The translations under genes and the position numbers were made by a program. From Deltaproteobacteria bacterium (lineage in GTDB: Bacteria > Desulfobacterota > Desulfobacteria > Desulfobacterales > C00003060), in NCBI GenBank assembly GCA_016930875.1, contig JAFGFW010000086.1:1-35004 (forward strand): a stretch of DNA of 35,004 bases, written 5' to 3'. The notes beneath the pieces were generated by a model that ran no database searches, was not told the DNA's origin, and worked only from the letters and a program-made list of their open reading frames with translations. Shown here one piece after another: positions 1-35,004 of this stretch; position 1 is the first letter of the stretch, and every line of letters starts with the position of its first letter.

Positions 1-33
1 AACGGCTACGAAGGCCGGGAAGTAGCCTTGGCT

Positions 34-104
34 ACGAGCTCTCCGTCCGCCTGCGGGCCGAAGCCTATGGCGGAGAGCCCGAAGGCTAAGGCCCGCAGGC
101 GGAC
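34..104. repeat. nested inverted repeat downstream of the response regulator gene
   Basis: The 131 bases after the response regulator gene are GC-rich and highly palindromic. A perfect 15-base inverted repeat pairs 45-59 with 90-104. Inside it, GCTCTCCG (38-45) pairs with CGGAGAGC (71-78), so two alternative folds compete. A further small hairpin, GTAGCC-TT-GGCTAC, sits at 22-35. There is no T-rich tail, so this is not a classical intrinsic terminator on either strand. It could be a REP-like intergenic element or an mRNA-stabilising structure at the 3' end of the signalling operon. What lies to the left is unknown. Confidence 0.5.
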
Positions 105-131
105 CAGCAGGAGCTACCTGACAATACCTGC

Positions 132-704
132 TCAAATGTTGGGAGACAACATCTCCAGAGACATCGTGACACGCTGCTGGGTATCCACGCTCTGATCGGC
201 CAGTGTCTTTTTGACCTCTGAACACATGCGCTGCAGATCAGCAACCATCATCTCCAGGTCCTGTATGGTCTGACCGGCAGTCTTTTCTGTCACGTCCATG
301 GCTTCGCGCAAGTTGGAGGCATCTTTTATCGCGGACTTAAGCGTGCTGAGCCTTTCCAGCCGGAGCGTCAGCTCTTCAAAATTTACTGGCTTCTTAAGAT
401 AATCGCCTGCCCCCTTTTTCATGGCTTCAACCGCAGTCTCTACCGTGGCATAGGCTGTCATGACAATGACTTCTGTCTGATTGTATTTCCCCTTAACCTC
501 TTCCAGAACGCCAATGCCGTCCACATCTCCTGGCATGCTCAGATCGGTAATAACCAGATCAAAAAAGCGGTCAGAAACGATGTCAACCGCCTGATGACCA
601 TCCTCCACGGTCATGACCTCGTGCCCGGCCTTATTCAGCATCTTCTGCAACACCAGAAGCGTCCCCGGATCATCCTCCACCACGAGTATCTTCAAGTTTT
701 CCAT
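132..704 (-). CDS. response regulator, receiver domain with helical C-terminal tail
   Basis: The first 120 residues form a CheY-like receiver. The acidic pocket is E10-D11-D12, the phospho-acceptor is D54 in VITDLSMP, the switch Thr is in MTAYA, and the conserved Lys is in DYLKKP. Residues 125-190 are predicted helical or coiled coil and match no DNA-binding, GGDEF or enzymatic output domain I know, so output is probably through protein-protein contact. It is the last gene of a minus-strand operon, 7 nt after cheR, with an AAGGAGTG ribosome site before the ATG. The likely phosphodonor is the CheA encoded upstream, although that CheA also carries its own receiver. Role in motility or another output is not decidable here. 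Confidence 0.85.
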   Translation of the reverse strand: MENLKILVVEDDPGTLLVLQKMLNKAGHEVMTVEDGHQAVDIVSDRFFDLVITDLSMPGDVDGIGVLEEVKGKYNQTEVIVMTAYATVETAVEAMKKGAGDYLKKPVNFEELTLRLERLSTLKSAIKDASNLREAMDVTEKTAGQTIQDLEMMVADLQRMCSEVKKTLADQSVDTQQRVTMSLEMLSPNI

Positions 705-711
705 GACGCCG

Positions 712-1554
712 TCACTCCTTTACCTGATAAAAAATTGACCTCAAATGCCTCTTTGGTTCAAACCTTTTGGAGATGCCGGTCAGGGATTCAGTAGATCCGA
801 TAATCAAAGACCCCCCCGAATCAAGCATGTCGGCTATTCTGTCAAAAAACTTCTTCCGGTCTTCCAGGCCGAAGTATATGCCCACATTTCTGCAGAATAT
901 GACATCAAATTTTCCAAGCGCGGCAAAAGGGAGCATTAGATTAAGCTTTTTGAAATTGGCCATGGCTCGCATATCATCCTTAATCTTCCAGGTATTCCCA
1001 TTGGGAGTGAAATACTTCTCCAGTTTGTCTCGTGCCAGTCCCCTTTCTATCTCAAACTTATTGTATGCACCGTAACTGGCCCGGGCCACGGCTGCATCGG
1101 ATATATCCGTGCCGAGCAATTTGATGTTGTATTTCTTCAGATCAGACAAGAGTTCTTTCAGCACAATAGCAATACTGTAAACCTCCTGTCCAGTCGAGCA
1201 TGCCGCGCTCCAGATGCGGATAGATGTGGGCAAGAGAGAGGAAGATTTGGCGCTTCGCATGTCAATGAGTTCCGGCAGGATTTTGTGTTGAAGTAGTTCA
1301 AAGGGTCTGCTATCGCGAAAAAACTGGGTCTCATTGGTAGATATGGCCTCAATGATCTTCTCTTTAATAGATTTTGTAGCGTCCAATATGGCTTTTTGAT
1401 GCAGTTCAGCATATGAGGAACAGCCCACTTCTTCAGCAACAGGCCCGAGCCTTGTCTCAATCAGATACGCCTTGCTCTGATCGAGATGAATCCCGGACAC
1501 GTCCTTCACGTACTTGGCAATAGTCTTCATTTCATCTGGAGTTGTTTTTTGCAT
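712..1554 (-). CDS. cheR: chemotaxis protein methyltransferase CheR
   Basis: CheR transfers methyl groups from S-adenosylmethionine to glutamates of chemoreceptors in the cytoplasm. The protein has the helical CheR N-terminal domain (about residues 5-75, with STNETQFFRD at its end) and a Rossmann methyltransferase domain. Visible motifs are the SAM loop SAACSTGQEVYS, LGTDIS, and FCRNVGIYF, the usual FCRNVLIYF with Gly for Leu. I place the start at the ATG at 1552-1554, because GAGG (1561-1564) sits at Shine-Dalgarno distance; the frame is open to a TTG at 1569 but that has no ribosome site. It follows cheB by a few bases in the operon. At about 280 residues it has normal length. No receptor substrate is encoded in this window. 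Confidence 0.95.
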   Translation of the reverse strand: MQKTTPDEMKTIAKYVKDVSGIHLDQSKAYLIETRLGPVAEEVGCSSYAELHQKAILDATKSIKEKIIEAISTNETQFFRDSRPFELLQHKILPELIDMRSAKSSSLLPTSIRIWSAACSTGQEVYSIAIVLKELLSDLKKYNIKLLGTDISDAAVARASYGAYNKFEIERGLARDKLEKYFTPNGNTWKIKDDMRAMANFKKLNLMLPFAALGKFDVIFCRNVGIYFGLEDRKKFFDRIADMLDSGGSLIIGSTESLTGISKRFEPKRHLRSIFYQVKE

Positions 1555-1571
1555 TGGTTTCCTCAACAAGA

Positions 1572-2690
1572 CTAATGCCTAATCGTCTTGACAATCTCCC
1601 CTGCAATCCTGTCAAGTGGAGCAACTAGATCCACAACTCCGGCATCAATTGCCTCCTTGGGCATTCCGTAAACAACGCAGGAAGCTTCATCTTGCGCGAT
1701 GACGGTGGCGCCGTTTCGTTTCATCAGTTTGAGACCAAGCGTGCCATCTGAGCCCATCCCGGTCATAATCACTCCTGTAGCTCTTCCCACGTAGTGATGA
1801 GCCACTGACCTGAAAAGATAATCCACAGACGGCTTGCAACTGTTCTCAGGAGGATCATCGGTTATTCTGATAATTCTGGTCTTTCCATCTGCTCCAGCCA
1901 TGACCTTCATCTGTTTGCCGCCAGGAGCAATGAGAGCTGTATTGGGCTGAATCGGCTCTCCGTCACTCGCCTCCCTGATCTCTATAGAGCACTTGGAGTT
2001 AAGACTCTTGGCTAGAAACTGTGTAAAGACAGCTGGCATATGTTGGACGATCAAAAACGGCACGTTCAGGTCGCCGGGAAGTTTTGGAAACATTTGCGCT
2101 AGAGCATTTGGACCGCCCGTGGAAATGCCGATTGACACAATCTCAGACTTTCCTCGCCTCTGACCCGCAATTGCCTTCAAGGCTTGAGCCACGCCAGTGG
2201 ACCCTGATGCTCGTTTCTTTTCTCCCCCGGTTCCTGCAAGGTGAGGCCTGTCTCCCAGTATGCTCTTTATCTCTCTGCGACGGGCAAATGCTCTCAGCAT
2301 GGGATCAATCGCGTTCTTTACCGCTTCCTTGCTCTCTTTCATGCTGCTGGTTTCCGGCTTGGGGATGAAGTCAAAGGCCCCGAGTTCAAGCGCCTTCATA
2401 GTCATCTCTCCGCCCTGCTGGGTGAGCGTGCTGAGCATGATGGCGCCCACATCGGGCGCCTCTTTCTTCATATGGGCCAGGACTTCAAGGCCATTCATTT
2501 CCGGCATTTCTATATCAAGAGTCAGAAGATCTGGTTTCAACAAAGCAATCTTTGCCACGGCTATCTTGCCGTTGTGGGCCACGCCCACTACCTGCACATC
2601 AGGCAATTCAGCCAGCACATCGCTTACGACCTTGCGGTACACTACGGTGTCGTCAACTACGAGTACTCTGAGAAGTTTGTCATTTGTCAT
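1572..2690 (-). CDS. cheB: chemotaxis response regulator protein-glutamate methylesterase CheB
   Basis: CheB removes methyl groups (and deamidates glutamines) on chemoreceptors once phosphorylated by CheA. Residues 1-115 are a receiver with D59 in LLTLDIEMP as phospho-acceptor. A linker (about 120-180) leads to the methylesterase domain, with the catalytic triad visible as S190 in GISTGGP, H217 in VQHMP and D315 in TGMGSDG. At 372 residues it has typical length. It lies between cheW (7 nt) and cheR. The start codon falls inside an ATGACAAATGACAAA simple repeat that also occurs between genes in this window, so the first few residues are repeat-derived. The nearest ribosome site, AGGAGG within the end of cheW, is about 12 nt away, rather far. 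Confidence 0.95.
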   Translation of the reverse strand: MTNDKLLRVLVVDDTVVYRKVVSDVLAELPDVQVVGVAHNGKIAVAKIALLKPDLLTLDIEMPEMNGLEVLAHMKKEAPDVGAIMLSTLTQQGGEMTMKALELGAFDFIPKPETSSMKESKEAVKNAIDPMLRAFARRREIKSILGDRPHLAGTGGEKKRASGSTGVAQALKAIAGQRRGKSEIVSIGISTGGPNALAQMFPKLPGDLNVPFLIVQHMPAVFTQFLAKSLNSKCSIEIREASDGEPIQPNTALIAPGGKQMKVMAGADGKTRIIRITDDPPENSCKPSVDYLFRSVAHHYVGRATGVIMTGMGSDGTLGLKLMKRNGATVIAQDEASCVVYGMPKEAIDAGVVDLVAPLDRIAGEIVKTIRH

Positions 2691-2696
2691 TAGTCG

Positions 2697-3155
2697 CTAA
2701 GCCTCCTCCTTGAGCACCTCCTCCACGTCAAGGATACCGATCAGGCTGTTCTCGGTCTTGTATACCCCCTTAAAGAACTTTCCCTGAACACCGCCTATGT
2801 TGGCCGGAGGCTGTTCCACCTTTTGCCAGTCGGCCTGCACCACGTCGCTTAGTCGCGGCACCAGCAGGCCAATGTACTCACCCCCTGAATTCACAATAAT
2901 GTTCCGGCAATCAGCGCTCAGGTCAGTTGAAGAAAGGCCGATTTTTTTCCCAAGGTCAATGATGGTCACGATCTGGCCTCGCAGGTTCAGGATACCCATG
3001 ACGCATTCCGGCGATTGCGGCACTTTCGTCATCTCCGTGTGTTTGTTGATCTCCTGAACGTTGACTATGTCCATGCCACACAGCGCATCTCCCACATAAA
3101 AGGTTGCAAGTTCCACAACACCTTCATTCGTCTTGCTTTCTGCTGATTGTTCCAT
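2697..3155 (-). CDS. cheW: chemotaxis coupling protein CheW
   Basis: CheW bridges chemoreceptors and the CheA kinase in the signalling array at the membrane. The 152-residue protein is essentially one CheW-like beta-barrel domain: ATFYVGDALCGMDIVNVQEI at the first strands, the conserved GILNLRGQIVTIIDLGKKIGL core, and GVYKTENSLIGILDVEEVL at the end. A good ribosome site (GGAGG, about 8 nt before the ATG) supports the start at 3155. It sits between cheA and cheB. The 163-bp gap to cheA contains TTTTAGGCATT-type simple repeats seen elsewhere in the window, and no obvious terminator. Confidence 0.95.
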   Translation of the reverse strand: MEQSAESKTNEGVVELATFYVGDALCGMDIVNVQEINKHTEMTKVPQSPECVMGILNLRGQIVTIIDLGKKIGLSSTDLSADCRNIIVNSGGEYIGLLVPRLSDVVQADWQKVEQPPANIGGVQGKFFKGVYKTENSLIGILDVEEVLKEEA

Positions 3156-3318
3156 AGATTCGTACCTCCGTTTCGTTGGTTGAGCCGGTTTAGCCCGTCC
3201 GCCGGTTACTCCGTTGCCCGTTTGAACTTACTATTTTAGGCATTCTAGTATACAAGGCATTTATCGGTAGATAACCCGGCAACCGCTCACCAATTGAGCA
3301 ATGACGAGTGAGCAATGA

Positions 3319-6300
3319 CTAATGACTCAACCTGTTCTGAATACTCTCCATCAAGTTCTCCCTGTCCAGCTTGATCTGATAATCATCAATGCCGACTTCT
3401 TTTCCTTTTGCTATATCTCCTTTACCTGCCAGAGTGGTAAGGGCTATAACCTGCAAATGGGAGAAGCGCTCATCTCCTTTTATTTTCTTGGTTAGCTCAA
3501 AACCATTCATGTTTGGCATTTCTATGTCAGTGACTACGAGAGAGATCTCGTCCGCATGTTCCTCAAGAAGATCCCAGGCGACAATCCCGTCCTCTGCATC
3601 AATGACATTGTAACCACTGTCTTCAATAAAACCCTTGACCTGGTTGCGGAAAAAGTTGGAATCTTCGGCAATCAGGACGGTGAGAGCCCCGCCGTCTGAT
3701 GTCTGAACAGCGTCTTGCTCAGTAAACCAATCCGGGTTTAAGGCCTCGACTAGGCCGTACATGTCTATCATTTGCGTGGTGTGTTCACCGATAACGGCAG
3801 AACCCATGATGCCCGGTTGTTTCAGGGTGGCGCCGTCGACTTCGATTGTTACATCCATTGCGTCTACTGGGCCTATGGCCAGGAGACCAATTTCTTTCCC
3901 CGCGATCACGACAACGATGACAAGCAGATCTTCTTTTTCCGCCAGAGGCTTAACTTGAGCCACCTGATCAATGCTGATCAAAGGAAGACTTCCGCCACGG
4001 TATTTCATCACCCTTTTTCCACCCACTTCTTCCACATCTTTTGCCTTGACCTTTTCAATGCGCTCCACCTGGCTCAGAGTGACGGCGAATTGTTCGTCCT
4101 CAGCGCTCCTGAACACCAGCAGGGACTGCATGTCTTTCTTGGCCGTGACGGCTTCAGCGGTTTCCTTGGCCACTTCAGCGGCCCTGTCAGTGCCTTCCAG
4201 GGAAGTCAGGCCCGCCATGTGGGCAAGATTGCCCACATCGAGTATCAGGGCCACACGACCGTCACCCATAATGGTGGCGCCTGCATATCCCTTGCAGCGC
4301 TTGAAGTGACGACCCAGGGGTTTCACCACGATCTCTTCAGAGTCGTGCAACTTGTCAACAACAAGCCCGTACTTTAAGGCTCCGGTAGTAACCACGACAA
4401 TATTTACAGCGCTGTCCGCATGAAAGCGCCTGTCACGTTTCTCTCGCCGATCATTTTCAGTTGTCAGTTGTCGGCCTTCAGCCTTTAGCCTTGAGCCTTC
4501 AGCCTCTGGCTTTGAGCTTTCAGCCTCAATCGGACTCTCCTTTGATCTCCTGTCAGCTATGCGTTCTCGTCTCTCCGGCTTTTTTTCTCCGGCTTCCGGA
4601 TCGATATACGTCTGTTCTATTCCCAGAACATCATTCAGACTGATTAGGGGGAGCAATTGCCCGCGCAACCTTACGACTGCTGCATCTCCTACTTTCTCTA
4701 TACGTTCCTTGATTTGACCTGCCGGAATCCGAAGCAGTTCATCCATGTTCACCTGTGGGATTGCATAGTGGTCTCCTCCTGTGGTAATTATCTGACTCGG
4801 AATAATTGCCAGTGTCAGGGGAAGCTTTATACGGACCCTTGTGCCCTTGCCCAGTTCGGACTCTATGTCCACCACGCCGCCCAACTTGTCCAGGTTCGTC
4901 TTGACTACATCCATCCCAACGCCCCGGCCGGAGACGTCCGTGACCTCCTTGGCCGTGGAAAACCCGGGAAGAAATATCAGGTTCACCTTTTCTTTGTCAG
5001 ACATGGTTCTTGCCTGATCTTCTGTGATCAAGCCTTTGGCCATGGCCGTGGCGGCCAGCATATTGCCGTCCAGGCCCTTTCCATCATCGATTATCTCAAT
5101 ATTTACTTGCCCCGCCTCATGAAAGGCTTTCAAGTGGATTGTCCCTGTTGCCTCTTTGCCGGCTTTAAGCCTCTCATCAGGGATGTCTATGCCGTGATCG
5201 GCCGAATTTCGGACCAGGTGCGTAAGTGGATCACTGATTGCCTCAATGATGGTTTTATCCAGTTCGACCTCTGATCCGTCAATGACCAGTTCCACTTGCT
5301 TGCCCAGATTTCTGGCCAGGTCTCTCACCACGCGCTGAAATTTACTGAATACGTTTCCTATGGGCTGCATCCGAGTCAGCATGATGGCTTCCTGGAGTTC
5401 AGAGGTAATGAGATCCAGGCGCTGGCCCCCCAGTTGAATCGTGCGAAAGTCCTTTGACTCAATGGCCTGAAGGAGCTGGTTTCTGCCCAGGACGAGCTCT
5501 CCGGCAAGATTCATGAGAGAGTCCAGCAGACTTACGTGAACCCTGAGGCTGGTATCGGTGACGGTTGGTCCCGCTTTAGAGGGATCGGCCCGTTGGCCGG
5601 TTGAGGCGGTTCCTACTGTCTGCTCAATCGGCTTGATCTCAGCTTCTTTTGGAGAAATCTCTTCTGCCGCGCGTTGCAATTCATCTTCTTCAGGCATTTC
5701 AGCCTCTGTTTCAGGTTCTATCCTGGCGCCAGCTTTCTCTACTGCCTCAACCTCGGCCTCTTTATGAACAACCTCTTCCTGAGGAGATGCCTGATCGATG
5801 AGCCGTGTGGTCAGGTCTTCACCAAGTTCATAGATGTGGTCTCCCTCGATCTCAAAGAGGGCATTGACCACGGTCGGATCCAGTATGGTGGCAAACAGGA
5901 TGAGGAAGGGAAGACGATTCGACAGTTCTCCACCCTCAAGGGAGCCAACGCCTTCTATATCGACCTTGCTTTCCAGGATAATGCCGGATTTCTCCACGTC
6001 CTTTAAGACCTCCAGGGGGTTTTTGCCCTTGTTGTGCACATCATGAATCAGGTCGCAGTCCACCAGGTAGATAAATTTTCCCCCTTCCCTGGCATTGGAA
6101 ATGTCGTATTCGGCCACAGAAAAAACGGTCTTTCCGCCAGGAAAAGAGATATCGAGCATTTTGGAAATACTCTCTTTACTCTCATCAGGCAGAGAGCCTT
6201 CGGCCAGACTTATCAGCGCTTCAATGTGCTCTGTTACATCTATGTCATTGCTTGTGGTGACATTGGATATGAGATTTCTCAGGGCATCAGAGGCGAGCAG

Positions 6301-6579
6301 GAGGATGTTGACTATCTCCGGATTTGGAACCATCTCCCGGCTGCGGATCATGCCAAGGACATTTTCCATCTTGTGGGAAAGCTCCTTGATATTAGTCAGG
6401 CCCATGAAGCCTGCCCCTCCTTTGATGGAATGGGCGGCGCGGAAGACCTTGTTGACCAGATCCTCGTCTATGTCAGCCCCGCTCTCTTCAATAGCCAAGA
6501 GGTCATTCTCAATGTCCGCAAGATGTTCCTGAGACTCTTCCATATACATCTGCATGGTTTCGTCCATTTCAATCGTCAT
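3319..6579 (-). CDS. cheA: hybrid chemotaxis histidine kinase CheA with two CheW-like modules and a receiver
   Basis: This is a 1086-residue CheA autokinase. Domain order: Hpt (P1) with H50 in FRAAHSIKGGAGF; a divergent middle region (about 150-265); an acidic linker (about 265-340); dimerisation domain (from LRVHVSLLDSLMNLAGELVLGRNQ); ATPase domain with the N box LTHLVRNSADHGID and G boxes DDGKGLD and GRGVGMDVV; a first CheW-like P5 split by a charged insertion (about 670-720); a second CheW-like module (about 820-955); and a C-terminal receiver with D1018 in VVTDIEMP. An AGGAGG site precedes the ATG. The receiver suggests internal phosphotransfer or a phosphate sink. The P5 insertion is coded by intergenic-type repeats. 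It is about 400 residues longer than the E. coli enzyme. Confidence 0.95.
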   Translation of the reverse strand: MTIEMDETMQMYMEESQEHLADIENDLLAIEESGADIDEDLVNKVFRAAHSIKGGAGFMGLTNIKELSHKMENVLGMIRSREMVPNPEIVNILLLASDALRNLISNVTTSNDIDVTEHIEALISLAEGSLPDESKESISKMLDISFPGGKTVFSVAEYDISNAREGGKFIYLVDCDLIHDVHNKGKNPLEVLKDVEKSGIILESKVDIEGVGSLEGGELSNRLPFLILFATILDPTVVNALFEIEGDHIYELGEDLTTRLIDQASPQEEVVHKEAEVEAVEKAGARIEPETEAEMPEEDELQRAAEEISPKEAEIKPIEQTVGTASTGQRADPSKAGPTVTDTSLRVHVSLLDSLMNLAGELVLGRNQLLQAIESKDFRTIQLGGQRLDLITSELQEAIMLTRMQPIGNVFSKFQRVVRDLARNLGKQVELVIDGSEVELDKTIIEAISDPLTHLVRNSADHGIDIPDERLKAGKEATGTIHLKAFHEAGQVNIEIIDDGKGLDGNMLAATAMAKGLITEDQARTMSDKEKVNLIFLPGFSTAKEVTDVSGRGVGMDVVKTNLDKLGGVVDIESELGKGTRVRIKLPLTLAIIPSQIITTGGDHYAIPQVNMDELLRIPAGQIKERIEKVGDAAVVRLRGQLLPLISLNDVLGIEQTYIDPEAGEKKPERRERIADRRSKESPIEAESSKPEAEGSRLKAEGRQLTTENDRREKRDRRFHADSAVNIVVVTTGALKYGLVVDKLHDSEEIVVKPLGRHFKRCKGYAGATIMGDGRVALILDVGNLAHMAGLTSLEGTDRAAEVAKETAEAVTAKKDMQSLLVFRSAEDEQFAVTLSQVERIEKVKAKDVEEVGGKRVMKYRGGSLPLISIDQVAQVKPLAEKEDLLVIVVVIAGKEIGLLAIGPVDAMDVTIEVDGATLKQPGIMGSAVIGEHTTQMIDMYGLVEALNPDWFTEQDAVQTSDGGALTVLIAEDSNFFRNQVKGFIEDSGYNVIDAEDGIVAWDLLEEHADEISLVVTDIEMPNMNGFELTKKIKGDERFSHLQVIALTTLAGKGDIAKGKEVGIDDYQIKLDRENLMESIQNRLSH
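4457..4528. repeat. intergenic-type simple repeat embedded in the cheA P5 linker
   Basis: The plus strand shows the degenerate tandem unit TCAGTTGTCAGTTGTC followed by repeated (T)CAGCCTT / TTGAGCCTT / TTTCAGCCTC units. In the minus reading frame this codes for the Glu/Lys/Gly-rich stretch around residues 684-707 of CheA (EAESSKPEAEGSRLKAEG), an insertion inside the first CheW-like domain. Comparable low-complexity strings otherwise lie between genes in this window. The reading frame is kept open. Confidence 0.6.
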
Positions 6580-6758
6580 GATTTTCCTCCTGAATTACTT
6601 GTCGTTTGTCACTTGTCATTGATCTAGCCCCGCCGCTGCAGCATATAGCCGGTTCGCCCGTTTCAAGCTGTAATTTTAGACAAGGCATTTCTTGTCGCCC
6701 AGCAATAACGCGGACACGGACACGCCCCACGGCCACGATACTCATTGACCTTTTCCCG

Positions 6759-7070
6759 TTACCCAGCCACCGGGCTCACTTCAAAATGCTGATCCAGCCG
6801 CATGGTTTTGAAAAGCTTGTAGATATCTTCTGAGACATTGGTGACCGACATCTTTCCGCCTGCCTTGCTCACGGAATTATGGGTGGCCACAAGCAGGCCA
6901 ATGCCTACTGAGTCGACCATCTCAACACCCATAAGGTCTATGACCAGTTCTTTGACACCACCGTGAACGATTTTGAGCAGTTTGTCTCTGAACCCCTCTG
7001 CCATTGAGGCGACGATGTCTTCTTCTGGTTTAACGACCTCCTGTTGAGTCTTTTTTTTAGCTTTTGCCAT
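6759..7070 (-). CDS. STAS-domain anti-anti-sigma factor-like protein
   Basis: The 103-residue protein is a single STAS domain after a short Lys-rich N-terminus. The signature VIDLMGVEMVDSVGIGLLVATHNSV carries S54, the position phosphorylated and dephosphorylated in SpoIIAA/RsbV-type switches. A GGGAGGG ribosome site supports the ATG at 7070. Upstream in the same direction are an RsbW-like ATPase and a SpoIIE-type phosphatase, so a full partner switch (kinase, antagonist, phosphatase) is encoded. Downstream comes cheA, suggesting that the switch and the Che system work together. No sigma factor is encoded nearby, so the final target may be an anti-sigma factor elsewhere or a non-sigma partner. 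Confidence 0.88.
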   Translation of the reverse strand: MAKAKKKTQQEVVKPEEDIVASMAEGFRDKLLKIVHGGVKELVIDLMGVEMVDSVGIGLLVATHNSVSKAGGKMSVTNVSEDIYKLFKTMRLDQHFEVSPVAG

Positions 7071-7333
7071 TGATCCCTCCCATTCTTAGTTTTTGGCTCG
7101 TATTGTCAGGTTGCGAGCGAAACGAGTTACCTGACTCAGCCGGGATACAACTTCTTCGTTCGTTCGATTAGTCATTGTACGGCAATATATATGCCAATAA
7201 GCTAGTAAGACCGTTTGAACATTGTTTTTTACCTGTCTTTTTAGGTTGTTATCACCGAAAAACGGCGTGTGGGAAATCATAACAAAAATGGCAACCGGGG
7301 CATGCTGTAGGCACGTAGCGCAAGCCTGTCATT

Positions 7334-7792
7334 TTATTGACGGCAGACACTCATTTCTTGACAATGCGCGACCCTAGGGAGCAATCTTTTCCTCATAACG
7401 AGTCTGTTCCCTTTGTCGTTGAATTTCACATCCGCACAGTACTCTTTCATGATACCCAGTCCCCGGCCGCAATCAGAGTTCGGATCAGGGCTTTCTGCCA
7501 GGCATCCTCGCCAGTCGAAACCCTCTCCTTCATCTTCGATTTCCATAATGAGGCTGCCGTCCTCCAGTCGCAGCGCGCAGGAAACGATTTTTCGGCCATC
7601 ACCGCCGCTTCCGTGAATTACCGCGTTGACCAGCGCCTCCCTCATGACCAGAAAAACGTCAAAAGTGTGTTCTTCAACATCCATTCTACGGACGAACCTT
7701 TTCATCTCCTCGGCTACCCTATCAATATTTTCCAGCGTCGCGGAAAAGCGGAACTCGATTCCGTCCGGATTACGAGAAGTGTTGAAAGTCAT
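7334..7792 (-). CDS. RsbW/SpoIIAB-like serine kinase, anti-sigma-type ATPase
   Basis: This is a GHKL ATPase of the anti-sigma-factor kinase type, 152 residues. The N box is MREALVNAVIHGSGG, G1 is IEDEGEGFDWRG and G2 is GRGLGIMKEYCADV. In this family the protein phosphorylates a Ser/Thr of a STAS antagonist and sequesters a sigma factor or other partner. The putative antagonist is encoded next (STAS gene ending at 6759) and the matching phosphatase just upstream. I see no Shine-Dalgarno sequence in front of the ATG at 7792; the preceding DNA is made of intergenic simple repeats, so the exact start is less certain than the domain call. Confidence 0.87.
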   Translation of the reverse strand: MTFNTSRNPDGIEFRFSATLENIDRVAEEMKRFVRRMDVEEHTFDVFLVMREALVNAVIHGSGGDGRKIVSCALRLEDGSLIMEIEDEGEGFDWRGCLAESPDPNSDCGRGLGIMKEYCADVKFNDKGNRLVMRKRLLPRVAHCQEMSVCRQ

Positions 7793-8045
7793 TTGTTAAT
7801 CCGTTGGCCCGTTGAGCCGGTAGGCAGTAGGGAGTGGGCCGTAAGCAGTTTTCTCACTTTCTGAAACGCAGATTATATGGATTACACTGATTACGCAGAC
7901 CCGCCTGCCGGACGGGCAAGTTACAGACCTGCCCACTTTCCCAGCTGCTCACTCTTTCACTTTCCCACATTCCCACCTCACAACTCACAACTCGCGACTG
8001 CTCAACCGGCTGACGGGCACAACGGGCCAACCGGCCAACCTGAAG
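7793..8045. repeat. intergenic block of mixed degenerate simple repeats
   Basis: This 253-bp gap between the phosphatase and the ATPase gene is a patchwork of short low-complexity modules. They are: CCGTTGGCCCGTTGAGCCGG (7801-7820); GTAGGGAGTGGGCCGTAAGC; a stretch reading CGCAGATTATATGGATTACACTGATTACGCAGA (7867-7899); CTCACTCTTTCACTTTCCCACATTCCCAC; CACAACTCACAACTC; and AACGGGCCAACCGGCCAACC (8021-8040). The first and last modules are related in inverted orientation. No convincing gene is present. Confidence 0.55.
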
Positions 8046-9167
8046 TTACACCTCAACCCCCAGCAACACCACGTCGTCCTCAGGCTTGTCTGTGTTCCCC
8101 AGCATCAGGCTGACCAGTCTTTCAGCGGATTCGTCGATGGGAACGTCCTTCACGGCGACGCATCTTTCCAGCAATTCCGGCAGGGCTCCGGACCACACTT
8201 TCTTTTCCCCGGGCCTCTCAATGAGACCGTCCGTGTAGAAGAAAAACCTGTCACCGTCACTGACCTCGATATCCTGCTTTCCATAAAAAACGTTCGTGAA
8301 AGCGCCCAGAACGTCGCCGTCCATTTCTATAAATCTTGGCTCTGCGTCTTTCGGAAGATAAACAACGGGTAGATGCCCTGCGTTTACAATCGACATCAGC
8401 TTCACCTTCCGGTTCAACTTGCCGTAACATGCCGTCAGGTACTTGCCGTCGGATAGTATTTCCACCAGCACTTTGTTTATCATCACCATGCTCTCTACCG
8501 GTTTGTATATGGGCGTGCAGTTTTGTCTCAAGAGGCCCTTTACGGCGGCGGTGATGTAACTCGTGGCTATATCGTGCCCTGAAACATCTGCCACAAAATA
8601 TGCGAATATCTCATCTGAAATCGGCATGACATCATAGAAGTCCCCCCCGGCCTCCAGCAAGGGCAGATAATAAACGCCAAAACAGGCCTCCGGAAGGTCT
8701 TCCGGCACCACCAGCATGGAGGCTTGGGCATCCTGGATCTGCCTTAGTTTTTCTGCCTGACTTGCAATCAGAGAGTTGGTGGCAAGAGACAGCTTTAAGT
8801 GGAGTCGCACCCTGGCAAGCATTTCCTGGCCGTGAAACGGCTTAGTTATGTAATCAACGGCTCCCAGATCAAAACCCTTAAGCTTGCTTTCTATCTCATC
8901 TCTTCCTGTCAGAAAAATGACCGGAATCGATGCGCTTCCATCGTTCTTCTTGAGCTGTGCGATGACTTCAAATCCGTCTTCTCCGGGCATCATGACGTCA
9001 AGCATGATAAGATCAGGCTGAATTTCAAGGGCAAGTTCCCGGCCCTGGGGGCCGTCACTAGCCGTGATGACCCGGTAGCCCTCCCCACGGAGGGCGATTT
9101 CCAGCAATTTGAGGCTCACCGGCTCGTCGTCAACAACAAGTATAGTTACGTCTTGTCTCGTTTCCAT
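8046..9167 (-). CDS. receiver-SpoIIE protein phosphatase (RsbU-like)
   Basis: The 373-residue protein has an N-terminal receiver (residues 6-122; VVDDE pocket, D57 in LIMLDVMMP, K in DYITKPF), a helical linker with QAEKLRQIQDAQASM, and a PP2C-type SpoIIE phosphatase domain (about 165-373) with the metal-binding motifs EAGGDFYD, VADVSGHD, NAGHLP, FYTDGLIE and DDVVLL. It should dephosphorylate the STAS antagonist encoded downstream, coupling two-component input to the partner switch. I start it at the ATG at 9165-9167, where the receiver begins; the frame stays open upstream to 9416 but that part lacks domain character and runs into the divergent ferredoxin gene. No Shine-Dalgarno sequence is visible. 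Confidence 0.9.
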   Translation of the reverse strand: METRQDVTILVVDDEPVSLKLLEIALRGEGYRVITASDGPQGRELALEIQPDLIMLDVMMPGEDGFEVIAQLKKNDGSASIPVIFLTGRDEIESKLKGFDLGAVDYITKPFHGQEMLARVRLHLKLSLATNSLIASQAEKLRQIQDAQASMLVVPEDLPEACFGVYYLPLLEAGGDFYDVMPISDEIFAYFVADVSGHDIATSYITAAVKGLLRQNCTPIYKPVESMVMINKVLVEILSDGKYLTACYGKLNRKVKLMSIVNAGHLPVVYLPKDAEPRFIEMDGDVLGAFTNVFYGKQDIEVSDGDRFFFYTDGLIERPGEKKVWSGALPELLERCVAVKDVPIDESAERLVSLMLGNTDKPEDDVVLLGVEV

Positions 9168-9182
9168 AAGGTTAAAAAGAGG

Positions 9183-9197
9183 GCAAGATCTGTGCCA
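9183..9197 (-). promoter_or_regulatory. candidate sigma54 (-24/-12) promoter for the signalling locus
   Basis: On the minus strand these bases read TGGCAC-AGATC-TTGC, an exact match to the -24/-12 consensus TGGCAC-N5-TTGC. The transcription start would fall near 9171, only about 4 nt before the ATG at 9167, so the message would be almost leaderless. That fits the lack of a Shine-Dalgarno sequence but is unusual for sigma54. No enhancer-binding protein is encoded in the window. Confidence 0.4.
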
Positions 9198-9236
9198 GTA
9201 ATGAAGCGTCACGTCAAAACAACTCCACAAATTTTC

Positions 9237-9265
9237 TTGACAAAGGAAAAAGCCAGGGATAAATA
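9237..9265 (+). promoter_or_regulatory. sigma70-type promoter of the 2-oxoacid oxidoreductase operon
   Basis: TTGACA (9237-9242) and TAAATA (9260-9265) are separated by exactly 17 bp, a near-consensus housekeeping promoter. Transcription would begin around 9272, leaving a leader of about 25-30 nt before the ferredoxin start. It shares a 130-bp divergent intergenic region with the signalling locus. Confidence 0.65.
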
Positions 9266-9297
9266 GAATTTTTTGACACAAAAGACTGACTGGGGAT

Positions 9298-9534
9298 TTG
9301 CTTTTGAAGAAGAAGGGCTTCATAAGAATCAATCGGGACCTGTGCAAGGGGTGTGGGCTATGTATTGAGGCGTGCCCCAAAGGGACCATCATTATGAGCG
9401 AAAAGCTTAACATCAAGGGCTATCGCCCCGCTGAGTACACGGAAAACGAAAACAGCAAAAATCGCAAGTGTACCGGGTGTGCCCTGTGTGCCATAGTATG
9501 CCCTGATGTCGCCATTGAGGTGTTCCGTGGGTAA
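9298..9534 (+). CDS. korD: 2-oxoacid:ferredoxin oxidoreductase delta subunit (2[4Fe-4S] ferredoxin)
   Basis: This small subunit carries electrons from the thiamine-diphosphate site to ferredoxin. Two classical 4Fe-4S motifs are visible: CKGCGLCIEACP (about residues 16-27) and CTGCALCAIVCP (about 59-70). The 78-residue length and position as the first gene of a four-subunit cluster fit KorD or VorD. The start is a TTG at 9298 or 9304, both within reach of the TGGGGA stretch at 9291-9296; no ATG is available before the first cluster motif. Its stop overlaps the GTG start of the alpha subunit. Confidence 0.85.
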   Translation: MLLKKKGFIRINRDLCKGCGLCIEACPKGTIIMSEKLNIKGYRPAEYTENENSKNRKCTGCALCAIVCPDVAIEVFRG

Positions 9535-10600
9535 AAAGAGACTAATGCGTGGCAGCCATGTGATTGCAGAGGCGGCAACCCTGGCCGGGTGCCGTTTCTA
9601 TGCGGGCTATCCCATCACGCCACAGAATGAGCTGCCTGAATACCTTTCCGGCCGTTTTGCCAAACTGGAAGGCGCCACCTTCATTCAGGCGGAAAGCGAA
9701 CTGGCGGCAATCAACATGGTGATGGGAGCAAGCATGACCGGGGTGCGGACAATGACATCGTCTTCCAGTCCGGGGATCAGCCTGAAACAGGAAGGCATCT
9801 CGTACATGGCAGGCATGGAGCTTCCGGCCGTCGTGGCCAACGTCATGCGGGGAGGGCCGGGGCTCGGAAATATCGCCCCATCCCAGCAGGACTATTTTCA
9901 AGCCACAAGAGGGGGCGGGCATGGAGATTATCGAACCATCGTCCTTGCCCCTCATTCGGGGCAGGAGCTGGTCACCCTGACTATGAAAGCCTTTGATCTG
10001 GCCGACACTTATCGAACGCCCGTTATCCTGCTGGGCGATGGTCTCATGGGCCAGATGATGGAGCCGGTAACATTTCCCGAGCCCATCGACCCGTCCGCCC
10101 TTCCCAAAAAGGAGTGGACCCTTGACGGCGCCATGGAGCGGGACAGCCACCTGATTTGCTCGTTGCGCCTGGACCCGTTCAGGATGGAACAACACAACTG
10201 GAAACTTGCCAGGAAATATGCGGCCATTTGCGAACGTGAAACAAAGCATGAATCATATCTTCTTGACGATGCTCTCGTGGCCGTTGTGGCCTTTGGCACG
10301 GCCGCCCGCATTGCAAAAGGGGCTGTCAACCGCGTGCGTAAAAAGGGTTTGAAGGCAGGCCTTTTTCGACCCATCACACTCTGGCCATTTCCTGAAAAGG
10401 AGCTCAAGGCATTGACCCGTTCGGTTAAGCATATCCTGGTGTTTGAAATGAACTCCGGTCAGATGGTTGAAGACGTGAGGCTCAGTGTCGGAGAGAAGGC
10501 CACTGTTCATTTTCACGGCAGGCCAGGGGGAATCATATCCACCCCCCACGAGATCGCAGATGCAATAACCAGGCTTGTGTATAGGCATGAGCTCTGTTAA
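9527..10600 (+). CDS. korA: 2-oxoacid:ferredoxin oxidoreductase alpha subunit (KorA/VorB type)
   Basis: This is the pyruvate:ferredoxin oxidoreductase domain I/II-type subunit of a CoA-acylating enzyme that converts a 2-oxoacid, CoA and oxidised ferredoxin to acyl-CoA, CO2 and reduced ferredoxin. Family hallmarks are GCRFYAGYPITPQNELPEYL, FIQAESELAAINMVMGAS, TMTSSSSPGISLKQEGISYMAG and NVMRGGPGLGN. I prefer the GTG at 9527 (GAGG at 9517-9520 upstream; 8-nt overlap with the ferredoxin gene) over the ATG at 9506. At 357 residues it has the size of KorA and VorB. Sequence alone does not separate 2-oxoglutarate from branched-chain 2-oxoacid specificity, so the symbol is a best guess. Confidence 0.85.
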   Translation: MGKKRLMRGSHVIAEAATLAGCRFYAGYPITPQNELPEYLSGRFAKLEGATFIQAESELAAINMVMGASMTGVRTMTSSSSPGISLKQEGISYMAGMELPAVVANVMRGGPGLGNIAPSQQDYFQATRGGGHGDYRTIVLAPHSGQELVTLTMKAFDLADTYRTPVILLGDGLMGQMMEPVTFPEPIDPSALPKKEWTLDGAMERDSHLICSLRLDPFRMEQHNWKLARKYAAICERETKHESYLLDDALVAVVAFGTAARIAKGAVNRVRKKGLKAGLFRPITLWPFPEKELKALTRSVKHILVFEMNSGQMVEDVRLSVGEKATVHFHGRPGGIISTPHEIADAITRLVYRHELC

Positions 10601-10674
10601 GGAATTCGCCGAATATTTGCCACGAATTTGAAAACACAATGACTAATAACTCAGTTGGGTGAAACGGTTGCGGC

Positions 10675-11469
10675 ATGATAAAGCAGGTATTCAAAAGACC
10701 GGATGCGTTAAAGGATAACATCTTTCACTACTGTCCGGGTTGCGGCCACAGCGTTATCCACCGGCTCGTGGCTGAGGTGATTGACGAACTCGGGATTCGC
10801 GGCAAGACCGTGGGGGTTCCACCGGCTGGATGTGCCGTGCTGGCATATAATTATCTTGACGTTGACATGGGAGAGGCCCCGCACGGCCGGGCTGTTGCCG
10901 TGGCCACGGGAATCAAACGTTGCCGGCCCGATCTCGTAGTGTTCACTTATCAGGGAGATGGCGATATTGCCGCCATCGGCACCGCTGAAACAGTGCATGC
11001 GGCCAACAGGGGAGAACGTCTGACCGTTATTTTTGTAAACAATGGCTGCTACGGCATGACAGGCGGGCAGATGGCCCCGACCACCCTCCTGGGGCAAATC
11101 ACCACCACGACACCAGGAGGGAGGATACAGCTCAGAGACGGATTCCCCGTGGACCTGAGCCAGATGCTGGCTGTGGCTGGTGGCAGTGTCTACATTGAAA
11201 GGACTGCGGTCACATCGCCAAAAAACATAATCAAGACAAAGAAGGCCATCAAAAAGGCGTTTAAGGCGCAAATGGATAATCTTGGCTTTTCCATGGTTGA
11301 GATACTCTCAGCATGTCCCACTAACTGGAAGCTCTCGCCTGTGGACTCATGCAAACGAATTGAGGAAGAAGTTGTAAAACACTATCCCCTCATGGTAATC
11401 AAGGATACGACCGGGACGCACAGTGGAGCAGATGAAGGGGCTTATCGCCGCAACATGGACAAGAGATAG
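10675..11469 (+). CDS. korB: 2-oxoacid:ferredoxin oxidoreductase beta subunit, TPP-binding
   Basis: The beta subunit binds thiamine diphosphate and catalyses decarboxylation. It shows HYCPGCGHSVIHRL near the N-terminus, GVPPAGCAVLAY, the TPP-Mg motif YQGDGDIAAIGTAETVHAANRGE, and VNNGCYGMTGGQMAPTT; the C-terminal half includes ILSACPTNW. Its 264 residues match the family. The ATG at 10675 lies 74 nt after the alpha subunit; the spacer contains an AATGACTAATAACT simple repeat and only a weak ribosome site. Genes for the ferredoxin and alpha subunits precede it, and the gamma subunit follows. Confidence 0.88.
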   Translation: MIKQVFKRPDALKDNIFHYCPGCGHSVIHRLVAEVIDELGIRGKTVGVPPAGCAVLAYNYLDVDMGEAPHGRAVAVATGIKRCRPDLVVFTYQGDGDIAAIGTAETVHAANRGERLTVIFVNNGCYGMTGGQMAPTTLLGQITTTTPGGRIQLRDGFPVDLSQMLAVAGGSVYIERTAVTSPKNIIKTKKAIKKAFKAQMDNLGFSMVEILSACPTNWKLSPVDSCKRIEEEVVKHYPLMVIKDTTGTHSGADEGAYRRNMDKR

Positions 11470-11561
11470 ACGATATGACATAACTCTTTGTATCCAAGCT
11501 ATGTTTCGTATGCAAAAAGGAAGAGCTTGTTCTGAAAAACCGTGAGGGACTCTCGTACACA

Positions 11562-12110
11562 ATGAGTATAAACAAGACCATATTTTCCGGCTTTGGAGGA
11601 CAAGGGGTCCTGATGATGGGATATGTTCTGGCCACGGCCGGGATGCAAGAAGACAAGCATGTAACCTATCTCCCGTCTTACGGGGCAGAAGTCCGTGGCG
11701 GAACGGCCAACTGCACCATCACCGTAAGCGATGATCCCATTGCCTCCCCGGTTGCATCTTTTCCGAATTTTGCCGTACTGATGAACACACCCTCTCTGAT
11801 GAGATTTGAAGGAAAGGTCATAACAGGTGGTACGGTCTTCTTGAACAGTGACATGGTGGAACTCAGGCCAAAGCGTGGCGACGTGAAAGTGGTAGCCATA
11901 CCGGTTAACACCATTGCCGAGAGGTTAGGCAATGCCCGCGGCGCCAATATGGTGATGATCGGCGCCCTGGTCCAGAAGACCGGTCTGGTTTCTCTCGACT
12001 CAGTGATCAAGAGCATTGAAGAGATCTTCGCAACAAAAGGGGCAAAGGTCCACGAGATGAACACCCTTGCGATAAAGGAAGGCGCAGCATTTGTTGAGGA
12101 GCAATCATAA
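11562..12110 (+). CDS. korC: 2-oxoacid:ferredoxin oxidoreductase gamma subunit
   Basis: This 182-residue protein is the catalytic gamma-type domain of the 2-oxoacid oxidoreductases. The family signature FSGFGGQGVLMMGYVLATAGM is followed by YLPSYGAEVRGGTANCTI, both nearly invariant in KorC and VorA-type subunits. The gene lies 92 nt after the beta subunit and is followed within 3 nt by the ACT protein. GAGGGA about 17 nt upstream is the nearest ribosome-site candidate for the ATG at 11562. With it the delta-alpha-beta-gamma set is complete, so the enzyme should be functional. Confidence 0.88.
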   Translation: MSINKTIFSGFGGQGVLMMGYVLATAGMQEDKHVTYLPSYGAEVRGGTANCTITVSDDPIASPVASFPNFAVLMNTPSLMRFEGKVITGGTVFLNSDMVELRPKRGDVKVVAIPVNTIAERLGNARGANMVMIGALVQKTGLVSLDSVIKSIEEIFATKGAKVHEMNTLAIKEGAAFVEEQS

Positions 12111-12112
12111 TT

Positions 12113-12535
12113 ATGACCATAAAAGAAGTTGTCATTAAAGTCGAGAACAGGCCGGGCGAGTTTGCTCGCATTGTGGGCCATCTCTACGAAAATGATGTGA
12201 AGGTTTCCGCCTTTTGGGTGGGCACTGAAAACGAAAAAGCGACCCTGCGATTTGTCACTAGTGATCCGGATTCAGCCCTTTCAGTCTTGACAGGGCTCGG
12301 CTTCAAACCCACAACATCGCATGCGATTGCCGCCCAAGTCCCGGATCACCCGGGTGGACTCAACACCCTTCTAATGATACTCCGCTCTGCAGAAATCAAT
12401 ATTCTTCACATTTATCCATGCCTGGAAACCCAGGATCCCATCTTGATCCTGGAGGTTGACAACACCGAGGCGGCCGTCAAGGCCTTGAAAAGCAACTGGA
12501 TCAATCTTTATGATGAGCGGCTGTATTATATGTAA
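12113..12535 (+). CDS. tandem ACT-domain protein
   Basis: The 140-residue protein consists of two ACT-like ferredoxin folds, about residues 3-68 and 72-138. Each begins with the ligand-loop pattern: VENRPGEFARIVGHLYENDVKV in the first and VPDHPGGLNTLLMILRSAEINI in the second. ACT pairs usually bind amino acids and act as sensors. Its 2-nt spacing from korC means co-transcription and probably translational coupling with the oxidoreductase; an inferred role is sensing amino acids linked to its substrate, as such small ACT proteins often accompany ferredoxin oxidoreductases and aryl-CoA ligases. No catalytic or DNA-binding domain is attached. Confidence 0.8.
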   Translation: MTIKEVVIKVENRPGEFARIVGHLYENDVKVSAFWVGTENEKATLRFVTSDPDSALSVLTGLGFKPTTSHAIAAQVPDHPGGLNTLLMILRSAEINILHIYPCLETQDPILILEVDNTEAAVKALKSNWINLYDERLYYM

Positions 12536-12540
12536 AAAAA

Positions 12541-12720
12541 TGCATAACATTCCTAAATTTAAAGGCAACATTCATGATTCACCAATTTCCAAGACCCAGA
12601 TTTGATGAAATCGTAAAAAGTCTCAGATTTAGGAATTGCGAATTTAGGGATTTAGGATTCTAGTTCGCTTTAGGCATTTTAGCTCATTTTAGGCACCTTA
12701 GGCATTTCTACACGACATGT
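12541..12720. repeat. AT-rich intergenic repeats of TTTAGG type
   Basis: The gap after the ACT gene contains repeated TTTAGG-centred units: GATTTAGGAATT, AATTTAGGGATTTAGGATT, CTTTAGGCATTTTAGC and TTTTAGGCACCTTAGGCATT. The first unit is nearly an inverted copy of ATTCCTAAATTT at 12549-12560. The same TTTTAGGCATT string occurs at 3233-3244. There is no terminator with a clear stem and no reading frame of substance. Confidence 0.5.
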
Positions 12721-12787
12721 TGCAACCTGCCCTTTGCCGGAACAGAACGACTTTCACAACAAACGGATTAAGCAAGATCCTCCTGCC

Positions 12788-13132
12788 ATGAAAATCCAAT
12801 CATACCGCTTTGGGTACATCGAGATCGACGGCAACGTGTACCGGAACGACGTCAAGCTCATTGGCAATAAGGTCGTGCCGGATTGGTGGCGTTCAAGGGG
12901 TCACCTTGTAGAGCTGAAGGACGCAAAGGACCTCCTGGCCGCGGACGCTCAGATCTGCATATTCGGCACAGGGGCTTACGGCGCTATGCGGGTATCAGGG
13001 GCGGTGAAGTCTGCTTTTGAAAGCCGTGGCGTCATGGTGCTGGTGGAAAAAACCGAATGGGCCTGCAACTCTTATAATCAACTGACAAAAGAGGGCAAGA
13101 AGGTTGTTGCCGGCTTTCACTTGAGCTGCTGA
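12788..13132 (+). CDS. Mth938-like domain-containing protein (DUF498 family)
   Basis: The 114-residue protein fits the Mth938/NDUFAF3-type fold. It starts MKIQSYRFGYIEIDGNVY, with VPDWWRSRGHLVELKDAKDLL, the central FGTGAYGAMRVSGAVKSAFESRGV and the final TKEGKKVVAGFHLSC, a layout I recognise from this family. The biochemical function is not established in bacteria; the human relative helps assemble complex I. I start at the ATG at 12788; the frame is open upstream to 12734 but without conserved character. Its stop codon abuts the stop of the convergent hydrolase gene with no intervening base. Confidence 0.75.
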   Translation: MKIQSYRFGYIEIDGNVYRNDVKLIGNKVVPDWWRSRGHLVELKDAKDLLAADAQICIFGTGAYGAMRVSGAVKSAFESRGVMVLVEKTEWACNSYNQLTKEGKKVVAGFHLSC

Positions 13133-13846
13133 CTAAGGGATACTCTTCATCCGGCCTATGGAAAGATCATGAAGGGGGATGAGGATATCGGCCATCTCCT
13201 TGATCTTCTGGGCGCTGTCGTAAGCCTCAATGGCATTGATGTGCACGCCAGATGCAATGGCGGGTCCGGTGTCAGGGAAATTCTTGTCATTGCAGCAAAA
13301 CCCGGTGATAATGGCCTTGCCTTTTGACGTGTTTATGGCCACGGATTGCCCGCCAACCGTGTGTCCCGGGCTAAGAATCACGTCGATCCCCTCAAGGATA
13401 TTCACATCCCCTTCCACCTCTACGACATCCACCCCGTCAAGAACATCCGGGTAATACCTGTGATCAATGGGATGAGGATTCTTGAAAAACTCCATTTCTG
13501 CCTTCTGCACATAGACCCTGGCATTAGGGCATTTGTAGTCGTTTTCGCAGTGATCATTATGAAGGTGGGTATGAATAATCACGTCGATATCTTCGGGTTT
13601 AAGCTCCACCGTGGCAAGGGCCTCCTCAAATTCGAGAATATCAAAACCATAGGTCTTCCCCAAGTCATCGGGCACTACGAACTGCTCGAGCCCGCTGTCC
13701 ACCAGGATGTTCTTCTCCCCACCCTTAAGATAAAAGACATAGATGGGAATCCAGATCCTTTTTCCGTAATCATGAAGATAGGTCATGATACCCTGATCCG
13801 TCTCATTGGCCCCTACCACTAGAGGGCAAATAACATATTCTTGCAT
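13133..13846 (-). CDS. metallo-beta-lactamase-fold hydrolase (AHL lactonase-like family)
   Basis: This is a 238-residue MBL-fold hydrolase. The metal-binding motif HTHLHNDH lies at residues 92-99 (H94, H96, D98, H99), followed by SPGHTVGGQSVA with a further His ligand, TGFCCND with the bridging Asp, and IPLHD near the end. The ordering and the N-terminal VDSG motif match the N-acyl-homoserine-lactonase-like subfamily, but many members are not quorum quenchers, so the substrate is open. GGGAGG 7 nt before the ATG at 13846 fixes the start; the frame extends six codons further without support. It is transcribed alone, divergently from priA. Confidence 0.85.
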   Translation of the reverse strand: MQEYVICPLVVGANETDQGIMTYLHDYGKRIWIPIYVFYLKGGEKNILVDSGLEQFVVPDDLGKTYGFDILEFEEALATVELKPEDIDVIIHTHLHNDHCENDYKCPNARVYVQKAEMEFFKNPHPIDHRYYPDVLDGVDVVEVEGDVNILEGIDVILSPGHTVGGQSVAINTSKGKAIITGFCCNDKNFPDTGPAIASGVHINAIEAYDSAQKIKEMADILIPLHDLSIGRMKSIP

Positions 13847-13946
13847 TGAAAACCTCCCTGTCACATCTTTTCAACCTTTTGCCAAAGCCGCCTCTTTCTG
13901 ATATGAAATTCCCCATCTCAAATCAAGGAAAAAAAGGAATTGAGCG

Positions 13947-16400
13947 TTGGTTGCCCTTGAAAAACCATACGTCGAAGTGGCCGTAGCTCTTCCTGTCTCC
14001 AGGACCTTTACTTATGAACTGCCGGAACCGCTTTGGTCCTTGAGCCTGGTGGGAAAGCGCGTGCTAGTGCCTTTCAGGACCCGTAATGTCACGGGCTACG
14101 TCCTCGACCGCCTTGAGTCAACCGGCCGGGAAGGCGTGAAGAAGATCATAGACATCCTGGATGACGCGCCCCTGTTTCCAGCCTCCATGATCCGTTTTTT
14201 TCGCTGGATAGCGGATTACTATCTCTATCCCGTCGGAGAGGTAATAAGAGGGGCTCTGCCCGGCGGCCTGAACGTCACCCAGGTGCAAACCGTAAGCATT
14301 ACAAATGAAGGTCGTTCTGTGCTCGCGGGGCAGTCGCTGACAACCTTTGATCGCGCCATACTCCAAGAACTTGAGAGACGCGGGCATCTCAGCATACGAA
14401 CGCTGTCAAAGGCCGTTAATGAAAAAATTAGTCCAAGGACGTTCGGCAGCCTTGAGCGATCAGGCTGGATCATCAGGCAATACAAACTGAAGCCCGGCAG
14501 GGTCCGGCCAAAGAAGGAGATCTATGTGGCTGCGGTAGAGGGAAGGCCGTCGTCTGCCTCGCTTTCTGAAGTGAGGAAGAAAATCCTCACTATTGTTGAA
14601 GGCCGGGGCGAAATATCTTTAAGGGCATTAACATCCAAGATCTCATCGGCCGGACGACTGGCGAGAAAGATGGCTGAAGAAGGGTTCCTCCACGTGGGGG
14701 AACGGAGTGTCTACCGTGATCCCTTTGGCGAGCCCGTTGAAGCAGACCCAAGCCCCCCGGTGCTCACGGATGAGCAGGGAAAAGTCGTCGCCACGGTCAT
14801 GGATGTGCTCGGAAGGGGTTTTCAGACATACCTCCTTCACGGCATCACCGGAAGCGGCAAGACTGAGGTCTACATGCGGGCTGTGGCAGGCGCCCTGGAC
14901 AGAGGTCTCCAGGCGGTCGTGCTTGTCCCGGAGATCGCACTGATCTCCCAAACCGAACGCCTCTTTCGCGCCCGCTTTGGAGATTGTGTTGCCTTGTTGC
15001 ACAGCGCCTTGAGCGAAGGCGAGCGCTTCGACCAGTGGATGCGGATCATGCGCAAGGAAGCAAAGGTTGCGATCGGCGCCCGCTCGGCAATCTTTGCCCC
15101 CTTTGACCGGCTGGGCCTGATCATCGTGGATGAGGAACACGACGACTCGTACAAGTCCGCCTCAGGCGGACCGCGGTACCATGCGAGGGACCTGGCCGTA
15201 GTCCGTGCCAAGCTTGAAGGCGCTGTGGCCCTGCTCGGATCCGCGACACCTTCCCTTCAGTCCTATCACAACGTGCGCACAAAGAAATTCCGCGACCTTA
15301 ATCTCTCGACGCGCATCGAAAACCGGACGCTGCCGGAAGTCAAAATCGTGGATATGCGCGAGACAAAAGGATACCGCCGCTCAAAGCCTTTTATGACCGA
15401 AGAACTCCAGGAAGCCATTTGCGAGACCCTGGACCGTGGAGAACAGGTCGTCCTGTTTCTTAACCGCCGCGGCTTTGCCAACTGCCCTACCTGTGCCTCT
15501 TGCGGGGAGCCCCTGCGGTGCAAGAACTGTGATGTCACCATGACGCTCCATCAGGAGGCCAATGCCTTCAGGTGCCACTACTGCGGCTACAGTTGCGCCC
15601 GAACAGTCGGATGCCGGGCCTGCGGAAACCCCAAGCTCAAGCTCCTTGGCCTTGGCACGGAAAGGGTGGAGGACAAGGTCAAGACGATCTTTCCGGAAGC
15701 CAGGGTTGCCCGAATGGACCGGGACACCACGGCCCGCAAAGGGGCCCTGATAAAGATCTTGAAAGATCTAAAACAAGGCGCCATCGATATCCTCATTGGG
15801 ACCCAAATGGTGGCCAAGGGGCATCACTATCCGAATATTACTCTGGTGGGAATCATATGCGCAGACCTGTCTTTGAACTTTCCGGATTTCCGGGCAGGAG
15901 AGCGAACATTTCAACTCCTGGCACAAGTGGCAGGCCGGGCGGGAAGAGGCAAAAGCCCCGGCCGCGTGATCCTGCAAACATTCAATCCCGAACACTTCTG
16001 CATCATTGCAGCAAGAGCTCAGGACTATACGGCCTTTTACAAACACGAAATAGGCTTCCGAAAAGAGCTCCGGTATCCCCCTTATTCTCGCCTTGTACAG
16101 ATCCTCTTAGTTGGCAAGGACGGGGGCCAAACAGCCCGGTACGCTCAGAGCCTGGGAAAAATCTGTAGGAGCCTGCAATCAAAAAACAGGGCATTTCAAA
16201 GGGAAGTAGAACTCCTTGGGCCTGTTCCCGCCCCTTTGGCCAGAATTAAAAAGCAATACCGGTGGCAGCTATTACTTAAAGGAATGAAGGTGAGACCTTT
16301 ACACGAATTGATAAAGGCTCTCAGGAACACGACGGAACAGGAACTCCGCAAGGCCGGCATAAGAATGGTTATCGATGTTGACCCGGTGGATATGTTGTGA
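13947..16400 (+). CDS. priA: primosomal protein N' (replication restart helicase PriA)
   Basis: PriA recognises stalled or collapsed forks and reloads the replisome. At 817 residues it is full length. The N-terminal 3'-end-binding domain begins VEVAVALPVSRTFTYELPE. The helicase core has Walker A in GITGSGKTEVYM (about residue 299), DEEHD (about 394), GSATPS, and LLAQVAGRAGRG. A zinc region (about 512-565) has eight Cys in CPTCASC, CKNC, CHYC and CRAC pairs. The start is a TTG at 13947 with AAAAAGGA about 8 nt upstream; no ATG precedes the conserved N-terminus. It is followed by the menaquinone genes, but a promoter-like element lies between, so it may be independent. Confidence 0.95.
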   Translation: MVALEKPYVEVAVALPVSRTFTYELPEPLWSLSLVGKRVLVPFRTRNVTGYVLDRLESTGREGVKKIIDILDDAPLFPASMIRFFRWIADYYLYPVGEVIRGALPGGLNVTQVQTVSITNEGRSVLAGQSLTTFDRAILQELERRGHLSIRTLSKAVNEKISPRTFGSLERSGWIIRQYKLKPGRVRPKKEIYVAAVEGRPSSASLSEVRKKILTIVEGRGEISLRALTSKISSAGRLARKMAEEGFLHVGERSVYRDPFGEPVEADPSPPVLTDEQGKVVATVMDVLGRGFQTYLLHGITGSGKTEVYMRAVAGALDRGLQAVVLVPEIALISQTERLFRARFGDCVALLHSALSEGERFDQWMRIMRKEAKVAIGARSAIFAPFDRLGLIIVDEEHDDSYKSASGGPRYHARDLAVVRAKLEGAVALLGSATPSLQSYHNVRTKKFRDLNLSTRIENRTLPEVKIVDMRETKGYRRSKPFMTEELQEAICETLDRGEQVVLFLNRRGFANCPTCASCGEPLRCKNCDVTMTLHQEANAFRCHYCGYSCARTVGCRACGNPKLKLLGLGTERVEDKVKTIFPEARVARMDRDTTARKGALIKILKDLKQGAIDILIGTQMVAKGHHYPNITLVGIICADLSLNFPDFRAGERTFQLLAQVAGRAGRGKSPGRVILQTFNPEHFCIIAARAQDYTAFYKHEIGFRKELRYPPYSRLVQILLVGKDGGQTARYAQSLGKICRSLQSKNRAFQREVELLGPVPAPLARIKKQYRWQLLLKGMKVRPLHELIKALRNTTEQELRKAGIRMVIDVDPVDML

Positions 16401-16415
16401 GTAAAGCCTTTTTCG

Positions 16416-16444
16416 TTGACGCACAAGCGGCTTAATCTTATGCT
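16416..16444 (+). promoter_or_regulatory. candidate sigma70 promoter of the menaquinone operon
   Basis: TTGACG (16416-16421) and TATGCT (16439-16444) with a 17-bp spacer lie in the gap between priA and menF. The -35 element matches five of six and the -10 four of six consensus bases. This is the only plausible promoter I see in front of the six men genes. Confidence 0.45.
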
Positions 16445-16581
16445 GAGCTGACCAAAAAGGAAATTTTTGTTAATTATCAGTTGGTTCAAATCTAAGGCTG
16501 GTTTCCCGAGTGCTCGCGGCAATGTGTACAACCCTTAAACAGATTAGCATATATGAAGCAGACCGTATCAAAGAGGCGATC

Positions 16582-17904
16582 ATGGCCCAACTGATCCGAA
16601 ATCTGCGGGAGGCTAAATGGCACAGCCGCCAGCCGGTCATCCTCCGTGCCGAGGTCCGCGTTGAGGGTCTGGACGCTTTGTCCTGGCTCTGTGCTCAACG
16701 TCCCGGCTCCAGGGGCTACTGGTCGGACCGGGAAAATCATTTCGAACTTGCCGGTGTTGGCGGAGCCGATGTCATTACCGGCGATTCGGGCGTGGATTAT
16801 CGTGTGCTCATGGGCATGCTCCATGATCGCATTGCGAGAGCGCGGGGAAGTGTGCGTTATTTAGGTGGGTTGCGGTTTTCGATGGACGGCCCCAAAGAAG
16901 AGGGATGGGCCGCCTTCAAGGCCTACCGGTTTATCCTCCCCCGTTTCGAAGTGGTCACCCTTAATAGCACGACGACCTTTGCCTGCAATATGCTGGCAAG
17001 CGAAAAGCTAAAAACCATAGAGGCAGAACTCTCAGCGCTGGCGTTTTCGGAAACAGGCCCGGATATCAAGCTGCAGGCGCCAGTGGCAAGGCATGACCAC
17101 CCTGATCAAGAAGGATGGCTTGCCAACGTGGAGGCCTCCTTGGACTCGTTTGAGCAGGACAAATACGAAAAGGTGGTCTTGGCTCGCAAAGCAACGTTCG
17201 AGTTTAACGAACCCCTAAATGCAGCGCTTCTTTTACGCTCCCTCAAGGAAAACACGTCGCAGTGCTTTTGTTTCTGCTTCCAGCCCACTTCCGCTGCGGC
17301 TTTCGTCGGAGCCTCGCCTGAGAGACTTTATCGGCGAGACAGAAATTTGATCCGGACAGAGGCTATTGCAGGCAGCAGGCCCCGCGGGCTATCTCCTGAG
17401 GAAGATCAAGCCTTTTCGCACGAACTGAGCGGAAGCGAGAAAGATCTGCGCGAACATCGGTATGTTGAACGAGATATTCGCAAAACTCTCGCACGCTTTT
17501 GTAGTGTACTCAACTCAGATAAAAATCCTTCAGTTCTGAAATTATCGCGATGCCAGCATTTGGTTACGATCTTCAGGGGCAAACTGCGTCAGGGCGTGAA
17601 AGATGCGGACCTCCTGGAAACCCTTCATCCGACTCCTGCTGTGGGCGGCTGGCCCACGGCCCGGGCTCTAAAGGAGATTGCCTCTCTGGAGCCTTTTGAT
17701 CGTGGTTGGTATGCCGGGCCTATAGGTTGGATCGGCAAAGATGCCGCCCAATTCGTGGTCGGGATTCGTTCCGGGCTCATTGAAGGCGCCCGGCTACACC
17801 TATTCTCCGGCGCAGGTATTGTTGAAGGATCGACTCCGGAAGATGAGTGGGAGGAAATCGAAAACAAAATAAGTGACTTTGTTGCTGTGCTAACCCTCGC
17901 ATGA
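16582..17904 (+). CDS. menF: isochorismate synthase MenF
   Basis: MenF converts chorismate to isochorismate, the first step of the classical menaquinone pathway. The C-terminal chorismate-binding domain is clear: KYEKVVLARKATFEF, FVGASPERLYRRDRNLIRTEAIAGSRPRG, SEKDLREHRYVERDI, HPTPAVGGWPTA and GWYAGPIGWIG. The order of the operon and the N-terminal EGLDALSWLCAQ motif favour MenF over anthranilate or salicylate-type relatives. I choose the ATG at 16582 because AAGAGG lies 5 nt upstream and the family starts about here; the frame is open to an ATG at 16522 and a GTG at 16510. Its stop overlaps the menD start (ATGA), indicating translational coupling. Confidence 0.9.
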   Translation: MAQLIRNLREAKWHSRQPVILRAEVRVEGLDALSWLCAQRPGSRGYWSDRENHFELAGVGGADVITGDSGVDYRVLMGMLHDRIARARGSVRYLGGLRFSMDGPKEEGWAAFKAYRFILPRFEVVTLNSTTTFACNMLASEKLKTIEAELSALAFSETGPDIKLQAPVARHDHPDQEGWLANVEASLDSFEQDKYEKVVLARKATFEFNEPLNAALLLRSLKENTSQCFCFCFQPTSAAAFVGASPERLYRRDRNLIRTEAIAGSRPRGLSPEEDQAFSHELSGSEKDLREHRYVERDIRKTLARFCSVLNSDKNPSVLKLSRCQHLVTIFRGKLRQGVKDADLLETLHPTPAVGGWPTARALKEIASLEPFDRGWYAGPIGWIGKDAAQFVVGIRSGLIEGARLHLFSGAGIVEGSTPEDEWEEIENKISDFVAVLTLA

Positions 17905-19661
17905 AATTGCCTGCACCCAATATGAATAGCCTCTGGGCCCGCCTGCTCGTTGAGGAGCTCATCCGGAGCGGCACAGACTACTTCTGTCTTGCACCCGGAT
18001 CACGTTGCACGCCTCTAACCGTAGCCGTGGCTGAGAACCCCAAGGCGAAAAGCGTGATTCACTATGACGAACGCGGCTCGGCCTTCCACGCCTTGGGATA
18101 TGCACGCGCTACGGGACGGCCGGCCGTTGTGGTGACCACTTCCGGAACAGCGGTTGCCAATGCGTGGCCGGCGGTTGTGGAGGCGGCTATGGAACGAATT
18201 CCGTTACTATTACTTACCGCCGACCGCCCCCCGGAACTGCGCGACAGTGCTGCCAATCAGACCATCGACCAGGTAAAGATCTTTGGAGAGTATGCCCGCT
18301 GGTTTACAGATCTGCCCTGTCCAAGTCTGCGAGTGCCCCCGGAAGCCGTTCTTACGACTGTGGATCAAGCGGTCTATCGCTCCTGTGGCGCTACAGGAGG
18401 ACCGGTACACATGAACTGTATGTTTCGTGAGCCGCTGGCGCCCGAACCGCAGGGCGAAAATTTCAACGACTACCTTCTTTCGGTGAAGTCCTGGCTTACC
18501 GCTGGGCGGCCATACACCGAATACGCAAGACAGAAACGTGCAGCCGACACCGCCATCCTTGAAAAGCTTCTGGAACTTTTGGACCGGACAGAGCGGGGAA
18601 TCGCGGTCGTAGGGAGGCTTAGCACTCAGCAAGACCGCACGGCCGTTTCTGATCTTATCCAAAAACTGGGATGGCCTGTCTGTGTAGACGTAACCTCGGG
18701 TTTACGATTAGGGGATGCTTCAGGAAATGTCATCCATCATTCTGATCTCCTGGTAAGTCACGATGCTTTCGCAAGGACGCATCGTCCTGAACTCGTATTG
18801 CATCTCGGGGGACGCATGGTTTCAAAAAAGCTGGCGGCCTTTCTGAGTGAAAGTAATCCTTCCGATTATGTATTGATTACGGACCACCCTGAACGCCAGG
18901 ATCCAGGCCATGAAGTAACCTTTCGGGTCGAAGCAGACCTTGGTCTATTTTGTCTTGCCTTGGCGGAAAAGGTTGGTGATCGAAAAGAGTCTCCATGGTT
19001 GGTTTCGTGGCGCGAGAGCATGGACGCAGTGCACGAAGTCCTCCGGCAATTTGCGCGCAATGGTGACGACCTGAACGAACCGGTCCTGGCTCACCTCATT
19101 TCCCGGAACATATCGCCGAACCACGGGCTCTTCCTTGCCAGTAGTATGCCTGTCCGCCATATGGATCTCTTTGCCGATAGGAGAAGCGCTGCTGTTTATG
19201 TTGGAGCCAACCGCGGAGCAAGCGGCGTGGACGGCACCATGGCCACAGCCGCAGGTTTTGCTGCCGGGCTTAAGCGCCCGGTCACGCTGTTGATTGGCGA
19301 CCTTGCTTTTCTCCACGACCTGAACTCGTTGAACTATCTTTCTAACGCCAAATATCCGGTTATCGCGATAGTTGTTAACAACAACGGAGGGGGTATTTTT
19401 TCATTCCTGCCCATTGCGCGTTTTGATCAGTTTTTCGAAAAGTACTTTGTCACACCCCATGACCTGACCTTTGAACAGGCGGCCGGCATGTATGGTCTCG
19501 TCTACTATCATCCTAAGACCAGGCAGGAGTTTCTGAGTTGCTACCAGCAGGCCCTGGACAGCGAAAAATCAATCATCTTGGAAGTGACGACCGATCGAAG
19601 GGAAAACCATGACCTGCATATGAAACTGGCAAGAGACATGCAGGCTGCATTGGAAAACTAG
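17901..19661 (+). CDS. menD: 2-succinyl-5-enolpyruvyl-6-hydroxy-3-cyclohexene-1-carboxylate synthase MenD
   Basis: MenD is the thiamine-diphosphate enzyme that adds the succinyl semialdehyde of 2-oxoglutarate to isochorismate. Visible family features are NSLWARLLVEELIRSGTDYFCLAPGSRCTPL, the catalytic-Glu region HYDERGSAFHALGYARATGRPAVVVTTSGTA, LTADRPPELRDSAANQTIDQ and the TPP motif LIGDLAFLHDLNSLNYL...VVNNNGGGIFSFLP. At 586 residues it has normal length. It overlaps menF by 4 nt and ends 5 nt before menH. There is no Shine-Dalgarno sequence of note, consistent with coupled translation. Confidence 0.96.
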   Translation: MKLPAPNMNSLWARLLVEELIRSGTDYFCLAPGSRCTPLTVAVAENPKAKSVIHYDERGSAFHALGYARATGRPAVVVTTSGTAVANAWPAVVEAAMERIPLLLLTADRPPELRDSAANQTIDQVKIFGEYARWFTDLPCPSLRVPPEAVLTTVDQAVYRSCGATGGPVHMNCMFREPLAPEPQGENFNDYLLSVKSWLTAGRPYTEYARQKRAADTAILEKLLELLDRTERGIAVVGRLSTQQDRTAVSDLIQKLGWPVCVDVTSGLRLGDASGNVIHHSDLLVSHDAFARTHRPELVLHLGGRMVSKKLAAFLSESNPSDYVLITDHPERQDPGHEVTFRVEADLGLFCLALAEKVGDRKESPWLVSWRESMDAVHEVLRQFARNGDDLNEPVLAHLISRNISPNHGLFLASSMPVRHMDLFADRRSAAVYVGANRGASGVDGTMATAAGFAAGLKRPVTLLIGDLAFLHDLNSLNYLSNAKYPVIAIVVNNNGGGIFSFLPIARFDQFFEKYFVTPHDLTFEQAAGMYGLVYYHPKTRQEFLSCYQQALDSEKSIILEVTTDRRENHDLHMKLARDMQAALEN

Positions 19662-19666
19662 CCGCC

Positions 19667-20470
19667 ATGGCGTTAGCGCCTCTTCTCAAATACGCATCGC
19701 ATGGAGACCCCTCAGCCCCGCCGGTAGTGTTTCTTCATGGGTTCATGGGGAGCGCATGCGACTGGGGCGAGGTCATCGAACGCTTGAGCGGGACGTACTA
19801 CTGTATAGCCGTGGATTTACCGGGCCACGGCAAGAGCCTTGATATAGCCGACGATGATGCCTACACCGTGCCCGGAGCAGCGACCTGCGTTGTGCGGACC
19901 ATGGAGCATCTGCACCTGATCCCGGCGGCAGTGGTGGGATACTCCATGGGAGGGCGCCTGGCTCTCTACCTGGCAACTCATTTCAAGCTGGTTTGTTCGA
20001 AGCTCATTGTGGAGTCGGCAACGGCAGGGATTCAGGGGAAAGCTGATCGCCTGACTCGGCAGCATGCAGACGAGAAAAGAGCCCGTGATTTGGAACAAGG
20101 CGGGTTTGAAGAGTTTCTCCAGATATGGTATCGTCAACCGATTTTTGCCACCCTGGCTGAGGACCCTGATAAGCTTGTGAAAATTATCCAACAACGGCGT
20201 CTCAATGACCCGACGGAACTTGCAAGAGTCCTTCGAGGCATGGGTACGGGGACACAGGCGCCCCTTTGGAGTCATCTGCCCGATCTGACCATACCCGTTC
20301 TGCTTATGGCAGGGCAACGGGACAGCAATTACGTTAACATCGCAGGAGCCATGGCAAGACTGTTAGGCCATGCTGTAGTCGAGATTGTCTCCGGGGCGGG
20401 TCACAATGTGCATGTGGAGAACTGTCTTGCAGTGGCAGAGCGTATCAAACATTTTTTGCTCAAGGAGTAA
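19667..20470 (+). CDS. menH: 2-succinyl-6-hydroxy-2,4-cyclohexadiene-1-carboxylate synthase MenH
   Basis: MenH is an alpha/beta hydrolase-fold enzyme that eliminates pyruvate from the MenD product. It shows the oxyanion loop FLHGFMGSACDW, the nucleophile elbow VVGYSMGGRLAL with S93 in the MenH-typical GYSMGGR context, an acidic residue in LMAGQRDSNYV, and the catalytic His in SGAGHNVHVEN. The 267-residue length is right. It sits 5 nt after menD and 9 nt before menB. General alpha/beta hydrolases are hard to name alone; the motif together with the operon makes this assignment strong. Confidence 0.92.
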   Translation: MALAPLLKYASHGDPSAPPVVFLHGFMGSACDWGEVIERLSGTYYCIAVDLPGHGKSLDIADDDAYTVPGAATCVVRTMEHLHLIPAAVVGYSMGGRLALYLATHFKLVCSKLIVESATAGIQGKADRLTRQHADEKRARDLEQGGFEEFLQIWYRQPIFATLAEDPDKLVKIIQQRRLNDPTELARVLRGMGTGTQAPLWSHLPDLTIPVLLMAGQRDSNYVNIAGAMARLLGHAVVEIVSGAGHNVHVENCLAVAERIKHFLLKE

Positions 20471-20479
20471 GGGATTACT

Positions 20480-21301
20480 ATGGCGCCGATTGAATGGAAG
20501 AGGTCCGGAGAATTCTCGGACATCAGATATGAGAAGTCTGAAGGGGTTGCCAAGATCACGATCAACAGGCCTGATATGCGGAACGCGTTCCGGCCTTTGA
20601 CCGTCAGGGAGATGTCGCAGGCCTTGAACGATGCCCGCGATGATAAAGAGATTGGTGTTGTTATTTTGACAGGTCAGGGTGACAAGGCCTTCTGCTCAGG
20701 AGGAGATCAGACGTTGCGCCGTGACGCAGGCTATGCTGATCACGACGGCATTGAACGCCTGAATGTCTTGGACCTTCAGCGACAGATCCGCACCTGTCCA
20801 AAGCCGATCATTGCAATGGTGGCCGGTTATGCGATTGGGGGAGGCCATGTTCTCCACTTGATGTGCGATCTTACGATTGCATCAGACAACGCGGTCTTCG
20901 GCCAGACCGGCCCTAAAGTGGGATCCTTCGACGGTGGGTACGGCTCCGCTTATTTGGCACGTGTTGTGGGCCAGAAAAAGGCCCGCGAGATCTGGTTTCT
21001 TTGTCGTAAGTATTCAGCCCAGGAGGCGCTGGAGATGGGGCTGGTAAATGTCGTGGTACCTCTGGAAAAACTGGAAGAAGAAACCATCAAGTGGTGCCGT
21101 GAGATTCTAGCGAATTCCCCGTTGGCGATCCGGTGCCTTAAGGCCGCACTCAATGCGGACTGTGACGGCCAAGCAGGCCTTCAGGAACTGGCTGGCAATG
21201 CAACCCTGTTGTTCTATATGACCGAGGAAGCGCAGGAAGGACGTAATGCTTTTGTCGAAAAACGCAAACCGGATTTTTCCAAATTTCCACGCCGGCCTTA
21301 G
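20480..21301 (+). CDS. menB: 1,4-dihydroxy-2-naphthoyl-CoA synthase MenB
   Basis: MenB is a crotonase-fold enzyme that closes the second ring of naphthoate from o-succinylbenzoyl-CoA. Family features are [74 protein letters not shown], and a C-terminal [27 protein letters not shown] tail that is close to invariant in MenB. At 273 residues it is full length. AAGGGA before the ATG at 20480 is a fair ribosome site. It precedes menC and menE, although biochemically it acts after them. Confidence 0.97.
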
Positions 21302-21367
21302 GGTTCGTGAAGAAATAACTTGGCAGAATCGGCGCTCAGATTTGTCTGATCTGATTGAGCAAAAGCA

Positions 21368-22477
21368 GTGGCTCTTGTGAAAATTTCAGCATTCAAGATC
21401 TCAAAGTTCAGCCTTCTTCTCCGAGAACCCTTGATTATTGGCCGACACCATCTGACGCACAGAACCGGATTCATCATAGAGCTTGGTGCGGACAACGGGC
21501 ACGTCGCCTTAGGTGAGATCTCGCCGTTGCCGGGCTTAAGTCGAGAAGATATGACAGAGGCAGAGAGCCAAATAGCCTGCTTACGATCTTGGGTCATAGG
21601 GCATGATTTGCCAGACGGTCTCCAAGAGCTGTCAGGAGGTTTTGAGACCTGGCTCAAAGGGTACGATCTGGCGCCGTCAGTGAGATTCGGGTTCGAGGCG
21701 GCAGTTCTGAATCTTGTGGCCGGCATGGGCGGTGTCCCCTTGCGTAAGATGATATCCGACTCACCCCGCGATTGGATTTCCATAAACTGTCTCTTGACCG
21801 GTCCCCCTGACAAAATCATGGAAAAAACAGTAAAACTCCTCAAAAAGGGTTACTTGGCATTCAAGCTCAAGGTGGGTCGCAATCCCATACGGGAAGACAT
21901 AGAGATCACCCGAGACGTGAGGCGACTCATTGGTGATGACGCCACCCTACGGCTGGATGCCAACCGGGCCTGGGACATGAGTCATGCCCTTGCTTTTGCC
22001 GAGGCGCTGGCTGGTGTAAGGATTGATTATATTGAAGAGCCCGTCAAAACGTTTGCCCTCTTGAAACAGCTCATGGATGAGACGGTATCCCTGCCCCTTG
22101 CTCTAGACGAGAGTCTGCTGGAACTGGCGCCAGAGGACCTCCCGTCCCTATCGGGAATAAACGCCATCGTCCTGAAGCCGACTTTGTTGGGTGTTGAAAA
22201 AGCAATCCGCTTTGCCCGGTCGGCCGCTGCCCTTGGCATGACGCCCGTCATAAGTTCCGGCTTTGAGTCTGGCGTGGGGTTAGGGATCCTTGCGCAGATA
22301 GCTGCTTCCGTAAACAGGCGCGACGTGCCTGCGGGACTCGACACCCTGGACTGGTTTGACCAGGACTTGCTGGTCGCTTCTCCCAAGATCGAAAAAGGAA
22401 GGTTGCAAATTGCCAAACCGCCGGATCCTGGAAAAGGCCTGAGACACGACCTGCTTCAGGCGATTTGTGATGACTGA
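21368..22477 (+). CDS. menC: o-succinylbenzoate synthase MenC
   Basis: MenC is an enolase-superfamily dehydratase making o-succinylbenzoate. The catalytic and metal residues are in place: FKLKVGR with the KxK pair, LRLDANRAW with the first metal Asp, YIEEPV with the Glu, LALDES with the third ligand, and IVLKPTLLG with the second Lys. The barrel is preceded by the capping domain (residues 1-110). The start is GTG, either 21368 or 21377, without a strong ribosome site; a 66-bp gap separates it from menB. It overlaps menE by 8 nt. At 369 residues it has usual length. Confidence 0.93.
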   Translation: MALVKISAFKISKFSLLLREPLIIGRHHLTHRTGFIIELGADNGHVALGEISPLPGLSREDMTEAESQIACLRSWVIGHDLPDGLQELSGGFETWLKGYDLAPSVRFGFEAAVLNLVAGMGGVPLRKMISDSPRDWISINCLLTGPPDKIMEKTVKLLKKGYLAFKLKVGRNPIREDIEITRDVRRLIGDDATLRLDANRAWDMSHALAFAEALAGVRIDYIEEPVKTFALLKQLMDETVSLPLALDESLLELAPEDLPSLSGINAIVLKPTLLGVEKAIRFARSAAALGMTPVISSGFESGVGLGILAQIAASVNRRDVPAGLDTLDWFDQDLLVASPKIEKGRLQIAKPPDPGKGLRHDLLQAICDD

Positions 22478-23924
22478 TATACAATGCCCCCTCAATGCTG
22501 CCGCCAGGGAATATGGCAACCTCCCGGCCATCATTTCCGGGGACAGGGTCATCTCATACGGCGAATATGAGCAAATGGTTGCCTCCGTAGCTCTATGGCT
22601 GACAGAAAGGGGCCTGACGCGGGGACAGCGCATTGCCATTGTTTCCCATAGCCGTTGGGAGTATCTGATATTGTTGCACGCCATCTTTAGGCTGGGTGGC
22701 GTAGCCTGTCCAGTAAGCCCTAGATTGCCCGAGAAGACTATCCTGTCCGTCCTTAAAAAAATCGACTGCACTACCGTTGTGGATTCTCTCAATCGGCTAT
22801 CTCCTGGAACGTCCGGTGAGATCCGAAGAATCAGTCTGGACACAATATTTGAAAACGGGAAGTTCCATGCAGACGAAACATGTGATAGCGTCGCTGTCGA
22901 TCTTAAACGCCATGCCACCATCATTCTTACTTCCGGAAGTTCCGCTTTGCCCAAGGCTGCAGTCCATTGCTTTGGCAATCATTACTACAGCGCCCTTGGT
23001 TCGAATCGGAATATCGACGTGCAGCCTGGTGACCGCTGGCTCCTGTCCCTTCCCCTCTACCATGTGGGCGGCTTGGGCATCGTGTTTCGCATGTTACTAG
23101 GCAGGGGCACAGTTGTGATACCCGAAGTTCAGGAGAACATCGGTGAGTCCATGGAAAAATACGGCATTACGCACCTGTCCGTTGTCTCCACGCAACTCTA
23201 TCGTTTGTTGAAAGAGGGCCTGGATCTGCCAACAATAAGACGGCTAAAGGCCGTTCTTGTGGGGGGCGGCACTGTCCCTTCCTCCCTGATTACCAGGGCC
23301 CACGAGGCTGGACTGCCCATCTGCACCACCTACGGATTGACAGAAATGGCTTCCCAGGTGACCACAACGGCTCCGAAGGACCACAGGGAACGTCTGTCCA
23401 GTTCTGGAAAAGTTTTGGACTATCGAAACGTGAAAATTGATGCGGGAGAAATTCTCGTCAAAGGGAAAACCTTTTTCACAGGTTATGCGGAGGCAGGAAA
23501 GATGTTCCTTCCTGTTGACGATGAGGGCTGGTTCCGAACCGGTGATCTCGGGCGCCTCGACGCTGACGGCTACCTGACGTTTCTGGGAAGACGAGATAAT
23601 ATGTTTATCTCCGGTGGTGAGAATATTTGCCCTGAAGAAATTGAAAGCCTCTTATGTCTTTTACCTCACATCTCACAGGCCCTGGTTGTCCCTGTCGAAG
23701 ACAGAGAATTCGGTTTCCGTCCCCTGGCTTTTATCAAAACGCAAGAAGGTAAAACAGTAGACCAAAGAAAAGTCGTTTCACATCTGGAACATTATCTTCC
23801 CAGATTCAAAACCCCCGTGGCATTTTACCGATGGCCTGAGAAAGCAGACAAAGACGGACTCAAGCCGAACCGGCGTTATCTCACGAAACTGGCCCGGGAG
23901 CTGAAAAGACGAGGAGTCAGCTAG
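22470..23924 (+). CDS. menE: o-succinylbenzoate-CoA ligase MenE
   Basis: MenE activates o-succinylbenzoate with ATP and CoA. This ANL-superfamily protein has the P-loop-like LTSGSSALPKAAVH (GSSALPK in place of the common SGTTGxPK), TYGLTEMASQ, the hinge GWFRTGDLGRLDADGYLTFLGRRDNMFISGGENICPEEIE and a C-terminal PNRRYLTKLARELK. The ATG at 22470 lies inside the end of menC (8-nt overlap); a GTG directly before is also possible. At 484 residues it is full length. It is the last gene of the operon; menA and the methyltransferase are not in this window. Confidence 0.94.
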   Translation: MTDIQCPLNAAAREYGNLPAIISGDRVISYGEYEQMVASVALWLTERGLTRGQRIAIVSHSRWEYLILLHAIFRLGGVACPVSPRLPEKTILSVLKKIDCTTVVDSLNRLSPGTSGEIRRISLDTIFENGKFHADETCDSVAVDLKRHATIILTSGSSALPKAAVHCFGNHYYSALGSNRNIDVQPGDRWLLSLPLYHVGGLGIVFRMLLGRGTVVIPEVQENIGESMEKYGITHLSVVSTQLYRLLKEGLDLPTIRRLKAVLVGGGTVPSSLITRAHEAGLPICTTYGLTEMASQVTTTAPKDHRERLSSSGKVLDYRNVKIDAGEILVKGKTFFTGYAEAGKMFLPVDDEGWFRTGDLGRLDADGYLTFLGRRDNMFISGGENICPEEIESLLCLLPHISQALVVPVEDREFGFRPLAFIKTQEGKTVDQRKVVSHLEHYLPRFKTPVAFYRWPEKADKDGLKPNRRYLTKLARELKRRGVS

Positions 23925-24440
23925 CCCCAAGGAGTACAGGTAGTAGATGTGAAAATGATATCATATGGTTTCTTTCCTCAAAGAGACCGCTGATGTTGAA
24001 TCTTGAAGTGGGGTTTGCGTTGCTGGTAGTCGAGATAATGGGAAGTACGTTTTAAGAATTTTCCCCTTCCTGATTGCTTTTCTCGGGTCAGCCAACCCTC
24101 GCTATGGGCCTGAGGTCAAGAAAAGTTTGACCTCAGACTATACTCGCTATTCCACAAAAACACCAAGAACCCAAGGGGCGCCGCTCAGGAGCAGGCATTT
24201 AAAAAGTGCTGTCCCCGGCTTCCTCAATTACTGTTCTTTTAGGGTTAAAATACAGTGTTCACCCCATTTACTTGTGCCTCCATGAATACCACAGTGCTTC
24301 CCATAAAAATGGATTTCAACGAAATCGAAGGGGGGTGACAAGACTAGGATTTTGCTGATCAACAAAGGCTTTTAAATCCTGTGAAGGGCCTGAAAAAACA
24401 GCCAATTCACAACCAACCAAATTCTAAAAGGAGGGGAAAA
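23925..24440. other. 516-bp gene-poor gap after menE with an inverted repeat
   Basis: I find no convincing coding sequence here. A short frame of 20 codons starting ATGTTGAATCTTGAAG near 23993 lacks a ribosome site. A perfect 10-bp inverted repeat, CTGAGGTCAA/TTGACCTCAG (24110-24119 and 24127-24136, 7-nt loop), is flanked by two direct copies of CTCGCTAT (24098-24105 and 24143-24150). There is no T-tract after the stem, so it is more likely an operator or small-element remnant than a terminator. A promoter for the small gene at 24441 should lie towards the right end but I cannot pin it down. Confidence 0.5.
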
Positions 24441-24752
24441 ATGGACGTTCAAGATTATTGCAAAGCTATGGACATGGAGCTTACAGCTTGAAAGGCCAAG
24501 ATGTATGATGTCACGCGCAGGTTGGACCAATTGGGAAGCGCTGAAAAAGAAAAGATTTTACCCAACGTTGAGGACATGCACATGCTCGTGGTGCAGATGG
24601 ATGATAGAATTTCGCAACTCACCAGAGAGTGCCCTTCGGAGTGGAGCCCCGTTAAGAAGGAGATAGACGACGCCCATATTGATATGAGGTCGAAGTTTGA
24701 GGAGACCATGTCATTTATTGGCAAGGCAGCGCCCGTCTCCATCCCCGGCTAA
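24441..24752 (+). pseudogene. small conserved-looking gene interrupted by one in-frame TGA (codon 17)
   Basis: An AGGAGG ribosome site (24429-24434) stands at the right distance before ATG 24441, which opens MDVQDYCKAMDMELTA, then a TGA (24489-24491), then the same frame continues for 87 codons from KAKMYDVTRRLDQLG to AAPVSIPG. The rest is an acidic, helical protein with EDMHMLVVQMDDRISQLTRECPSEWSPVKKEIDDAHIDMRSKFEE. From memory of similar hypothetical proteins I expect Trp (TGG) at the interrupted position, which is one base from TGA; this is not verified. Without the stop it would be a 103-residue protein of unknown function. Alternatives are internal initiation at ATG 24501, readthrough, or sequence error. 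I see no convincing selenocysteine-insertion stem-loop just after the TGA. Confidence 0.6.
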
Positions 24753-24763
24753 GAATGCCGGGG
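24743..24763 (+). terminator. hairpin overlapping the stop codon of the TGA-interrupted gene
   Basis: CCCCGGC-TAAGAAT-GCCGGGG forms a perfect 7-bp GC stem whose loop contains the TAA stop (24750-24752). The following bases, ACACCTATTTC, are only weakly T-rich, so termination efficiency is doubtful. It separates the interrupted gene from the peptide cassette that follows. Confidence 0.4.
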
Positions 24764-24813
24764 ACACCTATTTCAACCTTGACGAAACTGAGTTCAAAAA
24801 AGAGGTGACACTG

Positions 24814-24876
24814 ATGAAAATAAAGAAAGTAGAGAAGGTGGCAAAAGGCCTTTGTAAGTGTAAGAACTCTTGCTGA
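24814..24876 (+). CDS. 20-residue Cys-rich small peptide, copy 1
   Basis: ATG 24814 opens a 20-codon frame, MKIKKVEKVAKGLCKCKNSC, ending in TGA. AGAGGTGA (24801-24808) is a well-placed ribosome site. The peptide is basic (eight Lys) with three Cys in a C-x-C-x3-C arrangement ending at the C-terminus. A second copy at 29448-29510 shares 15 of 20 residues, while eight codons differ only synonymously (K2, I3, K5, V6, K8, L13, C14, C16) and four of the five replacements are conservative. This supports selection on the peptide. A hairpin with a T-rich tail follows within 25 nt. No signal peptide or known motif is visible. It could be a metal- or thiol-active peptide, a precursor peptide, or a Cys-codon leader peptide. 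I do not recognise the family. Confidence 0.7.
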   Translation: MKIKKVEKVAKGLCKCKNSC

Positions 24877-24900
24877 ATCTGTTTTTGGTTTCACCGACAG

Positions 24901-24936
24901 GGTCGGCAGCTGCAGCTGTCGGCCTTGTTCTTCTTT
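24901..24936 (+). terminator. intrinsic-terminator-like hairpin after peptide copy 1
   Basis: GGTCGGCAGC-TGCA-GCTGTCGGCC (24901-24924) folds as a 10-bp stem with two G-U pairs and a 4-nt loop, followed by TTGTTCTTCTTT. An overlapping alternative pairs CCGACAG (24894-24900) with CTGTCGG. It lies 24 nt after the peptide stop and upstream of the flavoprotein gene at 25037, so it may act as terminator or attenuator. The block ACAGGGTCG at its start and GGCCT after the stem recur behind peptide copy 2. Confidence 0.6.
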
Positions 24937-25036
24937 GCGAGGCAAGTTTCCTAACAAGCGCTTCCAGCCGGGGCCAATTTCTGTGTAGAGGCCTTGCTTC
25001 GGAATGACTTTTTTCTCTTTTTGGCGAGGTGCACAA

Positions 25037-25417
25037 ATGGATCTCAAGAATTACTTCGAAAATACGGAGGGCATCGGCGTGCTGGCCTCTGCGGACGCTG
25101 AGGGTAGGGTGGACGCTGCTATATATTCAAGGCCTCACGTCATGGATTCGGATACGGTGGCATTCATTATGCGGGATCGTCTGACCCATCACAACCTACA
25201 GTCCAATCCCCATTCGGCCTACCTTTTTATGGAAGCGGGAGAAAAGCATGTTGGCAAGCGACTATTCCTAACCAAAATTCGCGAAGAGCAGAACACCGAG
25301 CTGGCCTATAAACTTCGGAGGAGGAAATACTCGGAGGACAAGCAAGAACCGCTCTTCCTGGCCTTCTTCCGTATTGATAAGATCCTGCCGCTGATTGGTC
25401 CCCGAGAGGATGACTAG
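25037..25417 (+). CDS. pyridoxamine 5'-phosphate oxidase-like (split-barrel flavin-binding) protein
   Basis: The 126-residue protein matches the short PNPOx-like split-barrel family. It begins MDLKNYFENTEGIGVLASADAEGRVDAAIYSRPHVMDSDTVAFIM, where the first strands and the turn after the GxV motif are typical. It continues with HHNLQSNPHSAYLFMEAG and ends with a conserved IDKILPLIG. Members usually bind FMN or F420 and reduce or sense small molecules; the true substrate is unknown. GAGGTG (25026-25031) supports the ATG at 25037. It is followed 12 nt later by a DUF1499 lipoprotein gene, probably in the same transcript, and is preceded by a long structured leader holding the peptide hairpin. Confidence 0.78.
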   Translation: MDLKNYFENTEGIGVLASADAEGRVDAAIYSRPHVMDSDTVAFIMRDRLTHHNLQSNPHSAYLFMEAGEKHVGKRLFLTKIREEQNTELAYKLRRRKYSEDKQEPLFLAFFRIDKILPLIGPREDD

Positions 25418-25429
25418 GGGGCAGTCATT

Positions 25430-25900
25430 TTGGCGGCGTTTCAGAGATTATTCTTTGTGTTACTGGTGGTGTCCCTTATGTTGTCAAACTGCTCAGGAAC
25501 TAAACCAGAAGATTTGGGGTGCACTGAAGGCAGACTATCGCCTTGTCCAGACTCACCGAATTGCGTCTCTTCACAGAGTTCAGACAAATCCCATTACGTA
25601 AAGCCTCTCACCTACAGGGGCACTTTGACAGAGGCGAGGAAGGCTATTCTGTCGGTGATTGGTGAATGGCCTAACAGTGAGATGGTCAAGGTGACGGGTC
25701 ATTATGTCCATGCCAAGTTCACCTCCAGATTCTTTCGATTTGTGGATGACGTTGAGTTTTATATTGATGATGAGCTCAGAATCATCCATGTCAGATCATC
25801 ATCGCGCGTGGGCCATTTTGATTTTGGGGTAAACAGAAGAAGAATTGAGCGAATTCGAGTCAAGTTTGCCGTACTGACAACCTCAGAAAGCGCTTTATGA
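25430..25900 (+). CDS. DUF1499 domain lipoprotein
   Basis: The protein has an N-terminal signal (FQRLFFVLLVVSLMLSNC) ending in a lipobox-like LSNC at Cys21, so it is probably a lipoprotein. The mature part is a DUF1499 domain: LSPCPDSPNCVSSQSSDKSHYVKPL is the family's strongest hallmark, followed by VHAKFTSRFFRFVDDVEFYIDDELRIIHVRSSSRVGHFDFGVNRRRIERIR. The function of DUF1499 is not established. The start is TTG 25430 with a GGGGG stretch upstream; no earlier ATG is available. The gene follows the flavoprotein gene closely. The stop TGA at 25898 is followed in the same frame by an uninterrupted stretch into the kinase-like fragment at 25922. Confidence 0.82.
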   Translation: MAAFQRLFFVLLVVSLMLSNCSGTKPEDLGCTEGRLSPCPDSPNCVSSQSSDKSHYVKPLTYRGTLTEARKAILSVIGEWPNSEMVKVTGHYVHAKFTSRFFRFVDDVEFYIDDELRIIHVRSSSRVGHFDFGVNRRRIERIRVKFAVLTTSESAL

Positions 25901-25921
25901 ACACCAACGGCGTTTAGGCTA

Positions 25922-26137
25922 TTGAAATTTGCAAACGATATGGCCCTCAGGTTGATGCATGAGTTGCGAAATCCTCTGGTATCCATTGGTGGCTTTTCCA
26001 AAAAAATCGCCACCGGGCACTATGCGGACGACAGATTGGCCGAATACACAGGAATCATATTCAAGGAGGCCAAGAGACTCGATATGGCGCTCAGTGAGTT
26101 GCTTGTGCAACTGGAGGCTGCCGCCCATAAGGCATAG
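25922..26137 (+). CDS. stand-alone histidine-kinase dimerisation (HisKA) fragment
   Basis: This 71-residue frame carries a clear H box, LMHELRNPLVSIGGFSKKI, followed by the second helix of a dimerisation/phosphoacceptor domain (DDRLAEYTGIIFKEAKRLDMALSELL). No ATPase domain follows and no sensor domain precedes, so it cannot autophosphorylate alone. It starts at TTG 25922 or ATG 25940, both without a good ribosome site. It is either a remnant of a truncated sensor kinase or a small phosphotransfer protein. The frame is continuous with the preceding lipoprotein gene across its stop codon. I lean towards a remnant, since there are other broken genes in this region. Confidence 0.5.
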   Translation: MKFANDMALRLMHELRNPLVSIGGFSKKIATGHYADDRLAEYTGIIFKEAKRLDMALSELLVQLEAAAHKA

Positions 26138-26184
26138 CATGGTTTTTGCTCCCTGCTGAAGCCTTTCTGAAAGAAGAAAGTTTC

Positions 26185-26961
26185 ATGACTCCAAGCGTTT
26201 TTGTCTCCCATGGCATGCCTGCCATTGTCGTGCAGCCGGGACCAACGCACCATTTCTTTCGGGCTCTTGGACAGACCCTTGATCGCCCTAAGGCCGTCGT
26301 CTGTGTCTCCGCCCATTGGGAAGCTGTGCGTCCCATGTTGACAGCCACGGCCATGCCCGAGACGATACATGATTTCTCCGGGCCCCAGACCCTCTTCGAA
26401 AAGGATTATCCAGCGCCTGGCGACCCGGACCTCGTCCAAGAAGCACTAAAATTGTTGAGCCATGCGGGGATTGATGCCGGCACCGATCCCTCCCGAGGCC
26501 TTGACCATGGGGCCTGGGTTCCCCTCATGTTGATGTATCCAGAAGCCACAATCCCAGTGGTGCAGCTTTCGATTCAGACGGAGTTGAATGCGAAGCATCA
26601 TGTTGCTTTGGGCAGTGCGTTGCGGCCTCTGAGAGGAGATGGCGTTTTGATCCTCGGAAGCGGTGGTGCAACCCACAACCTCCCAGAGATTCATAAGTAC
26701 GGTTCTGATTCTCCGGCGACAGACTACGCTTTGGCATTCGATACGTGGCTGCAAGAGGCCATAACTCAAGGCCGGGAGGAGGCCCTTCTCAACTACAAAG
26801 AAGAGGGACCATCTGCGTCAAGGAATCACCCGTATCCTGCCGAACACTTTATGCCCCTCTTTGTTCCTTTAGGGGCGGCAGGCCCGGGGGCAAGAGGTCG
26901 TTTGCTCCACAAGGCATTTATGTATGGCGTCTTGTCCATGGCCGCTTATATCTGGGATTGA
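26185..26961 (+). CDS. LigB/DODA-type extradiol ring-cleavage dioxygenase family protein
   Basis: The protein belongs to the class III extradiol dioxygenase fold shared by YgiD and plant DOPA dioxygenases. Metal-ligand candidates are in VFVSHGMP, VCVSAHWE, GLDHGAWVPL and SGGATHNL; the family usually uses a His/His/His zinc or iron site. The C-terminal NHPYPAEHFMPLFVPLGAAG is also conserved. The ATG at 26185 fits the family N-terminus; the frame is open back to a TTG at 26146. At 258 residues it has normal length. The physiological substrate is unknown, and an oxygen-dependent enzyme would be notable in an anaerobe. Confidence 0.88.
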   Translation: MTPSVFVSHGMPAIVVQPGPTHHFFRALGQTLDRPKAVVCVSAHWEAVRPMLTATAMPETIHDFSGPQTLFEKDYPAPGDPDLVQEALKLLSHAGIDAGTDPSRGLDHGAWVPLMLMYPEATIPVVQLSIQTELNAKHHVALGSALRPLRGDGVLILGSGGATHNLPEIHKYGSDSPATDYALAFDTWLQEAITQGREEALLNYKEEGPSASRNHPYPAEHFMPLFVPLGAAGPGARGRLLHKAFMYGVLSMAAYIWD

Positions 26962-27011
26962 CCATCCCTTCAATAGGGCCGTCAAGCTATTTTCTTCGCT
27001 CGTCTCGGCCT

Positions 27012-27404
27012 TCACTGGCTCTTCAAAATTCGTGTGATTCGATGAAGGGCAATACGACACACGATGACATAGGATGCAGCGAAGATAGGCACCTGGAAGA
27101 CAAGCCGGCAGACGCCCTTGTCCACCCGATCCACACGGTGTCCCGTTGCAGGAAACCCAAAGACATGCCAGGACCAGTATCGGCCGTCATCCATTTCAGT
27201 GATGGCAAAAGGCGCCCACAACCCCAGGGCACTTCGGACTCGGCCTTTTGAGCCCAATTGGATATAGCGCTCTGAACACTCCACAGCAAGGACGGAGGGG
27301 CCCCATTCCACCCAGCGGGAAGTGTCTGTGAGCAAATTCCAAAGGGTCGCGCAGGAGGCATTGATTATGCCACTCGTCTCAATATATGGAAATCTAAACG
27401 TCAT
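27012..27404 (-). CDS. SRPBCC (START/polyketide cyclase-like) family protein
   Basis: The 130-residue protein shows the SRPBCC layout: a first strand IETSGIINASCATLWNLLTDTSRWVEWGPSV, in which a strand is followed by the helix-loop W-x2-W motif, then GSKGRVRSALG, and a C-terminal helix (FAASYVIVCRIALHRITRIL). Members bind hydrophobic ligands in a deep pocket. It lies 47 nt downstream of the photolyase gene on the same strand, so both are probably co-transcribed; small SRPBCC proteins accompany photolyases in several light-stress gene clusters of proteobacteria. It converges with the dioxygenase gene. The ligand is unknown. Confidence 0.75.
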   Translation of the reverse strand: MTFRFPYIETSGIINASCATLWNLLTDTSRWVEWGPSVLAVECSERYIQLGSKGRVRSALGLWAPFAITEMDDGRYWSWHVFGFPATGHRVDRVDKGVCRLVFQVPIFAASYVIVCRIALHRITRILKSQ

Positions 27405-27451
27405 GATTTCAGGTCAACCCCAAAGAGGCTCACCCATACAGCCAGCATGGA

Positions 27452-28825
27452 CTATTCGAAGCTCCCCTTGGAAAGGGAATCAACCTGCCTAACGTAAGCT
27501 TCAATATTGAACTTGCGTCGTAAGCCGGCCGCGTTCATAAATCTGACTTTCCCAAAGACCGGCCTTTCTTTCCATGCCCGGTCGTGTTTGCCAAAACACC
27601 AAGCCACGCCAGCAAAGCCATTGGGATCTCTGCCATCTAACTCATACTTGTTGTTGAGATAAAGGGCGATGCGGTAGCCTTCCTCTAGGGTCTTGCTCCA
27701 CTCCAGGATCTTCTTACCCCAATACATGCGCATGTAATTGTGCATCTTGCCGGTGGCGACCATTTCCTGCTGTGCAGCGTTCCAGTACGGATCATGGGTC
27801 CGTGCCGTCTCCCATTCCTCTAAATGGTAAACGTATTCTCGCAGATCCTTTTGGTGGACCTTTAACGTATCCTTTGCCCATTCAGGGAGTGCTTCAAAGG
27901 TGTCATAGTGGGCGTTGTAGTGGACGAAGTTCATGCTGAGTTCTCGACGAACCACCAATTCTTCCAGGTAGGCGTCTTTGGCCTTCTTGGACTTGCCTCG
28001 CGCCTGATGGACTTTCAAAGCAATATGAAGGGGAGAGATCTGCCCGAAGTGCAGATAAGGGCTCATGTGGGAACCGAGATTGAGACTCGGATCGCTCCGT
28101 CGCTCAGCATAGTCTTTAAGCTTATTTGCGATGAATGCCTCTAGGAGTTGTTCCCCGTGAGAGGCGCCGCCTCGGAAGGAATCCACAGGAGTCACCGTAA
28201 CGTCAATTTTCAGGCGTGTGATGATCCCCTTCACGTCACCCAAATTCACACTTTGACACTTGAATCCCAGGGAATCTCTTTTGATGGGCATCTCTTTCAA
28301 TGGCACCAAGTAACGCGAGAGATACCTTTCAATTTTTGGGCGTAAGATCCCGGCACTGTAAGCTTCCTTGTCTGATGCAACCTCCACGGGCACTACGACA
28401 TCGCTTTCCACTTGGAGGACAAGGCATGAGACCTTTTCCGACACATGCCGGCGCCATTGCTTCTGAATTCGGAGATATCCTCGGTCGGTTACCACCAGGG
28501 AGGCCTCTCTGGCCAGTTGTATGGCAGCGAGCTCAGGAGACTCAAGCTTTACAACGAATTGAATGCCTTGCTTCATCAAAACATCGCGGACTTCTCTCAG
28601 GCCCTCTAACATGAACGTGTAGTGGCGGGCATTGGCCTCGGGAAAGCGGTTGGTAATCCCAAAGAGGACCAACAGGGGTTCATGTCTTTCGTTTGCCTGT
28701 TGAATAGCGAATGCCAATGCATGATTCCACGTTGCCCGCTGTGAGGCCTGCATCCAGTACAGAACGTATTTTCCCCTTTGAACGGGGCGGTCATTCAAGG
28801 CTTGAATCCGTTCAGGTTGAATCAT
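27452..28825 (-). CDS. phr: class II cyclobutane pyrimidine dimer photolyase
   Basis: Photolyase repairs UV-induced cyclobutane dimers with light and FADH-. Class II features are QRATWNHALAFAIQQANE near the N-terminus, DRGYLRIQKQWRRHV, SHMSPYLHFGQISP, NFVHYN, and the C-terminal FAD region MHNYMRMYWGKKILEWS ... LNNKYELDGRDPNGFAGVAWCFGKHDRAW, which is characteristic of this class. I start at ATG 28825 (AAGGA upstream), giving 457 residues; the frame runs on to 28963 but that part is not conserved. The next gene in its transcript is the SRPBCC protein. It is one of two UV-repair genes here, the other being the glycosylase remnant at 32855. Confidence 0.94.
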   Translation of the reverse strand: MIQPERIQALNDRPVQRGKYVLYWMQASQRATWNHALAFAIQQANERHEPLLVLFGITNRFPEANARHYTFMLEGLREVRDVLMKQGIQFVVKLESPELAAIQLAREASLVVTDRGYLRIQKQWRRHVSEKVSCLVLQVESDVVVPVEVASDKEAYSAGILRPKIERYLSRYLVPLKEMPIKRDSLGFKCQSVNLGDVKGIITRLKIDVTVTPVDSFRGGASHGEQLLEAFIANKLKDYAERRSDPSLNLGSHMSPYLHFGQISPLHIALKVHQARGKSKKAKDAYLEELVVRRELSMNFVHYNAHYDTFEALPEWAKDTLKVHQKDLREYVYHLEEWETARTHDPYWNAAQQEMVATGKMHNYMRMYWGKKILEWSKTLEEGYRIALYLNNKYELDGRDPNGFAGVAWCFGKHDRAWKERPVFGKVRFMNAAGLRRKFNIEAYVRQVDSLSKGSFE

Positions 28826-28962
28826 GCCAGTATCCTTATCCCAGCCCTGCCGGCCCACTATCCTATGAAGGAATGACCGCCGTCTTCGTTTCAGCCCGTG
28901 ATCACAGTTCTCAGCAGCTACCTTAAAGCCGACAGCCTGGATTGAATGATTGCTCCTTATCA

Positions 28963-29295
28963 ATGAGAGCTGAGAGCGGGTTGGATGTCAAGAGAGAACG
29001 GACACGAGTCGGTTTCATGGACATCTCGCCTCCTTTTCATATGGTTCACGGTACAGAGGTTTTGGTTTTCCTTGAAAACTCCATTATAAAGGGTATGCTG
29101 AAAGTGCCAAGAAAAAAGCCCCTCTTAGCCTCTGAAGAGGCTCAAGGGGCCCTATTTTTGAATGAGCTCTGCATAGTCTGTGCCGATGAACCCTGGGATT
29201 CGTCGGCGAGAATCTACATGGTCGGTGATCCAAAAAATACCGTATTGGCTCGGGTAAAATACCGCCTTTACCCTATCGACTTCATCTCGAGTTAA
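28963..29295 (+). CDS. hypothetical protein (110 residues)
   Basis: This frame runs divergently from the photolyase. The segment from MVHGTEVLVFLENSIIKGMLKVPRKKP to ARIYMVGDPKNTVLARVKYRLYPIDF reads like a small beta-rich protein, with protein-like composition, but I do not recognise a family. The start is unclear: ATG 28963, ATG 29017 and ATG 29041 are all possible and none has a good ribosome site. Against it being real, a textbook terminator-like hairpin with a T5 tail lies inside the frame at 29118-29159. It could be a genuine gene, a decayed one, or a chance open frame. Confidence 0.45.
   Translation: MRAESGLDVKRERTRVGFMDISPPFHMVHGTEVLVFLENSIIKGMLKVPRKKPLLASEEAQGALFLNELCIVCADEPWDSSARIYMVGDPKNTVLARVKYRLYPIDFISS
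29118..29159 (+). terminator. intrinsic-terminator-like hairpin within a reading frame
   Basis: An A-rich stretch (GAAAAAAG) precedes GCCCCT (29118-29123), then AGCCTC/GAGGCT (29127-29132 and 29137-29142), then AGGGGC (29145-29150), and CCTATTTTT follows. The combined stem has about 12 pairs around a small interior loop. The A-tract before and T-tract after would allow function on both strands. It lies within the open frame 28963-29295. Confidence 0.55.
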
Positions 29296-29343
29296 GGCTA
29301 AAGATAAAGACGGCGAGGGCCGTATCCTAAATAGTGAGTCATA

Positions 29344-29429
29344 TGACCATCAGGAGGAGACTCGACTGGTGGTAAGGCTTTGGTCACGTTGATAAGCCGA
29401 TCCGATGTCGAACCTCTGAGTGGCACTCA
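29344..29429 (+). promoter_or_regulatory. structured leader upstream of peptide copy 2
   Basis: ACCATCAG (29346-29353) can pair with CTGGTGGT (29366-29373) across a 12-nt loop, and TGACCA (29344-29349) alternatively with TGGTCA (29381-29386), so two folds exclude each other. A further small hairpin, TGAGT-GGC-ACTCA (29417-29429), ends just before the ribosome site of the peptide. This may be a regulatory leader, but the pairs are short. Confidence 0.3.
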
Positions 29430-29447
29430 AACAAAGGGGGTGAACCC

Positions 29448-29510
29448 ATGAAGATCAGAAAGGTGGTAAAAGTGTCTCGAGGCTTGTGCAAGTGCAAGAG
29501 CTCTTGCTAG
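29448..29510 (+). CDS. 20-residue Cys-rich small peptide, copy 2
   Basis: ATG 29448 opens MKIRKVVKVSRGLCKCKSSC, ending in TAG, with AAAGGGGGTGA (29433-29443) as ribosome site. It has the same length as copy 1 and keeps every Cys, the GLCKCK core, the final Ser-Cys and the basic N-terminal half; the differences are K4R, E7V, A10S, K11R and N18S. The upstream block TCAAAxAAAGxGGTGA and the downstream hairpin start ACAGGGTCG are also shared with copy 1, so a cassette of about 170 bp is duplicated. The neighbour 79 nt downstream is tspO, while copy 1 precedes a flavoprotein gene. Function unknown. Confidence 0.7.
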   Translation: MKIRKVVKVSRGLCKCKSSC

Positions 29511-29534
29511 TGCCATGATTGGCCATCATACATA

Positions 29535-29570
29535 CAGGGTCGATAGTGGAGATCCTGGGGCCTGTTTTTT
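29535..29570 (+). terminator. hairpin with T6 tract after peptide copy 2
   Basis: CAGGGTC (29535-29541) pairs with GATCCTG (29551-29557) through seven pairs including one G-U, with a 9-nt loop. GGGCCTG and TTTTTT (29565-29570) follow. The stem starts 24 nt after the peptide stop. An upstream hairpin, ATGAT-TGGCC-ATCAT (29515-29529), lies between stop and stem. The element mirrors the one behind copy 1 in position and in the ACAGGGTCG and GGCCT blocks. Confidence 0.5.
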
Positions 29571-29588
29571 CGGTGCAAGGCATTGAAT

Positions 29589-30065
29589 ATGCGTCAACGT
29601 GATCTGCGGTCCCCTCTTGTTTTGATTGGCTTTCTCGCTCTATCATTCATTGTTGCCTTGTCGGGAATCAGATTTCAGCCGGGTGAATGGTACGAGGGCC
29701 TGTTGAAACCGTCCTGGACGCCACCCAACTCGGCTTTTGGCCCAGCCTGGACCATGCTTTATGTCTTGATGGCAACCTCAGCCTGGATGGTATGTAAATC
29801 TGCTGGCATTGCAAGGGCCAAGGGGGCGCTTGCGGTGTACTTGTTTCAGCTTCTTCTCAATGCTTCCTGGTCCCTGGTTTTCTTTGGATTGCACCGCATG
29901 GGGCTTGGGTTTGTGAATATTGTTTTGCTGTGGTTCGCTATTGCCGCCACAGCCGGACTCTTCTGGCGGCACCACAAGGTGGCAACCATCTTGCTTGTTC
30001 CTTATCTGCTTTGGGTCGGATTCGCGGGCGTACTGAATTTCACTATTTGGCGACTCAATGCCTGA
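29589..30065 (+). CDS. tspO: TspO/MBR family membrane protein
   Basis: TspO proteins are five-helix membrane proteins that bind porphyrins and are tied to oxidative or photo-stress responses. The sequence shows the family core WYEGLLKPSWTPPNSAFGPAWTMLYVLMATSAW after the first membrane helix, then further hydrophobic helices (YLFQLLLNASWSLVFFG, FVNIVLLWFAIAATAGLFW, ILLVPYLLWVGFAGVLNFTIWRLN). The 158-residue length is normal. I use the ATG at 29589 with AAGG (29577-29580) upstream; a TTG at 29583 is in frame. It follows the second peptide cassette and is followed, after a 150-bp gap, by an SDR gene. Confidence 0.93.
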   Translation: MRQRDLRSPLVLIGFLALSFIVALSGIRFQPGEWYEGLLKPSWTPPNSAFGPAWTMLYVLMATSAWMVCKSAGIARAKGALAVYLFQLLLNASWSLVFFGLHRMGLGFVNIVLLWFAIAATAGLFWRHHKVATILLVPYLLWVGFAGVLNFTIWRLNA

Positions 30066-30216
30066 GCTGGTCAACTGTCGAGATCTATTGGAGATGGAGG
30101 TGTGCCGCCTTAACCGAGAGGGAAGGTTCATATGTCTGAACCCTTAAAAACGCCATCAAGGCAGCCCAAAAACCCATGGAGACATATGATTTGAGTTCGT
30201 TACATGGAGACGTGAA

Positions 30217-31197
30217 GTGATGACTGCATTGCCAACAAACATCCTGCTGACCGGCCCCACTGGATTTATCGGTGGTCGACTGCTGTATGCCCTTGATCAA
30301 GAAGGGTTTCGGGTTAGATGCCTCGTTCGCCTGTCGGAAAGGCTGGAAATCAAACGCCCCCTGAAACGGGAGCCAGAAGTGGCCTATGCCGATCTACTCC
30401 AACCGGAAACATTGCCGCCGGTCATGGAAGGCATGGACGCTGCCTATTATCTTGTACATTCCATGGGTGGCCGAAGCATACAGGAAACCAAGGCCTTTGC
30501 AGAGCGGGATCGAAGGTGTGCCAGGAATTTCCTAAAGGCGGCGGAAGAGGCTGGTTTGAAGCGAATTATCTACCTCGGAGGTCTCGGCGAGACAGGCGAC
30601 AAACTCTCAAAGCATCTTGCCAGCCGGCAGGAAGTGGCGAACATGCTCCAGTCTGGCCGTGTGGAGACCACGGCACTGCGGGCAGCGGTCATTATCGGGG
30701 CGGGCGGTGCGTCCTTCGAACTGCTCCGTTATCTGGCGGAGCGTCTTCCGGTGATGATGTGCCCCCGCTGGGTAAACACCCGGTCTCAGCCGATTGCCGT
30801 TGAAAACGTGATTTCATACCTTGTGGGGTGCCTGCGCCAGCCCGCCACCTCGGGTTTGACCCTGGATATCGGAGGACCGGACATTATTTCCTATCGGGAA
30901 ATGATGTTGATCTATGCGAAGGTGCGCGGATTACACCGGTTCGTTTTTACGGTCCCGGTCTTGACGCCTCGGCTGTCTGCCTACTGGATTAATCTGATAA
31001 CGCCCGTCCCTGCCGGTATTGTTTTCCCCTTGGTAGAGGGCCTCAAGAACGAGGTCATTTGCAGAGACAATCGTATTCGAGACCTCGTTCCTGTGGACCT
31101 CATGAGCATGGAAGAGGCTATCTGCACCTCTCTCACCGAAACAGAAAAAGGGCCTGGTCAACTCCCTTCGAGACAAGCCTGCTTTATCCGCCAGTAA
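30217..31197 (+). CDS. NmrA/SDR-family NAD(P)-binding protein
   Basis: This is an atypical short-chain dehydrogenase with an N-terminal Rossmann motif (LLTGPTGFIGGRLLYAL), a strand-turn YYLVHSMGG in place of the usual active-site segment, and RIIYLGGLGETGDKLSKHLASRQEV followed by TALRAAVIIGAGGASFELLRYL. It is the N-terminal dinucleotide-binding part of a family whose longer members carry a DUF2867 domain, which is absent here (326 residues). Such proteins bind NAD(P) and often act as quinone or redox-associated enzymes; the substrate is unknown. The start is GTG 30217 or ATG 30220, with GGAG at 30205-30208. The family recurs next to photolyase genes in light-stress clusters. Confidence 0.83.
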   Translation: MMTALPTNILLTGPTGFIGGRLLYALDQEGFRVRCLVRLSERLEIKRPLKREPEVAYADLLQPETLPPVMEGMDAAYYLVHSMGGRSIQETKAFAERDRRCARNFLKAAEEAGLKRIIYLGGLGETGDKLSKHLASRQEVANMLQSGRVETTALRAAVIIGAGGASFELLRYLAERLPVMMCPRWVNTRSQPIAVENVISYLVGCLRQPATSGLTLDIGGPDIISYREMMLIYAKVRGLHRFVFTVPVLTPRLSAYWINLITPVPAGIVFPLVEGLKNEVICRDNRIRDLVPVDLMSMEEAICTSLTETEKGPGQLPSRQACFIRQ

Positions 31198-31210
31198 AAG
31201 AAACCCCTTT

Positions 31211-31647
31211 ATGACAGTCTTTGCAAACCACCTGTACAAGATCACGCTCGGCCTCTGCAATGCCTATCTGATTCAGGGAGAAGGCGGGGCGTCCTTGTTG
31301 ACGCCGACCATGTAAACTGCGAGAGAACCTTCATTCGGTATTTAAAAAAACACACCATTGTTCCTGACACCATCAAGCTCATTGTCATCACCCACGTCCA
31401 TTTTGATCACGTGGGAGGCTTGAAGGACCTCAAGACAAGGTGCCGGTGTCCGGTGGCCGTCCACGCCATGGCAGCGTCGGCGCTGAGTGATGGGGCCGTT
31501 TTTTCCCCTCCAGGAACCAACCCAAGGCCTTTGGGGGAAATCCTTGCTGAATCACCCCAGGCACGAAAACCTACGAGTCCTCTTACAACCCCCGTACACA
31601 CCTCCGGCTGCCCCCGTCAACTGGCGGTTTGTCCCAACACGGCATAG
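31211..31647 (+). pseudogene. frameshifted and truncated metallo-beta-lactamase-fold hydrolase
   Basis: The first 26 codons from ATG 31211 read as the start of an MBL-fold protein (FANHLYKITLGLCNAYLIQGEGG) and then meet a stop at 31313. A shift of frame near 31285-31292 continues the same protein as VLVDADHVNCERTF ... LIVITHVHFDHVGGLKDLK, with the canonical HxHxDH metal motif, then CPVAVHAMAASALSDG. After about 31500 the similarity to an MBL protein fades and only about half of a normal domain is present. It lies 13 nt after the SDR gene and its end overlaps the end of the convergent methyltransferase gene. I call it a remnant. Confidence 0.7.
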
Positions 31648-32828
31648 ACAGGATCGGCTGTCAAAAGCCCTGGATAATAGCGATCCGTCTCAGGGCGGGG
31701 CCACCCTCTAGCTGAATAGGTTTTCAAGTTGTCGTAGCTGCCAGATTCCAGGAAGTATTCTGAGACCAAACCCGTTCGCTCAAACTCGCTCAACTCTTCC
31801 CATATTTTGATAGCCTTTGGCGGAAACCAGCGGTTGGAAAAGGTATGGATGAAGAGCCCTTCAGGCCTCAAGATCCTTGCCACATCTCGAAAAACCTCAA
31901 AGGGACGCGTCATGTACTCAACAGATACCGTGCAGATCACCGCGTCAAAGCGCCGGTCCTCAAAGGGCAACCGGGGTTCTGTGTTAAGATCATGGACCAC
32001 GTATTCTGTTAGCTGGGGGTTATCGGCCATTTCTTCGACGTTTAAGCCTAGCCCAACCAGGGATCCAAGGGGAAGCGATTCCGGCACGTGAGATCTCCAG
32101 CTACTCATCAGGTCAAGCACATGCATACCTGGTCGCAGATATCTCCCGTACAGGGCCTTGATCATTGCCTGAGCTTGGCTATCAATGTGCGTAATGAGTC
32201 GAGGTTTGGCGTAGAAGATCGCGTCCTTGCTTTCATCATTCCTCATAAAAGGGTCATCTGAGAAAAAATCGGTTGGTTTTTCTCCAGAACGTGCCTGCAT
32301 GCCGGGGCCATTGGTGATGGTCTCAATCCAATCCGTCAGCCTTCCACCGCGCTCATCGTCCTTTTCTCGAACATCCACCACGGTCACCTGGAGCCCAGTG
32401 GCCCTGTCGGCCAAGGGATGGTTCAGGTCCACCGAGAGTTTTGATCTGTCAACACCAATGCACCGGAACGGTTCCATGTTGGCATCATAGATATTTGCCA
32501 AGCCTTTCAGAAGACCTCTTGGATAGAACCGACCCATCCGGGGTTCAATCCGATGGCCATTGAGTTTTCGCCGTTCAAATTGTTTAGTTGGGATGTCGAA
32601 AACTTGCTTTGTAGCGCAAGAGGGCATCATCTCAGCCGGGGAAAACAGAAATTGGAGTCGATCTTTGGGTTGGCTGCCCATCAATTCGTTCGTGACGACC
32701 TTCGGGAAAAGATCGCGCCAGAAATTAACATGCTCTGCGCGATAGACCTCCGTGTGGGTTGCTAGATCACTCTTCCAGGTGAGTTCGATCTCCAGCGCTC
32801 CCAATGTATGTTCACTGATTCTTGTCAT
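31617..32828 (-). CDS. FKBP-type (SlyD-like) and SAM-dependent methyltransferase fusion protein
   Basis: The 403-residue protein joins two domains. Residues about 10-160 resemble a SlyD-like FKBP peptidyl-prolyl isomerase region, including the motif LSVDLNHPLADRATGLQVTVVDV (130-152); typical SlyD reads DxNHPLAGxxLxFxVxV. Residues about 205-375 are a class I methyltransferase with LRPGMHVLDLMSSWRSHVPE, LPFEDRRFDAVICTVSVEYMTRPFEVFRDVARILRPEGLFIHTFSNRWFP. A good AAGGAGAG site precedes ATG 32828. The DLMSSW-type methyltransferase is a recognised stand-alone family of unknown target. Whether the FKBP part is active is not visible. It belongs to a minus-strand run with the glycosylase remnant and a flavoprotein gene. 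Confidence 0.85.
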   Translation of the reverse strand: MTRISEHTLGALEIELTWKSDLATHTEVYRAEHVNFWRDLFPKVVTNELMGSQPKDRLQFLFSPAEMMPSCATKQVFDIPTKQFERRKLNGHRIEPRMGRFYPRGLLKGLANIYDANMEPFRCIGVDRSKLSVDLNHPLADRATGLQVTVVDVREKDDERGGRLTDWIETITNGPGMQARSGEKPTDFFSDDPFMRNDESKDAIFYAKPRLITHIDSQAQAMIKALYGRYLRPGMHVLDLMSSWRSHVPESLPLGSLVGLGLNVEEMADNPQLTEYVVHDLNTEPRLPFEDRRFDAVICTVSVEYMTRPFEVFRDVARILRPEGLFIHTFSNRWFPPKAIKIWEELSEFERTGLVSEYFLESGSYDNLKTYSARGWPRPETDRYYPGLLTADPVYAVLGQTAS

Positions 32829-32854
32829 AGTTCTCTCCTTGTTCCCCTATTTTT

Positions 32855-33184
32855 TTACACTTCGCATTGACATGCCTTGTTGTTTTGAATGCTTACCTGT
32901 TCCTCGTAAGAATTTACCTGTGCCGTCTGCCTGCCAGATCCAATGGCAAGTTGCTTTGGAAGGGGACTCCGATGCGCATATCCCCTTTTCTTCATTTCTT
33001 GCACAAGGGCTTGGTGACGGAGATAGAGGGCCTTCAGCTTGCCTCGCCACCTTATGGTTTCTGGGTGTTTGGAATAGCCCCTTTTCCTTTGTGTCAATAT
33101 TGCCCAAATAGCGTGTCATTCCCTGTGCTCACCGAGAAGATGTTGGCGACACAATTTTCCCGGAGAAACATCCCAAATCCGCAT
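32855..33184 (-). pseudogene. pyrimidine dimer DNA glycosylase (T4 endonuclease V-like), interrupted by one TGA
   Basis: ATG 33184 follows a strong GGGAGGAAAGG ribosome site and opens MRIWDVSPGKLCRQHLLGEHRE, then a TGA at codon 23 (33116-33118), then HAIWAILTQRKRGYSKHPE and on to the end at 32855 without further stops (RWRGKLKALYLRHQALVQEMKKRGYAHRSPL near the middle). The family, which cleaves UV photoproducts, has a conserved ...EHREL... at this point, as in EYREL of the phage enzyme, so Leu is replaced by a stop. The rest, 109 codons, looks intact. Either a recent nonsense mutation, a sequence error, or, less likely, recoding. Adjacent to the methyltransferase fusion gene (27 nt) on the same strand. 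Confidence 0.72.
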
Positions 33185-33287
33185 GTACCTTTCCTCCCGT
33201 TTGTGATTGAAGATCCTGCCAACTCTTTTGGATATCATTTATAAATTAAGACTGAATCAAAAGGAGTCAATCTGGCGGGAACTTTTG

Positions 33288-33725
33288 TTAAGGCAAGGTT
33301 TCAAAGTAGGAATTGGTTAGGCCGTCTAACAGAAGGAAGGAATGAATCCGGATGGAGAACACCTCTGCATCGGGGTGGTCGGCGAAGCCTTCGAGTTGGG
33401 CATGTCTGCTCATGAGGGCCTCTCGGATCTGGCGCCTCATGTTGTCGTCTCCGATCTGTTCAAACACGCCGGTCACAGTGAGGGCCTTGGCCTGAGAGCG
33501 CCTTGAACCACGATCTTCCTCGCGGGTGTCGATCAAGAGGCTGACCCAGGGATTTTCCCTGAGATTTCTGAATTTCTTTGTGTCTTTGAAGGTCACCATG
33601 TAAATCTCCGTGCACGCATCATTAGCCACATAGGCCATAAGAGAGGAATGGGGCCTGTTGTTGGAAACGGTGGCCAAAACGCACATATCTTTTTCTCTCA
33701 CCAGGATTTTCATCTTATCCAGCAT
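33288..33725 (-). CDS. pyridoxamine 5'-phosphate oxidase-like FMN-binding protein
   Basis: The 145-residue protein fits the split-barrel PNPOx-like family: VREKDMCVLATVSNNRPHSSLMAYVANDACTEIYMVTFKDTKKFRNLRENPWVSLLIDTR is a standard arrangement, with the CVLATV strand, the SxM turn and the KxxNL-x-NP-V-SLL motif. It differs clearly from the 126-residue relative at 25037. The likely cofactor is FMN. AAGGAG before ATG 33725 is a strong ribosome site. It heads a minus-strand set with the glycosylase remnant and the methyltransferase fusion; its substrate is unknown. Confidence 0.85.
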   Translation of the reverse strand: MLDKMKILVREKDMCVLATVSNNRPHSSLMAYVANDACTEIYMVTFKDTKKFRNLRENPWVSLLIDTREEDRGSRRSQAKALTVTGVFEQIGDDNMRRQIREALMSRHAQLEGFADHPDAEVFSIRIHSFLLLDGLTNSYFETLP

Positions 33726-33821
33726 GGTTTTCTCCTTCTTTTCATTGCCCCTTCGAGCCTAACTTGATATATCAACTTACCAAGGATTACCAGTCTCCAT
33801 TTGCCCTGAGGTGGAATCCCT

Positions 33822-34772
33822 ATGGAGATGAAGATAAGATTGGGCATCAGCGCCTGCCTATTGGGGGAAGAAGTCCGTTACGACGGCGGTCACAAACTCG
33901 ATCGGTGCCTCACGGACACGCTTGGAAGATACGTGGAATATGTCCCTGTCTGCCCTGAAGTAGAAGCCGGATTTGGAATTCCCCGGGAGGCCATGCACCT
34001 AGAGGGAGATCCGAATGCCCCGAGACTCGTGACCAGGCGGACCAAGCGGGACCTCACAGAACCGATGCTCTCATGGGCCAAAAAACGGGTCTTAGAACTC
34101 GAGGCTCAAGATCTTTGTGGCTTTATATTTAAAAGCCGGTCTCCTAGCAGTGGTATGGAGCGGATTCCGGTCTTTAACGAAAAGGGGATGCCGGTCAAAA
34201 AGGGCGTTGGCCTTTTTGCACGCATTTTTATGGATCATTTTCCCTTGCTGCCTGTGGAAGACGAGGGCCGGCTCCATGATCCAAAACTAAGAGAAAACTT
34301 CATCGAATGCATCTTTGTATTTAAAAGATGGCGGGAATCCCTCTCACGAGGGAAGAGCCGGCGAGGCTTGATAGATTTCCACACGAAGCACAAGCTCCTG
34401 GTCCTCTCTCACAGCCCGAAGCATTACCAGATGATGGGAAGGCTTGTGGGCCAGGCGAAAGCGTTCGCCTTGGGAGAACTCTATCAAACTTACGAACGCC
34501 TGCTCCTGGAGGCCTTGCGACTTAAGACGACCATCAAGAAGAACGCCAATGTGCTCCAGCACATGATGGGCTATTTCAAGAAAGAGCTATCTTCCGATGA
34601 AAAACAAGAACTCCTGGAAATGATCGGTCTTTACCGTGAAGCGAGTGTTCCCCTGATCGTTCCCGTCACCCTCATGAACCACTACATTCGTAAGTATGAT
34701 CAACCCTACCTTAAAGGACAATACTATCTCCGTACTCACCCCATCGAACTTCAGCTGCGAAACCACGCGTAG
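33822..34772 (+). CDS. DUF523-DUF1722 fusion protein (YbgA family type)
   Basis: The 316-residue protein contains DUF523 (residues about 5-155: LGISACLLGEEVRYDGGHK, VCPEVEAGFGIPREAMHL and GFIFKSRSPSSG) followed by DUF1722 (about 185-305: LIDFHTKHKLLVLSHSPKHYQMMGRLV, LMNHYIRKYDQPYLKGQYYL). The combination is a recognised protein often encoded next to photolyase in proteobacteria; the DUF523 part has conserved Cys and may bind a metal or cluster, but the function is not proven. The start at ATG 33822 or ATG 33828 lacks a clear ribosome site. Its divergent neighbour is the PNPOx-like gene. Confidence 0.88.
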   Translation: MEMKIRLGISACLLGEEVRYDGGHKLDRCLTDTLGRYVEYVPVCPEVEAGFGIPREAMHLEGDPNAPRLVTRRTKRDLTEPMLSWAKKRVLELEAQDLCGFIFKSRSPSSGMERIPVFNEKGMPVKKGVGLFARIFMDHFPLLPVEDEGRLHDPKLRENFIECIFVFKRWRESLSRGKSRRGLIDFHTKHKLLVLSHSPKHYQMMGRLVGQAKAFALGELYQTYERLLLEALRLKTTIKKNANVLQHMMGYFKKELSSDEKQELLEMIGLYREASVPLIVPVTLMNHYIRKYDQPYLKGQYYLRTHPIELQLRNHA

Positions 34773-34803
34773 ACCCAAAATCTCCCGATAGCAAAAACGC
34801 AAA

Positions 34804-34905
34804 GTGTGGTTGAGCAACTTCGCCGGCGTGCCCCGTTATGCCCTGGACTCACGGGAGATCATTCTTGATCAATATCTCTTTGGCACTGGGCAACTAAACG
34901 CATAG
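34804..34905 (+). other. short unplaced coding fragment at the right edge
   Basis: From GTG 34804 a 33-codon frame reads FAGVPRYALDSREIILDQYL and ends GTGQLNA at a TAG (34903-34905). Its composition is protein-like and it looks like the C-terminal end of a larger protein whose beginning is missing, but I cannot name it. A GAGACCTTTGCATAACCCC string that begins right at the stop resembles the terminal repeats of some insertion sequences. The rest up to the window end has no recognisable gene. Confidence 0.3.
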
Positions 34906-35004
34906 AGACCTTTGCATAACCCCTTCTCACTCGTTCGTATGAGCTTTTTGACCCATCCATGGGCTCGTTCACTAAATCCTAAAAACTCGGCCCAAGGGCC
35001 TCAA

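Follow-up and report, generated by a model that had tools for sequence, protein, structure and literature searches.

The window, i.e., the whole stretch of 35,004 bp that was analyzed, contains two short open reading frames, each encoding a peptide of 20 residues. Their positions and translations, read from the sequence, are those given in an earlier note on this DNA, which had also credited both with strong ribosome-binding sites; the sites are indeed good and purine-rich. The genes and the features around them, all on the plus strand, are as follows.

24802..24807, + strand: GAGGTG ribosome-binding site of copy 1, read from the sequence
24814..24876, + strand, stop codon included: copy 1 peptide gene, precursor-like, 20 aa, MKIKKVEKVAKGLCKCKNSC
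24896..24929, + strand: terminator-like hairpin 3' of copy 1 (15 pairs, 8 G-C)
25004..25417, + strand: PNPOx-like protein downstream of copy 1 (context only)
29436..29442, + strand: GGGGGTG ribosome-binding site of copy 2, read from the sequence
29448..29510, + strand, stop codon included: copy 2 peptide gene, precursor-like, 20 aa, MKIRKVVKVSRGLCKCKSSC
29533..29565, + strand: weak terminator-like hairpin and T run 3' of copy 2, without a match in a stricter scan
29583..30065, + strand: TspO/MBR family protein downstream of copy 2 (context only)

As had been claimed, the two peptides are identical at 15 of 20 residues, and the codons of eight identical residues (K2, I3, K5, V6, K8, L13, C14, and C16) differ synonymously. 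The Nei-Gojobori estimates for this pair are about 1.0 for pS and 0.14 for pN. Copy 2 matches copy 1 with E = 6.1e-5 in a whole-genome search of the window's assembly, and the three copies present in this genome score 1e-8 to 1e-10 against the family profile; hence the likeness of the two window copies is not due to chance. The suggestion that they share flanking blocks holds only in part: a hairpin is found 19–22 nt after the stop codon, and ACAGGGTCG is common to both, but there is no repeat of 30 nt or longer anywhere in the window, and the hairpin of copy 2 is weak. The neighbor pair of copy 1 recurs in another genome (G001).

A third copy and a radical SAM gene in the same genome

With the copy 1 peptide as the query, three copies were identified in the assembly from which the window comes (a sulfate-reducer-like genome; 3.68 Mb, 97% complete), namely, the two in the window and a third on another contig (G000:C66:13531-13590), MKVRKVQKCRKGLCKCKSSC. 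A profile search of the same assembly yielded no copies beyond these three. The third copy is located approximately 140 nt upstream of the gene for a 507-aa radical SAM protein (C66; L004:5670-7193), in which the Pfam Radical_SAM domain is recognized at 2.3e-21. This gene is preceded by that of a CrtI-like FAD oxidoreductase, and a small cupin-like protein is encoded downstream.

The earlier note had seen no recognizable maturation enzyme nearby. This is correct for the window; however, such an enzyme, below referred to as the maturase, is encoded elsewhere in the genome, directly behind the third copy. Since it is on a different contig, it would act on the window copies in trans, and the latter may be extra precursor genes situated apart from the C66 maturase locus and modified by the C66 enzyme. 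Neither window copy is adjacent to a maturase gene, and there are no expression data for either.

Distribution, conservation, and gene order

The peptide and the radical SAM maturase almost always occur together, in an archaeal group as well as in two or more bacterial phyla. The expectation of homologs with conserved cysteines in Desulfobacterota was borne out by a profile search based on a 12-sequence alignment, in which full-length peptides (positions 1–20, E up to 0.12) were found in 38 of 395 genomes of the phylum. The maturase alignment identified the enzyme in 39 of the same 395 genomes (E ≤ 1e-60). All 38 genomes with the peptide also have the maturase, compared with one of the 357 others (Fisher p = 2.7e-52); as the genomes are related, this p-value overstates the number of independent events. 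In the sole genome with the maturase only (G119), the enzyme is incomplete and lies on a short contig. For weak peptide matches, the requirement of full length was set after the list had been viewed, blind to the list of maturases; partial-length matches with similar E-values come from genomes without the maturase. Within the window's genus, the maturase is present in 7 of 22 genomes and the peptide in six, the seventh having a maturase fragment only. The maturase lies within the fetched 3 kb at 27 of the 28 phylum-wide peptide loci.

Further maturases were found in 68 of 198 genomes from the phylum of a Nitrospirae MAG and in 8 of 148 genomes of an archaeal phylum. The peptide is encoded at all eight archaeal maturase loci and at 22 of the 30 Nitrospirota loci that were inspected; at the other eight, no peptide was found within 1.5 kb, and three of these loci are apparently cut by contig ends. 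The carriers include Desulfobacterales bin233, Syntrophaceae UBA2188, Nitrospirae GWB2_47_37, and the uncultured archaeon LFW-280_2_2; overall, they constitute about a tenth of the sampled Desulfobacterota genomes and a third of the sampled Nitrospirota (as judged by the maturase), as well as some archaea. Annotation usually overlooks genes as short as 20 codons, and the substrate of a widespread radical SAM enzyme would thereby have escaped notice. A tblastn search of plasmids with the maturase gave no match, and a relative from Caloramator (L037, 31% over 138 residues) was dropped as a general radical SAM match.

In total, 69 distinct peptides of 20 aa were recovered from Desulfobacterota, Nitrospirota, and an archaeal phylum. 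Their consensus, MKI[KR]KVx[KR]xxx-G-L-C-K-C-K-x-S-C, is conserved to the last residue: K5, C14, C16, and C20 are essentially fixed, I3, V6, K15, and S19 are nearly fixed, and the variable positions are 7 and 9–11. A single peptide of 21 aa is an exception to the constant length, and in two archaeal peptides the motif is displaced by one position and the last residue is Ala.

Selection on the peptide, and not only on the RNA, had been proposed from the two window copies, and it is confirmed by the comparison of 50 distinct peptide genes, with pS of 0.83 vs. pN of 0.27. In the conserved tail (residues 12–20), pN drops to 0.16, so the constraint acts on the protein rather than on the RNA. The absence of homologs elsewhere, or homologs with broken frames but a conserved hairpin, would have refuted the proposal; homologs exist, and none of the frames is broken. 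The explanation that conservation concerns the hairpin or the RNA, with a merely fortuitous ORF, can practically be dismissed. Most copies do have a hairpin on the 3' side, but hairpin sequences vary between lineages while the peptide does not, the Rfam scan of the window produced no match, and the codon pattern, with pN far below pS, already refutes such an explanation. A tRNA scan of the window was negative as well.

The peptide gene precedes the maturase in 36 cases and follows it in 30. Tandem peptide genes were observed in G413 and L029, and two copies in G369. Peptide genes away from any maturase are found in the window (both copies), in G001, and on single contigs of three other genomes (G313:C7, G066:C6, and G354:C15). 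A hairpin with a T-rich tail 7–26 nt past the stop codon follows 38 of 50 copies, compared with 19% of random stretches from the same contigs. The placement on either side of the maturase, the tandems, and the terminator that a copy usually has of its own indicate a small gene in its own right rather than a leader attenuator.

Each window copy precedes a hairpin and then a gene on the same strand, and one could suggest a cis-acting leader peptide: translation of the three late Cys codons would control the hairpin and hence the downstream gene, either by attenuation or, similarly to copper-responsive upstream ORFs, by sensing metal. This is very unlikely, as the peptide follows the maturase in so many cases and occurs in tandem, the genes after it are unrelated (PNPOx, TspO, maturase), and the amino acids are conserved to the last residue while synonymous change is free. 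An attenuator or a Cys- or metal-sensing upstream ORF is largely ruled out by gene order.

Apart from the maturase, the recurrent neighbors are a Cys-rich partner, which is either fused to the maturase or separate and has no NCBIfam match, and a cupin (13 loci) with a His-rich tail, in which H26/C28/H50/E52/H103 are conserved. One family also has a neighboring ATP-grasp protein (5 loci; Pfam ATP-grasp_3, 5.5e-5). Strong cupin matches (E < 1e-37) all come from peptide genomes. The cupin was nevertheless rejected as a defining component and is considered accessory, because weaker cupin relatives are also found in the absence of the peptide, and not all peptide genomes have a cupin. No recurrent leader peptidase, exporter, or immunity gene was seen among the clustered neighbors; a peptidase or an exporter could act from elsewhere.

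Architecture of the maturase and comparison with known systems

The 507-aa maturase consists of an N-terminal Cys-rich part (VCKRYCSYYKPG...CDFLIDGCDF...PCGGY), a middle domain, and a radical SAM/SPASM part. In an alignment of seven homologs, the CX3CX2C site of radical SAM enzymes (C220/C224/C227) is invariant, and so are the SPASM cysteines C418, C434, C466, C469, C475, C479, and C494. The formula of the SPASM motif is CX9-15GX4C ... CX2CX5CX3C ... C, and the spacing in the maturase is C418-x10-G-x4-C434 and C466-x2-C-x5-C-x3-C479.

The structure of the whole enzyme was assessed on a relative with 74% identity (L024), whose AlphaFold model has a mean pLDDT of 70.7 (80–95 in the core). The best PDB matches of this model are SkfB and SuiB, with VIA-align Z of 22 for SuiB, including the structure with the bound precursor SuiA, and for SkfB. 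These alignments begin at model residue 124–130 and thus include the middle domain. Modeled alone (AF2, 88 aa), the middle domain has pLDDT of 93.5 and the strands-then-helices (winged-helix) order of an RRE. The best Foldseek matches of this domain are RREs (TbiB1 with a leader peptide, a lasso B1 protein, and SuiB), with weak E-values, 0.018 at best. VIA-align also matched the PbtF RRE, TigE, and PqqD, in a list headed by carbamoyl transferases, with tied Z of about 8. Both the E-values and Z are modest for a domain of approximately 80 residues, and Pfam PqqD recognized by sequence only one member of the maturase family, weakly (E 0.012). The same fold forms the leader-binding RRE of SkfB, CteB, and PqqD (PMC6231123). 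The middle domain is thus predicted to be a PqqD-like RRE; this concerns the modeled fold, and there are no binding data.

The co-occurrence of the peptide with a protein combining radical SAM and SPASM domains and an RRE, the latter by structure prediction, strongly supports the hint of the earlier note at a precursor peptide. The other hint, at a metal-binding peptide, is disfavored in its plain version and not excluded for the mature product. In the plain version, an unmodified small Cys protein binding a metal or an Fe-S cluster would be a subunit or metal chaperone of the radical SAM protein and not its substrate. The CxCx3C motif could bind metal, and the Cys-rich partner domain and the cupin with conserved His residues and a His-rich tail, found beside many maturases, fit a metal theme. 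We regard this as quite unlikely, given that the maturase has a predicted RRE and a SPASM domain like known peptide-modifying enzymes, and that some genomes contain two or three peptide copies, some of them far from the maturase, unlike a subunit.

Judged by its sequences, the pair resembles a radical SAM/SPASM RiPP system in kind, outside every named family tested. No NCBIfam model matched the peptide, and the enzyme family has no name in this collection: the maturases reach approximately 80–116 bits with the best NCBIfam families, far below all cut-offs, and none of the models for sactipeptide, ranthipeptide, and other known-family maturases reaches its cut-off. No paper on the motif or on the family in these phyla was found in the open-access literature, and a description in a subscription journal is not excluded.

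The logic of recognition parallels that of the first recognition of mycofactocin, whose precursor is a small polypeptide of striking conservation, with its invariant residues clustered at the C-terminus, and whose distribution across genomes matches that of one PqqE-like radical SAM protein (PMC3023750). All three traits apply to the present peptide; however, the peptide is a different one, and the maturase scores at most ~105 bits against TIGR03962 (cut-off 265). The PqqA/PqqD/PqqE system also has a very short precursor, PqqA averaging 23 aa (PMC3023750), and an RRE with a radical SAM/SPASM enzyme. In contrast to it, the core of our peptide contains three Cys instead of a Glu/Tyr pair, the RRE is fused to the enzyme, and the maturase scores at most ~74 bits with the PqqE model TIGR02109 (cut-off 381). 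SkfB, SuiB, and CteB, the closest solved structures, share with the maturase the N-terminal RRE followed by radical SAM and Twitch/SPASM domains; they differ in sequence (~15–20% identity), in a much longer precursor, and in the absence of the additional Cys-rich domain or partner protein, and no transporter or peptidase cassette was seen in our system. Finally, CcpM and other NCBIfam maturases of Cys-rich peptides similarly combine a Cys-rich substrate with a radical SAM/SPASM partner, but the score with TIGR04068 is 60 vs. a cut-off of 500, and the present peptide, with three Cys in 20 residues, matches none of the models.

Proposed maturation and possible product

Every feature of radical SAM/SPASM RiPP systems that can be tested by sequence is present: a short conserved precursor, the CX3CX2C site, the SPASM cysteines, a predicted RRE, and co-occurrence. 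We consider it very probable, on this evidence, that the two ORFs of the window encode precursors from a RiPP-like family not described before. The N-terminal half, which is basic and strand-like (MKIRKVxK), would bind to the RRE, with residues 1 to about 11 serving as the leader strand; the C-terminal GLCKCKxSC would be modified by the radical SAM/SPASM part, most likely at the three invariant Cys, e.g., through thioether links. In sactipeptides, the Cys thioether is formed to the alpha carbon, and in ranthipeptides to another carbon. Covalent modification by the maturase is inferred; no modification has been seen, and the bond is not known. The hairpin behind each gene may allow the precursor to be made in excess of the enzyme.

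The pair is genetically clear, with a fixed peptide length, a nearly invariant core, and one maturase, and it suggests that anaerobes make a product, derived from this peptide, that has not been described. A secreted antimicrobial of the sactipeptide or ranthipeptide type would be compatible with the Cys-rich core, since Cys are the usual donors in sactipeptides, and the sactipeptide maturases SkfB and CteB share the plan of RRE, radical SAM, and SPASM or Twitch domains (PMC6231123). Such a bacteriocin precursor is unlikely, as the core hardly varies between phyla and in archaea, the opposite of diversifying bacteriocins, and no exporter, protease, or immunity gene recurs among the clustered neighbors. 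The near-invariance of the core in Bacteria and Archaea, together with the lack of recurrent exporter or immunity genes, favors a housekeeping product over a bacteriocin.

This preference is itself speculative; the product might be an intracellular redox or metal-binding cofactor or chelator. Possibly, though we hold this to be less than probable, the peptide is the precursor of a conserved redox or metal cofactor of a standing similar to that of PQQ or mycofactocin in anaerobic Desulfobacterota, Nitrospirota, and archaea, with a fixed maturase and dispersed extra precursor genes near the enzymes that use the cofactor. Should the product prove to be a cofactor, the short list of redox cofactors known to derive from peptides would gain a member.

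Genes next to the window copies

Two stretches accompany the copies of the CxCx3C peptide:
24441-24752, an ORF ahead of copy 1, MDVQDYCKAMDMELTA-TGA-KAKMYDV..., with an in-frame TGA at 24489-24491
27452-34772, the surroundings of copy 2, with photolyase, TspO, NAD-dependent epimerase-like protein, PNPOx and DUF523-DUF1722 genes

The interrupted ORF in the window and its homologue in a second genome, G001, both lie immediately ahead of the peptide. The G001 homologue (L016:5197-5508, minus strand) carries Trp at the position of the TGA; the TGA is either a nonsense change or a sequencing error. The gene set around copy 2 is reminiscent of light- or oxidative-stress gene clusters. DUF523-DUF1722 and PNPOx likewise flank the peptide encoded away from any maturase in G313:C7 (L079), and DUF523-DUF1722 adjoins the radical SAM/SPASM maturase at loci L087 and L091.

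Unusual peptide and maturase loci

The G001 maturase (L023/L027, G001:C1:1111544-1113049) contains an in-frame TAA inside its Cys-rich N-terminal part. The adjoining peptide, MKIRKVKHHLNGHCECKGSC, is the most divergent; a second copy, typical in sequence, is located elsewhere in trans. This arrangement possibly reflects gene splitting or decay. In another genome (G270:C1:2920647-2942620, L077/L088), 20 kb separates peptide from maturase, and the interval holds a polysaccharide/glycosyltransferase cluster. At L084 (G369:C231), two identical peptides, MSIKKVEKKMRGTCKCKVSC, are both downstream of the maturase, with a class I SAM methyltransferase-cupin pair between them.

ATP-grasp-like and cupin proteins

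In one family, an ATP-grasp-like protein follows the maturase or peptide, at five loci (L080:4893-5804, L087, L090, L091, L092); it is possibly an extra tailoring enzyme, a ligase, acting on the peptide. A second copy of the maturase-associated cupin-like protein in the window genome (G000:C113:4882-5208, L110; E 8.5e-43) adjoins neither peptide nor maturase.
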